From the NCBI GenBank assembly GCA_938002655.1, contig CALLAC010000007.1, forward strand, positions 1-64,000: a DNA stretch of 64,000 nt, written 5' to 3'. Source of the DNA: an uncultured Cytophagales bacterium (GTDB lineage Bacteria; Bacteroidota; Bacteroidia; Cytophagales; Thermonemataceae). Of this stretch, positions 1 through 64,000 are shown piece by piece (positions within the stretch are counted from its first letter, which is position 1; every line of letters begins with the position of its first letter). Below the pieces are notes generated by a model. It had not been told where the DNA came from. It searched no databases and saw only the letters and a program-made list of their open reading frames with translations. Made by a program: the position numbers and the translations under genes.

Positions 1-1
1 A

Positions 2-814
2 TTACCCTGCTACCCCTTCACTCATTTTTCTTTCTTTACGAGGTTTGATAATAGCAGACATTACAACTGCTAAAAGCAGACAGCCCCCTAATGCTACCAA
101 TGAAAGACTTTCTTGTTTCGTATGCATTAACACAGGTATACAGGCGTACGCTGCGGGTACGAATACAGCGAAAGCTATTCCGATGTGATGAATAAGGGCA
201 TTATACTTTTTATGGTTCAGACCGAGTGTCTGAAAAGCACTCTTAAAGCCGTGAATCAGATGAAAGGAAAGCCCTATCATTGATACTACATACAAAACCA
301 CTATCCACAATTCTTTGAAGGCTAATTGAGTTGCTTCATATAGGTTATGTACATTTTTACCATCAAGAGAAATTTCGTTTAAGCCTCCAAATTTTGATTT
401 AGCCCAAAATGCTTGTAAGTGCACTACCAAGAAGATCAGGATAATTGTTCCTAAAAGCATCATATTTCGAGAAGCCCAAGAGCTACTTTTACTCATATTT
501 ACATAGGCATATTGTACAGGTCTTGCGGCTCGGTTGCGAATTGTAAGAATAATGCTTGTTACAATGTGTAAAGCTATGAAAAAAAAGTTTGCAATGGAAA
601 TAGTCTGAATAAGTGGATTGTGCCCCATAAAGTCAGCATATCGGTTGAACGAAACGCCACCATCATCTTTGAGCAGTTGTAGATTACCTAAAAGATGAAC
701 CACTAAGAATAAAATTAGAAATAGCCCTGTGAGAGCCATAATGAGCTTTCTGCCCAAAGAGCTTGTGAGCATATCTATAAGCCAGTTCGTTTTTTGTGTA
801 GTAGCAGTTGCCAT
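2..814 (-). CDS. sdhC: Succinate dehydrogenase cytochrome b subunit (b558 family)
   Basis: This is the membrane anchor of complex II (succinate:quinone oxidoreductase), which carries haem b and passes electrons from the flavoprotein and Fe-S subunits to quinone. The 270-residue protein has five to six hydrophobic segments (about 22-44, 69-92, 117-136, 166-190, 205-230 and 235-257). Candidate haem-ligand histidines lie inside or near them: H40, H83, H132, H185 and H188. Length and pattern match the Bacteroidota/Epsilonproteobacteria-type b558 anchor, not the short SdhC/SdhD pair. The gene is complete, because its TAA stop occupies bases 4-2. In relatives sdhA and sdhB follow directly; they would lie beyond the left edge. 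The start is preceded by a TAACTTTG promoter box. Confidence 0.95.
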   Translation of the reverse strand: MATATTQKTNWLIDMLTSSLGRKLIMALTGLFLILFLVVHLLGNLQLLKDDGGVSFNRYADFMGHNPLIQTISIANFFFIALHIVTSIILTIRNRAARPVQYAYVNMSKSSSWASRNMMLLGTIILIFLVVHLQAFWAKSKFGGLNEISLDGKNVHNLYEATQLAFKELWIVVLYVVSMIGLSFHLIHGFKSAFQTLGLNHKKYNALIHHIGIAFAVFVPAAYACIPVLMHTKQESLSLVALGGCLLLAVVMSAIIKPRKERKMSEGVAG

Positions 815-882
815 ACGATTTTGGTTTTTGTTTCAGTTTGATTACTATTTGTATAGAAAAAATGTTTATCCAAATGCAAGTT

Positions 883-914
883 CAAAGTTAAAGAATATCT
901 CTCAAGAAAACAAC
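883..914 (-). promoter_or_regulatory. Promoter of sdhC
   Basis: On the minus strand TAACTTTG (883-890) matches the Bacteroidota -7 box TAnnTTTG exactly. A weak -33 box, GTTG, lies 20 bases upstream (911-914). The predicted transcript start is about 60 bases before the sdhC ATG. Confidence 0.55.
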
Positions 915-986
915 AGAGTAGAGTTTTTTTTAATTTTAGTAAAATTTTTGCTAACTTGCCAGAAAATTAAGATTTTCGATTAGATA

Positions 987-2066
987 ATGAAATTTTTCTA
1001 TTGTCTTTGTCTTTCTTTTTTATTCACACAAATTTTTGCTCAAAGTAGCCGACAAATAGCCTCTGATACAGCAGGAATTTATTTTTCTAAAACAATTACA
1101 GAAAAAGATTTACAAAGACATCTTTTCAAATTGGCATCGGCAGAAATGGAAGGCAGAAAAACTGCTACCAAAGGGCAAAAAAAAGCCGCTCTGTACCTTG
1201 CCCAAGCAATGAAACGTATAGGTTTGAAGCCTGCTAATCCGAAAAATAAAAAAAATCCTTATTTACAACCTTTCAAAGTAATGATTTCAGGCTGGCATTA
1301 TAGCCTTTACAGAAGTACTGTCGAAAGTCGCCATGAGAAATTACCTATTGCTGAAACAGAAAACGTTGTAGGGTGGATTGAAGGTACAGATAAAAAAGAT
1401 GAGTTTATCATCATTTCGGGGCATTACGACCACGAAGGCGTGCAGGAAGGTAAAATTTATTTTGGTGCAGATGATAACGCCTCTGGTATCTCCACGATTC
1501 TAGAAATTGCCGAAGCCTTTATGCTTGCTCAAAGAGCAGGTTTTTCGCCTCGCCGAAGCATAGTATTTCTGCTCGTTTCGGCAGAAGAAGTAGGACTTTT
1601 GGGTTCAAAATATTACGCAGATTTTGAGCCTTTGTTCCCTTTGGAAAAAACAATCGTAAATTTGAATATAGATATGATTGGTAGAGTTGATGAAAACTAC
1701 AAGAAAAAAAATATAGAAAACTATGTGTATCTCATAGGCTCTGATAGAATTTCAACAGAATTGGATAGCTTGCAAAGAGCCGTAAACGATACATACACGA
1801 AAATCATATTAGACTATACCCACAACGACCCTCTACACCCTGAAATGCTTTACTATCGTTCCGACCACTACAATTTTGCCAAAAAGAACATTCCTATTAT
1901 TTTCTATTTTAGTGGCTTACACGCTGATTATCATCAGCCTACGGATACCCCCGAAAAAATCCGTTATGCGAAAATGTCAAAAATCGGGCAACTCATATTC
2001 CTGACAGCTTGGCAAATCGCCAATCGTGAGCAACGCTTACGTATAGATAAAGCCGAGAAAAAATAA
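987..2066 (+). CDS. Exported M28-family zinc aminopeptidase
   Basis: This is a predicted secreted metallopeptidase of family M28 that removes N-terminal residues from peptides using two zinc ions. The 359-residue protein begins with a signal peptide (about 1-19, ending IFAQ). The zinc-ligand motifs occur in family order: GHYDH (H146), GADDNASG (D162/D163), the catalytic glutamate pair SAEEVG (E200/E201), NIDMIGR (D229) and a late histidine in DYHQPTD. There is no large insertion and no protease-associated domain between the signal peptide and the catalytic fold. The cluster of lysines near the C-terminus is unremarkable. The next gene starts 24 bases downstream, so the two may be co-transcribed. 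The natural substrate is not shown by the sequence. Confidence 0.92.
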   Translation: MKFFYCLCLSFLFTQIFAQSSRQIASDTAGIYFSKTITEKDLQRHLFKLASAEMEGRKTATKGQKKAALYLAQAMKRIGLKPANPKNKKNPYLQPFKVMISGWHYSLYRSTVESRHEKLPIAETENVVGWIEGTDKKDEFIIISGHYDHEGVQEGKIYFGADDNASGISTILEIAEAFMLAQRAGFSPRRSIVFLLVSAEEVGLLGSKYYADFEPLFPLEKTIVNLNIDMIGRVDENYKKKNIENYVYLIGSDRISTELDSLQRAVNDTYTKIILDYTHNDPLHPEMLYYRSDHYNFAKKNIPIIFYFSGLHADYHQPTDTPEKIRYAKMSKIGQLIFLTAWQIANREQRLRIDKAEKK

Positions 2067-2090
2067 AATTCAAAACAATTTGCTTGTAAC

Positions 2091-3125
2091 GTGTTTTTTT
2101 CCATTGTTATACCTGTCTATAATCGTCCTGATGAATTAAGCGAGCTTTTGCAGTCGCTTACCGAGCAAACCTTTGACAAAGAAAAAATTTCTTGGGAAAT
2201 CATTGTTGTAGAAGATGGCTCCAAACAGAAGTCGGATAAAATAGTGGAAAGTTTCAAGGAAAAACTGCCTATTCGTTATTTTGATAGAGCCGAGAATGTA
2301 GGGCAGGGTTTTACGAGAAATTTTGGCTATCAGCAAGCACAAGGAGAATATTTTATTGTGTTTGATTCGGATTGCATAGTGCCACCAAATTACTTGCAAA
2401 AGGTGTATGAATTTTTACAAAAAAACTATTTAGATGCTTACGGAGGACCCGATACGGCTCACGAAAGTTTTACAGATACGCAAAAAGCTATCAGTTACGC
2501 AATGACTTCACTTTTTTCCACAGGGGGCATACGTGGCAATAAAAAATCGGCAGAAAAGTTTCGCCCACGTAGTTTTAATATGGGGATTTCAAGACAAGTT
2601 TTTGAAAAAACAGGAGGCTATATTATGACGCGTATGGGCGAAGATATTGAATTCAGTATTCGCATTGAAAAAAATGGTTTCCGAGTAGGGCTTATTCCCG
2701 ATGCTTTTGTGTATCACAAACGCAGAACATCTTTCAAGCAATTTTTCAAACAACTACATTTCTTTGGCAGGGGGCGTATCAATATCAGTCGCTTTCACCC
2801 CGAAGAAATCAAACTCGTACATTATTTTCCTGCATTTTTCGTGTTGTTTTTGTTATCAATTCCTTTGCAAATGCTTATCTTTCAGCCCTTAGCTTGGCTT
2901 TCGCTGATTGTATTAGCTTTTTATAAGCTACTTATATTTTTTGATGCTTTGCAGAAAACCCAAAGTTTCAAAATTGCTCTGATGAGTGTTTGGGCAGTTT
3001 TTATTCAACTGATTAGCTACGGAATAGGTTTTTTGCAGGAATTTGGGCGAAAATTGCGTGAAAAAAATGATTTTTTTTGCAAGAAAATCAAAAAAAGTAT
3101 AGTTTTGCCTTGCGAAAAAAATTAA
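2091..3125 (+). CDS. Family 2 glycosyltransferase with C-terminal membrane segments
   Basis: The GT-A fold begins at the first residues (FSIVIPVYNRPDE), so the GTG start at 2091 is required; no in-frame ATG lies upstream. Nucleotide-sugar binding residues are visible: VVEDGS (D42), the metal-binding DSD at 92-94 and the acceptor-side motif MGEDIEFS (E184/D185). Two or three hydrophobic helices follow (about 245-285 and 296-318), anchoring the enzyme at the inner face of the cytoplasmic membrane. This is the usual design of enzymes that add sugars to lipid carriers or cell-surface glycans. The sugar and acceptor cannot be told from sequence. The last 50 bases contain the promoter of the following lipoprotein gene. 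Confidence 0.9.
   Translation: MFFSIVIPVYNRPDELSELLQSLTEQTFDKEKISWEIIVVEDGSKQKSDKIVESFKEKLPIRYFDRAENVGQGFTRNFGYQQAQGEYFIVFDSDCIVPPNYLQKVYEFLQKNYLDAYGGPDTAHESFTDTQKAISYAMTSLFSTGGIRGNKKSAEKFRPRSFNMGISRQVFEKTGGYIMTRMGEDIEFSIRIEKNGFRVGLIPDAFVYHKRRTSFKQFFKQLHFFGRGRINISRFHPEEIKLVHYFPAFFVLFLLSIPLQMLIFQPLAWLSLIVLAFYKLLIFFDALQKTQSFKIALMSVWAVFIQLISYGIGFLQEFGRKLREKNDFFCKKIKKSIVLPCEKN
3076..3107 (+). promoter_or_regulatory. Promoter of the small lipoprotein gene, inside the glycosyltransferase 3' end
   Basis: TTTG (3076-3079), a 20-base spacer and TAGTTTTG (3100-3107) form a full Bacteroidota promoter. Transcription would start near 3114. This places the translation start of the next gene at the ATG at 3137 and rules out the upstream in-frame codon at 3077. 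Confidence 0.65.
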
Positions 3126-3136
3126 AATTTTGCTTT

Positions 3137-3463
3137 ATGAAATCTTTGGTACAAAAATTTACTCTTTTGGCTGTACTGACTTTGGGTGCTTGTAATTTAG
3201 ACCAATACAATAATTCTGATTTGAAAAAAGTGAGAGATGTACGTGAAGGTGATATTTATGTGTATGGAGTAAAAGGCGATTCGGCTCGCCAGCTACGTCA
3301 GCAGTATCCCGATGACCCCAATGCCGCCAAAAGAGCCAAAGCTATTCGTGAAAAGTTTTTCAGCGTATCCAATGGTGCTAATCTGCAAGACGGCACACCT
3401 GCCGATACAACCAAAACACCTGCTCAACAAGACGGCAATAAGCCCCAAGCAGAAAAAAAGTAA
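3137..3463 (+). CDS. Small lipoprotein of unknown function
   Basis: The 108-residue product starts with a type II signal peptide whose lipobox LGAC places the lipidated cysteine at residue 19, so the mature protein is a membrane-anchored lipoprotein of about 90 residues. After the anchor comes a charged segment (DLKKVRDVREGDIYVYG) and then a proline-, threonine- and glutamine-rich tail (about residues 80-108) that looks disordered. I recognise no domain. The reading frame stays open 20 codons further upstream, but the promoter ending at 3107 and the signal peptide both fix the start at 3137. No partner gene points to a role. Confidence 0.8.
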   Translation: MKSLVQKFTLLAVLTLGACNLDQYNNSDLKKVRDVREGDIYVYGVKGDSARQLRQQYPDDPNAAKRAKAIREKFFSVSNGANLQDGTPADTTKTPAQQDGNKPQAEKK

Positions 3464-3538
3464 GCAATTCCTTTAAAATACCAGCATGGCGGCAGTATCA
3501 TTTCAGGGCAGATGATGTTGTTGCTTGTTTGTTTCCCA

Positions 3539-5521
3539 TTATAAAATTTTGAGTTCTACTCTTCTGTTGAGGCGGCGGGCTTGCTCGGTATCTTCGGTAG
3601 AAAGGGGGCGTTCTGCACCATAGCCAATGCACTGAATTCGACTTTTGGAAATTCCTTTTTTGACAAGATACTCTCTGATAGCCAAAGTGCGTTCCAAAGA
3701 GAGTTTTTTCAGTGCTTTCTTGTTGCCATAAATTTCAGTATGACCTTCCAGTTGAATTCGCATTTTCGGATTTTTTTTCATTATTTTGGCAAGCTCATCT
3801 AATTCAGGATAAGATTCGGGCATAAGTACCGCTTCGGCTTGGGCAAAAAAAATTCTATTTAGGCGTAGAGTTGCGTCTTTTTCCATAGGTTTGAGTAAAA
3901 TATCTTTTTCTATTTCTGTATAGTTGCTAATGGCAGTAGCATCAATGCTAATTTCTTGTGGAAAAAATCCTTCCAATTCAGCACTAACTCTATATTTTTT
4001 ACCAATTTTCAGGCTTGTACGAAAGTTACCTTCGGGGTTTTCTATTGGTTTGGGGGTATCGTTCATTTCTTGGAGGCTGAGGCGGGCAGGAATGAGTTGT
4101 TGTGTTTTTTCGTTGAGTGTTCTACCTTTCAGTACGAGCAGTGGTTCTACCATTCGGATTCTGTAAATATCGCCGCGTGAACTATAATAGCCCCAGTTGC
4201 CTTGTTTGGCAAAATAAATGTCCATTCCTTCGGAGTTGATTTTATCTCCTAAATTTTCAGGTTCCGACCAATTCAGCCAAGTATCATCAAGGCGTTGGGT
4301 TACGAAAATATCGAAACTACCATAGCCCGAAAAGCCATTGGAGGAAAAGTATAACGTTTTACCATCAGTATCCAGATAGGGAGTGGCTTCGTCTGCCGCC
4401 GAGTTGATGATATTGCCTGCATGAATAGGCTTGCCAAAACTTTTGTTATCTTTCCGAAAAGCTACATATAAATCATTGCCGCCCAATGTATTAGAGGCTT
4501 CGGTAGAAATAATCAGCACTTTTCCATCGGGGCTTAAAGTATATTCGTTAAACTCACTTTTACTTTCAAAGCCTTCAATTTCTAAAATTTCTGGCTTTCC
4601 CCATTTGCCTTCGGGTGTTTTGTATGTAATAGAAAGCCCTTTTTCAAGTCTGCCATCGGGCAGATATTTGTTGTTCAGAAGCATATAACTTTCGTCGGGG
4701 GCAATGGTAAAAGCGGCGTTGTGCTGGCGGTTGTTGAGTGGCTCACCGATATTGATAGGATTAGAGGCATTGCCTTTGTCGTCGAGTTCAGCAAACCAGA
4801 TATCCTGTTTGTAGACGATTTTGCCGTTCAAAGTGTCTTTAATATTTTCAGGGTGATTGAGGCGTGTAAAATAAATACCTTTGCCACTGGGCAATACTAC
4901 GGGGTTGGCTTCTAAATATTGCGAATTGATACCACTCAGGGGTTCTGAATGGAATTGCACTTGGTGTTTTCCTAAATTGGGTCGGATTTCCACAGGAGTA
5001 TCACTATCCGAAATGCCTATGGCATCAATTTGATTTTCGCCATTCACCTTTCCTGTTTGTAGGGTTACTTTCAGAGAGGCTACCAGATAAGGTGTTTGAG
5101 GAATAGCCACACTGAATAATCTGCCTTTGCCTGCCGAAGTTACTTGCGGATTCTTGTAAATCAGATATTCTTTGCCATTGTCGTCGTAAGCAAAAATTTG
5201 TGAAATAGCTCCTGCATTAAAACTTTCTGCTACCAAAACCTGCTTGATGCTCATTGGGTTGGCAAAAGCAACGTGGATGAATTCTTCTTTTTTATTGTTG
5301 TTGGCTTCTTGTGGCGACCATGCACAGGGGCTATTTTGAAATGCAGGTAACACATTCGGCTTGCCAAGTGCCTGTTCGGCTTTGTACTGCTTTCCCGAAG
5401 TGGATTTTTTTTCAGAAGATACGGCAATAACTGTACTAGCCCATTGAATATTTTGTGAAAAAGCCACCAAACACCACCCAAAACCCACCAGCGAAAAAAT
5501 AAATTTCATAGTTGAAGCCAT
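3539..5521 (-). CDS. Exported OmpA-family protein with discoidin-like and PD40 propeller domains
   Basis: This 660-residue envelope protein has three parts. After a signal peptide (start at ATG 5521, or ATG 5509 giving MKFIFSLVGFGW) comes a region of about 25-170 with the discoidin-like pattern ASTVIAVSSE, ALGKPNVLPA, SPCAWSP and FNAGAISQIF. A beta-propeller of PD40/TolB-type repeats follows (about 190-460), with repeated SPDGK, TDGKTLYFSSNG and DIFV blades. The last 110 residues are an OmpA-like peptidoglycan-binding domain (QLEGHTEIYG, GYGAERPLS, NRRVEL). A short carboxypeptidase-regulatory-like stretch (about 460-540) may sit before the OmpA domain. The design suggests a periplasmic or outer-membrane protein tethered to peptidoglycan, as for gliding/T9SS-associated OmpA proteins, but it lacks the TPR repeats of PorE. 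Its exact role is unknown. Confidence 0.88.
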   Translation of the reverse strand: MASTMKFIFSLVGFGWCLVAFSQNIQWASTVIAVSSEKKSTSGKQYKAEQALGKPNVLPAFQNSPCAWSPQEANNNKKEEFIHVAFANPMSIKQVLVAESFNAGAISQIFAYDDNGKEYLIYKNPQVTSAGKGRLFSVAIPQTPYLVASLKVTLQTGKVNGENQIDAIGISDSDTPVEIRPNLGKHQVQFHSEPLSGINSQYLEANPVVLPSGKGIYFTRLNHPENIKDTLNGKIVYKQDIWFAELDDKGNASNPINIGEPLNNRQHNAAFTIAPDESYMLLNNKYLPDGRLEKGLSITYKTPEGKWGKPEILEIEGFESKSEFNEYTLSPDGKVLIISTEASNTLGGNDLYVAFRKDNKSFGKPIHAGNIINSAADEATPYLDTDGKTLYFSSNGFSGYGSFDIFVTQRLDDTWLNWSEPENLGDKINSEGMDIYFAKQGNWGYYSSRGDIYRIRMVEPLLVLKGRTLNEKTQQLIPARLSLQEMNDTPKPIENPEGNFRTSLKIGKKYRVSAELEGFFPQEISIDATAISNYTEIEKDILLKPMEKDATLRLNRIFFAQAEAVLMPESYPELDELAKIMKKNPKMRIQLEGHTEIYGNKKALKKLSLERTLAIREYLVKKGISKSRIQCIGYGAERPLSTEDTEQARRLNRRVELKIL

Positions 5522-5563
5522 TGTTTTTTAGTACTGAAATGTAGGAAATTTGTACGAAAGTTC

Positions 5564-5571
5564 TAACTTTG
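5564..5571 (+). promoter_or_regulatory. -7 promoter box upstream of the DinB/enoyl-CoA hydratase pair
   Basis: TAACTTTG matches the Bacteroidota -7 consensus exactly. No good TTTG lies at the expected distance upstream (the nearest is 11 bases away). Transcription would start near 5578, which allows either the TTG at 5594 or the ATG at 5633. Confidence 0.45.
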
Positions 5572-5632
5572 CCTCAAAAATAATTTTTTTTCATTGAAAA
5601 AAGTTTCTATTTCGCATCAAATTCGGTTTGTT

Positions 5633-6175
5633 ATGAACTTCACAGCACAATTGCCCGCCAGCGAATACCCACCTTATGCTGAATCCTATCTAAAACATTT
5701 AAAAAGTGATGATGTTCTTTTCATTTTACAAGAACGTTTAGAATTTTGTAAGCAATTTTACAGCCAGATTGGCGAAGAAAAAGCTAATTTTTCATATGCA
5801 CCCGATAAATGGGCTATCAAGGAAGTACTTTTACACCTTGTTGATTCCGAAAGAGTACTTTCGTACAGGGCTATGGCTTTTGCTCGTGGCGAATTGCAGG
5901 CTTTACCTGGCTTTGACCAAGACGCCTATGTCCGCAATTCGCAAGCCAAAAATCGCTCTCTAAAAAGTATTTTAGACGAGTTTGAAGCAGTTAGAAAAGC
6001 TACTATTTCACTTTTTGCCCATTTGCCTTCCCAAACGCTTGCCATAGTGGGCAATGCCAATAATTTTCCTACTTCGGTAAGGGCGCTGGCGGCAATGATT
6101 GCAGGACACGAAATTCACCATACTCATCAAATTCAAACCAAGTATTTGCAGGCTCTAAAAAAACAAAAGCCATGA
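5633..6175 (+). CDS. DinB-family (YfiT-like) protein
   Basis: The four-helix-bundle DinB/YfiT family includes metal-binding thiol transferases and many members of unknown function. From the ATG at 5633 the protein is 180 residues. The three-histidine metal site typical of the family is visible: H68 in LLHLVDSE and the histidines of the C-terminal AGHEIHHTHQIQTK (H159, H162/H163). A TTG 13 codons upstream is possible but gives an unusual N-terminus. Its stop overlaps the ATG of the enoyl-CoA hydratase gene by four bases (ATGA), so translation of the two is probably coupled. Substrate and thiol cofactor are unknown. Confidence 0.88.
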   Translation: MNFTAQLPASEYPPYAESYLKHLKSDDVLFILQERLEFCKQFYSQIGEEKANFSYAPDKWAIKEVLLHLVDSERVLSYRAMAFARGELQALPGFDQDAYVRNSQAKNRSLKSILDEFEAVRKATISLFAHLPSQTLAIVGNANNFPTSVRALAAMIAGHEIHHTHQIQTKYLQALKKQKP

Positions 6176-6954
6176 AAGTCTTTAACAATTTACTATGGGT
6201 ACTAGAAAATGGTATTCTTACACTTACCATTAACCGAGAAAGCAAGCTCAATGCTCTCAACACCGAAACCTTGAATGAGCTTAGGGAGGCTTTTCAAGCT
6301 ATTTATGATGACGAAGACATCAAAGGGGTAATTCTGACGGGGGCAGGCGAGAAAGCCTTTGTAGCAGGTGCCGATATAAACGAAATTGCCCAACTCACCG
6401 AAGTAAATAGCCGAAAATTTGCTGAAGCAGGGCAGGAAATTTTTTTGGCAATAGAAAATTGCCCCAAGCCTGTTATTGCGGCAGTGAATGGCTTTGCTTT
6501 GGGAGGAGGTTGCGAAATTGCTATGGCTTGCCATATTCGCCTAGCAAGCGAAAATGCTAAATTCGGCTTGCCCGAAGTAAAATTAGGTATCTTGCCCGGC
6601 TATGGAGGTACACAGCGTATGCCTCAAATTGTTGGTAAAGCCAAAGCTCTTGAAATGATGCTTACAGGGGAAATGATTTCGGCACAAGAAGCTCTTCATT
6701 GGCACTTGGTAAATTATGTTTTGCCCGATAAAAATGCTCTTTTGCAAAAATGTAAAGAATTACTTCAAAAAATGCTCAAAAATAGTCCTTCGGCAATAGA
6801 GCTTATTATCACTGCTACCAATGCAGGCACTTACAACGAGGTGGGCTACCAAGCAGAAGCCAATGCTTTCCAAAAAGCCACTCGTACCGAAGATTTTAAA
6901 GAAGGAACTACTGCCTTTTTAGAGAAAAGAGAAGCTAAATTTACAGGAAAATAG
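6172..6954 (+). CDS. Enoyl-CoA hydratase/isomerase (crotonase family)
   Basis: It catalyses addition of water across the double bond of enoyl-CoA, or a related crotonase reaction, as in fatty-acid beta-oxidation. The protein has the standard 260-residue length. The oxyanion-hole segment AGADI (about 65-69) and the second oxyanion glycine in NGFALGGGCE are present. Both catalytic glutamates of true hydratases are present: E115 in GGGCEIA and E135 in LPEVKLG, followed by the family pattern GILPGYGGTQR. It starts inside the stop codon of the DinB-family gene. Presence of both glutamates favours a hydratase over other crotonase activities. Chain-length preference is not shown. Confidence 0.93.
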   Translation: MKVFNNLLWVLENGILTLTINRESKLNALNTETLNELREAFQAIYDDEDIKGVILTGAGEKAFVAGADINEIAQLTEVNSRKFAEAGQEIFLAIENCPKPVIAAVNGFALGGGCEIAMACHIRLASENAKFGLPEVKLGILPGYGGTQRMPQIVGKAKALEMMLTGEMISAQEALHWHLVNYVLPDKNALLQKCKELLQKMLKNSPSAIELIITATNAGTYNEVGYQAEANAFQKATRTEDFKEGTTAFLEKREAKFTGK

Positions 6955-7062
6955 CCTAAATCATGAACTCAAATCTATGAAAAGCAGAGCATATCTGAAA
7001 CAAGAGGTGTTCTACAAGGTAAGTGTTTAAGGTTTTAGAATGCCTCAAATTGTTAAAAAAAT

Positions 7063-7584
7063 ATGATTTTATCGGGTAAAGAAATTCTGCAAAGGTTAGG
7101 AAAAGATATCCTCATTGAGCCTTTCAACCCTAAACAGCTCAATCCTAACAGCTATAACTTGCGTTTGCACAGCGAACTCTTGGTGTATGATGAGCCTGTT
7201 TTGGATATGAAAAAGCCGAACAGGTTTCATTCTATTACTATTCCCGAAGAGGGTTTGGTGCTGGAAACAGGCAAATTGTATTTGGGTAGAACCGTTGAAT
7301 ATACACGTACCGAAAATTGTGTGCCAATGCTCGAAGGACGTAGCTCGGTAGGGCGTTTAGGGCTTTTTATACACGTGACAGCCGGCTTTGGCGATGTAGG
7401 TTTTGCAGGCTACTGGACTTTGGAAATTTTTTGTGTACAGCCCATACGTATATATGCAGGCGTAGAAATTTGTCAAATTTATTATCATACTTTGGAGGGA
7501 GAATTTGAAAAATACAACAGCGGCAAATATCAAAACAACAAGAGCGTACAACCAAGCCTGCTCTACAAAGATTTTGAAATATAA
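7063..7584 (+). CDS. dcd: dCTP deaminase
   Basis: It deaminates dCTP to dUTP, the precursor of dTMP. The 173-residue protein shows the dUTPase-like trimer fold signature: EGRSSVGRLGLF (R93, S94, S95) for triphosphate binding, HVTAGFGDVGFAGYWTLE with the catalytic glutamate at E121, and the C-terminal SGKYQNNKSVQPS loop that closes over the nucleotide. The residues are those of deaminases, not of plain dUTPase. Whether it also hydrolyses dUTP, as some archaeal enzymes do, cannot be settled here. It stands alone between the hydratase gene and sucC, with a 108-base upstream gap that holds no clear promoter. Confidence 0.93.
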   Translation: MILSGKEILQRLGKDILIEPFNPKQLNPNSYNLRLHSELLVYDEPVLDMKKPNRFHSITIPEEGLVLETGKLYLGRTVEYTRTENCVPMLEGRSSVGRLGLFIHVTAGFGDVGFAGYWTLEIFCVQPIRIYAGVEICQIYYHTLEGEFEKYNSGKYQNNKSVQPSLLYKDFEI

Positions 7585-7617
7585 TTTGATTTTTTGTAAA
7601 AAAATCTTGTAACTTCG
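7585..7617 (+). promoter_or_regulatory. Promoter of sucC
   Basis: TTTG (7585-7588), 21 bases, then TAACTTCG (7610-7617), a near-consensus -7 box with one mismatch. The -33 box overlaps the dcd stop region, so sucC appears to be transcribed on its own. Confidence 0.5.
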
Positions 7618-7657
7618 TGCTGAATCGTTTTTTCTAAAACCGAAAAGTCCCTTTTTT

Positions 7658-8848
7658 ATGAACATTCACGAATATCAAGCCAAAGAATTACTGAAACGCT
7701 ATGGGGTGCGTATTCAAGAAGGTTTTGTGGCAGATACACCTTCCAAAGCCGTAGAAGTGGCTCGCCAACTCAATGCCCAAACAGGTACCAATTGGTTTGT
7801 AATAAAAGCACAAATTCACGCAGGTGGCAGAGGCAAAGGCGGTGGTGTGAAACTGGCTAAAAACTATGATGAAGTACGCGAAATTTCCGAAAAAATCTTG
7901 GGAATGCAACTCGTAACTCCTCAGACAGGTCCCGAAGGAAAAAAAGTGCACAGAGTGCTTATTGCCCAAGATGTATATTATCCTGGCGAAAGTCAGCCCA
8001 AAGAGTATTATATGAGTATTCTTTTGGATAGAGCCACAGCTCGCAATGTGATTATCGCCAGTACCGAAGGTGGCATGGATATTGAAGAAGTCGCCGAAAA
8101 GCATCCCGAAAAAATTATCAAAGAACACATTGATACCCGTGTAGGCTTGCGTGATTTTCAGGCTCGTAAAATCGCTTTTGCTTTGGGGCTCGAAGGAAAT
8201 GCTCATAAAGAAATGGTTGCTTTTATCAAATCGCTTTACAAAGCTTATTTAGAAAGTGATGCTTCTTTGTTTGAGGTAAATCCTGTACTTAAAACTTCTG
8301 ACAATAAAATTTTAGCCGTAGATTGCAAAGTAAATCTGGACGATAACTCCCTTTTCCGCCACCCTGACCTTGCCGAAATGCGTGACATTCTTGAAGAAGA
8401 TCCTCTGGAAGTAGAAGCAGGCGAAAACGACCTCAACTACGTAAAACTTGATGGTAACGTAGGTTGTATGGTGAATGGAGCAGGGCTTGCGATGGCAACG
8501 ATGGATATTATCAAACTTTCGGGAGGTGAGCCTGCCAACTTTCTTGATGTAGGTGGTGGAGCCAATGCCAAAACCGTAGAGGCAGGCTTTCGTATCATTC
8601 TCAAAGACCCCAACGTGAAAGCCATTCTTATCAATATTTTTGGTGGTATTGTACGATGCGACAGAGTGGCAAACGGCGTGGTAGAAGCCTATAAGAAAAT
8701 TGGTAACATCAATGTGCCTATCATTGTACGTTTGCAAGGTACAAATGCCCAAGAAGGTGCAAAAATTATTGATGAATCAGGTTTGAAGGTATATTCGGCA
8801 ATTACACTGCAAGAAGCCGCCCAAAAAGTACAACAAGTTTTGGCATAA
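7658..8848 (+). CDS. sucC: Succinyl-CoA synthetase (ADP/GDP-forming) beta subunit
   Basis: The beta subunit of succinate-CoA ligase binds nucleotide and, with SucD, makes ATP or GTP from succinyl-CoA in the TCA cycle. The 396-residue protein starts with the invariant [12 protein letters not shown]. The ATP-grasp domain contains [17 protein letters not shown] and the metal/nucleotide region SLFEVNPVL. The C-terminal flavodoxin-like domain contains [29 protein letters not shown] and [11 protein letters not shown]. All are intact. The usual neighbour sucD is absent; a bidirectional terminator follows directly, so the alpha subunit must be encoded elsewhere. Confidence 0.97.
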
Positions 8849-8863
8849 AAAAATTAAAAGAGC

Positions 8864-8890
8864 AAAACCTTCAATAAAATGAAGGTTTTT
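8864..8890. terminator. Bidirectional terminator between sucC and the PD40 gene
   Basis: AAAACCTTCA (8864-8873), a 6-base loop and TGAAGGTTTT (8880-8889) form a perfect 10-bp stem with A-runs on the left and T-runs on the right. It can end transcription from both convergent genes. Confidence 0.8.
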
Positions 8891-8897
8891 CTCTTTT

Positions 8898-9953
8898 CTA
8901 ATCTACCCAGTCCGCTATAAAAAGGTTAGTATCTCTTGTACCGCCGTTGTTGCGGTTGGAGCTAAAAATGATTTTTTTGCCGTCAGGAGAAAACATCGGA
9001 AAGGCGTCAAAAACACTGTCAAAAGAAATCTGTTCTAAATTTTTCCCGTCCAAATCTATCATAAATAAATTGAACTGATAGCCACGTTTGGAAAAATGGT
9101 TTGAGCTAAAAATAATTTTTTTACCTGAAGGGTGAAAAAAAGGAGCCCAGTTGGCTTTTCCTAAATTAGTAATTTGCCGTAGATTAGAACCATCGGCATT
9201 GCAAACAAAAATTTCCATATTGGTAGGTTGTACAAGCCCTTGCGAAAGCAGTTCCTTGTATTCACGAATTTCTTCTTCTGTTTTGGGGCGAGAGGCTCGA
9301 AAAACAATCATAGAGCCATCAGGAGAGAAAAATGCCCCTCCGTCGTAGCCTATATCATGGGTGATTTGTTTCAGTCCTGTGCCGTCTATATTCATCACCC
9401 ATAAGTCCAAATCGCCTGAACGCATTGAAGTAAAAACAATTTTATCACCTTTGGGTGAAACAGTAGCTTCGGCATCATAGCCAGGCGTATCGGTGAGTTG
9501 TTTGATGATGTTTCCTTTCAAATCGGCAACAAAAATATCATAGCTCTCATAGATAGGCCATATGTACTTTCCCGAAGGGCTTTTCGGTACGTGAGGACAA
9601 GCGGCATCGGCTTTGTGAGTAGAGGCGTATAAGATATGCTTGCCATCGGGCATAAAATACGAGCAAGTAGTTCTGCCTTTAGCTGTGCTAATCATTACAG
9701 GTTTTTTCTTTCGTAGATTATCTTTTTTGAGGTTTGCAAGAAAAATTTGATCACAAGAAACTCCCCAAGCCTTATAATCGGATTGAAATACAATTTTTTT
9801 GCCATCGGGGCTAAAGTAGGCTTCAGCATTGTTGCCCCCGAAAGTTAGCTGACGAACATTCTTGAAATGTTTTTCTTGCGGATAATGAATTTGAGCCAAA
9901 GAAAACAAAAAGCTGAAAAATAAAAGAAAAGTGGTGATAGCAATTTTACACAT
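8898..9953 (-). CDS. Exported PD40/TolB-like beta-propeller protein
   Basis: From the ATG at 9953 the product is 351 residues with a signal peptide (about 1-20, FLFSLAQ). The in-frame TTG two codons upstream is less likely. The whole mature protein is a propeller of repeated blades: YFSPDGKKIVFQSD, YFMPDGKHILYAS, VSPKGDKIVFTSMRSGDLDLWVMNIDG, FFSPDGSMIVFRAS, FHPSGKKIIFSS and MFSPDGKKIIFSSNRN. No C-terminal OmpA, peptidase or sorting domain is attached, which separates it from the larger PD40 protein near 4-5 kb. Such proteins usually mediate protein contacts in the periplasm, like TolB. Partner and function are unknown. Confidence 0.85.
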   Translation of the reverse strand: MCKIAITTFLLFFSFLFSLAQIHYPQEKHFKNVRQLTFGGNNAEAYFSPDGKKIVFQSDYKAWGVSCDQIFLANLKKDNLRKKKPVMISTAKGRTTCSYFMPDGKHILYASTHKADAACPHVPKSPSGKYIWPIYESYDIFVADLKGNIIKQLTDTPGYDAEATVSPKGDKIVFTSMRSGDLDLWVMNIDGTGLKQITHDIGYDGGAFFSPDGSMIVFRASRPKTEEEIREYKELLSQGLVQPTNMEIFVCNADGSNLRQITNLGKANWAPFFHPSGKKIIFSSNHFSKRGYQFNLFMIDLDGKNLEQISFDSVFDAFPMFSPDGKKIIFSSNRNNGGTRDTNLFIADWVD

Positions 9954-10031
9954 AGCCAATGATTTTGAAGTAAATGCTTATGAAACAGCACGCAAATAAC
10001 AGAAATCGCTGATGCTTTGTTATGATTTTTT

Positions 10032-11312
10032 TTAGTTTCTAGCTTGATTTTTTCGTAAGATTTCAATACCAATACTGCATTGCAGGCATTTTTTATTTTC
10101 GCAAAAAGTTTGATAAAGCTCTAACAAGGCTTGTGAATCGGCGGCATTTTGTGGTTTTGCTCCGATTTGTTTCCATTTTTCGATGATATGATTGCTCTCG
10201 GCAGGCAGTTGCTCTAAGAAAGAAATAGCTTTGTCTAAATATTCGGGTTTTTGATGAATTTTGCTATAAAAAACTAAAAGTGGTACAACAGCATTGATAA
10301 TTAAACTCTGAAAGCTACTTTTACCGAGTTGGGAGGCAGTTTTTTTTGCGATTTTTCCAAAATGATAGTGGTTTTGCCAATATTGAGGAATTTTTACTGA
10401 GAAAACGTTTTTGAGGGTTTCAAATTTTTCGGCGTGAAGCAATACCGAAAAAAAATGAGCATTTTGAAATAAAATTTGAGCCAGTTGTGCCAGCCGAATG
10501 GTAGGGAAATTCGCAGGACGCAAGCGTAAAAAGTTCCATTCGCTTACTTGCAAAGGTTTTAAATTGTATTTGTGGCGTAAAAATTGATATTCCTTCTGCA
10601 AATTTTGAGCATATTCGTCCTCTAAATTTTCATTCAAAAAGCCTGCTTGCCCGAAAAGTAAAGCCTCTATTTGTAAAAGGTTGTTTTGGTGTTTGAAAAA
10701 GAGCTTTAAAGGCGTATGCTTGGCAAGTTTGGCAAATGGCTCTGCATTGATTTTGAAACCCAAACTTTCGGCAAGCAGGCGATAAGCAGTTTCCTGCCAA
10801 TCTTGCTTAGTATCTTGCCAAATTTGCTCTATTTTTTCACTCTTGCGTTCAAGTCTTTGTACAAGCACTTTATCCCAAGTACTCAAAACAAAGATATTTT
10901 CTACTTTGGTAAATAAATTTTCGCAAGGGATGAAATTTTTGCTTGCTATCAATTGTCTGTAATTCTGTAAAAGTTTTGGATTTACTCTATCTTTGAGTTC
11001 CAAAGTAGGTAAAGGTACTTCCTGCAATTCTTTCAAATCATTTTCCCAAACTACGTGCAGGATAATACTTTCGTATTTGGCATTTTGGTTATGCTTGTGT
11101 TTGATCCAGTCAGAGGTTTTGAGGTGCATTTCTACATAGCCTTTTCGGTGCTTTCCTTCAAAAGCTATGATAGCATTTTCAAAATCAGCTCCTTCATTGG
11201 GGTTGTACTTGCCTGTTTCCAGAATTTTGAGGCTTTCTCCTGCAAGGGTTTGCAGATTTTCTTGCGAAAAATAAAGATTTTGCCAAATAAAATGGAGAAA
11301 GTCTTCACGCAT
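10032..11312 (-). CDS. DUF2851 family protein
   Basis: The 426-residue protein matches the DUF2851 family, common in Bacteroidota and without a known function. Recognisable features are the N-terminal EDFLHFIWQNLYF, the acidic GADFENAIIAFEGKHRKGYVEMH (about 45-66) and LHVVWEND (about 87-94). The D-x(n)-E-x-H arrangement of this N-terminal part is reminiscent of PD-(D/E)xK-type nuclease folds, but that is only my inference. The C-terminal half is helical and ends in a cysteine pattern (CENKKCLQCSIG) that could bind metal. There is no signal peptide. It lies 20 bases downstream of ftsK on the same strand and is probably co-transcribed with it. Confidence 0.85.
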   Translation of the reverse strand: MREDFLHFIWQNLYFSQENLQTLAGESLKILETGKYNPNEGADFENAIIAFEGKHRKGYVEMHLKTSDWIKHKHNQNAKYESIILHVVWENDLKELQEVPLPTLELKDRVNPKLLQNYRQLIASKNFIPCENLFTKVENIFVLSTWDKVLVQRLERKSEKIEQIWQDTKQDWQETAYRLLAESLGFKINAEPFAKLAKHTPLKLFFKHQNNLLQIEALLFGQAGFLNENLEDEYAQNLQKEYQFLRHKYNLKPLQVSEWNFLRLRPANFPTIRLAQLAQILFQNAHFFSVLLHAEKFETLKNVFSVKIPQYWQNHYHFGKIAKKTASQLGKSSFQSLIINAVVPLLVFYSKIHQKPEYLDKAISFLEQLPAESNHIIEKWKQIGAKPQNAADSQALLELYQTFCENKKCLQCSIGIEILRKNQARN

Positions 11313-11332
11313 AAGAAATATTTTTTTCTTGG

Positions 11333-14050
11333 TTATTTCAAATTTTTCAGGTGTTTTTCAAGGCTTATTTCATCAGGTATAAGTACTTCACGAGCTTTAC
11401 TGCCTTCAAAAGGTCCTACGATGCCTGCTTTTTCGAGTTGGTCGATAATTCTACCTGCTCGGTTGTAGCCTAATTTGAGCCTTCGTTGCAAAAGGGAGGT
11501 ACTGCCTTGTTGGTGCATTACCACAATACGAGCGGCTTCTTCAAAGAGTTCATCTTTGTCGTCAAAATCAAAATCTTCTTGCTTGTCTTCGCCTGCTTCG
11601 CCTACATATTCGGGCAAGAGATAGGCAGAAGCATAGCCTTGTTGTGAGCCAATAAATTCGCAAATATTTTCCACTTCGGGGGTATCAATAAAGGCACATT
11701 GTACCCGTACTAAATCCGAACCCGTAGAGTAGAGCATATCTCCCATTCCGATAAGTTGCTCGGCACCACCAGCGTCTAAAATAGTACGAGAATCTATTTT
11801 AGAAGTAACGCGAAAGGATAATCGTGCAGGGAAATTTGCCTTAATAACACCTGTAATAACATTTACTGAGGGGCGTTGCGTAGCCACAACTAAATGAATA
11901 CCAATGGCACGAGCCAATTGAGCTAGGCGAGCAATGGGTTGCTCTACTTCTTTACCTGCTGTAATCATCAGGTCGGCAAGTTCATCGATAATCAGCACAA
12001 TATAGGGCAAAAATCTATGTCCTTTTTTCGGATTGAGCTTGCGTTCTTTGAATTTTTGGTTGTATTCTTTGATGTTTCGGCAAGAGGCTTCTTTAAGCAA
12101 AGAATAGCGGTTATCCATTTCAAGACAAAGCGAATTGAGTGTGTTGATCACTTTGGAAGTATCTGTAATGATGGCTTCTTCTTCGTTGGGCAATTTGGCA
12201 AGGAAATGTCTTTCTATTTTATTGAAAAGCGTGAGTTCTACCTTTTTAGGGTCTATAAGAACGAGTTTGAGTTCGGCAGGATGCTTTTTGTAGAGCAAAG
12301 AAGTCAAAATTACATTCAGACCTACGGATTTACCTTGCCCTGTTGCTCCTGCAATAAGCAAATGGGGCATTTTAGTCAAATCTACCATAAATATTTCGTT
12401 GGCAACTGTTTTGCCAAAAACAATGGGCAAATCCATAGTGCTATTTTGGAATTTTTCGCTTGCTAGTAGGTTTCTCATGCCTACTATCTCACGTTTTTGG
12501 TTAGGTACTTCAATACCGATAGTTCCTTTCCCTGGAATAGGGGCAATAATACGTATACCCAAAGCAGAAAGCGAAAGAGCAATGTCGTCTTCTAAATTTT
12601 TGATTTTAGAAATTCTCACACCTGCATCAGGTACAATTTCGTAGAGCGTTACCGTAGGTCCGATAGTAGCTTTGATAGAAGTAATGCCAATACCGTAGTT
12701 AGCAAGGGTAGTTACAATACGGTTTTTATTTGCTTCTAGTTCTTCTTTGCTTACCTCAAAGCGAGAGTGAATTTCATTCAGTAATTGTAATGTTGGAAAT
12801 TGATAGCGGCTTAAATCTTGGCGTGGGTCGTAGGTTCCTAAATTTTCAAAAGTCCAATTTATGTTTTCTTCGAGTTCATTATTATTTTCAGGCTTAGAAT
12901 CAGGGTGAGTATCCTTTTCTTGCTCATCAAAATCAGTTTCTTGCATTTGTGCAATAGGATTTATAGGGATATTTTGCTCAATTTCTAAAACAACTTCATT
13001 GTCGGTTCTACGCTTTTTATTTTCGAGGAGTTCAGGCTGATTTTCTTTTTCTGAATCAGGGATATGCCAAACTTGTAGTCTTTCGTTTTGAGCAGTTTCA
13101 AGAATATCTTGAACGTTTTCCTGACGATTTTCAATAAGGGAGCCTTGCAGTTTAGTTTCTGCTTTTATGTTGTTTTCTTGCGTAGGAGCATTCTGGTTTC
13201 CTTTTTTATTTTCTCTGGTTACTTCACCTGTAACTTTATTGATAAGCACAATGCCTAATTTTTGCAGTTCGTCATCTATTTTTTCGCTTTCAACAGATTG
13301 GTTTTCTGATTTTTCTTGCAAGGGCACATTATCAAAAGTTTCTTGCTCTTTTTTGGTAATAGGCTTTCGGATTGCTTTTTCTTCAATTTTTGCTTTTTTC
13401 TTCAAAGGAGGAGGCAAATCAGCATTTTTGTTGATTTTTTTCAGTGTTGTCAGATTGAAAAAATAAACTACAAAAATTAGAAAAACGACAATAAGTAAAA
13501 AAACAGTACCGATTCCTATCAGGCTCGAAAGCAGTTTGGCGATGGCAAAACCTGTAACCCCTGCAACACTATGTACAAAAGAATTTTGAGGCAAAAAAAT
13601 AGCCATATATCCTAAAAGTGTAGAAACCCATAGAGCCGCAAAAAAAAGTAAAGCAATAATTTTCTTGCTCTGGAAAAGCGAAGTTCTGAAGATCCACTGA
13701 ATGCCCCAATTGGCAAGCAAGGGTATCAGAAAAAATGCTCCTAAACCAAACCAACGGTAAATAAAATAGTAAGAAAAAATTGCCCCATAAATTCCTAACC
13801 AGTTTTCAACTTCCTCGCCTGCTTCGTGTATAGCTGTTTCATGATAGGCTTCTACAAGGCTTTGGTCAGATTGAGCCGTAAAAAGATATGAAACAAAAGC
13901 CAATAAAAGATATAAAGCCCCGAACAGCCAAAACAAGCCCCAAGCTATCTGAAAGCGTCTATCTTTGAGGGGCTTGAAAACGAGTCTTTTCTTTCTTGGA
14001 AGAGGTTTTGTAGCAGTAATTTCTTGATGAATATACGTATTTTGAGCCAT
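11333..14050 (-). CDS. ftsK: DNA translocase FtsK
   Basis: FtsK pumps DNA at the closing septum to segregate sister chromosomes and activate dimer resolution. The 905-residue protein has four to five membrane segments (about 30-205), a charged Lys/Glu/Gln-rich linker (about 210-410), and the motor. The motor contains the alpha/beta domain (LLNEIHSRFEVS onward), Walker A GATGQGKS (about residue 565) and Walker B IVLIIDELADLM (about 685). The ATQRPSVNVITG and GGAEQLIGMGDML signatures follow. The C-terminal gamma winged helix (YNRAGRIIDQLEKAGIVGP) reads the polar KOPS sequences. The linker is short compared with the E. coli protein. The DUF2851 gene follows closely. Confidence 0.97.
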   Translation of the reverse strand: MAQNTYIHQEITATKPLPRKKRLVFKPLKDRRFQIAWGLFWLFGALYLLLAFVSYLFTAQSDQSLVEAYHETAIHEAGEEVENWLGIYGAIFSYYFIYRWFGLGAFFLIPLLANWGIQWIFRTSLFQSKKIIALLFFAALWVSTLLGYMAIFLPQNSFVHSVAGVTGFAIAKLLSSLIGIGTVFLLIVVFLIFVVYFFNLTTLKKINKNADLPPPLKKKAKIEEKAIRKPITKKEQETFDNVPLQEKSENQSVESEKIDDELQKLGIVLINKVTGEVTRENKKGNQNAPTQENNIKAETKLQGSLIENRQENVQDILETAQNERLQVWHIPDSEKENQPELLENKKRRTDNEVVLEIEQNIPINPIAQMQETDFDEQEKDTHPDSKPENNNELEENINWTFENLGTYDPRQDLSRYQFPTLQLLNEIHSRFEVSKEELEANKNRIVTTLANYGIGITSIKATIGPTVTLYEIVPDAGVRISKIKNLEDDIALSLSALGIRIIAPIPGKGTIGIEVPNQKREIVGMRNLLASEKFQNSTMDLPIVFGKTVANEIFMVDLTKMPHLLIAGATGQGKSVGLNVILTSLLYKKHPAELKLVLIDPKKVELTLFNKIERHFLAKLPNEEEAIITDTSKVINTLNSLCLEMDNRYSLLKEASCRNIKEYNQKFKERKLNPKKGHRFLPYIVLIIDELADLMITAGKEVEQPIARLAQLARAIGIHLVVATQRPSVNVITGVIKANFPARLSFRVTSKIDSRTILDAGGAEQLIGMGDMLYSTGSDLVRVQCAFIDTPEVENICEFIGSQQGYASAYLLPEYVGEAGEDKQEDFDFDDKDELFEEAARIVVMHQQGSTSLLQRRLKLGYNRAGRIIDQLEKAGIVGPFEGSKAREVLIPDEISLEKHLKNLK

Positions 14051-14068
14051 TTACCAAAGATTTACTTG

Positions 14069-14076
14069 CAAATATA
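14069..14076 (-). promoter_or_regulatory. -7 promoter box of ftsK
   Basis: TATATTTG on the minus strand is an exact TAnnTTTG match, about 20 bases before the ftsK ATG. No convincing -33 TTTG is present at the usual distance. Confidence 0.4.
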
Positions 14077-14312
14077 AACAATTTCTGATTTTATTGTAAG
14101 TATGACGAAGCATTTTGCCTCTTTGCTAGTCTTCATATTTATTCAAGGTGTTTAGCTACATTTTTTACACTTGAACTATTTCGAAGAAAATTCAAGCTTG
14201 AGACTTGAAAATTTTGACAGCCCAAAGTCCTGAATTCTGTTTTTCAAACGCTGATGCTTTCCATTGAAATTTTTAGATATCGAGAAAATTATTTTTATGT
14301 TGCTTTTTTCAC

Positions 14313-14320
14313 TACCTTTG
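14313..14320 (+). promoter_or_regulatory. -7 promoter box of the class V aminotransferase gene
   Basis: TACCTTTG matches TAnnTTTG. It lies just before the ATG at 14339 and downstream of the other in-frame ATG at 14264, which argues for the later start. Confidence 0.45.
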
Positions 14321-14338
14321 CAAGGAAATCTTTGTAAT

Positions 14339-15439
14339 ATGATAAATTTTAATGTAGGTCCTTCCAAGGTGTATCCTATTATTAAAGATTTTCTGCAAGA
14401 AGCCTACGAAAAAGATATTTTAGGAATTCCGCACCGTAGCCAAGAGTTTATGGATATGGTGAAAAGGACAATTCTTTTACTTAAACAAAAATTGCAAATA
14501 CCGCCGCAATATACTATTATATTTGCTTCATCGGCTACCGAATGCTGGGAAATGATAGCTCAATCTTTGGTAACAAGCAAAAGCTATCATATCTTGAATG
14601 GAGCTTTTGGAGAAAAATGGTACCAATATACGCACTATTTGCACCGAAAAGCAGAAAAACATCTCTTCCAAATCAATGAAAGTTTGGATATAGAGCATAT
14701 ACAAACTTTTTTCACTTTCGCCGAAAGACGTAGCGGCAAAGCCGAATTAGAAGACAAAGCAATTATTTGCTTTACACAAAACGAGACATCTAATGGTACG
14801 CAAGTACCTGTGGAAATTATCAGAAAAGTACAAGAGAATTTTCCAAAGCAACTTATCGCCGTAGATGCTACCTCCTCGATGGCAGGAATTGCGTTTGCTT
14901 GGCGAAGTGCTGATGTATGGTATGCTTCGGTGCAGAAATGCTTTGGTTTGCCTGCGGGGCTTGCTTTAATGATACTTTCTGAAAAAGCAGTTGCTCGTAT
15001 TCACGAAATAGGGGAAAATAAGCATTACAATAGCCTGCTGAAGACTTGCGAGCAAATGCAAAAATTTCAGACTACACACACGCCCAATGTGTTGGGAATT
15101 TACTTGCTGATGCGTATAATGGAAACTTCTGAAAATATCCAAGAAATTGATGAAAAAATACAAAACAGGGCAAATAGTTGGTATCGTTTCTTTGAAAAAA
15201 ATCCATATTTTACTCCGCTCATTTATAATGAAAGTGTGCGTTCAAGTACTGTGATAGCTCTGCAAGGAAAACCAGAACACATTGCTACTATCAAAGAAAA
15301 AGCCAAACAAGCAGGCTTCCGTTTGGGAAATGGTTATGATAAATGGCAAAGCAATACTTTCCGAATAGCAAATTTCCCTGCTATCAGTGAAGCTGAAATC
15401 CGACAACTGCAAGATTTTTTCTTGCAAACAGAACTATGA
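14339..15439 (+). CDS. Class V PLP-dependent aminotransferase (SerC-like)
   Basis: The enzyme belongs to the phosphoserine/alanine-glyoxylate aminotransferase group. From the ATG at 14339 it has 366 residues and begins MINFNVGPSKVYP, the normal N-terminus of the family. GIPHRSQEF is the SerC substrate-phosphate region. SSATECWEM binds the cofactor phosphate. VDATSSMAG supplies the aspartate facing the pyridine nitrogen. VWYASVQKCFGLPAGL holds the Schiff-base lysine. These favour 3-phosphoserine aminotransferase (serine biosynthesis), but the sequence is divergent, so I give no symbol. The MATE exporter starts five bases after its stop, suggesting an operon. Confidence 0.87.
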   Translation: MINFNVGPSKVYPIIKDFLQEAYEKDILGIPHRSQEFMDMVKRTILLLKQKLQIPPQYTIIFASSATECWEMIAQSLVTSKSYHILNGAFGEKWYQYTHYLHRKAEKHLFQINESLDIEHIQTFFTFAERRSGKAELEDKAIICFTQNETSNGTQVPVEIIRKVQENFPKQLIAVDATSSMAGIAFAWRSADVWYASVQKCFGLPAGLALMILSEKAVARIHEIGENKHYNSLLKTCEQMQKFQTTHTPNVLGIYLLMRIMETSENIQEIDEKIQNRANSWYRFFEKNPYFTPLIYNESVRSSTVIALQGKPEHIATIKEKAKQAGFRLGNGYDKWQSNTFRIANFPAISEAEIRQLQDFFLQTEL

Positions 15440-15443
15440 AACT

Positions 15444-16847
15444 ATGTTACTTTCTTTTTACAAGTTCTACCGATTATATCGCTTTGAAGCAAGAAAAACC
15501 TTCTTTTTCAGTATGCCTATCATTTTTGCTCAGCTTGGCGTAGTACTAATGGGAGTAATAGATGTAGTGATGATTAGAGACTTGGGAGTCGTAGCTACTG
15601 CCGCCGCAGGGGCAACCAACGACACCTTTTTTTTGGTTAGTATGTTGAGTTTGGGTAGTATGAATATCATTGCCCCGCTGGTTTCGCAGAGTTATCAGAA
15701 AAAAGACTTTGCTGAAAGCAAAAGAATTTTTTTGAGTGGGCTGGTGCTTGCCACTTTCTTAGGAAGCCTGACAATGCTCATTTTGCAGACAATTACAGCA
15801 AATTTTGAGTGGCTACGCCAAACGCCTGCAGTTACGCAAGAAGCCAAAAAGTTTTTGGCTATGCTGAACTGGTCGGTTTTGCCTGTGCTGTTTTTTTTAG
15901 TTGGCAAGCAATTTACCGATGGGCTTTCGCTTACCAAAGTGGCTATGACTATCACGTGGATAGGCTTGCTTTCCAATGTGTTTTTTAATTGGCTTCTTAT
16001 ACATGGCAATTGGGGCTTTCCTGCGATGGGTTTGGAAGGAGCAGGGCTGGCTACGGTGCTTGCTCGCCTTTTGATGCTTGTGCTAATAGTGCTATTTATT
16101 GTATTTTACTCCAAAACAAGAGCAATTTTGCAAAGTTCTATTCATAATCTGACCTGGCGAGAGGTTGGAAAAGTATTCCGTTTAGGCTTGCCTGTGGGAA
16201 TAACGTATTTTTTGGAAGTAGCGGCATTTTCAGTAGCAGGATTGCTCATTGGCAATTTAGATTACTACTCACAAGCCGCTCATAGAGTAGTGATTTCTTT
16301 GGTTTCTACAACCTACATGATAACTTCAGGAATAGGCATAGGCAGTGCTATTCGTATGGGGCAGGCTTTTGCTGAAAGAAATTTTTACAAAATGAAAAAA
16401 GTTGGTATTTCGGCAATTGCCTTGGCAGTTTTGGTAATGGGACTTTTTTGCTTACTTTTTTTACTTTTCCCCAAGATAATTGTTGTGCAATTTATTGAAA
16501 ATGACCCCAAAGCTGTAGCCATAGCGATTAGTTTGCTTATGATTGGCGGAGTTTTCCAGATTTCTGATGGCATACAAGCCGTAGGCTTGGGCATTTTGCG
16601 TGGAATGGAAGATGTTAATGTTCCTACTATGATTGCCTTAATAGCCTACTGGCTCATAGCTCTGCCTGTTGCTATCCTTTCTCACCAAATTGGTTGGGGA
16701 GCCAAAGGTATTTGGATAGCTTTACTTGCAGGTTTAAGTACATCAGCGTTTTTGTTAGTTCGGCGTTTTGGGCAACTCATTCAAAAAGAAAAAAAGCAAT
16801 TTCTTGCTCCGAAAACTACCTCAATCTACAATAATTCCCAAACTTAA
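15444..16847 (+). CDS. MATE family multidrug/cation antiporter
   Basis: This is a predicted Na+- or H+-driven exporter of cationic compounds in the inner membrane. From the ATG at 15444 it has 467 residues with about 12 hydrophobic segments in two homologous six-helix halves. Family landmarks are the N-terminal FFFSMPIIFAQLGVVLMGVIDVVMI, split here as FSMPIIFAQLG and VIDVVMI, NIIAPLVSQSYQKKD in the first loop, and MGLEGAGLATVLARL in the middle. An upstream in-frame ATG at 15387 lies inside the aminotransferase gene and adds a hydrophilic extension without precedent, so it was rejected. Its last 27 bases overlap the convergent YfiR gene. Substrate unknown. Confidence 0.92.
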   Translation: MLLSFYKFYRLYRFEARKTFFFSMPIIFAQLGVVLMGVIDVVMIRDLGVVATAAAGATNDTFFLVSMLSLGSMNIIAPLVSQSYQKKDFAESKRIFLSGLVLATFLGSLTMLILQTITANFEWLRQTPAVTQEAKKFLAMLNWSVLPVLFFLVGKQFTDGLSLTKVAMTITWIGLLSNVFFNWLLIHGNWGFPAMGLEGAGLATVLARLLMLVLIVLFIVFYSKTRAILQSSIHNLTWREVGKVFRLGLPVGITYFLEVAAFSVAGLLIGNLDYYSQAAHRVVISLVSTTYMITSGIGIGSAIRMGQAFAERNFYKMKKVGISAIALAVLVMGLFCLLFLLFPKIIVVQFIENDPKAVAIAISLLMIGGVFQISDGIQAVGLGILRGMEDVNVPTMIALIAYWLIALPVAILSHQIGWGAKGIWIALLAGLSTSAFLLVRRFGQLIQKEKKQFLAPKTTSIYNNSQT

Positions 16848-17336
16848 AAGTTTTGTAGAAACTTTTAGTTTGGCTTTATTACATTGTTGCTTATTAACTT
16901 GATACATCAACTTGCCTTCTTTTACTACAAAGTTGAAACAGGCATCTCGGACATGCTTTTCGTCTTCGGTGATAATCATCACATTTTTCCCGATAAGTTT
17001 TTGGGCAATATCTTTCACATCAAAAGGGCTTGTGAAAGGTATGAAAAGTACATCACAATCTTTAATATCGTTGGGGTTATTGTATTTTTCTACAATGAAT
17101 TTCAAGTTGTAGGTACTTTTGGTTGCCGCCATACGTCGCAAACCTTCATAGAGTGGGCTATTGCCCAAAACACCAATTTTAATTTCGGTTTTTACGGCAG
17201 GCCACTGCGTAAATTTGCAAAAATTGTAGATGTAAATAGGGTGATGAGCGTAATTTCGTACATTAGATTGTGCCAATACAATTTGAGCCAAATTCATAAT
17301 CAAACAAAAAAAAATCAAAGATAAAATGCGTGCCAT
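16821..17336 (-). CDS. Exported YfiR/DUF4154 family protein
   Basis: From the ATG at 17336 the protein has 171 residues with a signal peptide (about 1-22, IVLAQ). The mature part has the YfiR layout: IYIYNFCKFTQWP near the start, KIGVLGNSPLY, a DVLFIP segment, VMIITED and FNFVVKEGKLMYQVN, ending in STKLLSLG. In Pseudomonas YfiR is a periplasmic repressor of the diguanylate cyclase YfiN. Bacteroidota members usually lack that partner, and none lies in this window, so the role here is open. The reading frame extends 25 codons further upstream, but the signal peptide defines the start. Confidence 0.87.
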   Translation of the reverse strand: MARILSLIFFCLIMNLAQIVLAQSNVRNYAHHPIYIYNFCKFTQWPAVKTEIKIGVLGNSPLYEGLRRMAATKSTYNLKFIVEKYNNPNDIKDCDVLFIPFTSPFDVKDIAQKLIGKNVMIITEDEKHVRDACFNFVVKEGKLMYQVNKQQCNKAKLKVSTKLLSLGIIVD

Positions 17337-17496
17337 TGTAGTATCAATTTTCAGTATCAAATTTTCCACAAAATTTAAGTAAAAAAAACAAACTTGCCAA
17401 AAAAAGTGCATTTTTTTAGAAAATTTTACGTAATTTTTTAGTAAGTTGAAAATAATTAAAATAAAATTTTGAGAAGTTTTTCGATTTTTTTACATT

Positions 17497-17555
17497 GAGC
17501 TTGTCAAAGATTAAAAAACCATCAAATTTGTATTTTTCTAATAAAAAGAACGATG
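17497..17555 (-). mobile_element. Solo end of an IS5-family insertion sequence (relic)
   Basis: Bases 17497-17555 align with 35291-35350 at about 90% identity with one gap. They begin with the same terminal sequence GAGCTTGTCAAAGATT (GAACTCGTCAAAGATT at 35 kb). On the minus strand the aligned part encodes VLFIRKIQI and a stop, the last residues of the same transposase that is better preserved at 35 kb. Nothing else of the element remains here. Confidence 0.75.
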
Positions 17556-17572
17556 CATTAAAAAGCCTTAAA

Positions 17573-17587
17573 AAACCTCATAGGTTT
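17573..17587. repeat. Palindromic repeat unit AAACCTCATAGGTTT (single copy)
   Basis: The 15 bases are identical to one arm of the inverted repeat at 35547-35579, and the flank GGTGCA matches the TGCAC flank there in inverse orientation. Like that copy, it sits next to an IS5 relic. Confidence 0.65.
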
Positions 17588-17692
17588 GGTGCAATGATAA
17601 AATACAGCAAAAAAAATTTGAATAGTACAATTTCTGAAAAAAGTTTGAACTTGCTCATTCTTAACTTTTTTACAAGGCAAACCAAATCTCTT

Positions 17693-17700
17693 TATTTTTG
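17693..17700 (+). promoter_or_regulatory. -7 promoter box of coxC
   Basis: TATTTTTG matches TAnnTTTG, 24 bases before the ATG. No clear TTTG lies at the -33 position. Confidence 0.35.
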
Positions 17701-17724
17701 TTTTGCTTTTAAAAAATACAAGTT

Positions 17725-18318
17725 ATGCTTTTAAAAGTTTTCCAGAAAAAAAGAGATTATCAAGAAAACTTGCTGTTGCTAGCAATGTTGGGTATGAGTT
17801 TGGTTTTTCTTTTCATTACGTTTGCGTATTTAGCTCGTAAAGGTTCTGCCGATTGGCTTGATTTTAAATTGCCCAAACTATTTGGTTTTAGCACTTTTTT
17901 TATGCTTGTAAGCAGTTATACGCTCTATGTTGCCAACAATGCTTTTGAAAAGCAAGATTTTTTCACCTACAAATATTTACTGGGCACTACTTTGGTTTTA
18001 GGAATTTTCTTTCTGATTTGCCAATATTTAGGTTGGAAACAATTGGAAGCACAAGGTTTATTTTTAGGTAAAAGAGCAGGTACAGCGGCAAACTTTTTGT
18101 ATTTGCTCTCGGGTTTGCATATTTTACACTTGCTTGGGGGTATGGTAGCCTTGTGGATAGTATTTTGGAAAGCTGTGAAGAAAGAAAGTTATGTAGATGA
18201 CTTCATTCACGCTGTCAATCCGCCTACCCAAAGACGCTTGAAACTTGCTACACGTTTTTGGCACTTTTTAGATTTCTTGTGGCTGTATTTGTACATTTTT
18301 TTCTATCTTCAACATTAA
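17725..18318 (+). CDS. Cytochrome c oxidase subunit III (haem-copper oxidase)
   Basis: Subunit III is a non-catalytic core subunit of the terminal oxidase that stabilises proton uptake in subunit I. The 197-residue protein has five hydrophobic helices (about 18-38, 50-70, 84-104, 122-150 and 172-196), the count typical of the short bacterial form. Diagnostic patterns are FGFSTFFMLVSSYTLY in helix 2, TAANFLYLLSGLHILHLLGG in helix 4 and FWHFLDFLWLYLYIFFYL in helix 5. Genes for subunits I, II and IV are not adjacent; the neighbours are a YfiR gene and a convergent GH3 gene. Its 3' end overlaps the GH3 gene by four bases. Confidence 0.92.
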   Translation: MLLKVFQKKRDYQENLLLLAMLGMSLVFLFITFAYLARKGSADWLDFKLPKLFGFSTFFMLVSSYTLYVANNAFEKQDFFTYKYLLGTTLVLGIFFLICQYLGWKQLEAQGLFLGKRAGTAANFLYLLSGLHILHLLGGMVALWIVFWKAVKKESYVDDFIHAVNPPTQRRLKLATRFWHFLDFLWLYLYIFFYLQH

Positions 18319-19844
18319 ATTTTCCATTCATACAAAGCATCAGCAATTTTTCTATCGTTGGAAAGTCTCGGTACTTTGTTCTGACCTCCCAACTTGCCCA
18401 AAGCTTTCATATATTCAATAAAAGCATTGGGTTGCAAGCGTGTGATAACAAGCGGACGCAAAATTGCCCCTGAAATCAAATCGTCATAGTATACGTTGAG
18501 TTCGGTCATCTTTTTATCTAAAACTTGGGCAAATTGAGCTAAATCTTTGGGCTCTTTGGCAAAGGAAATGAGCCACTCGTGATAAGGCAAACCCTCGGCG
18601 GGGGTTACTTGGGGGGCAACGGTGAATTCGATGATTTCGGTTTCAGGAAATTGCTCCAAAGCATGTTTGAGAGCTTTCTCTACTTCCTCACCAATTACAT
18701 GTTCGCCAAAAGCTGAAATAAAATGCTTAATTCTTCCTGAAACAACTACTCGGTAGGGGTTTTTAGACACAAACTTGATGGTATCGCCAATAGAATATGC
18801 CCACAAACCTGCATTACTGCTCAGCACCAGAGCATAATTTTTGTTTAGTTCTACTTCACCAATCGTGAGGCGGGTAGGTTTTTCGTTGAAATACTCTTCA
18901 ACAGGAATAAATTCGTAGAAAATACCTGTATCCAAAAGTAAGAGCATTCCTCCATCGTGATCGTCATGAAATTTATCTTGGTAGGCAAAAAAGCCTTCTG
19001 AGGCGGGGAATAATTCGATACTATCTACTTTTTTTCCAATGCTATCGAAAAGTTTAGCTTTGTAAGGTTCAAAATTTACACCTCCATATACAAATACCGA
19101 AAAATTAGGAAATACATCTTTGATTTTTTTTCCTGTACGAGCGATAATTCTATCAAAATACATCTGTACCCAAGGTGGAATACCCGAAATAAGGCTCATA
19201 TCGGCATGCAGAGTTTCATCAATAATTTTTTCTAACTTTTCTTCCCAGTCTTCTATACAGTTAGTTTCCCAAGAAGGCATCTGATTGGTTCGCAAATATG
19301 CAGGCACATGATGATTGGAAATGCCTGAAAGTCTGCCTGTAAGAATACCATTTTTATTTTCAAGTACGGGGCTTCCTGAAAGGAAAATGAGTTTTCTATC
19401 TACAAAGTCGGCATTACCTGTTTCGTAGATGTAGTTGAGCAAAGCATTTCTTGCTCCGTTAATATGATTGTGTATAGAATCGCGAGAAATAGGAATGTAT
19501 TTCACGCCTGAGGTAGTACCGCTGGTTTTAGCAAAATACAAAGGTTTTCCTCGCCAAAGTACCTCTGCTTTGCCCTGCAAAATTTGCTCAATATAAGGTT
19601 TGAACCCTTCATAGTCGCGTATAGGTACGTTTTGTACAAAATCAGCATGAGTGCGAATATTTACAAAATTGTGTTCTTTGCCGAAAATCGTATGTTTAGC
19701 CTGTTGTATGATAGTATGAAAAACTTTTTCTTGCGATATTTCAGGATTTTTTACCCACTTTTCCTGGCGTGCCACGATATAAGAAGCAAGTGGCTTGGCT
19801 AAAAAAGAACGTATACCCATAGCATTCTGTAATAAATTTTTCAA
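18315..19844 (-). CDS. GH3-family protein (acyl-adenylate-forming fold)
   Basis: The 509-residue protein belongs to the GH3 family, named after plant auxin-responsive enzymes that join amino acids to jasmonate or auxin through an acyl-adenylate. The nucleotide-binding motif KTSGTTSGVKYIP (about 104-116), the adenylate-contacting VYGGVNFEPY and ELFPASEG, and the hinge region YSIGDTIKFVS and VVSGRIKHFISAFGEHV are all present. In plants these regions bind ATP and catalyse ligation, so an active adenylating enzyme is likely. Bacterial members are common in Bacteroidota but have no assigned acyl or amine substrate that I know of. No biosynthetic neighbours help. The 3' end overlaps coxC by four bases. 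Confidence 0.9.
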   Translation of the reverse strand: MKNLLQNAMGIRSFLAKPLASYIVARQEKWVKNPEISQEKVFHTIIQQAKHTIFGKEHNFVNIRTHADFVQNVPIRDYEGFKPYIEQILQGKAEVLWRGKPLYFAKTSGTTSGVKYIPISRDSIHNHINGARNALLNYIYETGNADFVDRKLIFLSGSPVLENKNGILTGRLSGISNHHVPAYLRTNQMPSWETNCIEDWEEKLEKIIDETLHADMSLISGIPPWVQMYFDRIIARTGKKIKDVFPNFSVFVYGGVNFEPYKAKLFDSIGKKVDSIELFPASEGFFAYQDKFHDDHDGGMLLLLDTGIFYEFIPVEEYFNEKPTRLTIGEVELNKNYALVLSSNAGLWAYSIGDTIKFVSKNPYRVVVSGRIKHFISAFGEHVIGEEVEKALKHALEQFPETEIIEFTVAPQVTPAEGLPYHEWLISFAKEPKDLAQFAQVLDKKMTELNVYYDDLISGAILRPLVITRLQPNAFIEYMKALGKLGGQNKVPRLSNDRKIADALYEWKI

Positions 19845-19997
19845 CCCTATGCGGCGAAATTAGAGAATATTTCTGAAACTACATCAAAAATTTGTACCAA
19901 TCAAGATTTTAAAGACTAAACTAAAAGTTTTTTGCAATTTTATTTGGAAAAAAAGTAAATAAAACACAATTTTAGCACCTAAAAATGCAATTTGTTG

Positions 19998-20981
19998 ATG
20001 AGCCGAATTATACAATTTCGTGAAGCCTTACGCGAGGCAATGAGCGAAGAAATGCGAAGAGACCCTCGTGTGTTTTTGATGGGTGAAGAAGTAGCTGAAT
20101 ATGACGGAGCCTACAAAGTGAGCCAAGGCATGCTGGCTGAATTCGGACCCGAAAGAGTGATAGATACCCCGATTGCCGAATTAGGTTTTGCAGGTATTGG
20201 CGTAGGTGCGGCAATGAATGGGCTTCGACCCATCATAGAATTTATGACCTTCAATTTTTCGCTGGTAGCTATTGACCAAGTAGTCAACTCGGCAGCGAAA
20301 ATGCTGTCTATGTCAGGTGGGCAATATTCTGTACCTATTGTTTTCCGCGGTCCAACGGGCAATGCAGGTATGTTAGCGGCTCAGCATTCGCAAAACTTTG
20401 AAAACTGGTATGCTAATACCCCTGGGCTCAAAGTAGTAGTGCCTTCTAACCCTTATGATGCCAAAGGCTTACTAAAAACTGCTATTCGTGATGATGACCC
20501 CGTAATTTTTATGGAGTCAGAGCTAATGTATGGCGATAAAGGCGAAGTACCCGAAGAGGAGTATCTGATTCCTTTGGGAGTAGCCAAAGTTACGCGTATA
20601 GGTACAGATGTAACGGTGGTTTCTTTTGGAAAAATGATGAAAGTAGCTCATGCTGCCGCCGATGAAGCCGCCAAAGAAGGAATATCTGTAGAAGTAATTG
20701 ACTTGCGTACTGTTCGCCCAATTGACTATAAAACCGTAGTAGAATCTGTCAAGAAAACCAATCGTTTGGTAGTAGTAGAAGAGGCTTGGCCTCTGGCGGC
20801 AATTTCTTCTGAAATAGCCTATCATGTTCAAAGACATGCATTTGACTACCTTGATGCCCCCATTCATCGCATCAATAGCATGGATGTGCCTTTGCCTTAT
20901 GCTCCTACGCTTATTGAAGCCATTTTACCTAATCCTAAACGCACTTTGGAAGCTATTAAAGCTGTAACTTACCGAAAATAA
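19998..20981 (+). CDS. pdhB: Pyruvate dehydrogenase E1 component, beta subunit
   Basis: The beta subunit pairs with PdhA to decarboxylate pyruvate on thiamine diphosphate. From the ATG at 19998 it has 327 residues; two TTG codons just before are in frame but less likely. Family signatures are REALREAMSEEMRRDP, MGEEVAEYDGAYKVSQGML, the TPIAELGFAGIGVGAAMNGLRP block split here as PIAELGFAG and GVGAAMNG, and RGPTGNAGMLAAQHSQ. The C-terminal transketolase domain has VIDLRTVRPID and VVVEEAWP. The partner pdhA and the E2 gene are not adjacent. lpdA (E3) follows after a terminator, a loose functional grouping. Confidence 0.96.
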   Translation: MSRIIQFREALREAMSEEMRRDPRVFLMGEEVAEYDGAYKVSQGMLAEFGPERVIDTPIAELGFAGIGVGAAMNGLRPIIEFMTFNFSLVAIDQVVNSAAKMLSMSGGQYSVPIVFRGPTGNAGMLAAQHSQNFENWYANTPGLKVVVPSNPYDAKGLLKTAIRDDDPVIFMESELMYGDKGEVPEEEYLIPLGVAKVTRIGTDVTVVSFGKMMKVAHAAADEAAKEGISVEVIDLRTVRPIDYKTVVESVKKTNRLVVVEEAWPLAAISSEIAYHVQRHAFDYLDAPIHRINSMDVPLPYAPTLIEAILPNPKRTLEAIKAVTYRK

Positions 20982-21002
20982 CAACTTTTATTAAAACTTA
21001 CT

Positions 21003-21034
21003 CCCTGACCTCTCGGAGTGTCGGGGCTTTTTAT
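21003..21034 (+). terminator. Intrinsic terminator after pdhB
   Basis: CCCTGAC (21003-21009) pairs with GTCGGGG (21020-21026, one G-T pair). Inside it CTC and GAG close a TCG loop, and a T-rich run CTTTTTATT follows. It separates pdhB from lpdA. Confidence 0.75.
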
Positions 21035-21074
21035 TATTTTGCAATGCAATTTTCTAACAAAACCCTTTTTTCTT

Positions 21075-22463
21075 ATGAATTACGATTTAATTGTGATAGG
21101 AAGCGGACCAGGTGGCTATGTTGCCGCTATCAGAGCTCGCCAGTTAGGATTGAAAACCGCAGTAGTTGAAGCCGCCGAATTGGGAGGTATCTGCTTAAAT
21201 TGGGGTTGTATTCCTACGAAAGCCTTGCTCAAATCGGCACAAGTGTTTGAATACATTAAGCATGCCCAAGACTATGGCATACACATTCAGCAAGCACAAG
21301 CCGATTTCAGAGCGATGATTCAGCGTAGCCGCGATGTTGCCGCAGGTATGAGTAAAGGTATTCAGTTTTTATTCCGTAAAAACCAAGTAGAACTCATAGA
21401 AGGATTTGCTAAACTTACTCGCGATAAAAAAGTAGAAATAACCGCCAAAGACGGTTCTAAAAAACTACTAGAAGCCAAACATATTCTTTTGGCTACGGGT
21501 AGTAGAGCAAGGGAACTACCAAATATCAAAATAGATAACGAAAAAGTAATTGGCTATCGCAAAGCAATGTATATGGATAAGCAACCTAAAAAGATGATCA
21601 TCATAGGCTCGGGAGCAATAGGCGTAGAGTTTGCTTATTTTTACAATGCAATTGGCACCGATGTAACAATTGTAGAATTTATGCCTCGCATTGTACCTGT
21701 AGAAGACGAAGAGATTTCCAAACAACTTGAAAAATCTTACAAGAAAATGGGTATCAAAATTCTTACTTCTTCTACCGTAGAGGCTGTGGATACCTCAGGA
21801 ACAGGTTGTAAGGTTACTATCAAAACCTCCAATGGCATTGAGCAAATGGAGTGTGATGTAGTGCTTTCGGCGGTAGGCGTTACCGCTAATATTGAAGGAA
21901 TAGGCTTGGAAGAAGCAGGTGTAAAAACTGATAAAGGCAAAGTAGTAGTAGATGAATACTATCGTACCAATGTAGCAGGTATTTATGCTATTGGGGATAT
22001 TACGCCTGGTCCTGCATTGGCACATGTAGCTTCTGCCGAAGGCATTATTTGTGTAGAAAAAATAGCAGGCTTAAACCCACATCCGCTCAATTATGGAAAT
22101 ATTCCAGCTTGTACTTATTGCCAGCCCGAAATTGCTTCCGTAGGGCTTACCGAAGCACAAGCCAAAGAAAAAGGCTACGATATAAAAGTAGGCAAATTCC
22201 CTTTTACCGCTTCAGGAAAAGCCAAAGCAGGTGGCGTGAGCGATGGTTTCATTAAAGTAATTTTTGATGCCAAATATGGTGAGTGGCTTGGTTGCCATAT
22301 GATTGGAGCAAATGTTACAGAAATGATTGCCGAAGTAGTAGTAGCACGCAACTTGGAAACTACAGGGCACGAAATCATCAAATCCGTGCATCCGCATCCT
22401 ACAATGAGCGAGGCAATTATGGAAGCCGTTGCCGCCGCTTACGGAGAAGTAATACACATCTAA
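21075..22463 (+). CDS. lpdA: Dihydrolipoyl dehydrogenase (E3)
   Basis: This FAD enzyme reoxidises dihydrolipoamide of the 2-oxoacid dehydrogenases and the glycine cleavage system and makes NADH. From the ATG at 21075 it has 462 residues and begins MNYDLIVIGSGPGGYVAAIRA, split by the FAD-binding GSGPGG. The redox disulfide is C40/C45 in GGICLNWGCIPTKA. The NAD-binding IIGSGAIGVEFAYFY, the second FAD motif GIYAIGDITPGPALAH and the catalytic HPHPTMSEAIMEA (His-Glu pair) are intact. The frame extends 19 codons upstream through the pdhB terminator, so that start was rejected. It may serve both pyruvate and 2-oxoglutarate dehydrogenases. Confidence 0.97.
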   Translation: MNYDLIVIGSGPGGYVAAIRARQLGLKTAVVEAAELGGICLNWGCIPTKALLKSAQVFEYIKHAQDYGIHIQQAQADFRAMIQRSRDVAAGMSKGIQFLFRKNQVELIEGFAKLTRDKKVEITAKDGSKKLLEAKHILLATGSRARELPNIKIDNEKVIGYRKAMYMDKQPKKMIIIGSGAIGVEFAYFYNAIGTDVTIVEFMPRIVPVEDEEISKQLEKSYKKMGIKILTSSTVEAVDTSGTGCKVTIKTSNGIEQMECDVVLSAVGVTANIEGIGLEEAGVKTDKGKVVVDEYYRTNVAGIYAIGDITPGPALAHVASAEGIICVEKIAGLNPHPLNYGNIPACTYCQPEIASVGLTEAQAKEKGYDIKVGKFPFTASGKAKAGGVSDGFIKVIFDAKYGEWLGCHMIGANVTEMIAEVVVARNLETTGHEIIKSVHPHPTMSEAIMEAVAAAYGEVIHI

Positions 22464-22486
22464 TTTTTTAGCTTATGATGAAAAGG

Positions 22487-22522
22487 GGCAGTGTAAAAAC
22501 TGCCTTCTTTGCAGTATTTTTT
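22487..22522 (+). terminator. Terminator with a competing hairpin after lpdA
   Basis: ACTGC (22499-22503) and GCAGT (22511-22515) form a stem followed by ATTTTTT, an intrinsic terminator. An overlapping alternative, GGCAGT (22487-22492) with ACTGCC (22499-22504), uses the same strand of bases. It lies between lpdA and the methyltransferase gene. Confidence 0.6.
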
Positions 22523-22552
22523 CGATTTTTCAAAAAGGTACCTTAATACACT

Positions 22553-23152
22553 ATGCTAAACGAAGAATTTTGGACAGAACGCTACCGTAACCAGCAAACA
22601 GGATGGGATATTGGCTATGTTTCTCCACCACTACAAAGTTATTTTGAGCAACTTACTCGTAAAGATATTCATATTCTCATTCCCGGTTGTGGAAATGCTT
22701 ATGAAGCTGAATTTTTGGTGAGAAATGGCTTTCAAAGTATTACACTTGTGGATATTTCAAGTTTTCTGATAGAAAAACTTCAAAAGCAATTTGCGTCTTA
22801 TCCTCAAATAAAACTTATTCACAAAGACTTTTTTGCTCTGAAAGGCAAATATGATTTGATTGTAGAACAGACTTTTTTCTGTGCCATTGAGCCAAGTTTG
22901 CGGGCTTTGTATGCTAAAAAAATGTATGAATTGCTATCAGAAAAGGGCAAGTTGGTAGGGGTGCTTTTCAATAGAGAATTTGAACATTCAGGTCCGCCTT
23001 TTGGAGGTTCAAAAAGTGAGTATTTGAATTATTTTGAGCCTTATTTTGATTTGAAAATTTTTGAAACTTGCTACAATTCCATTCCTCCAAGAGCCGGTGC
23101 AGAACTTTTTATGATTTTGGAGAAGAAAAATCGTGCAACTGCATTGGGGTAA
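22553..23152 (+). CDS. TPMT-type SAM-dependent methyltransferase
   Basis: The 199-residue protein is a class I methyltransferase of the thiopurine S-methyltransferase superfamily. It starts with the family pattern FWTERYRNQQTGWDIG. Motif I is ILIPGCGNAYE (about 41-51). TLVDIS binds the SAM ribose, and HKDFF and DLIVEQTFFCAIEP complete the SAM site. The C-terminal part FEHSGPPFGGSKSEY is also typical. In bacteria such enzymes methylate thiols, selenite or tellurite derivatives, or halides; the substrate is unknown here. A terminator precedes it. Its last 44 bases overlap the convergent gene for 5-formyltetrahydrofolate cyclo-ligase. Confidence 0.88.
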   Translation: MLNEEFWTERYRNQQTGWDIGYVSPPLQSYFEQLTRKDIHILIPGCGNAYEAEFLVRNGFQSITLVDISSFLIEKLQKQFASYPQIKLIHKDFFALKGKYDLIVEQTFFCAIEPSLRALYAKKMYELLSEKGKLVGVLFNREFEHSGPPFGGSKSEYLNYFEPYFDLKIFETCYNSIPPRAGAELFMILEKKNRATALG

Positions 23153-23699
23153 TACAGAAATCTAGTTTTACATCGTATTCGTTGGTATCGCTAATGGGTT
23201 CGTGTAAGGCTTCAAAGAGTGAAATACCCACCTTTAAAGCCTTGGGGCACTCAGAAAGAAATCTATCATAAAACCCTTTGCCATATCCTACCCGATAGCC
23301 TTTGGTATCAAAGGCTAAAAGAGGAATAAACACCATATCTATAGCAGAAAGATTTTCAAAGATTTCTGTGGAAAGTGGCTCGGGTACTCCCCAACAATTT
23401 TCCTGAATTTTGGTATCTTCTCTGAAAATACAATGCGAAAGGCTGTTTGTTTCACGATGAGTACGAGACACAAGTAAGGTAATATGAGGCTTTTTTTCCC
23501 AAATCCAATGGATGAAACTCCACAAATCAGGCTCTTTTTGCCTTGTAATAGGTAGAAATACGTGTAAATAGCTTACTTTTTCAAGTAGGCTCCACTGAAA
23601 TAACCGATTGATAATAGCTCGGTTTTTAGTTAGCCATTCTAATTGGCTTAACTTTTGCCTTTTTTTCTTATAAAATTCTCGAATTTCTCTTTTAAGCAT
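23109..23699 (-). CDS. 5-formyltetrahydrofolate cyclo-ligase
   Basis: It converts 5-formyl-THF to 5,10-methenyl-THF with ATP and so returns this folate to the one-carbon pool. The 196-residue protein has the N-terminal basic helix REFYKKKRQKLS, LHVFLPITRQKEPD in the substrate region, DMVFIPLLAFDTKGYRVG and the signature GYGKGFYDRFL with the nucleotide-binding glycines. Length is normal for the family. It overlaps the TPMT-type methyltransferase gene tail to tail. Confidence 0.93.
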   Translation of the reverse strand: MLKREIREFYKKKRQKLSQLEWLTKNRAIINRLFQWSLLEKVSYLHVFLPITRQKEPDLWSFIHWIWEKKPHITLLVSRTHRETNSLSHCIFREDTKIQENCWGVPEPLSTEIFENLSAIDMVFIPLLAFDTKGYRVGYGKGFYDRFLSECPKALKVGISLFEALHEPISDTNEYDVKLDFCITPMQLHDFSSPKS

Positions 23700-23710
23700 A
23701 ACAGAAAAGC

Positions 23711-23742
23711 ATAAAAAACAGGCACAGAAAAGCTATGCCTGT
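23711..23742 (-). terminator. Terminator after the coiled-coil lipoprotein gene
   Basis: On the minus strand ACAGGCA and TGCCTGT (23736-23742 and 23718-23724) form a 7-bp stem with an 11-base loop, followed by a run of T (complement of 23711-23717). Confidence 0.7.
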
Positions 23743-23771
23743 ATAATTGAGCATTTAATGAAAAAGTGAAA

Positions 23772-24383
23772 TTACTTTTTAGTAGCATCAGCGGGGAATG
23801 TATTCGCGGCTTTCAGAGCATCACGATTTTTGGTATACATAGCAGGGATTCTGTCTTTCCCACCAGCCTGAATGATAAGGTCTTTCAGATCTTTAATTTC
23901 TTTATCTAAATCTTTAGAAATTTTATCATGTGTGGCTTGTACTTTTTGGTGTTTACTATCCAGAAGTCTTCTGTCTTGTTCTGCTTTTTCATAGGTAATT
24001 TCTCCTTTTTCATAGCGGTCGATAATATTTTGCATCTCATCGATTTCTTTTACAAAATCACTTATCATATCGCTGTCTTCTTTCATAGTAGCCTGAAAGC
24101 GTTGGCTAATGGCATCAAAGGCAGGTTCGGGCTGAGGTTTTAGGCTTAGATACAAGTTACGTAGTGTATCAAAGTAATCTTGATAATCTCGACGCTCCAT
24201 TTCCATTTCTTGGTGCTCTCGGTTCAATCCTGCATATTCATCGTGAAAATGTTTTAATCTTTCTTCTTTTTGTTGAGTATCTTCTGTTCCTTTACTTCCA
24301 TGAGTATTTCCTCCTGAATTGTTGCAAGCAAAATTTAAATAAGCTAAACAGGTGAGCATTACATAGAAAATAAACTTTCTCAT
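23772..24383 (-). CDS. Coiled-coil lipoprotein of unknown function
   Basis: The 203-residue product has a lipoprotein signal peptide (MRKFIFYVMLTCLAYLNFAC), with the lipidated cysteine at about residue 20, then a Gly/Asn-rich spacer. Residues about 40-175 are highly charged and heptad-like (EERLKHFHDEY, HQEMEMERRDYQDYF, DEMQNIIDRYEKGEITYEKAEQ, THDKISKDLDKEIKDLKDLI) and should form long helices, possibly a hairpin. I recognise no named domain. The product is probably a membrane-anchored structural or adaptor protein. It has its own terminator and no functionally linked neighbours. Confidence 0.78.
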   Translation of the reverse strand: MRKFIFYVMLTCLAYLNFACNNSGGNTHGSKGTEDTQQKEERLKHFHDEYAGLNREHQEMEMERRDYQDYFDTLRNLYLSLKPQPEPAFDAISQRFQATMKEDSDMISDFVKEIDEMQNIIDRYEKGEITYEKAEQDRRLLDSKHQKVQATHDKISKDLDKEIKDLKDLIIQAGGKDRIPAMYTKNRDALKAANTFPADATKK

Positions 24384-24465
24384 AATTGTTTAATTTAAGG
24401 TTTTTTAAGGAAATTTCACGGAAAAATAAGAAAATTTTACAAGTTATCAATACTTTTTTGAAAAT

Positions 24466-25107
24466 TTATTTTTGAAAAATCGGCTTGGTTTCAGTTTCAA
24501 TCTTTACACCTGTAAGGTCATAACGAAAAACTACTTTTTTTCTTGCAATCTGTTCCAAAATAGGTTTCAAAATGAGTTCTGCATTTTTTTTAGTTTGCTC
24601 CATGATATTACTTTCCAGAGCAGTTTTTTCCACTTGTCTTTCGGCTTCTTTGTAAGCATTTTCAACAAGTTGGGCGTCATCAAAGGTCATAAAGCCAGTT
24701 TTTACTTCATATATCCTGCTATCTTTTTGATTTACTTTTACATAGCAAAGTTCAGGTTTAGGTAGTTGTATGATCATTACGCTATCTTTTTCAAGGATAT
24801 GTTCTTTTTTGACTTTGGTTAAATCAATGCAACCTACTGCCTCGCCCGCTACAATCAGTAGTGTTTTACTATCACCGCCCTGGTACCAGGGTCTTTCTAT
24901 TTTGTACTCCAAAATATCTTTGAAAGTGTATCTGACAAGTTCGAGTTTACCGAGGGCTTCTATTTGCTCCAAAGCAGTTTGATGTTTGATGCTTTCCTTT
25001 TTAGAACTTTCTCCAAAAATACTACCTTTGATGAAATGCCAAGAAATTACTCCTGCCAAGAATAGTAGAATGGCTGTACCTATTTTTATAGCCCATTTGA
25101 CAAGCAT
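24466..25107 (-). CDS. DUF4230 domain protein with N-terminal membrane anchor
   Basis: The 213-residue protein has one N-terminal transmembrane segment (about 7-25), then a soluble DUF4230 domain (about 45-205) facing outside the cytoplasm. Typical features are ELVRYTFKDILEY, LIVAGEAVGCIDLTKVK, DSVMIIQLPKPELCYVKV and a C-terminal helical part AYKEAERQVEKTA followed by AELILKPILEQ. The family is widespread in Bacteroidota and Firmicutes; no function is established. The gene diverges from the ABC ATPase gene across 55 bases that contain a 20-bp tandem duplication. Confidence 0.85.
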   Translation of the reverse strand: MLVKWAIKIGTAILLFLAGVISWHFIKGSIFGESSKKESIKHQTALEQIEALGKLELVRYTFKDILEYKIERPWYQGGDSKTLLIVAGEAVGCIDLTKVKKEHILEKDSVMIIQLPKPELCYVKVNQKDSRIYEVKTGFMTFDDAQLVENAYKEAERQVEKTALESNIMEQTKKNAELILKPILEQIARKKVVFRYDLTGVKIETETKPIFQK

Positions 25108-25109
25108 CG

Positions 25110-25149
25110 GATTTATATGTTAATTTGCAGATTTATATGTTAATTTGCA
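25110..25149. repeat. Tandem 20-bp duplication in a divergent promoter region
   Basis: GATTTATATGTTAATTTGCA occurs twice in direct succession (25110-25129 and 25130-25149) without a mismatch. Each copy carries TAATTTGC, close to the -7 box, in the orientation of the ABC ATPase gene. TTTG at 25096-25099 lies 21 bases before the first copy's box. Confidence 0.85.
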
Positions 25150-25162
25150 GAAATGAGTTGAT

Positions 25163-25762
25163 ATGTTTAGCATTCACGTCCAAAATTTAGGAAAAAAATT
25201 TAATAATGAATGGATATTTCGAAATTTTTCTTTTGTATTTCAAGAAAGTAAGCCTGTTGCCATTACAGGTAATAATGGAAGCGGGAAATCGACACTTTTG
25301 CAAGTAATTTCGGGCATTTTACCTGCTAGCGAAGGAAAAATTTTTTACAAAGTAAATGGTAAAATCATTACTACCGAAAATTTTTACAAGTATCTTGCTT
25401 GGGCAAGTCCGTACATGGAACTGGTAGAAGAGCTAACTCTTACAGAAATGATACAATTCCACGAAAAACTCAAAGGTTTGCAAACGGCTCATCTAATGGA
25501 AATTTTACGATTGGAAAATGCTCGCCACAAGTATATCAAGAATTTTTCATCAGGAATGAAACAACGGCTCAAATTAGGTTTGGCATTTTACTCGCCTGCT
25601 CCTGTTTTGCTGTTGGATGAACCTACCACCAATTTAGACCAAGAAAATATTCGTTGGTATCAGTCAGAAATACAAAAACTTATTGGCAAAAAGTTGGTTA
25701 TTGTAGCTTCAAATCAGCCCGAAGAGTACGAGTTTTGCAAAATTAAAATCAGTTTGCAGTAA
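25163..25762 (+). CDS. ABC transporter ATP-binding protein
   Basis: The 199-residue ATPase is short but complete. Walker A is GNNGSGKST (about 36-44), the Q-loop region is WASPYMELVEELT, the ABC signature FSSGMKQRLKLG (about 131-142), Walker B VLLLDEP with TTNLD, and a late VIVASNQ that replaces the usual switch histidine by asparagine/glutamine. No membrane component lies next to it, so it may serve an exporter encoded elsewhere or a CcmA-like role. I cannot assign the substrate. The gene ends four bases before the convergent trpG/pabA gene. Confidence 0.9.
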   Translation: MFSIHVQNLGKKFNNEWIFRNFSFVFQESKPVAITGNNGSGKSTLLQVISGILPASEGKIFYKVNGKIITTENFYKYLAWASPYMELVEELTLTEMIQFHEKLKGLQTAHLMEILRLENARHKYIKNFSSGMKQRLKLGLAFYSPAPVLLLDEPTTNLDQENIRWYQSEIQKLIGKKLVIVASNQPEEYEFCKIKISLQ

Positions 25763-25766
25763 ATCA

Positions 25767-26336
25767 TTAGAATTTGAGCCAGTTGGCAAGCATTTCTTTA
25801 CCATATTCGGTAAGTATGCTTTCAGGGTGAAACTGCACACCTTTGACAGCATATTTGCGATGCGAAATTGCCATTACAAAACCTGCTTCATCTTCAGCAG
25901 TAATTTCCAAATCACTCCCTTGAAGCGAGGCTTTATCAATGACCCAAGAATGATACCTACCTACTTTGAAACGAGTAGGTAATTTTTCAAACAACTTTTC
26001 CGTTGTACTACAAAGATGTATTTCAGTAGCTACCCCGTGCTGAACTTGCGGCAAATTGTAGAGCCGAGCACCAAAGGCTTCGCCAATAGCCTGATGTCCG
26101 AGACAAACCCCTAAAATTTCTTTCGTAGAAGCATAGCTTTGCAGTAAGGCAGGCATTATACCTGCATCTTTGGGGAGGCTCGGACCGGGCGAAAGTAAAA
26201 TTTTATTATATTTCGCAACTTCTTCTAAAGCAATTTTATCATTACGGAAAACATCAGGATATACACCTAACTCTTTGAGTAAATGTACCAAATTGTAGGT
26301 AAAGCTATCGTAGTTATCTAAAACTAAAACCTTCAT
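25767..26336 (-). CDS. Anthranilate/aminodeoxychorismate synthase glutamine amidotransferase subunit
   Basis: This class I glutamine amidotransferase supplies ammonia to chorismate-using synthases (TrpE or PabB). The 189-residue protein has NYDSFTYNLVH at the start, LSPGPSLPKDAG for the oxyanion strand, the nucleophile C78 in GVCLGHQAIGEAFG, and the catalytic H170/E172 in FHPES. The aligned families TrpG and PabA cannot be separated on sequence, and the usual partner gene is not adjacent, so it may serve both tryptophan and folate synthesis. Hence no symbol is given. Confidence 0.93.
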   Translation of the reverse strand: MKVLVLDNYDSFTYNLVHLLKELGVYPDVFRNDKIALEEVAKYNKILLSPGPSLPKDAGIMPALLQSYASTKEILGVCLGHQAIGEAFGARLYNLPQVQHGVATEIHLCSTTEKLFEKLPTRFKVGRYHSWVIDKASLQGSDLEITAEDEAGFVMAISHRKYAVKGVQFHPESILTEYGKEMLANWLKF

Positions 26337-26375
26337 AAATAAAAATTTTGAATTAAAGATGTAAACTTTTGCAAA

Positions 26376-26408
26376 AAACGCAAAACAAACGTTTGAACTT
26401 GTGCGTTT
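26376..26408. promoter_or_regulatory. Nested palindrome upstream of the sigma-factor gene
   Basis: A perfect 10-bp palindrome CAAACGTTTG (26386-26395) is framed by AAACGCA (26376-26382) and its inverse TGCGTTT (26402-26408). It sits between the divergent trpG/pabA and sigma-factor genes and looks like a binding site for a dimeric regulator. No protein is suggested. Confidence 0.5.
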
Positions 26409-26439
26409 AAATAAAAAATTTTGTTTAATTTTTTGAAAA

Positions 26440-26476
26440 AAAAGTTAAACAAAATTTGGATTTTTGTTTAACTTTT
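26440..26476. promoter_or_regulatory. Perfect 15-bp inverted repeat across the sigma-factor promoter
   Basis: AAAAGTTAAACAAAA (26440-26454) and TTTTGTTTAACTTTT (26462-26476) are exact inverse copies separated by seven bases. A third copy with one mismatch, TTTTGTTTAATTTTT, begins at 26419. The -33 box lies in the gap and the -7 box starts three bases after the right arm, so a bound regulator would cover the promoter. Confidence 0.65.
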
Positions 26477-26486
26477 ATTAAATTTG
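26455..26486 (+). promoter_or_regulatory. Promoter of the sigma-factor gene
   Basis: TTTG (26455-26458), 20 bases and TAAATTTG (26479-26486) match the Bacteroidota consensus exactly. Transcription would start near 26493, about 20 bases before the ATG, which fixes the start at 26513. Confidence 0.75.
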
Positions 26487-26512
26487 TGTTCAACAAAACA
26501 ATAGAGGTGATT

Positions 26513-27019
26513 ATGACAGCCCTTGAATTTAACAGCCAGCTAGCACAAGCCATAAAGGCTCTCAAGCCTTTTGCAGTGCGTTTGACCAAAGACTTGGAAG
26601 ATGCTAACGACTTGCTTCAAGATACAATGTATAAAGCCTTCACCAATCAAGAAAAATTTGCTGATGGCACAAATCTGAAAGCATGGCTCTACACAATAAT
26701 GAAAAATACGTTTATTACCAACTATCAAAGAATGGTAAGACGTAAGACGTTCATTGATACCACAGATAACTTACACTATATCAACAGTACGGCAAGTATT
26801 GCTCAGAACGCAGGAGTTTCATCTTTGGCAATGCAAGAAATCACAGAAGCTTTAGATGCCCTTGATGAAGTCTACCGTACACCATTTATGATGTATTTCA
26901 AAGGTTTTAAGTATCACGAAATTGCCGAAAGGTTAGGTATTCCGATTGGTACTGTGAAAAATAGAATTCATATTGCTCGCAAAGAATTGAAAGAGAAACT
27001 CCTGAAATTAGGGTACTAA
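26513..27019 (+). CDS. Small sigma-70 family (ECF-like) RNA polymerase sigma factor
   Basis: The 168-residue protein has only regions 2 and 4. Region 2 includes KDLEDANDLLQDTMYKAF and LKAWLYTIMKNTFITNYQR (core binding and -10 melting). Region 4 includes DEVYRTPFMMYFKGFKYHEIAERLG and IPIGTVKNRIHIARKELKEKL, the helix-turn-helix for -35 recognition. No anti-sigma gene is next to it, which is common for this conserved Bacteroidota group. The start at 26513 is preceded by AGAGGTGA, an uncommon Shine-Dalgarno-like sequence for this phylum. Upstream in-frame codons lie across its own promoter and were rejected. The inverted repeats at the promoter suggest control by a dimeric regulator. Confidence 0.93.
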   Translation: MTALEFNSQLAQAIKALKPFAVRLTKDLEDANDLLQDTMYKAFTNQEKFADGTNLKAWLYTIMKNTFITNYQRMVRRKTFIDTTDNLHYINSTASIAQNAGVSSLAMQEITEALDALDEVYRTPFMMYFKGFKYHEIAERLGIPIGTVKNRIHIARKELKEKLLKLGY

Positions 27020-27028
27020 AACAACAAG

Positions 27029-27058
27029 CCTCATAGTTTTTAGCTATGAGGTTTTTTT
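27029..27058 (+). terminator. Terminator after the sigma-factor gene
   Basis: CCTCATAG (27029-27036) and CTATGAGG (27044-27051) form an 8-bp stem followed by seven T. The convergent lipB gene ends inside this region at 27040, so the hairpin overlaps its last codons. Confidence 0.8.
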
Positions 27059-27762
27059 ATCGCCAATATACTTGTTTCAGAAATTTGAGCTTCAAATACT
27101 TCAGCAAAATGTTTGATAATGGTATTTTCTACTTCTTGCATAAGAATTTCTTTGCCAAGTTCTTTTTGCATGGAAGTTACACCTTTGTCGGCAATACCGC
27201 AAGGGACTATGTAATTGAAAAAATCAAGCTCTGTATTTACGTTCAAGGCAAATCCGTGCATAGTTACCCAACGACTTGTTTTTACCCCCATAGCACAGAT
27301 TTTACGCGGATGTTGCTTTGTATCAATCCAAACGCCTGTGAGTCCTTGCAATCTTTCTGCCCGAATACCAAAATCGGCCAGAGTGCGTATAATCACCTCT
27401 TCCAAAGAACGCATGTACCAGTGGATATCGGTAGCAAAGTTTTCAAGGTCTAAAATGGGATAGCCTACAATTTGTCCTAATCCGTGGTAGGTTATATCGC
27501 CGCCTCGGTTAATTTTGTAAAATTCTATGCCTTTTTCAATGAGTTCGTTTGCTGAAATAAGCAGATTTTCGATTTTTCCGCTTTTGCCAAGGGTATAAAC
27601 GTGGTTATGCTCGCAAAGCAAAAGGTAATTTTCGGTAGGTTCAGTGTTTTGTGAGTGAGTTTTTTGAGTAATGATTTTTTCAAAAAGCAAAGTTTGGTAA
27701 TCCCAGGCGGGCTTGTAGGAAACTCTCCCTAAATTTTGTAAAAAAATATGTTTGTTTTTCAT
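27040..27762 (-). CDS. lipB: Octanoyltransferase (lipoate biosynthesis)
   Basis: LipB moves an octanoyl group from acyl carrier protein to lipoyl domains, the first step of lipoate synthesis needed by pyruvate and 2-oxoglutarate dehydrogenases. From the ATG at 27762 it has 240 residues. The motif INRGGDITYHGLGQIVGYPI, the catalytic lysine K154 in RKICAMGV and the acyl-thioester cysteine C188 in YIVPCGI are present. The preceding nuoC stop is three bases before this ATG, so the two genes form one transcription unit. The C-terminus extends past the family core by about 25 residues. Confidence 0.95.
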   Translation of the reverse strand: MKNKHIFLQNLGRVSYKPAWDYQTLLFEKIITQKTHSQNTEPTENYLLLCEHNHVYTLGKSGKIENLLISANELIEKGIEFYKINRGGDITYHGLGQIVGYPILDLENFATDIHWYMRSLEEVIIRTLADFGIRAERLQGLTGVWIDTKQHPRKICAMGVKTSRWVTMHGFALNVNTELDFFNYIVPCGIADKGVTSMQKELGKEILMQEVENTIIKHFAEVFEAQISETSILAIKKPHS

Positions 27763-27765
27763 CAA

Positions 27766-28275
27766 TTATCTGCCAAAATATAAGTCTTCTTTATCTTTGC
27801 GGGTTTGGTCTTCTAGGGGATATTCTTTACGTAGCGGGTGATAATCCATTTCATCTACGTTGTAAATACGTTTGAGGTTGGGGTGTCCGTCAAAAATAAT
27901 TCCATAAAAGTCATAGGCTTCACGTTCCATCCAGTTGGCAGCGGCAAAAAGATGTGTAATCGTAGGAATATGTAAATTATTTTCAGGCAAAAAAACCTTG
28001 ATACGCAAACGAATGTTATGAATAAAGCTATGAATTTGATACATTACGGCAAATTCTGCACCCACATTATCAGGATAATGAATACCGCAAAGGGTAGTGA
28101 GAAATTGAAACTGAAATTGCTTGTGAAAGTACAAATATTCTAAAAGATTTACGATAATTTCCCTATCACAAATGAGCAAAGGCAAGTCAGAATGAGTATG
28201 TGTATCTAAAATCAGTTTGCCTTCAAACTTTTGTAAAATATCTTCAAGAACAATTTCGCGTGTAAGTACAGCCAT
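27766..28275 (-). CDS. nuoC: NADH-quinone oxidoreductase subunit C
   Basis: NuoC is a peripheral-arm subunit of respiratory complex I. The 169-residue protein carries the 30-kDa subunit signature EAYDFYGIIFDGHPNLKRI (about 118-136) and the C-terminal HPLRKEYPLED. It is the plain form, not fused to NuoD. No other nuo gene is adjacent: lipB follows at once and an unknown exported protein lies upstream, while nuoM is 22 kb away. A promoter-like ATTG-N20-TACTTTTG precedes it, so expression as a nuoC-lipB pair is likely. Confidence 0.93.
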   Translation of the reverse strand: MAVLTREIVLEDILQKFEGKLILDTHTHSDLPLLICDREIIVNLLEYLYFHKQFQFQFLTTLCGIHYPDNVGAEFAVMYQIHSFIHNIRLRIKVFLPENNLHIPTITHLFAAANWMEREAYDFYGIIFDGHPNLKRIYNVDEMDYHPLRKEYPLEDQTRKDKEDLYFGR

Positions 28276-28292
28276 AGCTCTAAAATTTGAAC

Positions 28293-28324
28293 CAAAAGTA
28301 AAGAGTTTTTAGAAAAAAGCCAAT
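28293..28324 (-). promoter_or_regulatory. Promoter of nuoC-lipB
   Basis: On the minus strand TACTTTTG (28293-28300) matches TAnnTTTG and ATTG (28321-28324) lies 20 bases upstream. The box overlaps the 3' end region of the upstream gene's spacer only. Confidence 0.5.
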
Positions 28325-29281
28325 TTATTCGTAAAAATTTTCTGTTAGCTCTAAAAGAAAACTTACATTCTGCCAAAAAGGTTTCACGCTGAAATTGATA
28401 GGCGAAAGAACCATTTGCTTATGGAGTAACTTTTTACCTTCTTTGAGTTCATAATGCGAAAAAACCCACTGATTACGTTTGCGATTGAACCAGCCTTTCA
28501 CTTCTGCTATTGTCTGAAATTGGCTTTTGGGAGTTTTGTGATAAATTTGAACTTCTTCGCCAAGATAATATTGCATTTTTTCATCAACAAAAAGTAATAA
28601 TCTTGGCATTTTATCAGCATTTTTTTCTTTGGGAGAGCTTCTGGTAGTCAGAAACCAAGTATTTTTTTCTTTTTTTATTTCTACATATTTGGCTAAATTT
28701 GTGTTGATGGCAACATTGCCTCGATAGTTAATTCCATTGATTTGTTTGTAGAGCGTATCGTAAAAAATTTCTTGTTTGAGCGAATCTATCCATTTTCCGT
28801 TCTGATAAATTTTGTATTCTATTTCAGCGGGCAGATGGTTTCTATTGTAAGCAATTCTGGTGATGTTTTTTTTTAGAAATTTTTGCTCACTTCTATCCCA
28901 AAATTCATCGTAAAATTCAGTAGGCAAATAGCGAATATTGTAGTTGAAAGTTCGGCGTTTATATTTGAGCCAATCGCGGTTGAGGCTATCCCAAATTTCT
29001 TTGCGATAGTTTTGTAGAGCGTGGAAAGCATTGTAACTAAAAATCCATCTATGAGTATAATGCCATTCGTTATTTTGCCATTTTTCGCAGAGTATTTCTC
29101 GCAGGTGGTTTTGCTTATCGTATAGGTGGAAATACCGCTTTTCCAAGATTTTTTTAGAGGTATCGTTGGGTAGAACTTTATAGAAAAAAATAGTATCAGC
29201 AGGTATGAAAGGAGGTTTCCCCTGTGCCCAAAGCCACTGCAAAAATGCTACCCAAGCTAACAAGCAAAAAAGAAATTTCAT
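28325..29281 (-). CDS. Exported protein of unknown function
   Basis: The 318-residue product has a signal peptide (about 1-19, LQWLWAQ). The mature part is rich in Trp, Tyr, Asn and Lys and has loosely repeated units of the type KWQNNEWHYTHRWIFSYN, EIWDSLNRDWLKYKRRTFNYN, EFWDRSEQKFLKKN and IYQNGKWIDSLKQEIFYD. These resemble the W/Y-D repeats of Bacteroidota exported proteins of unknown role (signature like W-x-N-x-x-W-x-x-x-x-x-x-x-Y). No catalytic motif is visible. There is no sorting domain, so it is probably periplasmic. A TATTTTTG box lies upstream on the minus strand (29301-29308). Confidence 0.75.
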   Translation of the reverse strand: MKFLFCLLAWVAFLQWLWAQGKPPFIPADTIFFYKVLPNDTSKKILEKRYFHLYDKQNHLREILCEKWQNNEWHYTHRWIFSYNAFHALQNYRKEIWDSLNRDWLKYKRRTFNYNIRYLPTEFYDEFWDRSEQKFLKKNITRIAYNRNHLPAEIEYKIYQNGKWIDSLKQEIFYDTLYKQINGINYRGNVAINTNLAKYVEIKKEKNTWFLTTRSSPKEKNADKMPRLLLFVDEKMQYYLGEEVQIYHKTPKSQFQTIAEVKGWFNRKRNQWVFSHYELKEGKKLLHKQMVLSPINFSVKPFWQNVSFLLELTENFYE

Positions 29282-29327
29282 AAAAATGTAAGCATTTAGG
29301 CAAAAATACAGAAAAATGTCTGAATTT

Positions 29328-29360
29328 TTTGCATATGTTTGTATTTTTAAGATAGGTTTG
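29328..29360 (+). promoter_or_regulatory. Promoter of the TauE/SafE gene
   Basis: TTTG (29328-29331), 21 bases and TAGGTTTG (29353-29360), an exact -7 match, about 20 bases before the GTG start. Confidence 0.6.
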
Positions 29361-29379
29361 GGCTCTGAAAATAACTTTT

Positions 29380-30132
29380 GTGGAACTTTTGCTTTATTTT
29401 CTTGTACTTTTGGCTAGTGTGATAGCGGGTTTTATCAATACGCTTGCAGGAAGTGGTAGCCTGATTATGCTCCCTTTACTGATTGCAATGGGCTTACCCC
29501 CAGTAGTAGCAAATGGCACAAATCGCATAGCAATTGTGCTGCAAAGTGCTACAGGGCTAATAACTTTTCTACAAAAGTCATCAATTCGTCTGAAAAATCC
29601 TATTTGGATTGTAACGCCTTCGCTCATTGGGGCTTTGTTGGGGGCTTATGTAGCCACGCTTGTTAGCGATAAGTTCTTCAAAGATTTTTTAGGAGTATTG
29701 ATGATCGTAATGCTTCTACTTTTGCTACTTAAGCCCGAAAGATGGCTCAAAGAAAAGTTAACGGAAAGTTTCAAAGAAAAAAAATGGTACAATCAGATGG
29801 CTTTGTTGCTAGTAGGGGTTTATGGAGGTTTTGTGCAAGCAGGTGTAGGAATTTTCTTACTTGTGGTGCTGGTAATGGGGTTAGAAAAGCCTTTGAAAAT
29901 TGCTAATGCCTACAAACTGATAATTGTAGCTTTATATGCTTTGCCTGTGCTTTTGGTATTTTTATGGCAAGGTCAAGCCAACTGGTTTTGGGGTATACTC
30001 ACTGCCTTAGGGCAAGCTATGGGAGCATATCTTGCCGCTAGCTTTGCCGCCAAACACCCCAAAGCCAATCAATGGACGTACTATTTGCTTATTGTCATGA
30101 TTATCCTTTCTATAGGGTATTTTTACCTATAA
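29380..30132 (+). CDS. TauE/SafE family membrane transporter
   Basis: Members of this family export or import sulfite, sulfoacetate and other small organosulfur or carboxylate anions. The 250-residue protein has about eight hydrophobic helices arranged in two repeats. The first repeat shows IAGFINTLAGSGSLIMLPLL and NGTNRIAIVLQSATG, the second GVYGGFVQAGVGIFLLVVL and NAYKLIIVALYA, the duplicated pattern of the family. The start is a GTG, immediately downstream of a good promoter. The substrate cannot be assigned. The next 221 bases before purB hold a weak hairpin. Confidence 0.9.
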   Translation: MELLLYFLVLLASVIAGFINTLAGSGSLIMLPLLIAMGLPPVVANGTNRIAIVLQSATGLITFLQKSSIRLKNPIWIVTPSLIGALLGAYVATLVSDKFFKDFLGVLMIVMLLLLLLKPERWLKEKLTESFKEKKWYNQMALLLVGVYGGFVQAGVGIFLLVVLVMGLEKPLKIANAYKLIIVALYALPVLLVFLWQGQANWFWGILTALGQAMGAYLAASFAAKHPKANQWTYYLLIVMIILSIGYFYL

Positions 30133-30194
30133 ACCCAAGAATTGGCTTTCAAAAATCGTAATTATTTACGCTCAAAAGTTCATGTTTGATGTTT

Positions 30195-30209
30195 AAGCCT
30201 TCAAGGCTT
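30195..30209 (+). terminator. Weak hairpin after the TauE/SafE gene
   Basis: AAGCC (30195-30199) and GGCTT (30205-30209) enclose TTCAA and are followed by TATCTTTC. The stem is short and the T-run broken, so termination is only possible. Confidence 0.35.
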
Positions 30210-30303
30210 TATCTTTCATTTTTTCTGTCTGATATCTATTTTCTAAAACCCTGTTTCCTTACTGCAAATTATACTTAAACAATTACCAAAAATTTTTCAT
30301 GCT

Positions 30304-30334
30304 TTTGCTTTTGCATACGAATATCTTAATTTTG
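30304..30334 (+). promoter_or_regulatory. Promoter of purB
   Basis: TTTG (30304-30307), 19 bases and TAATTTTG (30327-30334), full consensus, 20 bases before the ATG. Confidence 0.65.
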
Positions 30335-30353
30335 CTTTTTATTTCGAAAAGCT

Positions 30354-31691
30354 ATGACGCCTTTAACTTGTATTTCACCGATTGATGGCAGATATTTCTC
30401 CCAAACCCAAAGTCTTTCTCTTTACTTTTCCGAGTTTGCTCTGATGCGTTATCGAGTTTGGGTAGAAATAGAGTATTTTATTGCTCTTTGCGAGCTGAAT
30501 TTGCCCCAAATGCAGAATTTTGATAGAAATAATTTCACTATTTTGCGAGATTGTTATCATAATTTTTCCCTCTCGGATGCTGAAAAAATTAAAAATATTG
30601 AAAAAACAACTAACCACGATGTAAAAGCCGTAGAATATTTTATCAAAGATTTTTTTGCTCAAAATGGCTGGCAAGAGTTCAGTGAATTTGTACATTTTGG
30701 GCTTACTTCGCAAGATATCAACAACACGGCTATTCCTTTAAGTTTGAAAGAAGCTTTGCAGATAGAAATATTACCTACTTTGCAAAATGTTTTGAACCAA
30801 ATTGAACATAATGGGAGAGCATGGCTCAGTGTACCTATGTTGGCACGTACGCACGGACAGCCCGCTACGCCTACCACAATGGGCAAGGAGTGGCTCGTTT
30901 TTGCCGAAAGGCTCAAACAGCAAATATATCTGCTTTTGCAAATTCCTTTTTCGGCCAAATTTGGCGGGGCAACAGGCAATATGAATGCTCATTTTGTAGC
31001 TTTCCCTAAAATAGATTGGCACGATTTTGCTAGAAGATTTCTTACCTCTTTGGGCTTGCAAAGGAGTTATCCTACTACTCAAATTGAACATTACGACCAT
31101 TTAGCCGCTATTTTAGATTGCTTGAAGCGTATCAATACTATCCTTATTGATTTTGCACGCGATATTTGGCAATATATTGCAATGGAGTATTTCAAACAGA
31201 AAATCAAAATAGGCGAAGTAGGCTCTTCGGCTATGCCTCACAAAATCAATCCTATTGATTTTGAAAATGCCGAAGGAAATTTGGGCTATGCCAATGCTAT
31301 TTTTGAACACCTTTCTGCCAAACTGCCCATTTCTCGTTTGCAAAGAGATTTAACCGATTCTACCGTACTACGCAATCTGGGTGTACCCATGGCTCATAGT
31401 TTGCTTGCTTACAAATCTTTGCTTAAAGGAATGGAGAAATTACAACTCAACGAAGTAGGTCTGTATCAAGATTTAGAAGAAAATTGGGTAGTAGTAGCAG
31501 AGGCTATTCAAACCATTTTACGCCGTGAAAAATATCCGCAGGCTTACGAAGTCTTGAAAAATCTTACTCGTACCAATGAAAAAATTACCCAAAAAACTAT
31601 CGCAGATTTCATTGAAACACTTGATTTGGCTGAAAATATCAAACAAGAATTGAAAGGCATCACACCGTTTAACTACTTGGGTAAATTTTGA
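30354..31691 (+). CDS. purB: Adenylosuccinate lyase
   Basis: PurB splits SAICAR and adenylosuccinate, releasing fumarate, in purine synthesis. The 445-residue protein is of the longer E. coli type. The N-terminal ISPIDGRYFSQT binds substrate. The histidine pair is in TSQDINNTAIP and RTHGQPATPTTMGKE. The fumarase/aspartase signature GSSAMPHKINPIDFENAEGN, split at PHKINP, starts near residue 289. All are intact. The EEP-family gene begins inside the purB stop (ATGA overlap). Confidence 0.96.
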   Translation: MTPLTCISPIDGRYFSQTQSLSLYFSEFALMRYRVWVEIEYFIALCELNLPQMQNFDRNNFTILRDCYHNFSLSDAEKIKNIEKTTNHDVKAVEYFIKDFFAQNGWQEFSEFVHFGLTSQDINNTAIPLSLKEALQIEILPTLQNVLNQIEHNGRAWLSVPMLARTHGQPATPTTMGKEWLVFAERLKQQIYLLLQIPFSAKFGGATGNMNAHFVAFPKIDWHDFARRFLTSLGLQRSYPTTQIEHYDHLAAILDCLKRINTILIDFARDIWQYIAMEYFKQKIKIGEVGSSAMPHKINPIDFENAEGNLGYANAIFEHLSAKLPISRLQRDLTDSTVLRNLGVPMAHSLLAYKSLLKGMEKLQLNEVGLYQDLEENWVVVAEAIQTILRREKYPQAYEVLKNLTRTNEKITQKTIADFIETLDLAENIKQELKGITPFNYLGKF

Positions 31692-32788
31692 TGAAAAATA
31701 GTAAAGCAAAAGGCAAAAAACGTTTTATCATCAATATTATATGTGCTATTCTAACGCTGACGGCTTACTATAGCTGTTATCTTTCGCCTGCAAACTATTT
31801 TTGGGCAGGCTTTTGGGCTTTGAGCGTTCCTGGGTGGCTTGTAGTGAATTTGTTTTTTGTGTTGCATTGGTTTTTGCAGAAATCTTGGAAAGGGATTGTT
31901 TCAACGCTGGTTTTGGCTTTGGGTTATTCTTTTATTGTAAGTACTATTCGCTTTCAGTTGGGTGGTGAGAAAAAGAAAAACCATTACACATTTAGTGTTT
32001 TGAGCTACAATGTAAAAGTTTTCAACGTCTATAATCATCTGCAAGGGAAAGATAGCATCAATGCCAAAAAACTCATTCAGCAGGTTGCAGAAGATAGTAG
32101 TGATATTAAGTGTTTGCAAGAATTTTTTTGCGAAGATAGCTCCAAAGTATTCAATACTATTGCTAAGATTAAGGAGAAAGGCAAATATCAGTATGTTATC
32201 AGTCCGCAGAAAAGCGAAAGGCACAATTACTTTGGGATAGCTATTTTTTCAAAATATCCGATAGTAAAATCGGGTGAAATCAAATTTGCCAAAAGCCTCA
32301 ATCGGGGGCAATTTGCTGATATTGTAGTAAAGAAAGACACCATTCGCATCTATAATATTCACTTGCAGTCTATCAGCCTTGACGAGGAGAAAATGTTCGA
32401 TAGCGAAAGCTACGAACAATTGAAAAAAAACTATAACAACATTTTTCTCCAACTATTGAGAGGTTTTCGTCTACGTGCCAAACAGACTGCCTTGGTACTG
32501 GCTCACATTGAAAAATCGCCTTATCCCGTGATTGTTTGTGGAGATTTCAACGATACGCCTTACAGTTATACTTACAAGCGTTTTAGGGAAAAGCTACTGA
32601 ATGCTTTTGAAGAAAAGGGCAATGGTTTAGATTTTTCGTATAATGGCAAACTTTTTTTCTTACGAATTGATAATCAGTTTTTTAGTTCAAGGTTAAATAT
32701 TCATTTTTTTGAAACCGATCGCTCCTTCAATTATTCCGACCATTTTCCTTTGCGGGGCATTTATAGCATCAAAAAACCTCGCTTGTAG
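31688..32788 (+). CDS. Membrane-anchored endonuclease/exonuclease/phosphatase family protein
   Basis: The 366-residue protein has three hydrophobic segments near the N-terminus (about 13-33, 38-62 and 68-88) and then an EEP domain (about 100-360). Motifs seen are LSYNVKVFN, a CLQEFF with the metal-binding glutamate, GDFNDTPYS (about 284) with the catalytic Asp/Asn, and SDHFPLRG (about 349) with the catalytic Asp-His pair. The membrane anchor places the active site outside the cytoplasm or on the membrane, where it could hydrolyse nucleic acid or phospholipid head groups. It starts in the purB stop and its TAG stop lies in the loop of a terminator. Confidence 0.9.
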   Translation: MMKNSKAKGKKRFIINIICAILTLTAYYSCYLSPANYFWAGFWALSVPGWLVVNLFFVLHWFLQKSWKGIVSTLVLALGYSFIVSTIRFQLGGEKKKNHYTFSVLSYNVKVFNVYNHLQGKDSINAKKLIQQVAEDSSDIKCLQEFFCEDSSKVFNTIAKIKEKGKYQYVISPQKSERHNYFGIAIFSKYPIVKSGEIKFAKSLNRGQFADIVVKKDTIRIYNIHLQSISLDEEKMFDSESYEQLKKNYNNIFLQLLRGFRLRAKQTALVLAHIEKSPYPVIVCGDFNDTPYSYTYKRFREKLLNAFEEKGNGLDFSYNGKLFFLRIDNQFFSSRLNIHFFETDRSFNYSDHFPLRGIYSIKKPRL

Positions 32789-32796
32789 CGAGGTTT
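32774..32796. terminator. Bidirectional terminator between the EEP gene and rpsP
   Basis: AAACCTCGCT (32774-32783) and AGCGAGGTTT (32787-32796) form a perfect 10-bp stem with a three-base loop, with A and T runs at both sides. The EEP-gene stop codon (32786-32788) is inside it, and the rpsP stop is four bases beyond. Confidence 0.8.
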
Positions 32797-32799
32797 CTT

Positions 32800-33324
32800 C
32801 TAGTTGCTTGCATTTTCAGTGGCTTCAGGAGCGGGATTTTCGTTGCTATTGTCAGCTGTTTCTTGTATTTTTTGCTTTTCGGCAATAGCCTTTGCTCTTT
32901 CTTCTTTGATTTTAGCTTCTGCTTCCAAGCGAGCTTTTTGGGCTTCTGCTTTTTCTTTGGCAAGCCTATCCACTTTACCCTGAATTTTAGCATTTTTCTG
33001 CTCAAGCCAAGCGGCAAATTTAGCATCGGCTTCTTCTTGGGTAATTGCTCCTTTCAGAACACCTACTTGTAGATGCTTTTTCAACAAAATGCCTCTGTAA
33101 GAAAGCATCGCTCTGACGGTATCGGTAGGAATAGCTCCATTCATTACCCATTTAAGAGCTTTTTCTTCGTCTAATTTGATAGTAGCAGGGTTTGTGTTAG
33201 GGTTGTACGTACCGATTTTTTCAATGAACTTTCCATCGCGTGGAGCACGAGAATCGGCAACTACTACGTCGTACATTGCGTACTTTTTCTTTCCTCTGCG
33301 AGCTAAACGAATTTTTACAGCCAT
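32800..33324 (-). CDS. rpsP: 30S ribosomal protein S16 with long C-terminal extension
   Basis: The first about 80 residues are canonical S16 ([24 protein letters not shown], split after [41 protein letters not shown]). The remaining about 95 residues are an Ala/Lys/Glu-rich charged helix ([20 protein letters not shown], then [13 protein letters not shown]) ending in an acidic Asn/Pro/Glu tail. Total 174 residues compared with 80-90 in E. coli. Such extensions are usual in Bacteroidota. Its promoter is clear and a terminator is shared with the convergent gene. Confidence 0.96.
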
Positions 33325-33389
33325 TTTTCTATAAATTTTTGGGTGGAGAATGACAGAACCCGTCTGTCTTTCGGTTTTTTTAAGGAGGG

Positions 33390-33420
33390 CAAAGATATAA
33401 AGAAAAAAACTTTTTTCAAA
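33390..33420 (-). promoter_or_regulatory. Promoter of rpsP
   Basis: On the minus strand TTTG (33417-33420), 19 bases and TATCTTTG (33390-33397). A short stem GACAG/CTGTC (33352-33356, 33364-33368) lies in the leader between promoter and ATG. Confidence 0.65.
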
Positions 33421-33434
33421 GAAAAATCAGTATT

Positions 33435-35171
33435 TTATTCTACCCTGAAAATAGGATAGCGTTGATGATGTTTTTCGTAATAGGGCGAATTTTTGTAAAT
33501 AAAATCCAATTGTTTGTAGGCATTTTGGGCAAATTCAGCATCGGAGCGTTTTTTGGCTTCCAATTCAGCTCGTAAGGCAGGGTTTTCGGCTAAAAGTTTT
33601 TCAGCAATTTCTTCAAAAACATAATCCGAAAAGCCTTCTTTTTGTTGTAAGATGGTATCAAAAAAATTCCACGCAAAATAGCTATCAGGGGCTTGAGGCT
33701 CTAAAACATTCATTATGAAATTGATATGCGGCTGGTTGGTCATTACAATAAAATCACCTTCTTGGATAGTGTAGCTATCAGGCTTTTTTTCTACTTCAAT
33801 ATCATAGTGGAAATAATGGCCTTCGTAGGGTTTTTGAGGCGTTTTGAAGTCTTTGATGTAGTAATAAAAGCCCTTGAAGGTTTCTTTTTTGGTGAATTTA
33901 GTGATTCGTACGCCATTCATTTCAAGCATTTTTGCGATATTAACATATGCTCTGGGAATGATATACATTTTGGGCTTTTTGATAATCAGTTTGGGTTCGT
34001 GGGTATCAAAATAGAGTATTTTTTTTGTGTAAGGTTTTTGAGTATTATATTTCAAGCGGGGCAAACCTGTAATTTTGCTAATGACAAATTCCGCTTCATA
34101 TCCCCTGAAATCGATTATTGTAGGCTTTTGTTCGTTGATTTTCCAATCTAAAATCATATTTTCTTGTTTCTGAAAATATTCAAAGGCTTTTTTACGATTT
34201 TGCTGAATTTTGATGCCGTCTTTTTCTAAAATTTCCAAAATACTCATCATCATTTTGTAAGTAGCTTGCACGCGTTTATCGAAAGGTTTGAGCATATGCG
34301 TTTCGGCTACCATTGCAAGTGTATGAAATTGAGTAGCGTAAATGTGCGAAAAACGGGGAGAACGAACATTTTGCACCAAACCGCTATCAGGAATATTTTT
34401 GCGTAGCTCAACATAAGGAGCCATCTCTTCGCCTTTTTTCTTCATCAAATTAAGCAAATCAGGTTTAAACTCTTTCAGGAAATAGCTTTGCATATCGGGT
34501 GCGTACAAAGCAGGATTGGCAAAGATGTAGGTCATAGTGTACTGATAGTCTGCACCATTGGTAACATGATTATCAATTTGTACATCGGGTTGCCAAGTCT
34601 GAAAAATTTGTACAAAAGTTTTGGCATTTTCAGAGTCTATTTTAATAAAATCGCGATTGAGGTCTAAATTTTTGGCATTTGCCCGAAATCCGTAGCTTTT
34701 GGGTCCGTTTTGGTTAGCTCGGCTGTACGAATTTCGGTTCAGAACGCCATCAACATTATAAAAAGGAATAATAGCTAAAACGGTGTTTTTACACATTTTT
34801 TTGAGTTTATCATTTTGCACAATATCACGCAGTAGTATCATAGAGGCGTCAACGCCATCAGGTTCGCCAGGGTGTATAGCATTGATAACTAAAAAAATAG
34901 TTTTATTTTTGGATTTTAGAGAATTGGGATTAAAATCTTTATCTTCCGAAAAAACTACTAAGTGCAAAGGTTTGCCAATATCGGTAGTACCATACTTAAA
35001 AATCTTGATTTCTGCATAGCGGGAAGCTAATTTCTCATAGAAAGCAATTCCTTCTTCGTAAGTAGCTGTTTCTATGCCCTTGGAACGCTCGAAAGGCGTA
35101 GTGAAATCTTGTGAGAAAACTTCTAAAAAGCTCCAAAAACAGAAAAACAAAGTCAAATATCTTTTCATCAT
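33435..35171 (-). CDS. Exported M14-family zinc carboxypeptidase
   Basis: The 578-residue protein has a signal peptide (about 1-21, EVFSQ). The M14 zinc site is seen as H100 and E103 in NAIHPGEPDG and H202 in QIDNHVTNGADYQY; the substrate-binding arginine lies in NLDLNRDFIK (R173). After the catalytic domain (about 30-330) comes a C-terminal region of about 240 residues without a recognised motif, probably beta-rich. No T9SS sorting domain is visible. The start could also be the second ATG. It probably trims peptides in the periplasm or outside the cell. Confidence 0.9.
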   Translation of the reverse strand: MMKRYLTLFFCFWSFLEVFSQDFTTPFERSKGIETATYEEGIAFYEKLASRYAEIKIFKYGTTDIGKPLHLVVFSEDKDFNPNSLKSKNKTIFLVINAIHPGEPDGVDASMILLRDIVQNDKLKKMCKNTVLAIIPFYNVDGVLNRNSYSRANQNGPKSYGFRANAKNLDLNRDFIKIDSENAKTFVQIFQTWQPDVQIDNHVTNGADYQYTMTYIFANPALYAPDMQSYFLKEFKPDLLNLMKKKGEEMAPYVELRKNIPDSGLVQNVRSPRFSHIYATQFHTLAMVAETHMLKPFDKRVQATYKMMMSILEILEKDGIKIQQNRKKAFEYFQKQENMILDWKINEQKPTIIDFRGYEAEFVISKITGLPRLKYNTQKPYTKKILYFDTHEPKLIIKKPKMYIIPRAYVNIAKMLEMNGVRITKFTKKETFKGFYYYIKDFKTPQKPYEGHYFHYDIEVEKKPDSYTIQEGDFIVMTNQPHINFIMNVLEPQAPDSYFAWNFFDTILQQKEGFSDYVFEEIAEKLLAENPALRAELEAKKRSDAEFAQNAYKQLDFIYKNSPYYEKHHQRYPIFRVE

Positions 35172-35316
35172 TCATAGCTGTTTTTTATAAAACGCACTCA
35201 AGAAACAAAATATTTTCAGAAAATGCAAAGCAATGTATTTGTCAACTTATAAATTAGTGTATATTGATGGCGTGCAATTTAACAAAATTAGAACTCGTCA
35301 AAGATTAAAAAAATCA

Positions 35317-35532
35317 TCAAATTTGTATTTTTCTGATAAAAAGAACGATGATAGCGATTAAGTTAAAAGCAAGCCAGTTTTTGAGCTTTTTTTCATAACG
35401 TACGAGCAAGGCTTTAAAGGCATCCATCCAAGCAAAAGACCTTTCGATAATCCACTTTCTTTTGTATAATTCTTCGTCAAAGTATCCAAAACGGTCTTTA
35501 TTGCCACTTTTTTTATTGAAATCAAAAACTTC
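35317..35532 (-). pseudogene. IS5-family transposase C-terminal fragment
   Basis: On the minus strand one open frame of about 70 codons ends at the TGA at 35319-35317. It reads EVFDFNKKSGNKDRFGYF, then DEELYKRKW, IIERSFAWMDAFKALLVRYE and KNWLAFNLIAIIVLFIRK. This is the DDE transposase end of IS5-group elements: the glutamate in IIERSFAW is the third catalytic residue, and the tail is the usual hydrophobic end. The first two catalytic aspartates and everything upstream are missing, so it is inactive. Confidence 0.8.
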
Positions 35533-35546
35533 GAGATACGTGCACT

Positions 35547-35579
35547 AAACCTATGAGGTTTGAAAAACCTCATAGGTTT
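35547..35579. repeat. Inverted repeat AAACCTATGAGGTTT-GAA-AAACCTCATAGGTTT
   Basis: Two perfect 15-base arms (35547-35561 and 35565-35579) with a three-base loop. It lies inside the IS relic, directly after the transposase fragment. The arm is shared with 17573-17587 and, with one change, 36037-36051. Confidence 0.8.
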
Positions 35580-35734
35580 TCAGCTGATAAAAGATGACAG
35601 ATACGATACCTATACGTTTTTCTTCACTGAGTGCTACCCCTGTTTTTCCTAAACACAAAAGTATTCTTTTTTGAGCATCTTTCTGAATGTTTGTCTTGCA
35701 ATAAGATAAACAATTTCACCAATCTTTGACAAGC

Positions 35735-36030
35735 TCATGGTAAATCATAGTATCGTGCAAGCGAAACCCAATTTTTTTAAAGAATAACGCAAAATGAAGT
35801 ACCTGTTTCTGTTCCGTCAGTCGTTGCACTAGCTACAGCCCAAATAACAACACCTCCTTGTCTTATCACTCTGTACGATTTTTTTGGAATTTTTCAAATT
35901 CAGAGGTATAGCCTTTGTAATTTCTAATATCGTCATAAGGTGATAAGGTAATGACGAAGTCAAGATAGTTATTTGGCGTATTTGGCATTACAAACAGACA
36001 ATCTTCATGATATGTTTTGTTAGGTTCGCT
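35735..36030 (-). pseudogene. Decayed site-specific DNA methyltransferase
   Basis: Minus-strand translation gives three collinear pieces in shifting frames. Piece 1 (from 36030): NKTYHEDCLFVMPN, LDFVITLSPYDDIRNYKGY. Piece 2 (from about 35877): YRVIRQGGVVIWAVASATTD, GTETGTSF. Piece 3 (from about 35790): LFFKKIGFRLHDTMIYH, ending where the IS begins. Together they match amino-group DNA methyltransferases of the alpha/beta type: catalytic motif IV is normally TSPPYD and here reads TLSPYD; motif V-VI is the GGVVVWVVGDAT block. There are at least two frameshifts and no start. The rest of the gene and any restriction partner are gone. Confidence 0.75.
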
Positions 36031-36036
36031 TTAAAG

Positions 36037-36051
36037 AAACCTCATAGGTCT
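36037..36051. repeat. Palindromic repeat unit AAACCTCATAGGTCT
   Basis: One arm of the repeat family with a single change from AAACCTCATAGGTTT, just downstream of the rpoC stop and upstream of the methyltransferase relic. Confidence 0.55.
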
Positions 36052-36063
36052 GTTATAGGAAGA

Positions 36064-39000
36064 TTATTTTACTTTTTCTTTTTCGCGTTTGGCTTTTTTA
36101 CGACCGTTGGTTTCTTCCATTTCTTCTTTCAAGCCTACGATTAGTTTCTGATACTTTCTAAAGCCTGTACCTGCGGGAATCAGATGCCCTACAATCACGT
36201 TTTCTTTCAATCCGAGTAAATCATCTTTTTTGCCACGGATAGCCGCTTCGCTAAGTACTTTGGTTGTTTCTTGGAAAGAAGCCGCTGAAATAAAGCTATC
36301 TGTATCCAAAGAGGCTTGTGTAATACCTTGCAAAGTAGGTTGCGATACAGCAGGCTGGGCGTCACGCACTTTTACAAGTTTCTTATCTTGTCGACGAAGT
36401 ACAGAGTTTTCGTCACGCAACTCACGAGCTGTAATGGGTTGCCCTGGACGGAACTTGGTAGAATCACCTGCATCTTCTACAATTTTCAATTCCATAATTC
36501 GGTCGTTTTCTTCACGGAATGCCCATTTATCTACGATTTGTCCAGGCAAGAAATCTGTATCGCCGGGGTCAATAACTTCTACTTTTTGCATCATTTGCCT
36601 TACGATAACTTCTATGTGTTTGTCGTTGATTTTTACTCCTTGCAAACGATACACCTCTTGAATTTCATTTACAAGGTATTCTTGTACAGCGGTTGGTCCT
36701 TTGATAGCTAAGATATCACTCGGTGTGATGGCACCATCAGAAAGAGGCATCCCTGCCCGCACAAAATCGCCATCTTGTACCAAAATATGTTTAGAAAGCG
36801 GCACCATATACTTCTTAATAACTCCATCTTTGGATTCGATGATAATCTCGCGATTACCGCGTTTTACAGCACCATAAGTAACCACTCCATCAATAGCACT
36901 TACAATTGCCGGATTAGAAGGGTTGCGAGCTTCAAAGAGTTCTGTAACACGAGGCAAACCACCTGTAATATCACGAGTTTTGCCAATAGCTCTCGGAATT
37001 TTGGCAAGTACCTGTCCTGCTTTGATAGTTTTTCCTTCTTCTACGGCAAGTCTTGCTCCTACCGGGATATTGTAGGTTTTCGCTTCGCCTTTGCTTGGCT
37101 TAATCACCAAAGCAGGGTTTTTGGTTTTATCTTTGGTTTCAATAATAACTTTTTCACGGAAACCTGTTTGTTCATCAGCTTCTTCTTTATAGGTAATGCC
37201 TTCTTCAATTGCTTCATACTCTACAATACCTGCGATTTCTGAAATAATTACGGCATTGTAAGGGTCCCATTCACAAAGGACTTGTCCTTTTTCTACGATA
37301 TCACCTTTTTTTACTTTCAGTACTGCTCCATAAGGCATGTGGTTAGAAATAAGGACTTTCCCCGATTTAGGGTCAATCACTTTTACCTCCGACGAGCGTG
37401 TAATAACGATTTCGATGGGGTTGTTGTTGTTATCAGTAGATTTTACGGTGCGTAGATTTTCAAAATCAATTTCACCTGCAAACTTGGCTTTTACAGAAGC
37501 ATCAATCGCAATGTTAGACGCCGCACCGCCTACGTGGAAAGTACGCAAAGTAAGTTGTGTACCAGGCTCTCCGATTGATTGAGCGGCAATTACTCCTACT
37601 GCTTCCCCAATATCTACCAAACGTCCTGTGGCAAGGTTTCTACCATAACATTTCTGGCAAACTCCTTTGCGTGTTTCGCAAGTAAGTACTGAACGAATTT
37701 CTACTTCTTCGATACTGGTTTGAGCAATACGCTCGGCAATAGCTTCGGTAATTTCTTCTCCTGAGGCCACGATAAGTTCGTCTGTCAGTGGGTCATAGAC
37801 ATCGTGAAGCGATACTCTTCCTAAAATACGCTCGGCAAGAGGTTCTACGATATCTTCATTATCTTTGAGAGCTGAGACTGTAATGCCTCTCAAAGTGCCG
37901 CAGTCATCTTCGGTAATAATCACATCTTGGGCAACATCAACCAAGCGACGTGTAAGATACCCTGCATCAGCTGTTTTGAGGGCTGTATCTGCCAGACCTT
38001 TTCTAGCACCGTGAGTTGAAATGAAGTATTCCAAAACATCTAAGCCTTCCTTGAAATTGGAAAGAATGGGGTTTTCAATAATTTCTCCTGCTGAACCTTG
38101 CACATTTTTCTGAGGTTTTGCCATTAGCCCTCGCATACCACCCAACTGGCGAATCTGCTCTTTTGAACCTCTTGCCCCTGAGTCCATCATCATAAACACA
38201 GAATTGAAGCCATCTTTGTCGTTGGTCATGTCTTCAATGAGCTTACGAGTGAGTTCGTTATTGACGCGTGTCCAGGTATCAATCACTTGGTTGTAGCGTT
38301 CGTTATCCGTAATATAACCCATCATATAGTTATCACGGATTTCTTCAATTTCGCCTTTGGCCTTAGCAATAAGTTTATCTTTGTCTTTGGGAATAAGAAT
38401 ATCGTTCAAACCAATTGAAAGCCCACCTTGAAAAGCCGATCGGAATCCTAAATCTTTAATATCATCGAGGAATTTGGCAGTTTTTGCCATTCCTGCAATT
38501 TTGAACACCAAACCAATAGCTTGCTGAATTTTCTTTTTGGTGAGCAATTCGTTGATAAAGCCTACTTCTTCGGGTACACACCAATGGTTGAAAAGGACTC
38601 TACCTGCCACAGTATCAATCATTTTTTCAACGAGTTCATCGCCTTCGCGTACTTTAACTTTTACTTTGATAAAAGCATGAGGGGATAGTTGCCCTTCCTC
38701 AACAGCGATAACAACTTCTTCGGGACCATAAAATATTTTTCCTTCTCCTTTATCACCTTTTCTACCTTTGGTAATATAATAAAGCCCCAAAACCATATCT
38801 TGTGAAGGCACAGTAATAGGTGCTCCATTGGCAGGGTTTAAGATATTGTGCGAGGCAAGCATCAGCAAAGAGGCTTCCAAAATTGCTTCTTGCCCTAACG
38901 GAACGTGTACTGCCATTTGGTCGCCGTCAAAGTCGGCATTGAATGCTGTACAAACCAAAGGGTGAAGTTGGATAGCTTTGCCTTCTATGAGTTTGGGTTG

Positions 39001-40407
39001 GAAAGCTTGAATGCCCAAGCGGTGAAGCGTAGGAGCACGGTTTAAAAGAACGGGGTGTCCTTTGAGTACATTTTCTAAAATATCCCAAATAACAGGGTCT
39101 TTTCTATCAACAATTTTTTTAGCCGACTTAACGGTCTTTACGATACCTCTTTCAATGAGTTTGCGAATAATAAAGGGCTTAAATAGCTCTGCTGCCATAT
39201 CTTTGGGCAATCCGCACTCGTGAAGTTTCAGCTCGGGACCCACCACAATTACAGAACGCCCCGAATAGTCCACACGCTTACCTAAAAGGTTCTGACGGAA
39301 ACGCCCTTGTTTACCTTTGAGCATATCAGAAAGAGACTTCAAGGCACGGTTGCCATCGGCACGTACTGCATTCACTTTGCGAGAGTTATCAAAAAGGCTA
39401 TCTACGGCTTCTTGAAGCATGCGTTTTTCGTTGCGTAAAATTACTTCAGGAGCCTTAATTTCTATGAGCCTTTTGAGACGATTGTTGCGGATAATTACTC
39501 GGCGGTAAAGGTCGTTGAGGTCTGAGGTAGCAAAACGACCGCCGTCCAGAGGTACTAATGGACGCAATTCGGGCGGAATAACGGGTACCATGCGAATAAT
39601 CATCCATTCGGGTCTATTTTCAATTTTAGATTCTTGGAAAGCACGTACTACTTTCAGACGCTTCAAAGCCTCTGCTTTGCGTTGTTGAGAGTTATCGGTA
39701 GCGGCTTGATGGCGTAACTCGTAAGCAAGCTTGTCTAGACCTGTGGGGCTACCAGGTATTTCGTTGCCTTGGGCATCTTTTTCTCTTTCAGAAAGGCGTT
39801 TTAAGAGCATTTCCAAAGCTTCTGCTCCCATTTTGGCAATAAATTTATTGGGGTCTTCGTCAGGTAAAAGCTGATTTTCGCGAGGCAATTTATCTAAAAT
39901 ATCCAAGTATTCGTCTTCGGTGAGGAAATCTAAATAGTTGCTACCATTTCTATTTTCTTCGGCAACAATACCTGGCTGAATTACTACATAGCGTTCGTAA
40001 TAAATGATTTGGTCTAATTTTTTGGCAGGAAGCCCCAAAAGATAACCTATTTTATTGGGTAAAGAGCGGAAATACCAGATATGAGCTACGGGCACAACGA
40101 GTTCGATATGCCCCATACGCTCACGGCGAACTTTCTTTTCAGTTACTTCCACGCCACAGCGGTCGCAAATAATTCCTTTGTAGCGAATGCGTTTATATTT
40201 ACCACAATGGCACTCGTAATCCTTGACAGGTCCGAAAATACGCTCACAAAAAAGCCCTCCCATTTCGGGTTTGTAGCTTCTGTAATTGATAGTTTCGGGC
40301 TGGGTAACTTCCCCGTAAGAACTTTCCAAAATAGATTCTGGCGAAGCCAAACTAATTGTGATGGAGCTAAAATCGCTGGAAAGTTTTTTGTTTTTTTTCA
40401 AAGACAT
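36064..40407 (-). CDS. rpoC: DNA-directed RNA polymerase subunit beta'
   Basis: The 1447-residue subunit forms the DNA clamp and carries the catalytic magnesium. The N-terminal zinc ribbon is C66, C68, C81 and C84 ([16 protein letters not shown]). [18 protein letters not shown], split at LLGKRV, is the lid/rudder region, and [12 protein letters not shown] (about 489-500) holds the three catalytic aspartates. The second zinc site includes [13 protein letters not shown]. The trigger-loop/bridge-helix region ([20 protein letters not shown], split at TALKTAD) is intact. It follows rpoB after 92 bases in the usual order. Confidence 0.99.
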
Positions 40408-40499
40408 AGATGTATGCTTTTAGGAGTTCAAGGGTTCAAAATTTGAAGTATTCAGCCTACACTGCTTTTGCAACTTTTGAAGTGTAAAGCCTCAAAAAA

Positions 40500-43400
40500 T
40501 TAGTTCAAAGTGATTTCTAGGGCTAGCCCACGCAATTCGTGAACAAGTACATTGAAAGATTCAGGAATATTTGGTTTAGGCAAGAGCTCTCCTTTTACAA
40601 TAGCTTCATAGGTTTTGGCTCTACCAATTACATCATCAGATTTCACGGTAAGGATTTCTTGCAAGATATGAGCGGCCCCAAAGGCTTCAATTGCCCAAAC
40701 TTCCATTTCACCGAAACGCTGACCACCGAATTGAGCTTTTCCGCCCAAAGGTTGTTGGGTAATAAGTGAATACGGACCAATTGAACGAGCGTGCATCTTA
40801 TCATCGACAAGGTGTCCGAGCTTGAGCATATAAATTACGCCCACGGTTACAGGTTGGGTAAATCTTTCGCCTGTTAGCCCATCGTAGAGATAGGTTCTGC
40901 CGTATTCGGGTAAGCCAGCTTTTCGCAATTCATTTAATACATCTTCTTCTTTGGCACCGTCAAAGATAGGGGTTGCATATTTTACACCCAATTTTTCACC
41001 TGCCCATCCCAAAATAGTTTCATAGATTTGCCCAATATTCATACGCGAAGGCACGCCCAAAGGGTTCAGAACGATATCTACGGGGGTACCGTCTTCAAGG
41101 AAAGGCATATCTTCTTCGGCAACGATTTTAGCAACTACTCCTTTGTTTCCGTGCCGACCTGCCATTTTGTCTCCTACTTTCAGTTTACGTTTTTTGGCAA
41201 TATACACTTTGGCAAGTTTGACAATGCCTGCGGGCAATTCATCGCCTACTTCCATTGCAAACCGCTCACGCTTGAACTTACCTGAAAGTTCGTTACGTTT
41301 TTTGAGATAATTTTTCACCAAATCCACAACCAAAGCATTGGTTTTGGCATCGTTTGTCCAATTTTCTACTACTACATCAGCAATCAGATTTACCTCTTCG
41401 GGCACGTTGTAACTGCTTTCGTCGCGGTAAGGGTTGTTGTCGGGGAATAAATTTTTCTCAATGTTTGTTCTGCTAAACTTTGTTCCTTTGGAAATCAGTT
41501 CGTCCCCAAATTTATGCTTTACCCCTTGCGAGACTTTTCCTTCCAGAATAGTGGTAAGTTTGTTAATCATTTCCTCACGCAAGTTTTTCAAATCTTTGCC
41601 ATAATTTTGCATGAGTGTTTTCACATCATCTTTGGAGCGTTTGCGTAAGTCTTTATCTTTACGAGGGCGGGAGAATAGCTTGGTATCAATCACTACGCCT
41701 TTTACTGAAGGCGGCACACGCAAAGAAGCATCTTTTACATCTCCTGCTTTATCGCCAAAAATAGCACGCAGAAGTTTTTCTTCGGGTGTGGGGTCGGTTT
41801 CACCTTTGGGGGTGATTTTACCCACTAAAATATCTCCTTCACGTACTTCTGTGCCTATTGTCACGATACCGTTTTCATCTAAGTGGCGAATAGCATCTTC
41901 GCTTACATTCGGAATTTCGGATGTAAGCTCTTCTTCGCCGCGTTTGGTATCGCGTACTTCCATTTCAAACTCTTCTATATGAATGGAAGTAAACCAATCT
42001 TCTTTTACTACTTTTTCAGAGACAACAATAGCATCTTCAAAGTTATAGCCTTGCCAGGGCATAAAAGCGACTTTGAGGTTTCTGCCTAGGGCAAGTTCTC
42101 CGCCTTGTGTGGCATACCCTTCGCAGAGGGGTTGTCCTTTGGTAACTTTATCGCCTACACGCACCGTAGGTACAAGATTGATACAAGTATCTTGGTTGGT
42201 ACGTCTGAATTTAGTAAGATAGTAAGTACGAGTGTCACCATCGAAAGAAGTAAGCAATTCTTCTTCGGTAAATTTGTAACGAATAACAATTTTATTGGCA
42301 TCTACGTATTCTACTGTACCGTCTTTTTCAGCAAGGATGAGGGTTCGGGAGTCAAGAGCAACTCGTTTTTCTAGACCTGTTCCTACGATAGGAGCTTCTG
42401 GTTTGAGCAAAGGCACGGCTTGGCGTTGCATATTAGAACCCATCAAGGCACGGTTGGCATCATCGTGTTCTAGGAAAGGAATAAGCGAAGCGGCAACCGA
42501 AACGATTTGGTTAGGAGCAACGTCCATATAAGCTACTTTCTCGGGGGCAACCATAGGGAAATCCCCTTCGTAGCGAACTTTTACGGCATCAACCAAGAAA
42601 TTTCCTTTATCGTCTATTTTAGCATTGGCTTGGGCAATGTGCTGTCCGTCTTCTTCTTCGGCTGAAAGGAAAACAATGTCTTTGGTATCTAACTTACCTT
42701 CTTTTACCTTAAAATAGGGCGTTTCAATAAAACCCATTGAGTTGACTTTGGCATATACGCAAAGCGAAGAAATCAATCCGATATTTGGGCCTTCAGGAGT
42801 TTCAATAGTACAAAGCCTTCCGTAGTGTGTGTAATGCACGTCGCGAACTTCAAATCCTGCTCTTTCTCGGGAAAGCCCGCCTGGTCCTAACGCAGACATT
42901 CTGCGTTTGTGTGTAATTTCTGCCAGTGGGTTGGTTTGGTCCATAAATTGAGAAAGTTGGTTAGTTCCAAAGAAAGAATTGATAACCGAAGACAAGGTAC
43001 GTGCATTGATTAAATCGACGGGTTTGAAGTCTTCGTTATCTCTTACGTTCATTCTTTCTTTGATAGTACGAGCCATACGGGCAAGCCCTACACCAAATTG
43101 GGCATATAATTGTTCGCCTACGGTACGTACACGGCGGTTAGAAAGATGGTCTATATCATCAACTACGGCTTTGGAATTGATAAGCCCTATGAGATATTTT
43201 ACGATGCTGATAATATCTTCGCGTGTAAGCACGCGAGTTTCCATAGGAATATTTAGAGAAAGTTTTTTATTCATTCGGTATCTGCCTACATCACCTAAAT
43301 CGTAGCGTTTATCTGAAAAGAACAAGTTGTGTATAATTTCACGGGCTGTTTGCTCATCAGGGGCTTCTGTATTACGCAATTGGCGATAAATTTGCTCAAC

Positions 43401-44354
43401 GGCCTCTTTTTCAGAGTTACAATTGTCTTTTTGTAGAGTATTGTAAATAATCTGGTAATCGGAAATATTTACTTCCTCGCGATGCAGAATAATAGAGGTA
43501 GCCCCCGAACTGATGATAACCTCTAAATCTTCTTCACGAATAATCGAATCACGTTCTAAAAGTACTTCGTTGCGGTCTATGGAAACTACTTCTCCTGTGT
43601 CTTCGTCTACGAAATCTTCTGTCCAAGAACGCAATACACGGGCGGCAAGGCGTCTGCCGACAGCTTTTTTAAGTGTTTTGGCATTCACCTGAATTTCTTC
43701 GGAAAGTCCAAAAATATCTAAAATTTCTTTATCGGTGCCGTATCCAATGGCACGCAAGAGGGTTGTTACGGGGAATTTCTTTTTTCTATCAATATAAGCA
43801 TACATGACGTTATTCACATCGGTAGCAAACTCAATCCACGAGCCTTTGAAAGGAATAATACGAGCCGAATAGAGTTTGGTACCGTTGGTGTGCTTGCTCA
43901 TAGCAAAAAATACGCCTGGCGAGCGGTGCAATTGCGAAACAATTACCCTTTCAGCACCATTGATAATGAAAGAGCCTTTGTCTGTCATATAAGGGATATT
44001 GCCCAAAAAGACTTCTTGGTCAATGGGTTCAAAATCTTCATTGTCTTCGTCATTACAAGAAAGCCTTAATTTTGCCTTCAACGGAACAGAATAGGTCAGC
44101 CCTCTGTCAATACACTCTTCAACGGAGTACTTAGGCGGGTCTATGGTATAATCAATGAATTCCAAGACAAAATTTTCGCGAGAATCGCTGATAGGGAAAT
44201 TTTCCATAAAGACTTTGTAAAGTCCTTCTTTGGCACGGTTTTCGGCAGGGGTTTCCAGTTGGAAAAAGTCACGAAAAGATTGTAGCTGTATATCGAGAAA
44301 GTCAGGATAATCAACCAGATTCTTAACAGAAGCAAAACTAATTCTTTCAGCCAT
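40500..44354 (-). CDS. rpoB: DNA-directed RNA polymerase subunit beta
   Basis: The 1284-residue subunit contains all core regions. The rifampicin-binding cluster reads [20 protein letters not shown] followed by SALGPGG; the positions equal to E. coli D516, H526 and S531 carry D, H and S, so the target looks rifampicin-sensitive. The active-site lysine region is [17 protein letters not shown], and [20 protein letters not shown] is near the C-terminus. It is preceded by rplL and a strong hairpin, and followed by rpoC. Confidence 0.99.
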
Positions 44355-44485
44355 TGTTCAAGAAGTTTGGGTTAAGAAAATGCTATAAAGCAAAATAAGT
44401 TAAAGTTAAAAGTTCGAGTTTTGTTTTTTTAGAGGTTTTGAATTTTCGGGTACGCATCGAAAATGATTTTTATTAGCCACAAACA

Positions 44486-44531
44486 GCAATAGACCTGATT
44501 TCCGATGAGCGGAAATTTCAGGTCTGATTGC
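44486..44531 (-). promoter_or_regulatory. Long hairpin in the rplL-rpoB spacer (attenuator or processing site)
   Basis: Paired segments are GCAAT/ATTGC (44486-44490, 44527-44531, one bulged G), AGACCTGA/TCAGGTCT (44491-44498, 44518-44525) and TTTCCG/CGGAAA (44499-44504, 44510-44515) around a five-base loop. It lies just after the rplL stop. No T-run follows on the minus strand, so it is not a simple terminator. E. coli has an attenuator and an RNase III site in the same spacer. Confidence 0.6.
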
Positions 44532-44549
44532 CCTGCATTGCCTAACGAA

Positions 44550-44933
44550 TTACTTAATTTCTACTTCGGCACCTGCTTCGGTGAGTTTATTTTTAAGAGC
44601 CTCAGCTTCATCTTTGGGCACTCCTTCTTTGATAGCTTTGGGAGCGGAATCTACCAGAGCTTTAGCTTCTGTAAGAGGCAAGCCCGCAAGGTCTTTTACA
44701 AGTTTTACTACATTGAGCTTATTAGGACCAGCGGCTTTAAGAATTACATCGAAAGAAGTTTTCTCTTCTGCTTTGGCGGCACCTGTATCGCTAGCAGCAG
44801 CGGCGGCAACCATCACAGGAGCACCTGCGGCAGGCTCTATGCCATATTCTTCTTTCAAAATTTTAGCCAGTTCGCTAACTTCTTTTACAGTAAGGTTTAC
44901 AAGTTGTTCTGCTAATGCTTTAACGTCTGCCAT
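44550..44933 (-). CDS. rplL: 50S ribosomal protein L7/L12
   Basis: The 127-residue protein has the N-terminal dimerisation helices ([20 protein letters not shown]), the Ala-rich hinge ([10 protein letters not shown]) and the C-terminal factor-binding domain ([20 protein letters not shown], then [20 protein letters not shown]). It forms the ribosome stalk with L10 and recruits translation factors. It is separated from rplJ by 51 bases and from rpoB by 195 bases that hold a strong hairpin. Confidence 0.98.
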
Positions 44934-44984
44934 AATTTGTATAAATTTAATTTGAAAAACAAGTACAAGGTTTGTTGTAAAAAA

Positions 44985-45518
44985 TTAGGATTTCTTTTCT
45001 TCCAGAGTTTTGAGAATACCAGCAATCTTGCCGCCTTGTCCTTGCAAAGCCCCGATAAGGTTTGCCATAGGCGATTGCAATAAGCCGATAATTTCTCCTA
45101 AGAGTTCAGTTTTAGACTTAACATTGCAAAGAGCTTCTAATTGGTGGTCGCCAATATAGAGCGAGGTATCTATAGAAGCGGCTTTGATGATGGGTTTTTC
45201 GGTATTATTTTTCTTTCTGAAATCCTTAATCAGGCGAGCAGGCTTATTACCTGTATCAGAAAACATTACTGCCGAATACCCTTTCAAAACTTTTTCATCT
45301 ACAAAAGGCTTGTAGTCTGTATCCAAAGCCTCTAATGCCTTTTTGATAAGCGAATTTTTTACTACTCGGTACTCAATTTTGGCATTGAAGCAAGCTCTAC
45401 GCAAGTCGTTGTCCTTTGCTACTGAAAATCCGCTGGCATCAACGATATAGAAATAAGGAGTATTAGCGAATTTTTCTTTCAACTCCTCAATGATAGCAGT
45501 TTTTTCCTCTCTTGTCAT
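44985..45518 (-). CDS. rplJ: 50S ribosomal protein L10
   Basis: The 177-residue protein anchors L7/L12 dimers on 23S rRNA. It shows the family pattern FYIVDASGFSVAKDNDLRR, split after SGFS, EYRVVKNSLIKKALEA and the C-terminal stalk helix ALQGQGGKIAGILKTLEEKK. Its ATG overlaps the last base of the rplA stop (TAATG), so there is no room for the separate L10 leader seen in many bacteria; translation must be coupled to rplA. Confidence 0.98.
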   Translation of the reverse strand: MTREEKTAIIEELKEKFANTPYFYIVDASGFSVAKDNDLRRACFNAKIEYRVVKNSLIKKALEALDTDYKPFVDEKVLKGYSAVMFSDTGNKPARLIKDFRKKNNTEKPIIKAASIDTSLYIGDHQLEALCNVKSKTELLGEIIGLLQSPMANLIGALQGQGGKIAGILKTLEEKKS

Positions 45519-46210
45519 TAGATTACAGTAGTTTTATCAATACGAACTCCTGGACTCATCGTAGAAGAAAGCGATATAGATTTAATGTAAGTACCTTTTG
45601 CAGAAGCTGGCTTGAGCTTTTGTACTACACTGATGAGTTCCATTGCATTTTCAGCGATTTTTTCAGGAGAGAAAGAAATCTTGCCAATGGAAGTATGGAT
45701 AATGCCTGTTTTATCCACCTTGAAATCAATTTTACCTGCTTTTACTTCCTTGACAGCCTTACCAATCTCCATCGTTACGGTACCAGACTTGGGGTTAGGC
45801 ATCAGTCCGCGAGGACCTAAGATTTTTCCCAAACGTCCTACTTTTGCCATAGCCGTAGGGGTAGTGATAATGACGTCAACGTCAGTCCAGCCACTTTCAA
45901 TTTTGGCGATGTATTCGTCCATCCCAACATAATCGGCACCAGCGGCTTTGGCTTCATCTTCCTTATCAGGCGGGCAGAGTACGAGCACGCGTACCTCTTT
46001 TCCTACTCCGTGGGGCAAGGCAACTACTCCTCTCACCATTTGGTCTGATTTGCGAGGGTCTACACCTAGGCGAATATCAATATCCACCGAGGCATCAAAC
46101 TTGGTGAAAGTGATGTCTTTTAAGATTTTAGCCGCATCCATCAAAGAGTAGCTTTTGGTATTATCGTATTTAGCGAGTGCCGCCTTTCTGTTTTTCGTCA
46201 GTTTTGCCAT
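45518..46210 (-). CDS. rplA: 50S ribosomal protein L1
   Basis: The 230-residue protein binds the L1 stalk of 23S rRNA and in other bacteria represses its own mRNA. Typical segments are [20 protein letters not shown], split at [43 protein letters not shown] as [20 protein letters not shown], and the C-terminal [13 protein letters not shown]. It follows rplK after 13 bases. Confidence 0.98.
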
Positions 46211-46223
46211 TGTGTTTGCAGTT

Positions 46224-46670
46224 TTAGTTGTTCTCCCAAGGAGCTTTGCCTGTTACGGTAATTCCCAAACTGCGAGCCGTTCCTGCTACCATACGCATAG
46301 CCGATTCTATGGTGAAGCAATTCAAATCGGGCATTTTGATTTCAGCTACTTGCTTGATTTGCTCCCAAGTAACCGAACCGATTTTCTTACGATTCGGCTC
46401 TGCCGAACCTGTTTGCTTCTTGATTAGGTCTTTGAGTAAAACAGCTGTAGGAGGCGTTTTTACGACAAAATCAAAAGACTTATCGGTGTAATACGTAATG
46501 AGCACAGGTAATACCTGACCTTGCTTGTCTTGGGTACGGGCATTGAACTGCTTGCAGAACTCCATGATATTGATACCCTTTGAACCCAAAGCAGGTCCGA
46601 TAGGAGGCGAAGGGTTTGCCTGTCCGCCTTTTACTTGCAGTTTGAGGTATCCTGCTACTTCTTTTGCCAT
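46224..46670 (-). CDS. rplK: 50S ribosomal protein L11
   Basis: L11 binds the GTPase centre of 23S rRNA. The 148-residue protein has the N-terminal [20 protein letters not shown] and the C-terminal rRNA-binding domain ([19 protein letters not shown], then [16 protein letters not shown]). The 173-base leader to nusG carries a dyad that may serve L1-mediated control. Confidence 0.98.
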
Positions 46671-46701
46671 TGTTTTTTTATATTTTTTGTTTTTGTTTGG
46701 G

Positions 46702-46739
46702 GCTTGTTGCTATTGGTTTGGAAGCTAACCACAACAAGC
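46702..46739 (-). promoter_or_regulatory. Dyad in the rplK leader
   Basis: GCTTGTTG (46702-46709) and CAACAAGC (46732-46739) pair; inside, GGTT (46715-46718) and AACC (46727-46730) pair with an asymmetric internal loop. It lies 32-69 bases before the rplK ATG. L1 represses rplK-rplA by binding a leader hairpin in E. coli; that this dyad has that role is inference. Confidence 0.5.
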
Positions 46740-46843
46740 AGTGCGTAACATTTATATTTTATGGAAACGAGAGGCTTTTCTGAATGGTTGAAGTTGTGTG
46801 TTTATAAATTTTCTTACTTTCAACCTTCTTTAAGCTTTTTCTT

Positions 46844-47434
46844 TTAGTCTAACTTTTCTACCTGCATATAACTCAACTCCAAAGGGGTACTTCTGCCAAA
46901 CACTTTTACCATTACATCTAATTTTTTTCTTTCATCATACACTTGCTCTACTACGGCATCAAAGCCGCTGAAAGGTCCGTCTATTACGCGTACATGCTCG
47001 CCTACGATGAAAGAGGCTTCTGTTTTTACGGCACTTTCTTCTTGTTCATCTACTTTGCCCAAAATTCTGTTTACTTCCGATTGCCGTAAAGGGGTAGGCA
47101 TTTTAGTATAACCCTTTTTGCCTTGTGTATCGGTTTCGTCTTCGCGTGCAGTACCTTCTAAAAAACCTAAAACGCCAGGTATGTTTTTGAGCGTGTGCAG
47201 AGCTTCTCCATGCGAAAGGTCGGCATATACCAAGATATAACCTGGGAAAAAGGTTTTTTCTCTTACCTTCTTTTTACCATTACGAACTTCATATACTTTT
47301 TCAGTGGGAATAAGCACTTGTGGTACGTATTCCTGTAATTTTTGGCGAGCAATTTCATTATCTATGTAAGTTTTCACTTTTTTTTCTTGCCCTGCTACTG
47401 CTCGCAATACATACCAGTTTAGCTTGCTACTCAT
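46844..47434 (-). CDS. nusG: Transcription termination/antitermination protein NusG
   Basis: From the ATG at 47434 the protein has 196 residues (a TTG two codons upstream is in frame). The NGN domain starts with NWYVLRAVAGQEKKVKTYID and has REKTFFPGYILVYADL. The C-terminal KOW domain reads VGEHVRVIDGPFSGFDAVVE. Between them is a charged linker of about 25 residues (EDETDTQGKKGYTKMP) that is longer than in E. coli. NusG couples RNA polymerase to Rho or the ribosome. Confidence 0.98.
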   Translation of the reverse strand: MSSKLNWYVLRAVAGQEKKVKTYIDNEIARQKLQEYVPQVLIPTEKVYEVRNGKKKVREKTFFPGYILVYADLSHGEALHTLKNIPGVLGFLEGTAREDETDTQGKKGYTKMPTPLRQSEVNRILGKVDEQEESAVKTEASFIVGEHVRVIDGPFSGFDAVVEQVYDERKKLDVMVKVFGRSTPLELSYMQVEKLD

Positions 47435-47468
47435 TGCCAATTCAATTTACAGACTTTCACTTGCAGTG

Positions 47469-47678
47469 TTATTTGGTACTTTTGTACCAGATTTTAAGCC
47501 CTTCTTCGAGTGCTTTATCTATCACAAAGCCGATAATCAAGGCAAAAATTAAAGATGCAACAAGTACTAAAATCGTCTGATTTTGTAAAGTGCTATATTT
47601 GAGCCAAGTGACTTTATGCACTAGTTCATCATACGATTCAGCTAAAAAATTTCTTATTTTTGTTACAAAATTTGCCAT
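47469..47678 (-). CDS. secE: Preprotein translocase subunit SecE
   Basis: The 69-residue single-span SecE braces SecY in the Sec channel. The amphipathic cytoplasmic helix (NFLAESYDELVHKVTWLKYS) with the conserved TW and the transmembrane helix (TILVLVASLIFALIIGFVID) are clear. It lies between tRNA-Trp and nusG, the normal order in Bacteroidota. Confidence 0.97.
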   Translation of the reverse strand: MANFVTKIRNFLAESYDELVHKVTWLKYSTLQNQTILVLVASLIFALIIGFVIDKALEEGLKIWYKSTK

Positions 47679-47693
47679 TTTTTTCTATGTTTG

Positions 47694-47764
47694 CACGGGT
47701 GGAGAGATTCGAACTCCCATCAACGGTTTTGGAGACCGCTATTCTACCCTTGAACTACACCCGT
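47694..47764 (-). tRNA. tRNA-Trp (anticodon CCA)
   Basis: Reading the minus strand from 47764, ACGGGTG pairs with CACCCGT (47695-47701), the anticodon arm GCGGT-CTCCAAA-ACCGT gives CCA, and the T arm contains GTTCGAATC. The discriminator base is G and the 3' CCA is not encoded. It heads the secE-nusG cluster. Confidence 0.96.
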
Positions 47765-47790
47765 AAAAAAACACTCTTACAAACGGAGTG

Positions 47791-47822
47791 CAAATCTACG
47801 GAAAAGAAAATTATTGTCCAAA
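47791..47822 (-). promoter_or_regulatory. Promoter of tRNA-Trp-secE-nusG
   Basis: On the minus strand TTTG (47819-47822), 20 bases and TAGATTTG (47791-47798), full consensus. Transcription would begin about 20 bases before the tRNA. Confidence 0.7.
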
Positions 47823-47829
47823 CAAAAAT

Positions 47830-48510
47830 TTATTTTTTTGTCAAAATTTCTGCCCATAGCAAATCTTCGGGCGTAGTGATTTTTATATTTTCGTAGTTTC
47901 CTTCTATAAGAGTAACCGAAAAACCTGCTTGTTCAAATACAGACGCATCATCGGTAATTTTCTCGCTATCAGGAACTTGCTGAAAGGCTTGCCAAATTTT
48001 ACCGAGTAAAAAAGTTTGTGGGGTTTGAATAAGTCGGAACTGCTCACGAGGTACATTTTCGCTTTGTTCTAATGCGTTTTTCAGTAAGCGAATAGAATCT
48101 TTGAGCGGCACCGAAGCTACCGCAGAACCTTGCTTTTGTGCTATTTCAAAACTCTTTTCAATTACCTCGGGCTTGACAAATGGACGCACCCCATCGTGAA
48201 TAGCTACCAGGGTATCTTCTGTAAAATTTTGTTCTATCAAACATTGTAAACCATTTTTTACAGACTGATAGCGAGTTTCGCCGCCTGCTACTAAATAGCC
48301 TTTGAATGTATAACGATGCTTCTTAGCAATACTTTGCCAAGTGTCAAATTCTGCTTGAGGCAAAACCAACACAATTTGCTCACAAATTTTTTCGAAAACA
48401 GCAAGTGTGTGCAACAAAATAGGTTTTCCTGCTATTTCCAAAAACTGTTTGGGCATATAGCTTCCCATACGTTTCCCACTTCCTCCTGCTACAATAAGAG
48501 CTATCTTCAT
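47830..48510 (-). CDS. ispD: 2-C-methyl-D-erythritol 4-phosphate cytidylyltransferase
   Basis: IspD makes CDP-methylerythritol in the MEP route to isoprenoids. The 226-residue protein has the nucleotide-binding LIVAGGSGKRMGSYMPKQFL, VLVLPQ as VLVLPQAEF, VAIHDGVRPFV with the metal-site Asp, and IQTPQTFLLGKI near the end. The gene's last bases adjoin the promoter of tRNA-Trp. Presence of the MEP rather than the mevalonate route is indicated. Confidence 0.95.
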   Translation of the reverse strand: MKIALIVAGGSGKRMGSYMPKQFLEIAGKPILLHTLAVFEKICEQIVLVLPQAEFDTWQSIAKKHRYTFKGYLVAGGETRYQSVKNGLQCLIEQNFTEDTLVAIHDGVRPFVKPEVIEKSFEIAQKQGSAVASVPLKDSIRLLKNALEQSENVPREQFRLIQTPQTFLLGKIWQAFQQVPDSEKITDDASVFEQAGFSVTLIEGNYENIKITTPEDLLWAEILTKK

Positions 48511-48675
48511 AGAGTATTTCTTTTAAGATTTGTAAGATGCAAAAATAACGTTTTGCAACACAAAATAACATGCTACAAAGCCGAACTCAAAACTACAACT
48601 GAAATTCATCGAAAATGCTACCATTAAAAATTTTTTCATTCAAAAATTTTTCATCATAAATTTACAATAAGCCGA

Positions 48676-48707
48676 TTTGTATTTCTACGAAAATTATTCT
48701 AACTTTG
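48676..48707 (+). promoter_or_regulatory. Promoter of the exported serine hydrolase gene
   Basis: TTTG (48676-48679), 20 bases and TAACTTTG (48700-48707), full consensus, 16 bases before the ATG. Confidence 0.7.
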
Positions 48708-48723
48708 GCAAAACCAAGAAAAG

Positions 48724-50244
48724 ATGCGTTTTAGAGCTTTTCTATGTGTGTTATGCTTGCCTGTATACCTTCTTGCTCAAAGTACGATTCAAGCAGATTT
48801 GAGCCAAATTTTTATGCGTTACAAGCTAATGGGTATGTCGGTAGTAGGAATTTGCAATGGAAAAGTATCTTTTAGTCATTATCAGGGTTTAGCCGATTTT
48901 CAGCGAAATATTCCCATAGATAGCAATACCAAATATCGTATTGCCTCTATTTCTAAGGCTATTACGGCAATGGCTCTGATGAAACTTTGGGAACAAGGAC
49001 TTTTTCAGCTTGATGATGATGTGGATAACTATCTTAATTTTTCTTTACGAAACCCCAATTTCCCAAGCAAAGCCATCACCTTTCGAATGTTGCTCTCGCA
49101 CACAGCTTCGCTCAACGATGGTTCGGGTTATGAAAATTTCTTAACTGATACCTACAACCATTCAACTCCACCCAATCTTTCTCAACTTCTCACGCCTTCG
49201 GGTTCGTATTACACAGCTAATATGTTCTTGAATCGTGAGCCAGGCACTTATTTTTCGTATGCAAATGTCAATTACGGAGTAATCGCTACACTTATTGAGC
49301 GAATCTCGGGCAAGCGTTTTGATGTTTTTTGTAAAGAAAATATTTTTCAGCCACTCGGTTTAGATGCTTCTTTCAATATCCAAGACCTGACAAATATCAA
49401 CCAAGTGGCGGTATTGTATCGGAAAACGGGTACAAATTGGGTGCCCCAACTAGATAATTACAATGGCGTGATGCCTCCTCCACGCAATTTGAGCACTTAT
49501 ACCATTGGTAACAATGGTTTTATATTTGCCCCACAAGGCGGATTACGTATTTCTGCCAAAGATTTGGGCATTTTAGCTCTGCTAATCATAAACAAAGGAA
49601 TTTACAACAATATTCGTATTTTAAATGCTTCTACCATACATACAATGCTGGAGCCTCAATGGGTGTACAACGGCACAAATGGTAACAATTATTACTGCCT
49701 CTTTAATGAATGGACTTTGGGGCTTCATAGCATTACCAATCGCTATCGCTGTGATGTAGTGCTTGGAAAAAAAATGATAGGACATGCAGGCGAAGCCTAC
49801 GGCTTAATTAGTGATTGGTATTTCAGTATTTCGAGCAAAGAAGCGGTTGTTTTTGTAACAAATGGCTCAGAAACTGCTTATGCTACTACTTCGCAATCGG
49901 CTTTTTATGCCGTAGAACACGAGATTTTTCAAGCTGTAAAAAAAGAATTGGACAGAGCCTGTGGGAGCAACGCCAACAATCCGCCGCCAGTAACGGCTTT
50001 GGAAAGTAATGAGTATTTTCAGATTTTGCCTAATCCTGCTCGTGAAAGCTTAGAAATACGATTTTTGCAAAGTGGAAACGCTCAAATTCGTTTTTTCAAC
50101 TATCAAGGCAAACTTATTGCAGAAGGAGATTCCAAAGGAAAAGCACAATTCAGCATCATGACGCAAAATTTACCCAAAGGGGTTTATTTCTTACACATTC
50201 GCACTTCTTATCTTTCAAAGCATATCAAAGTAGTTTTGGAGTAA
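48724..50244 (+). CDS. Serine hydrolase (beta-lactamase/class C type) secreted by T9SS
   Basis: The 506-residue protein has a signal peptide (about 1-19, YLLAQ). The serine hydrolase fold shows the SxxK motif in ASISKAITA (about 76), the YxN motif YANVNYG (about 179) and the third motif GHAGEAYG (about 355). Such enzymes include D-aminopeptidases, esterases and penicillin-binding proteins; a lactamase role is not implied. The last about 75 residues form a type A T9SS sorting domain (ILPNPARESLEIRF, IRFFNYQGKLI, LPKGVYFLHI), so it is exported through the type IX system and attached at or released from the surface. It shows that this organism has a T9SS. Confidence 0.92.
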   Translation: MRFRAFLCVLCLPVYLLAQSTIQADLSQIFMRYKLMGMSVVGICNGKVSFSHYQGLADFQRNIPIDSNTKYRIASISKAITAMALMKLWEQGLFQLDDDVDNYLNFSLRNPNFPSKAITFRMLLSHTASLNDGSGYENFLTDTYNHSTPPNLSQLLTPSGSYYTANMFLNREPGTYFSYANVNYGVIATLIERISGKRFDVFCKENIFQPLGLDASFNIQDLTNINQVAVLYRKTGTNWVPQLDNYNGVMPPPRNLSTYTIGNNGFIFAPQGGLRISAKDLGILALLIINKGIYNNIRILNASTIHTMLEPQWVYNGTNGNNYYCLFNEWTLGLHSITNRYRCDVVLGKKMIGHAGEAYGLISDWYFSISSKEAVVFVTNGSETAYATTSQSAFYAVEHEIFQAVKKELDRACGSNANNPPPVTALESNEYFQILPNPARESLEIRFLQSGNAQIRFFNYQGKLIAEGDSKGKAQFSIMTQNLPKGVYFLHIRTSYLSKHIKVVLE

Positions 50245-50305
50245 GTATTTTTTCTTTGTAATTTTACGCCTGCTACTTCACCTTCAACCCTTGAACTTCA
50301 ACTCT

Positions 50306-51853
50306 ATGTGGCTGAGCTTTCTGCTTTTCATTCCGCTGATAGCCTTTTTGGTAGTTGTGTTTTTGCCCCAAAAATTTGAAAACTATTCCAAAACAATTAC
50401 GATTACAGCTCATTCTTTGCTTTTGGTTGTAGCAGGGTATATCTACTTTTTCTTGCCCAAAAACTACACCGAGCCGCTTTGGTTTTTAGAAAAATACGAG
50501 TGGATACAATTGGATTGGGGCAGTTGGAAACTCAAAATAGATTATTTCCTTGGGCTTGATGGCTTCAATGCCAGTATTATTTTACTTGCCGCCATAGTAC
50601 TTTGGATTGGGTCTTGGGCTTCTTGGAATATTCATCAGAAAATCAAGAGCTATTTTGCTTTGTATTTGCTTTTAGCTACTTCTGTAATGGGTACATTTCT
50701 TGCACTAGATTTTTTCTTGTTTTTTGTATTTTTTGAATTTATGCTCTTGCCGATGTATTTCCTGATAGGTATATGGGGGGGCGAAAGACGTGAGTATGCT
50801 TCCATTAAGTTTTTTCTTTACACTTTATTGGGGTCTATATTCATACTGATTGCAATGATAGCTCTTTACCTTTCTGTAAATGAAGGCGATACGCATACTT
50901 TTAATTTGCTTGCGATGGCAAAAAAAGAAAATTTTGGGGCGAACAGCTATTTATCAGTGCAAAATAAAGACTTGCTTTGGGGGCAATCTTATCGGTTTTG
51001 GGTGTTTTGGCTTTTAATGATTGGTTTTTTGATAAAACTGCCTGCTGTGCCTTTTCATACGTGGCTACCTGATGCACACGTAGAAGCTCCTACGCCTATT
51101 TCGGTGGTACTAGCAGGAATTTTGCTCAAAATAGGTGGTTATGGTATCTTACGAATAGCCTATCCTATTTTTCCTGAAATTGCCATAGAAAACTCGTTGG
51201 TTATGGGTTTTTTAGGAATGATAGCTATTTTGTATGGAGCACTGAACGCTTTGGCACAGTTAGACCTCAAAAAAATGGTTGCTTACTCTTCCGTTTCACA
51301 TATGGGCTTTGTGCTGATTGGAATAGCTTCGCTTACGCCAGAAGGATGGAATGGAGCAGTTTTTCAGATGTTTAGCCACGGATTACTCTCAGCTTTACTT
51401 TTTGTGATAGTAGGCATTTTATACGATAAAGCCCATAGCCGCCAAATTGATGATTTTAGCGGACTTTTCAAGCTAATGCCTTCGTATAGTATGCTTGTTA
51501 CGCTTGCTTTTTTTGCTTCTTTGGGTTTACCTTTGTTTTCGGGCTTTATTGGCGAACTTTTTACCCTTATGGGGGGCTTCCAATCGAGATTGCTGCCTAC
51601 TTATGTCCCACTTTTAGGGACTTTGGGCGTAGTATTAGGAGCTGGATATTTCCTATGGACACTCCAAAGAATGTTTTTGGGCAAAACTTGGCTCAAAAAC
51701 CCTTCACTCTCTCTGACAGATATTTCTTGGAAAGAAAAAATTGTATTAGCTTGCATAGTGCTTTTGAGCCTGATTTTGGGAGTTTTCCCTCAAATTATTT
51801 TCCAAAGTACAGAAACAACAATTGCGGCACTCTTGCAAAAGTTTTTACAATGA
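50306..51853 (+). CDS. nuoM: NADH-quinone oxidoreductase subunit M
   Basis: NuoM is one of the three antiporter-like proton-pumping membrane subunits of complex I. From the ATG at 50306 it has 515 residues (a TTG five codons upstream is possible). It has about 14 hydrophobic helices. The invariant region HTWLPDAHVEAPTPISVVLA follows the lysine/glutamate helix; FFEFMLLPMYFLIGIWGG holds the key glutamate; LDLKKMVAYSSVSHMGFVL is the second conserved lysine helix. No other nuo gene is adjacent. The next gene starts inside its stop codon (ATGA). Confidence 0.93.
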   Translation: MWLSFLLFIPLIAFLVVVFLPQKFENYSKTITITAHSLLLVVAGYIYFFLPKNYTEPLWFLEKYEWIQLDWGSWKLKIDYFLGLDGFNASIILLAAIVLWIGSWASWNIHQKIKSYFALYLLLATSVMGTFLALDFFLFFVFFEFMLLPMYFLIGIWGGERREYASIKFFLYTLLGSIFILIAMIALYLSVNEGDTHTFNLLAMAKKENFGANSYLSVQNKDLLWGQSYRFWVFWLLMIGFLIKLPAVPFHTWLPDAHVEAPTPISVVLAGILLKIGGYGILRIAYPIFPEIAIENSLVMGFLGMIAILYGALNALAQLDLKKMVAYSSVSHMGFVLIGIASLTPEGWNGAVFQMFSHGLLSALLFVIVGILYDKAHSRQIDDFSGLFKLMPSYSMLVTLAFFASLGLPLFSGFIGELFTLMGGFQSRLLPTYVPLLGTLGVVLGAGYFLWTLQRMFLGKTWLKNPSLSLTDISWKEKIVLACIVLLSLILGVFPQIIFQSTETTIAALLQKFLQ

Positions 51854-52197
51854 AACAGCCATTTATGACAAAATTCGACGACGTTATCAAGGCTCAAATT
51901 TTAGATTTAGAGGGCTTTTATTCGCCTGATGACCTACTTATGTTTCTGCAAGAAAAATTTTTTTCTGCTTCCAAATGGCTTATTCGTACCGATAAGGCAA
52001 AGTTTGTGAGCAATTCGCTTTTAGAATGGATTTTTGCTAATTCACAAAATCAGCAAAAAACAGCTTTGGTATTTTCCAAAGAACTTTTTAGCAAAGAAAA
52101 ACTCCAATACTATAATTCCCAAAAACCGCAATTGGTGCGTTGTTTTAACAATCTTTTCGAAGCAAGAGCTTGGATTTTTAATAACTCACAACAATGA
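51850..52197 (+). CDS. Small protein of unknown function, between nuoM and a GlmU-like gene
   Basis: From the ATG that overlaps the nuoM stop the protein has 115 residues; a second ATG at 51868 is also possible. It has no signal peptide or membrane segment. The pattern of a short N-terminal helix, an alternating hydrophobic core (KWLIRTDKAKFVSNSLLEW, ALVFSKELF) and a final RCFNNLFEARAWIF resembles small STAS/SpoIIAA-like domains, but that is only a resemblance. Its own stop overlaps the ATG of the GlmU-like gene, so three genes are translationally linked. The frame also runs far upstream inside nuoM; that part is not coding. Confidence 0.7.
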   Translation: MKQPFMTKFDDVIKAQILDLEGFYSPDDLLMFLQEKFFSASKWLIRTDKAKFVSNSLLEWIFANSQNQQKTALVFSKELFSKEKLQYYNSQKPQLVRCFNNLFEARAWIFNNSQQ

Positions 52198-53339
52198 ACT
52201 TCATACTTTTTGATACCGCAATCGCCCATACATACTTATTGCCTCTTACTTTTGTAAGACCTGTCGCAGAAATTCGTATAGGAATTCTCACTATACGCGA
52301 AAAATGGGAAAACTATCTGCATACTTCTTGCTCTTGTTATAGCGAAAGTTATCTTTCAGGCAAGTATGCTACTCGTTGGGAAAAAGAAAATATCTTTATC
52401 AATGCTTCTGTACTGCCCAGCGAGGCGTTGGCTCAAAAGATTAAGAGTTTGGCTAATAAAGAAGCCATTTACGCAGAAAACAATATGCTCATAGCTTATC
52501 GGAACGAGGCACAAAAAAAAATTGTTTGGAAAGAACCTGTTCGTAGTATTATTTATCCTTTTGATATTTTTGTTCTCAATGGAGTTGAAATTCAAGCTGA
52601 TTTTCAGCGTATTACCAAAGGAAGAAAAAGTCAGCCGATTGAGGACAGATATACTATCGTCTATAAACCTGAAAACATTTTTATTGAAGAAGGTGCCGAT
52701 GTGAAAGCCTGTGTGCTCAATGCCGAAAAAGGGGTAATTTATGTTGGTAAAAATGCTCAAGTGCAAGAGATGAGTGTCATTCAAGGAAATTTTGCCTTGT
52801 GCGAGGGAGCAGTGGTAAATATCGGTGGGAAAATGCGAGGAGATACAACTATCGGAAATTATTGTAAAGTAGGAGGCGAAATCAGTAATTCTGTGTTTTT
52901 TGGCTATTCTAATAAGGCTCACGATGGTTTTTTGGGCAATTCTGTCATTGCCGAATGGTGCAATTTAGGAGCTGATACCAATACTTCTAATCTGAAAAAT
53001 ACTTATGGAAACGTAAAAATTTGGAACTATTTTACCAAAACTTTTATAGATACCCAAAGACAGTTTTGCGGATTGATTATGGGTGATTATTGCAAGACGG
53101 GAATCAATACAATGCTCAATACAGGAACAGTTGTAGGAATTTCTTGTAATATTTTCGGGGGCGATTTTCCACCAAAATTTATTCCTTCTTTTTCTTGGGG
53201 CGGTGCCAAAGGCTTTGAGCAGTACGAACTACCCAAAGCTTTTGAGGCTATTGAAAAAATGATGGCAAGACGCAACAAGACACTATCTGAGGAAGAAAAA
53301 GCAATTATCCAGCATTGTTATGAGCAAAGTGAGTTTTAG
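52194..53339 (+). CDS. GlmU-like family protein (left-handed beta-helix)
   Basis: The 381-residue protein matches the Bacteroidota GlmU-like family annotated as putative sugar nucleotidyltransferase. The N-terminal part (about 1-170) replaces the normal GT-A nucleotidyltransferase core: it starts FILFDTAIAHTYLLPLTFVRPVAEIR instead of the LxxGxGTRM loop, given in two pieces as FILFDTAIAHTYLLPL and TFVRPVAEIR. From about 195 to 340 come hexapeptide repeats (VGKNAQVQEM, IGNYCKVGGEI, GNSVIAEWCNLGA, MGDYCKTGINTML) of an acyltransferase beta-helix. The gene begins inside the previous stop and ends four bases into the convergent JmjC gene. Whether it has nucleotidyl- or acetyltransferase activity is not shown. 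Confidence 0.85.
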   Translation: MNFILFDTAIAHTYLLPLTFVRPVAEIRIGILTIREKWENYLHTSCSCYSESYLSGKYATRWEKENIFINASVLPSEALAQKIKSLANKEAIYAENNMLIAYRNEAQKKIVWKEPVRSIIYPFDIFVLNGVEIQADFQRITKGRKSQPIEDRYTIVYKPENIFIEEGADVKACVLNAEKGVIYVGKNAQVQEMSVIQGNFALCEGAVVNIGGKMRGDTTIGNYCKVGGEISNSVFFGYSNKAHDGFLGNSVIAEWCNLGADTNTSNLKNTYGNVKIWNYFTKTFIDTQRQFCGLIMGDYCKTGINTMLNTGTVVGISCNIFGGDFPPKFIPSFSWGGAKGFEQYELPKAFEAIEKMMARRNKTLSEEEKAIIQHCYEQSEF

Positions 53340-54205
53340 CTTTGTAAAACCTCTTCTGCTTTTTTATAAATTTTACGCTTTTTATAGTTGTACCAAAAAT
53401 GAGGAGCAGTTTTTTTCATTAGCGTGTCAATATAACGCATTCCAAACAAATTCCATGCTCCTTTTATTTTTACTCGTAAAGAGGGGTGTAAAGCACGCAA
53501 GCTCAATGCAAAGCCGCTTTCTAAATATTCCATATGGTGCCAGTAACCCGAAGGCATAAAAAGTGTATCGCCATGTTCTAAGATAATTTCGTAGCCTTGA
53601 GCTAATCTGGTAGCAGGGAAATCGTTGTAATTGAATTTCTCGTAATAATTTGTAAAATCTGCAAGGCTTAGTACTTCCCAAGGTTTGCGATAGAGTTTGT
53701 GCTGTTCGTTGAAGGGAAAAAGCAAAACACGCTTCCTTCCAACAAATTGTGTATGTAAAATATGTGAAAGGTCTATATCAAAGTGCATATGCGTAATAGA
53801 GCCGCCACCACCCACAAAAAGCATCGGATAGCCTTTTACAAAACCTTTCATTAGGTGTTCGGGAAACGTAAAATCTTGACTTAATTCAGGACAATGTTCT
53901 AAAATATTAAACAGAAAAATACGTAAAGCCAGATTACCTTTTTTTACTTCACGCAAATAATCACCAAAAAGCATATAACCATCAGCCTTATTGACAGGCG
54001 TGTAGGCATCACTTTTCATATTATTATACACACCTACTCGATGATGCCCTGCTTTTTCAATAAAATAATCCCAATTCCACTTTTGCAGAGCCGCCCAATC
54101 TGCCGATAGTTTCTTGATAACCAAAGGTTTTTCAGGAAAATAGTACTTCTCCTTAAACTTTTGGGGACTTATATTTTCAACAATATCAACTTGTTGTAAT
54201 TTCAT
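53336..54205 (-). CDS. Cupin-like/JmjC-domain protein
   Basis: The 289-residue protein is a predicted Fe(II)/2-oxoglutarate oxygenase of the cupin_8/JmjC type. The iron-binding triad is visible as H and D in ITHMHFDIDLSH (about 137-148) and H in MPSGYWHHMEY (about 218). YPMLFVGGGGS precedes the first histidine, and RKRVLLFPFNE supplies the oxoglutarate-binding lysine/arginine area. The N-terminal FPEKPLVIKKLSADW is also standard. Such proteins hydroxylate proteins or small molecules; the target is unknown. A promoter-like TAACTTTG lies upstream. Confidence 0.88.
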   Translation of the reverse strand: MKLQQVDIVENISPQKFKEKYYFPEKPLVIKKLSADWAALQKWNWDYFIEKAGHHRVGVYNNMKSDAYTPVNKADGYMLFGDYLREVKKGNLALRIFLFNILEHCPELSQDFTFPEHLMKGFVKGYPMLFVGGGGSITHMHFDIDLSHILHTQFVGRKRVLLFPFNEQHKLYRKPWEVLSLADFTNYYEKFNYNDFPATRLAQGYEIILEHGDTLFMPSGYWHHMEYLESGFALSLRALHPSLRVKIKGAWNLFGMRYIDTLMKKTAPHFWYNYKKRKIYKKAEEVLQS

Positions 54206-54252
54206 ATTTTGTGTGTTTTCAGTATGAAGAGAATGTTACTAAAAAATTCGCA

Positions 54253-54283
54253 CAAAGTTAGTAGTTTTTCTTTATAGTGCAAT
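54253..54283 (-). promoter_or_regulatory. Promoter of the JmjC/cupin gene
   Basis: On the minus strand TAACTTTG (54253-54260) with ATTG (54280-54283) 19 bases upstream. Confidence 0.5.
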
Positions 54284-54328
54284 AATCTGTCCTAATCACT
54301 AATTCATAAGGAAAACCACGTGAAAAAT

Positions 54329-54369
54329 GCTCAAACCTGATAGGTTTCAAAAACCTATCAGGTTTGAGC
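54329..54369. repeat. Perfect 19-bp inverted repeat with core AAACCTGATAGGTTT
   Basis: GCTCAAACCTGATAGGTTT (54329-54347), a three-base loop CAA and the exact inverse 54351-54369. The core differs by one base from the AAACCTCATAGGTTT units at 17.6 and 35-36 kb, and the arm-loop-arm layout is the same as at 35547-35579. It lies between divergent genes, so it terminates neither. Confidence 0.85.
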
Positions 54370-54587
54370 ACGAGTTAAGCGGTAATATCTTGAAAAAAGT
54401 TCAATACTTGTAAGTAAGTTTTTTTGATATTTCCTCATAATTTTTCAACTTGTAGGCGATGCCTTTTAAGCACAAATTGGCAAGGTTTGTATTTCAAACT
54501 TTAATGATAAATTTTACTTTTTTTTGCTTTGGCTTTATCGATTTGCAAGTAAATTAAAAAAATCATTACAGACACAAAAATTTCTAC

Positions 54588-54595
54588 TAATTTTG
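54588..54595 (+). promoter_or_regulatory. -7 promoter box of rfbA
   Basis: TAATTTTG is an exact -7 match about 110 bases before the ATG. There is no TTTG at the -33 position, so confidence is low. Confidence 0.35.
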
Positions 54596-54703
54596 GCAGA
54601 CACAAAACTTAAAAAGTATAACTAATCACTTTTAGTTTTATTAGTTTTTATCCGTATTTTCTACTTGTAACTTGTGTAAAATATTAAGTAGCAATTGTAC
54701 TTT

Positions 54704-55576
54704 ATGAAAGGTATTATTTTAGCAGGAGGTTCGGGGACGCGTCTGCATCCGCTTACGCTGGCAGTCAGTAAGCAGCTTATGCCTGTGTATGATAAGCCCA
54801 TGATTTATTACCCTCTTTCGGTGTTGTTGATGGCAAATATTCGTGAGCTACTGATTATTTCTACCCCTCATGATTTACCTCTTTTTCAGCGACTTTTAGG
54901 TGATGGCTCGCAAATTGGTTGTAGTTTCTCTTATGCAGTTCAGCAAGTGCCCAATGGCTTGGCTCAAGCTTTTGTAATAGGTGAAAAATTTATCGGAAAC
55001 GAAAAAGTGGCTCTTATCTTGGGAGATAACATTTTCTACGGAGCAGGACTTTCCAAAACTCTGCAAAATTGCAACAATCCCGAAGGTGGTATCGTATTTG
55101 CCTATCACGTACAAGACCCCGAAAGATATGGCGTAGTAGAGTTTGATGAAAATAAAAAGGTTATTTCCATTGAAGAAAAACCAAAACAACCTAAATCCAA
55201 TTTTGCTGTACCTGGACTATATTTTTATGATAATTCTGTGATTGAGATTGCTAAAAACCTTCAACCTTCTGCAAGAGGAGAATATGAAATTACCGATGTC
55301 AATAAGGAGTATTTGCGTAGAGGAAAACTCAAAGTAGAAATTCTCAATCGTGGTACGGCTTGGCTGGATACAGGAACATTTACATCGCTAATGCAAGCAG
55401 GGCAATTTGTGCAAGTAATAGAAGAGCGTCAGGGCTTGAAAATTGGCTGTATCGAAGAAATTGCTTACCGAATGGGTTTTATTGATGAAACCCAATTGCG
55501 TAAAATTGCCGAACCGCTTACCAAAAGTGGTTATGGGCAGTATTTATTGAATATTTTACAACAAAAACTTTTGTAA
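54704..55576 (+). CDS. rfbA: Glucose-1-phosphate thymidylyltransferase
   Basis: RfbA makes dTDP-glucose, first step of the dTDP-L-rhamnose pathway for surface polysaccharide. From the ATG at 54704 it has 290 residues and begins [20 protein letters not shown], with the nucleotide loop and catalytic arginine. [51 protein letters not shown], split at DENKKV, and [17 protein letters not shown] are all present. The rest of the rhamnose genes (rfbBCD) are not in the window, and the next gene is convergent. Confidence 0.96.
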
Positions 55577-55577
55577 A

Positions 55578-56885
55578 TCAGTAGCTTCCAAAGAGCCTAT
55601 TGCGGTGTGTATCTAATTTGAGTAGAATAAAAAGCATGAGCGTAAAGCTCCACAAAGAAGAGCCGCCGTAGCTCATAAAAGGTAGCGGTATGCCAATAGT
55701 AGGAAAAAGACCAACCGTCATAGAAAGGTTGAATGTAAAGTGTGCAAAAAAAATAGATGCTACACAATAACCATAAATGCGAGCAAAACGGCTTTTTTGC
55801 CTTTCGGCAATAATAACAATCCGAAAAAGCAGTATCATAAAAAGCAGTATCACCAGAAAGCTACCTACCCAGCCGAACTCTTCGCCAACGGTACAAAAAA
55901 TAAAATCGCTATGTTGTTCAGGCACAAAATCGTATTTAGTCTGTGTACCTTCCAAATAACCTTTCCCCCAAACCCCCCCTGAACCTATTGCAATTTTAGA
56001 TTGTTGTAAATTGTAATAAGCACCTGCTTTTTTATCCACAGCTTCTTCATCAAATAGTACTATTATACGTTCTTGATGATATTTTTTGAGTTTGGTAAAA
56101 ATCTTTGGAACAGAAATCACAAAAGCTATTGCTAAAACTAAACTCACTATCATTATTAGCCAGTCTCTACGCTCCATCTTACGCCTTGTAAGCAATAATA
56201 TGCCTACTATGAAAGAAAACACGAAGAACAGTCCAAAAGCCAAATATACAGGCTTGATGAGCAGGGATAGTACAAAAAGGATTACTGCTAAAACTTGTAA
56301 GCCAATTATCCAAAAAGGCATGCCTTCTCGATACAAAGCAAGTTCTAACAGTACGAATACCATTAGCGAGCCATAATCGCCTTGTTTGAGAATAAGTAAA
56401 GCAGGAACAATAAATATTACAACAATCCCTAACCAAACTTTTCTATCTGTCAGTTTTGAGCTTGGTGTTCCTAAAAACTTGGCTAAGGCTAATGAAACGC
56501 CTAATTTGGCAAATTCAGTAGGTTGCATACTAATAGGACCTATCTGTATCCAGTTTTGTTGCCCTTTGACAACCTTTCCGAACAGAACTACTGCAATCAG
56601 TAAAAGAACAGAAAGAAAATAAAAAATGTAGGCAAAACCTTCAAACAAGCGATAATCTAACAAGAAAACCAGAATAATCAGTCCAACTGCCGTCATTGCA
56701 AAAACAAATTGCTTACCTGCAAAAGTGTTAAAATCCCAAAAAGGCTTGGGGTTTTCTACATTGTAAGAAGCCGAATAAATACTCATTATGCCCCAAATTA
56801 CAAGGATTGCATACACTAAAACTGATAATACATCCAAATTATTTAGAGAGCTTCGGCTATTGCGGGTTGAGCTGATTATCATCAT
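55578..56885 (-). CDS. rodA: Rod shape-determining protein RodA (SEDS glycosyltransferase)
   Basis: RodA polymerises peptidoglycan glycan strands in the elongation complex with PBP2. From the ATG at 56885 it has 435 residues and about ten membrane helices. SEDS signatures are GQQNWIQIGPISMQPTEFAK, ILKQGDYGSLMVF with the catalytic Asp-like position, YNLQQSKIAIGSGGVWGKGY, split at AIGSGG, VPEQHSDFIFCTVGEEFG and the terminal PFMSYGGSSLWS. The open frame continues about 48 codons into the pbp2 3' end; the overlap of 29 bases with pbp2 implied by this start is normal for a coupled pair. Confidence 0.95.
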   Translation of the reverse strand: MMIISSTRNSRSSLNNLDVLSVLVYAILVIWGIMSIYSASYNVENPKPFWDFNTFAGKQFVFAMTAVGLIILVFLLDYRLFEGFAYIFYFLSVLLLIAVVLFGKVVKGQQNWIQIGPISMQPTEFAKLGVSLALAKFLGTPSSKLTDRKVWLGIVVIFIVPALLILKQGDYGSLMVFVLLELALYREGMPFWIIGLQVLAVILFVLSLLIKPVYLAFGLFFVFSFIVGILLLTRRKMERRDWLIMIVSLVLAIAFVISVPKIFTKLKKYHQERIIVLFDEEAVDKKAGAYYNLQQSKIAIGSGGVWGKGYLEGTQTKYDFVPEQHSDFIFCTVGEEFGWVGSFLVILLFMILLFRIVIIAERQKSRFARIYGYCVASIFFAHFTFNLSMTVGLFPTIGIPLPFMSYGGSSLWSFTLMLFILLKLDTHRNRLFGSY

Positions 56886-58824
56886 AAATATCCTCTTCTT
56901 GTTCTTTTTTGCGTAAAATGGCTTTGATGCTATCTTGCTTGCGTTTTTCGGCTTTACGAATACTATCCAAACGCAAAAGTTCCCTGCGATTGAAAATCTT
57001 ATCCAGAACCATTTTTTCAGTGGCTTCAATTTTCCCCACTTGCCAAGGTTGAATTTTAATGCGAGTAGTATCTTTGAGGTATTTTTGCATCATCAGCGAT
57101 GCAATGGTTGCCGCCCAAATTCCACCAAAGCCGGCATTTTCTACATAAACAGCAATCGCAATTTTAGGTTTATCGCAAGGGGCAAAAGCAATGAAAGTAG
57201 AATGATCTTCGCCGTGAGAGTTCTGCACGGTGCCTGTTTTGGCACAAATATCACCTGCATACAAATTTACAACTTGTGCCATGGGTCCAACGGTACCTGC
57301 CTTAAATGCTCCGTTCATTCCCTTGATGATAGGCTCAAAGTATTTTTCTTCAATGCCTACACTATGTTTTACTTGATATTGCGGTAAAGGCTTGCCCGAT
57401 TTGCCAATACTTTTGATAAGATGAGGTATGTAATAATAACCCTTATTGGCAATAATGCAAGCTAAATTTGCCATTTGTAACAAGGTTACGCCCATTTCGC
57501 CTTGTCCGATGCTCAAAGAGTAAATATTTGAAAAGTTCCAGTTATTTTTGTAGATTTTGTTGAAGCGTTCTACTTGTGGAACATTTCCCGAACCTTCATC
57601 GGCAATATCAACGCCCAACTTTCTGCCAAAACCAAATTTCAAGACTTGCTCTCGCCATTGTTTGTAGCCTTCTTGCAGAGCTTCAAAACTTTCACCTTTC
57701 TGATGTACAATTCGGCGAAAAGCCTGATAATAAAAGGGATTGCAAGAGTACTGAATGGAAGTTTGTGGGGTTGTCCAATAAGGGTGAGGGTGGCATTTCA
57801 CCAAAGACCAGTTGCAAGGCAAACGCAGCGTATCGTTCAGAACACCATTTTGTAAGCCGATAAGAGCCTGTACAGTTTTGAAAGTAGAACCAGGCGGATA
57901 CGCTGATTGTGTAGCCCTGTTGAACAAAAGTAAATCAGGATTACGACTAATAGAAGCATAATTTTTTTTAAATTCTGCTCCTACCAACAAGTTCGGATTG
58001 TAAGAGGGTGAAGTAATAAGCGTTAGTATCTCGCCTGTCTGAGGCTCAATGGCTACGATAGCCCCTGTTTTGTTTTGCATCAGCATTTCGCCGTATTTTT
58101 GCAGTTCAATATCTACGCTACTGATTAAATTTTCACCTGCAATAGCAGGTTTATCTAATTTGCCGTCTTGGTAGCTTCCTACTACTTGATTGAAGCGGTT
58201 TTTAAGTTGGTATTTTATTCCTTTCTCTCCTCGCAAATAATATTCGTAACTTGCTTCAATGCCACTTTTGCCAATATAGTCGCCAGGTCGATAGTATTGT
58301 GTGCTATCTTTTTTTAGCTCTTCGGGGCTGATTTCGGCAATATATCCCAAAGCATTTGCCATAGCATTGCTTGTATAAACCCTGACTGTACGCCGAGAAA
58401 CATAAAACCCAGGAAAATCGCTTAGTTTTTCTTGTACTTTGGCAAAATCTACTTTGGAAAGTTGAGAAAAAAATACTCCTTCGGGAGCTACTGCCCGAAT
58501 AGCTCTAATCTTTTCAATGAATTCTTGTTTGCTGATGCCAAAAAGTTTGCAAAATGCCATTGTATCGGGCAGGCGAGCCTCACGAGGTATGACCATTAAA
58601 TCATAGACAGGTTCGTTATAGACAATGAGCTTGCCATTACGGTCAAAAATAAGACCTCTATCGGGATAAACCGTTTGTTTCTGAATAGCATTAGCTTCGG
58701 CAGACTCTTGATACTTGTCTTCTATTACTTGCATTACAAACAATCTGATAAGCAAGGTAAGCCCTACAAAGCCAAAAATAGCATAAAAAACAAATCTTTT
58801 TTCTGAACCTCTTTCCCCTTCCAT
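56857..58824 (-). CDS. mrdA: Penicillin-binding protein 2 (transpeptidase of the elongasome)
   Basis: PBP2 cross-links peptidoglycan made by RodA. The 655-residue protein has one N-terminal membrane anchor (about 12-30), a pedestal (PDRGLIFDRNGKLIVYNEPV) and the transpeptidase domain. The active-site motifs are STFK (about 313), SCN in QYSCNPFYY, and KTGT (about 528). The C-terminus has an about 45-residue charged tail (KAEKRKQDSIKAILRKKEQEE) beyond the domain. mreD ends at its first base (one-base overlap) and rodA starts inside its end, so the three genes form a tight unit. Confidence 0.95.
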   Translation of the reverse strand: MEGERGSEKRFVFYAIFGFVGLTLLIRLFVMQVIEDKYQESAEANAIQKQTVYPDRGLIFDRNGKLIVYNEPVYDLMVIPREARLPDTMAFCKLFGISKQEFIEKIRAIRAVAPEGVFFSQLSKVDFAKVQEKLSDFPGFYVSRRTVRVYTSNAMANALGYIAEISPEELKKDSTQYYRPGDYIGKSGIEASYEYYLRGEKGIKYQLKNRFNQVVGSYQDGKLDKPAIAGENLISSVDIELQKYGEMLMQNKTGAIVAIEPQTGEILTLITSPSYNPNLLVGAEFKKNYASISRNPDLLLFNRATQSAYPPGSTFKTVQALIGLQNGVLNDTLRLPCNWSLVKCHPHPYWTTPQTSIQYSCNPFYYQAFRRIVHQKGESFEALQEGYKQWREQVLKFGFGRKLGVDIADEGSGNVPQVERFNKIYKNNWNFSNIYSLSIGQGEMGVTLLQMANLACIIANKGYYYIPHLIKSIGKSGKPLPQYQVKHSVGIEEKYFEPIIKGMNGAFKAGTVGPMAQVVNLYAGDICAKTGTVQNSHGEDHSTFIAFAPCDKPKIAIAVYVENAGFGGIWAATIASLMMQKYLKDTTRIKIQPWQVGKIEATEKMVLDKIFNRRELLRLDSIRKAEKRKQDSIKAILRKKEQEEDIYDDNQLNPQ

Positions 58825-59342
58825 TATCGTTTGTTTGAAAAAAATAAATACTGTACCAAAAGTACAGAAATTAGTGTAAAAATAGAGCTAAAAAAAGTTT
58901 TTTGCAAAGTAAGCCACAAGAGCTTGCTTGTCCATGCTTCCAAAGCAAATACAGTAAAATGATGAAACAGAATGAGCAAACTTGCGTACAATACAAAATT
59001 TAGAAAATCTATTTCTCGGATAGAAATTTCTCGGATTTCTTCTGCCTCTACGCGTATGCGTGCCGCAAGCAGACTTATCAGGTAGGGCCTTAGGAAAGCC
59101 AAAAATACACAAGCAGATGCATGTACGCCCGGAGAGTATTCAAACAAATCTATGAGTAAGCCCATTGCAAATGCTATCAGTAAAGACTGACTTTTAGGAA
59201 CAGAAGGAGCAAGCGTGAGCAAATAGCCTACATATACATAATTGAAAGCCAAGCTCCCCAAGTACATTTTGCGTGCTACAAAAACGTGAAACAAAAAATA
59301 AGCTACAAAAGCTACAATAGAATTGATGAGACTTCTATTCAT
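58824..59342 (-). CDS. mreD: Rod shape-determining protein MreD
   Basis: The 172-residue protein has five hydrophobic segments (about 5-25, 28-50, 55-75, 105-130 and 140-165), as in MreD, a membrane part of the cell-elongation complex. The pattern GLLIDLFEYSPGVHASACVF is the most conserved MreD region. mreB and mreC, its usual upstream partners, are absent: mfd lies upstream with only 45 bases between, and pbp2 follows at once. Confidence 0.88.
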   Translation of the reverse strand: MNRSLINSIVAFVAYFLFHVFVARKMYLGSLAFNYVYVGYLLTLAPSVPKSQSLLIAFAMGLLIDLFEYSPGVHASACVFLAFLRPYLISLLAARIRVEAEEIREISIREIDFLNFVLYASLLILFHHFTVFALEAWTSKLLWLTLQKTFFSSIFTLISVLLVQYLFFSNKR

Positions 59343-59387
59343 TGAGATTTTGAAAAATGCTTTGCAAACTTACGTAAAAAAGCCTTT

Positions 59388-62300
59388 TCAACAAAGATTT
59401 TTGAGCAGTTCTATGGCTTCTTGTATAGTGTGTATGTTTTCGGCAACGAGTAGTTGTTTGTGGTTAATTTCTTTCAGGCGAAACGATTTAGGATTTTTTC
59501 GTAAATAATCAATCACTTTACCAAATCTATCAGATTGGTAATATTCTTGTTTTTCCACAGAAGGAAACTGCCCTTTGAGCATAGCCGATTTGAGCGAAAG
59601 TTTTTCAAAGCCAATTTTTTCGGCAAGCCAACGCAAGCGAACAGTTTGCATCAAATCTTGTACTTCTTTTGGAATTTTGCCGAAGCGGTCTTGCAGTTTT
59701 TGTGAAAATTTTTCCAGTTCAAACTCATTTTTTACGTTATCTAATTCGTTGTAGAGCGAAAGCCTTTCAGTAATATTTTGGACATAATCGTCAGGAATAT
59801 GCAAAGAAAGGTCTGTCTCAATGATACAATCGCTAAGTAATTTTTGGGTAGTAATTTCTTTGAAAAAAAGTTCTTTGAATTCACTTTCTTTGAGTTCTTG
59901 GATAGCTTCGTCCAAAATTTTATGGTAAGCTTCAAAACCTAAATCATTGATGAAGCCACTTTGTTCTGCTCCTAAGAGATTGCCTGCTCCTCTGATATCC
60001 AAATCTCGCATAGCTACTTTGAAGCCATCACCAAGCTCTGAAAACTCTTCGAGTGTTTTGAGACGTTTTTGAGCATCTTTACTCAAAGAAAGCATTGAAG
60101 GAACTACCAAGTAGCAGAAGGCTTTTTTGTTGGAACGTCCAACACGTCCTCGCATTTGGTGCAAATCTGAAAGCCCAAAGCTGTGAGCATTGTTGATAAT
60201 AATGGTATTGGCGTTGGGGATATCTAAACCCGATTCAATGATATTGGTAGAAAGTAAAACATCGTAGTCTCCTTCTACGAAGCGAAGCATTGTTTTTTCT
60301 AAAAGACTGCCCTCCATTTGTCCATGAGCAATACCTATTCGGGCATCAGGAACAAGTTTAAGCAACAAATTGCCAATACTTTCTATATCTTGCACCCGAT
60401 TATGTACAAAGAAAACTTGCCCACCTCTACGTATTTCGGCATGAATGGCATCGCGAATTATATCTTCTTTAAAAACGACTACTTGTGTACTTACAGGCTG
60501 GCGATTGGGTGGAGGCGTATTGATAACCGATAAATCTCTTGCTCCCATGAGCGAAAAATGCAAAGTTCGGGGAATGGGTGTAGCTGTAAGCGTGAGTGTA
60601 TCGATGTTGAAACGCTTTTCACGCAGTTTTTCTTTATCTTTTACGCCAAATTTTTGCTCTTCATCAATGATAAATAGCCCCAAATCTTTGAATTTTACAT
60701 CGTCGTTAAGAAGGCGATGCGTACCTATAAGAATATCCACTTTTCCGTTGGCAACTTCTTGCAAGATTTCCTTGATTTCTTTTGAACTTCGAAAACGATT
60801 GATATACTCCACACGGCAAGGAAAGCCAAGCAAACGTTCTGAAAAAGTACGGAAATGTTGCATTGCCAAAATTGTAGTAGGTACCAAAACAGCTACCTGT
60901 TTGCCGTTGCAAACTGCTTTGAAAGCGGCACGAATAGCGATTTCTGTTTTGCCAAAACCAACATCTCCGCAAACCAGCCTATCCATTGGGTTGGGGGCTT
61001 CCATATCGTTTTTCACTTCGGCAATAGCTCGAGCTTGGTCGGGGGTGTCTTCATAAATAAAGGAACTTTCCAGCTTTGCCTGCAAAAAATCATCTTTGCC
61101 AAAAGCAAAACCCTTTGAAACTTTACGTTTCGCATACAAATTGATAAGCTCTTTGGCAATATCCTTGACTTTCTTTTTAACTTTGGCTTTCTTATTTTCC
61201 CATTCAGGACTGCCAAGCTTGCTTAAACTAGGTTCCTTGCCCTCCGAAGCCGTATAACGTGAAATTTTATGTAAAGAATGAACATTAACGTATAGTATAT
61301 CATTATCACGATACACTATCCGAATAGCCTCCTGAATATTGCCATTTACTTCTTGCTTCACAAGTCCTGCAAAACGCCCAATCCCATAGTTGATATGTAC
61401 TACATAATCACCAGGTTTGAGTGTTTGCAGATCTCTTAAAGTCAGAGATTTAGATTTTGTAAAGTGTGTTTTGAGTTTATAGCGGTAGTAACGCTCAAAT
61501 ATTTGGTGGTCGGTAAAGCAAACTATACGATTATTTTCATCTATAAATCCTTCTCGCAGAGCGATAGGTAAGTTCTGAAATTTCAAGTTGGGTTTGATTT
61601 CCTCAAATATGCTTCTTAAACGTTCTGTTTGCTTGATATTATCCGAAGCAATAATATTGGTGAAGCCCTTGAACTGATATTTTTCGAGTGTATCAGCAAG
61701 TAGCTGAAAATCTTTATTAAAAGAAGGCTGAATTTGGGTTTTGTATTCAAGCGATTGGGCATTGGAGAAATAAAAATTTCTACCAAATTCTACACAAGTG
61801 AAATTTTGCAGTTTTTCTAAAAAACTACTTTGAGTTTCAAAAAGAACTTCGGGGCTGGCAATTACTTGGGTTTGATGTGTGCTATTCAGGATATATTCAA
61901 AATTCGCTTGCACTTTTTGAAAGCATTTTTCGATTACTTCCAAACAAAGTACTACATTTTTGAGCCAAACAATCGTATTTTCAGCAGATATAAACTCCAA
62001 AAAACTTTCTCGCGTAGTATGCATGAGTTTGGTTTGAGTGTTGGGCACTATGATAAACTGCTCACAATTTTGTTCAGAAAGTTGGGTTTCAGGATTAAAA
62101 AAGCGTATACTTTCGATGGTTTCGCCCAAAAGTTCTATACGGTAAGGTAGTTCGCTTGCAAATGAAAATACATCTATAATGCCTCCACGAATAGCAAACT
62201 GCCCTGCTTCGTATACGAAATCGGTTTTTTCAAAGTCATAATCAATCAGAATTTTACTCAAAAGGTCCAAATCTAGTGTATCACCTATTTTAGCAGAAAA

Positions 62301-62771
62301 TGTGTGTTCTAAAAGTATTTTACGGCTGATAACCTTTTCGGAAAGAGCTTCAGGGTACGTAACTACTAAAATTCCTTTCTCGGAGATACTATTTTGGGGG
62401 CGTAAAGGAGAATTTTCTTTGCTTTGCTGAGAAAAAACATTCAGCACCTCAGAGCGATCCAATACGTTGGCATTTTCTACTTCCTCATAATGATAAGGTT
62501 TTTTGTAAGAAGTGGGAAAAAAAAGTACATCTTGCTGGCTATTCAAAAGGTTTTGTAGGTCGTTGAGAAAATAAGAGGCTTCCTCTCTATCTTGTAGAAT
62601 GAATATATGGTTTTGTTGAGGTTCGCTCAACGCACACACTACCGCCCAAATAGCATCGATACTACCCTGCAACCCTCTGATTTGCAGACGCTTGTGTTTT
62701 TTCAAGTAGTGAATAAAGGTCTGAAAAAGAGGCTCATTCCGATAAAGTTGTAGAAAATCAGAAGTTTTCAT
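59388..62771 (-). CDS. mfd: Transcription-repair coupling factor
   Basis: Mfd removes stalled RNA polymerase at DNA damage and recruits UvrA. The 1127-residue protein has the UvrB-homology N-terminal part (GLQGSIDAIWAVVCALS, FFPTSYKKPYHYEEVEN), the RNA-polymerase-interacting CarD-like domain (KPGDYVVHINYGIGRFAGLV), and the RecG-like translocase with Walker A GDVGFGKTE (about 599), DEEQ in FIIDEEQKFGV and TRG-motif region GRVGRSNKKAFCYL. The C-terminal TRCF domain (ITERLSLYNELDN) is present. It is complete and heads the mfd-mreD-pbp2-rodA run. Confidence 0.97.
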   Translation of the reverse strand: MKTSDFLQLYRNEPLFQTFIHYLKKHKRLQIRGLQGSIDAIWAVVCALSEPQQNHIFILQDREEASYFLNDLQNLLNSQQDVLFFPTSYKKPYHYEEVENANVLDRSEVLNVFSQQSKENSPLRPQNSISEKGILVVTYPEALSEKVISRKILLEHTFSAKIGDTLDLDLLSKILIDYDFEKTDFVYEAGQFAIRGGIIDVFSFASELPYRIELLGETIESIRFFNPETQLSEQNCEQFIIVPNTQTKLMHTTRESFLEFISAENTIVWLKNVVLCLEVIEKCFQKVQANFEYILNSTHQTQVIASPEVLFETQSSFLEKLQNFTCVEFGRNFYFSNAQSLEYKTQIQPSFNKDFQLLADTLEKYQFKGFTNIIASDNIKQTERLRSIFEEIKPNLKFQNLPIALREGFIDENNRIVCFTDHQIFERYYRYKLKTHFTKSKSLTLRDLQTLKPGDYVVHINYGIGRFAGLVKQEVNGNIQEAIRIVYRDNDILYVNVHSLHKISRYTASEGKEPSLSKLGSPEWENKKAKVKKKVKDIAKELINLYAKRKVSKGFAFGKDDFLQAKLESSFIYEDTPDQARAIAEVKNDMEAPNPMDRLVCGDVGFGKTEIAIRAAFKAVCNGKQVAVLVPTTILAMQHFRTFSERLLGFPCRVEYINRFRSSKEIKEILQEVANGKVDILIGTHRLLNDDVKFKDLGLFIIDEEQKFGVKDKEKLREKRFNIDTLTLTATPIPRTLHFSLMGARDLSVINTPPPNRQPVSTQVVVFKEDIIRDAIHAEIRRGGQVFFVHNRVQDIESIGNLLLKLVPDARIGIAHGQMEGSLLEKTMLRFVEGDYDVLLSTNIIESGLDIPNANTIIINNAHSFGLSDLHQMRGRVGRSNKKAFCYLVVPSMLSLSKDAQKRLKTLEEFSELGDGFKVAMRDLDIRGAGNLLGAEQSGFINDLGFEAYHKILDEAIQELKESEFKELFFKEITTQKLLSDCIIETDLSLHIPDDYVQNITERLSLYNELDNVKNEFELEKFSQKLQDRFGKIPKEVQDLMQTVRLRWLAEKIGFEKLSLKSAMLKGQFPSVEKQEYYQSDRFGKVIDYLRKNPKSFRLKEINHKQLLVAENIHTIQEAIELLKNLC

Positions 62772-62785
62772 CAGAAAAATTTTTG

Positions 62786-62818
62786 CAAATATAAAGATAA
62801 AACAAACGAAAAAACAAT
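62786..62818 (-). promoter_or_regulatory. Promoter of mfd
   Basis: On the minus strand TATATTTG (62786-62793) matches the -7 box and ATTG (62815-62818) lies 21 bases upstream. Confidence 0.45.
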
Positions 62819-62826
62819 TCGGTTTT

Positions 62827-62858
62827 ATTGCTTTGTTGCAGGAAAATTTCTAATTTTG
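62827..62858 (+). promoter_or_regulatory. Promoter of the DksA-like gene
   Basis: TAATTTTG (62851-62858) is an exact -7 box; ATTG (62827-62830) is 20 bases upstream. The mfd and DksA-like promoters overlap back to back. Confidence 0.5.
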
Positions 62859-62886
62859 CACAAAATTTCTAAGCCCCCTTTCTTTT

Positions 62887-63312
62887 ATGGATAAGATAAA
62901 AACTACCAAAACCAATAACAGCAAAACTACCGAAGTAGTAGAGAAAACTCGCTATACAGAGGAAGAACTTAAAGAATTTGAGGAACTGATACTCAAAAAA
63001 TTGGAACAAGCCAAGCAAGAGCTTGCCGAGCTCAAAGAGTCTCTTACTCGTAAAAATGACCCCGGCACCGATGCTACTGCGGCTAATTCCAAGCTTATGG
63101 AAGATGGTTCGGATACGCTGGAAAAAGAAAATCTTACACAACTAGCCGCTCGCCAACAGAAGTTTATTCAGCAGCTAGAAATGGCACTTATTCGCATCAA
63201 GAATGGTACTTATGGTATTTGCATTGATACAGGAAAACTTATTCCTCGCGAAAGGTTGCTGATTGTGCCCCATACACAACATTCTATTGAAGCCAAAATG
63301 GCAAAAAAATAA
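62887..63312 (+). CDS. TraR/DksA-family protein lacking most zinc-finger cysteines
   Basis: The 141-residue protein has the DksA layout: a lysine/threonine-rich start, a long coiled-coil (YTEEELKEFEELILKKLEQA, then AKQELAELKESL; second arm ENLTQLAARQQKFIQQLEMA) and the globular end NGTYGICIDTGKLIPRERL followed by VPHTQHSIEAK. DksA binds RNA polymerase through the secondary channel and adjusts transcription with ppGpp. Of the four cysteines that bind zinc in E. coli DksA only one (in YGICIDTG) remains, as in other Bacteroidota members. The acidic coiled-coil tip GTDATAANSKLMEDGSDT, split at NSKLM, is retained in altered form. Confidence 0.88.
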   Translation: MDKIKTTKTNNSKTTEVVEKTRYTEEELKEFEELILKKLEQAKQELAELKESLTRKNDPGTDATAANSKLMEDGSDTLEKENLTQLAARQQKFIQQLEMALIRIKNGTYGICIDTGKLIPRERLLIVPHTQHSIEAKMAKK

Positions 63313-63353
63313 TACCTATGCTTCTTGTTGTCTGATTGCCTGAAAGTTATACA

Positions 63354-63914
63354 ATGGATTTTCTTCAAAACCATATCGAGGCACTCATTTTCGTATCTGC
63401 TGAACCTATTTCTCTGAAAGAGATACAAAACTGCCTTATGGAGATGTTTGAAGCAGATATTCCCGAAGAAAACATTCTTGAAGCAATAGAAAAACTTCAA
63501 CAAAAATACAAGCAAGATATCTACGCTTTTCAGATTTACCAAATGGGGGGTGGTTATCAGTTTCTTACGAAACCTGCTTATCAGTCAAGTATTAGTATTT
63601 TACTCAAACAAAAATCTAAAAAAAGGCTTTCCAACGCCGCATTAGAAACACTTGCTATCGTAGCATACAAACAACCTATCACTAAAACAGAAATCGAGCA
63701 GATCAGAGGGGTAAATAGCGATTATGCTATTCAAAAACTTTTGGAAAAAGAACTTTTGGTTATCAAAGGAAAAGCTGATGCAATTGGTAGACCTTTGCTC
63801 TATGGTACAAGCAAAAAATTTATGGATTATTTTGGTATCAACAGCCTGAAAGATTTGCCTCAGCCCAAAGATATAAGTTCGAATGAAAATATTATCGGCG
63901 AAATAGTAGAGTAA
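63354..63914 (+). CDS. scpB: Segregation and condensation protein B
   Basis: ScpB is a winged-helix partner of the SMC-ScpA condensin. From the ATG at 63354 it has 186 residues; the in-frame TTG six codons earlier is less likely. Signatures are HIEALIFVSAEPISLKEIQ, YQMGGGYQFLTKPAY, LSNAALETLAIVAYKQPITK and the terminal GRPLLYGTSKKFMDYFGIN. ScpA is not in the window. Confidence 0.95.
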   Translation: MDFLQNHIEALIFVSAEPISLKEIQNCLMEMFEADIPEENILEAIEKLQQKYKQDIYAFQIYQMGGGYQFLTKPAYQSSISILLKQKSKKRLSNAALETLAIVAYKQPITKTEIEQIRGVNSDYAIQKLLEKELLVIKGKADAIGRPLLYGTSKKFMDYFGINSLKDLPQPKDISSNENIIGEIVE

Positions 63915-63976
63915 AAATCTTCTCTAAAACAAACTTTGGTAGTTTTAAACTTCAAACAATCATTACCAAACCTCAA

Positions 63977-64000
63977 ATGCCTCGCAAGAAAAAAACAGAT
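63977..64000 (+). CDS. Start of a further gene (partial), possibly an rRNA pseudouridine synthase
   Basis: An ATG 62 bases after scpB opens MPRKKKTD and runs off the window. A basic Lys/Arg start and the position after scpB fit the pseudouridine synthase (RluB/RsuA type) that often follows scpB in Bacteroidota, but eight residues are too few to prove it. Confidence 0.35.

Follow-up and report, generated by a model that had tools for sequence, protein, structure and literature searches.

A doubled convergent palindrome as the predicted operator of an ECF sigma factor gene and of a candidate light regulon in Bacteroidia

Upstream of a small sigma factor gene of an uncultured Cytophagales bacterium, copies of one 15-bp word are packed around the promoter. 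Do these copies form an operator, as a first-pass annotation of the DNA had proposed, and, if so, which arrangement of them carries the signal, which protein would read it, and which other genes would be under the same control? We addressed these questions by sequence comparison, starting from the window (the whole stretch of 64,000 nucleotides analysed) and extending the analysis to the complete genome assembly, to related genomes, and to the class Bacteroidia.

RESULTS

The sigma factor gene and the boxes at its promoter

The gene (26513-27019, + strand) encodes a small ECF-type sigma factor of 168 aa, starts with ATG, and has AGAGGTG ahead of it. The TTG start at 26456 was a mechanical call of the open reading frame list, rejected in favor of the ATG at 26513. 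The protein scored above the curated cut-offs of PF04542, PF08281, and TIGR02937 (78 bits for the last, with a cut-off of 43) and below the cut-offs of the narrower sigma families TIGR02985 and NF058625. The sigma factor of Raineya sp. SKYG86 is 94% identical to it. Since a terminator-like hairpin (27026-27054, + strand) lies 3' of the gene, the gene is probably monocistronic in this genome. On the upstream side, a -33-like element TTTG (26455-26458, + strand) and a -7-like element TAAATTTG (26479-26486, + strand), 20 bp apart, fit the Bacteroidota promoter consensus, TTTG / TAnnTTTG.

The first-pass annotation counted three copies of TTTTGTTTAACTTTT around this promoter. All three are present, and a weaker, inverted fourth copy had been missed, which brings the count to four boxes. 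A word search of the window located the exact copies at 26440-26454 on the - strand (box 2, inverted, with its core TTAAACAA at 26445-26452) and at 26462-26476 on the + strand (box 3, core TTGTTTAA at 26464-26471). The copy that the annotation had placed just upstream, with one mismatch to the 15-mer, is indeed there (box 1, TTTTGTTTAATTTTT, 26419-26433, + strand, core TTGTTTAA at 26421-26428). Box 4, TTCAACAA, occupies 26489-26496 on the - strand, where the transcription start is predicted.

Boxes 1 and 2 form palindromic unit 1 (26421-26452, spacer N16), and boxes 3 and 4 form palindromic unit 2 (26464-26496, spacer N17). Both units are convergent palindromes of the pattern TTGTTNAA-N16/17-TTNAACAA, and they are placed 43-44 bp, or about four helical turns, from each other. 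The -33 element falls between the two units, unit 1 being upstream of it; unit 2 lies over the -7 element, with box 4 over the inferred start site. Described by their four TnnACA elements, the boxes are again paired convergently, the core centres being 24, 19, and 25 bp apart as calculated from the coordinates. Elsewhere in the window, a 20-bp unit, gatttatatgttaatttgca, is present twice in tandem at 25110-25149, between divergent genes that start at 25107 (- strand) and 25163 (+ strand).

The signal sits in the paired arrangement

In the window, the 15-mer with up to two mismatches was found 11 times against 2.55 expected, a number reached in 0/100 shuffles, and the pattern TTGTTNAA-N15..18-TTNAACAA was found twice against 0.01 expected. 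Genome-wide, the single 15-mer with one mismatch had 12 matches compared to 10 for its reversed control, i.e., no enrichment. The paired pattern TTGTTNAA-N14..20-TTNAACAA had three matches in the 2.64-Mb genome and none for the reversed control. Two of the three are the units of the sigma promoter; the other lies upstream of queD-folE, and with it the genome-wide search for further regulon members that the annotation had suggested yielded a new site. The pairing, not the single word, carries the signal.

The annotation had singled out the two exact copies as a perfect 15-bp inverted repeat flanking the -33 box. The exact copies do flank TTTG, but as a pair they are the junction of two palindromes. 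Among 59 genomes, this outward-facing pair (boxes 2 and 3) gave 33 forward and 26 reverse matches (control, 21 and 31), and the sigma promoters themselves account for at least 11 of the places listed. Being at background level, it was rejected as a functional unit. The convergent pair gave 118 matches in the same 59 genomes, with 32 for the control.

At the class level, the strict palindrome had 75 matches in 119 genomes (its own genome and three of its order included) against four for the control, and it was present in 43 of the 119. Over 159 distinct sites, the half-site consensus was approximately (A/G)TTAAACAAAA, where the core was fixed by the search pattern and the flanking AA (84% and 72%) and the preceding A/G were free. 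As a separate observation, the palindromes of L194, L195, and L196 (genomes G028 and G057) have 18-bp spacers and a central GAGCTG/CAGCTC and lie beside short genes; judged by eye, they are possibly recombination sites of gene-cassette arrays instead of operators.

The palindrome is conserved ahead of orthologous genes

We collected 109 orthologous sigma promoters, 80 from a contig search and 29 from relatives. The best palindrome had at most one mismatch in 75 of them (50/80 contig loci and 25/29 relatives), compared to 0.09% of dinucleotide shuffles, and at most two mismatches in 90 (about 2.8% of shuffles). In these 90 promoters, the spacer was N16 in 61 and N17 in 27 (88/90). No palindrome with up to two mismatches was found ahead of paralogous ECF sigma genes (0/20, one per genome in 20 genomes, the own genome included). 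The annotation had regarded a motif not conserved upstream of orthologous sigma genes as evidence against an operator; footprinting of the upstream region gave the opposite result, with palindrome and spacing kept in most orthologs.

The promoter architecture was evaluated on 107 distinct promoters, since three of the 29 relatives share their promoter with the 80 contig loci. A unit with up to three mismatches was found in 93/107, and in 61 of these 93 TAnnTTTG separates box 3 from box 4. Among the 61 promoters with this clear -7 element, box 2 (up to two mismatches, within 30 bp) was found in 49, most commonly at a spacing of 12 (24 promoters); the spacings of 20-22 seen in 11 promoters may be due to chance. 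Box 1 (up to two mismatches) was found in 36 of the 49 promoters having box 2, with a spacer of 16 or 17 in 32 of the 36. In the ortholog consensus, TTG is kept at the -33 position and box 4 reads TTaAACAAAA / TTcAACAAAA.

Some of the orthologs deserve a separate mention. The sigma genes and promoters of L048 (titled Thalassovita sp., a MAG) and L087 (titled Flavobacterium sp. SUN052) are of the Cytophagales type, and for both records the label or the binning seems questionable. In G022:C11 (L228:4884-5367), where MerR and folE adjoin, the sigma ortholog was matched in two separate pieces.

The genes downstream of the third site in the genome are, judged by their sequences, queD (6-pyruvoyl-tetrahydropterin synthase family) and folE. 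The palindrome with up to one mismatch was present at 14/29 queD orthologs, a set that includes the own-genome locus L259, which had prompted the test, and from whose 30 loci L274, with 20 bp upstream, was left out; it was present at 0/20 queD paralogs. A few of the queD starts in this count are not at the expected codon. At L130:9538-11174 (G000:C18), three genes stand in a row, queD, folE, and a second paralog of queD with 52% identity, and the palindrome is present only at the first queD.

These results bear on two alternatives to an operator. One is that the boxes are a chance repetition in AT-rich intergenic DNA, a concern raised also in the first-pass annotation. The single word, with its 12 genomic matches against 10, behaves as expected from chance, but the palindrome does not: two occurrences against 0.01 expected in the window, conservation in 75/109 sigma promoters, and absence from both sets of paralogs (0/20 and 0/20) make this explanation practically negligible. 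The other is that the boxes belong to the promoter of an alternative sigma factor, e.g., through autoregulation of the sigma gene, and are no repressor operator. TTG and TAnnTTTG are in fact interleaved with the boxes. Nevertheless, the queD-folE palindrome has no TAnnTTTG inside (by eye), the palindrome is symmetric as dimer sites are, and the elements that match the housekeeping consensus fall outside the box cores, all of which renders this reading very improbable.

Genes beside the palindrome in other genomes

We examined 28 class loci with a site (one per genome, 28 of the 75 sites), mostly over 3 kb. They were compared with 15 query genes, among them sigma, MerR, crtI, photolyase, rhodopsin, folE, fasciclin, and DUF4397, which had been picked from the neighbors of sites in the order. 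At least one query gene was matched in 22/28 loci and in 0/20 arbitrary 3-kb stretches, placed by hand in 19 of the same genomes. Sixteen of the 22 loci match a query gene other than fasciclin or DUF4397, and six match those two alone. L335, one of the six unmatched loci, shows by eye TspO and photolyase-related genes, which stand outside the count.

For the order, the neighbors of the sites come from regions picked by hand, mostly among the listed matches of the 59-genome search, in which 30 proteins, also hand-picked, were scanned. They serve as examples, and the weight lies on the counts for the sigma promoters, for the queD and paralog sets, and for the 28 class loci. A photolyase gene lies beside the site of L209 and a photolyase-type FAD domain beside that of L214, while L211 has a rhodopsin gene. 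CrtI-kind desaturases adjoin sites in L224, where the protein scored above the NCBIfam cut-offs, and in L206, L210, L218, and L229, where the match is by PF01593 only. Furthermore, a squalene/phytoene synthase follows the sigma gene in L218, a carotenoid biosynthesis protein is encoded at L206, and a flavin reductase with DUF2452 at L208. Fasciclin genes adjoin the palindrome in L200, L203, L212, L321, and L331, and genes of DUF4397 surface proteins do so in L310, L311, L312, L336, L192, and L199; in L192, the DUF4397 gene is 61 bp from the palindrome on one side and an acyl-CoA dehydrogenase gene is on the other.

To our knowledge, no light role is described for the DUF4397 and fasciclin genes. 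We likewise know of none for the acyl-CoA dehydrogenase of L192, the guanylate kinase of L199, the YkuD of L201, two genes of L205, the AstE/AspA of L215, the methyltransferase of L218, the nitrite reductase of L223, and the kinase of L227. Protein L197_5 had no match in the scan of the 30 hand-picked neighbors, and some palindromes of the order, e.g., those of L193-L196, lie away from light genes.

In the genome under study, the crtB stretch and two PF03441 (photolyase) stretches have no palindrome above chance, the control being single bases shuffled within 200-bp blocks. For this reason, the direct regulon here may consist of the sigma gene and queD-folE only.

On the whole, the sequence evidence strongly supports the prediction that the boxes are an operator controlling the sigma gene. 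The proposal of the first-pass annotation thus gains from three sides: 75/109 orthologs with at most one mismatch, none of the 20 paralogs, and a coherent set of other genes.

A CarH/LitR-like MerR protein is the candidate binder

A MerR gene at G000:C3:50782-51657 is the candidate for the protein that reads the palindrome, on the basis of domain, structure, and co-occurrence matches. Its product scored above cut-off for PF13411 (MerR_1, 56 bits) and PF02607 (B12-binding_2, 33 bits), and it matched the solved CarH structure 5c8d over residues 2-234 with an E value of 1.3e-19. Models of the Rossmann-type B12 domain had no match in the protein at E 0.001. The AdoB12-binding residues reported for CarH are W131, E141, H142, and H177 (PMC11796333), and by a manual position count all four align with identical residues in this MerR. 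Coherently, W-x9-EH and E-x-H were invariant in 30/30 MerR orthologs examined. The lower-ligand motif E/D-x-H-x-x-G is present only in part, because its final G is kept in four of the 30 orthologs, the others having S (23), A (2), or T (1); this genome's MerR has S at that position. As the score for the NCBIfam CarH equivalog NF052513 was 100 bits, below the cut-off of 400, we call the protein CarH/LitR-like and not CarH.

Among 59 genomes, MerR and sigma were both present in 45, sigma only in two, MerR only in two, and neither in 10, with presence cut-offs of 120 bits (sigma) and 200 bits (MerR) chosen after the scores were known, the split sigma of G022 counted as present, and the two sigma-only genomes being 81% and 84% complete. 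The sigma promoter of G005 (L035), a genome that is 81% complete, contains the boxes, and MerR was not found in this genome. In 11/59 genomes and in 22/80 further loci (gaps of 207-580 bp in the latter), the sigma gene is immediately preceded by the MerR gene on the same strand. In the genome under study, MerR, sigma, and crtB are apart from each other. Where the MerR and sigma genes are adjacent, the palindrome stands between them in 8/11 genomes; the other three genomes, all of one genus (G019, G036, and G051), showed no pattern-matching palindrome in the region examined. The number of palindromes also follows the MerR gene: 114 against 28 for the control in the 47 MerR-bearing genomes, and 4 against 4 in the 12, mostly smaller, genomes without it.

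The promoter of the MerR gene itself has the palindrome with up to one mismatch in 2/30 cases, and autoregulation through the same palindrome was consequently rejected as a general feature. Two MerR genes outside this set of 30 promoters (G022 C46 and G043) have an upstream site.

The half-site contains TnnACA, which is described as the CarH core (PMC9304148); this likeness was noticed afterwards, and the motif is short. The A at position 2 of the CarH_Tt site was not enriched in the half-sites (0.34).

It could be argued that the operator is real and serves another transcription factor sharing the regulon, such as a TetR_C_23 protein, with MerR acting elsewhere. TetR_C_23 genes adjoin sites in G023 and G018 (L206 and L208), the two genomes having MerR without sigma; moreover, the MerR promoter is seldom marked and the adjacent MerR-sigma genes of one genus are without a palindrome. 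On the other hand, MerR adjoins sigma in 11/59 and 22/80 of the two sets, and it tracks the enrichment of the sites (114 against 28 with MerR, 4 against 4 without). We consider this alternative quite unlikely and retain the CarH/LitR-like MerR as the candidate binder.

DISCUSSION

A model for the double operator

We propose, with a probability of roughly 75%, that the four boxes together constitute a double operator read by the CarH/LitR-like MerR protein, which would repress the sigma gene in the dark with AdoB12 and release it in the light. The link between the operator and MerR is one of association, and MerR is the presumed binder; repression, B12 binding, and light sensing are proposed by analogy with CarH as described in PMC8156234. 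One MerR dimer would sit on each unit, TTGTTTAA-N16/17-TTAAACAA, and the distance of 43-44 bp between the units, about four helical turns, would favor binding as a tetramer or as two dimers that cooperate. In the dark, the adenosyl-B12-bound MerR on both units would cover the -33/-7 region together with the start site, keeping the ECF sigma gene off. In the light, the cobalt-carbon bond would be broken and the MerR complex would leave the DNA, after which the sigma factor would be made and would turn on photoprotective genes, its presumed targets. Further light-related genes are marked directly by the palindrome: queD-folE in this genome and, in relatives, crtI, photolyase, and rhodopsin genes among others.

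A variant of this model keeps MerR as the binder and changes its role: it could be an activator, or a B12-independent, CarA-like regulator that takes its light input from a partner, and not a repressing B12 photoreceptor. There are precedents: LitR is described as a positive regulator of litS in Streptomyces (PMC12705666), a LOV protein is the partner of class II LitR (PMC9758184), and CarA needs no B12 (PMC8156234). Against it, the four AdoB12-contact residues of CarH are identical here and invariant in the 30 orthologs examined, and the position of unit 2 over the -7 element and the inferred start site suits occlusion. We regard the variant as possible but unlikely, and dark repression by the B12-bound MerR as the preferred reading.

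Comparison with known systems

The closest circuit is LitR-LitS of Streptomyces coelicolor, in which a B12-dependent MerR regulator controls an ECF sigma gene that in turn drives crt genes (PMC12705666). As there, a MerR gene of the CarH/LitR type can adjoin an ECF sigma gene (11/59 genomes and 22/80 further loci), carotenoid genes being next to it in some relatives, and the promoter of the sigma gene would be the target. Unlike that actinobacterial system, MerR, sigma, and crtB are apart in the genome under study, and the likeness is one of gene kinds and circuit.

With CarH of Thermus and Bacillus and CarA/CarH of Myxococcus, the protein shares a MerR DNA-binding part and a B12-binding region, including W-x9-EH and E-x-H, and the operator shares the TnnACA core in the half-site and the large extent overlapping the promoter (PMC8156234 and PMC9304148). 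The CarH operators described in these sources are tandem 11-bp direct repeats, nnnnTnnACAn, at carotenoid promoters, whereas those found here are doubled convergent palindromes with N16/17 at a sigma gene and do not form direct repeats. In sequence and spacing, the operator differs from those of CarH/CarA and probably also from that of LitR-LitS.

The class II LitR regulon of Pseudomonas (PplR1 and PmlR2) includes light-induced photolyase, folE, and cryptochrome-like genes (PMC9758184). It resembles the present set in its gene kinds, and its sites are also paired, over the -35 region and after the start site. The Pseudomonas site is T(G/A)TACA-N12-TGTA(C/T)A, compared to TTGTTTAA-N16/17-TTAAACAA here, and the Pseudomonas protein differs also in being without one B12 domain and in working with a LOV protein.

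The Echinicola cluster merR-rpoE-crtI-crtB places side by side the same gene kinds as the MerR-sigma-crtI loci found here; the part of the source available to us gives a gene list without operator or light regulation (PMC8683446). Among the papers listed in our literature survey, most subscription papers being outside it, we found no described operator for a CarH/LitR protein of Bacteroidota.

Taken by analogy, the system would work like LitR-LitS and show a kinship of gene kinds with the Pseudomonas LitR regulon; its operator layout departs from the direct repeats of CarH sites, with the TnnACA core retained.

A candidate light regulon of the Bacteroidia

Extending the model to the whole class, we lean, with less assurance, toward a Bacteroidia light regulon in which a CarH-type B12 photoreceptor reads doubled convergent palindromes rather than direct repeats, and governs a dedicated ECF sigma gene as well as, by direct control, genes for carotenoids, photolyase, rhodopsin, pterins (queD-folE), fasciclin, and DUF4397 proteins. 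If this is true, convergent palindromes would be a second kind of operator for CarH-type proteins, whose DNA recognition would become directly testable. The regulon could also explain light-induced pigment in bacteria such as Chryseobacterium lacus, for which the mechanism of the light-regulated pigment has been called unknown (PMC7064467). Finally, a simple motif search would predict the light-responsive genes of many Bacteroidota, including those for rhodopsins, DNA repair, and pigments.
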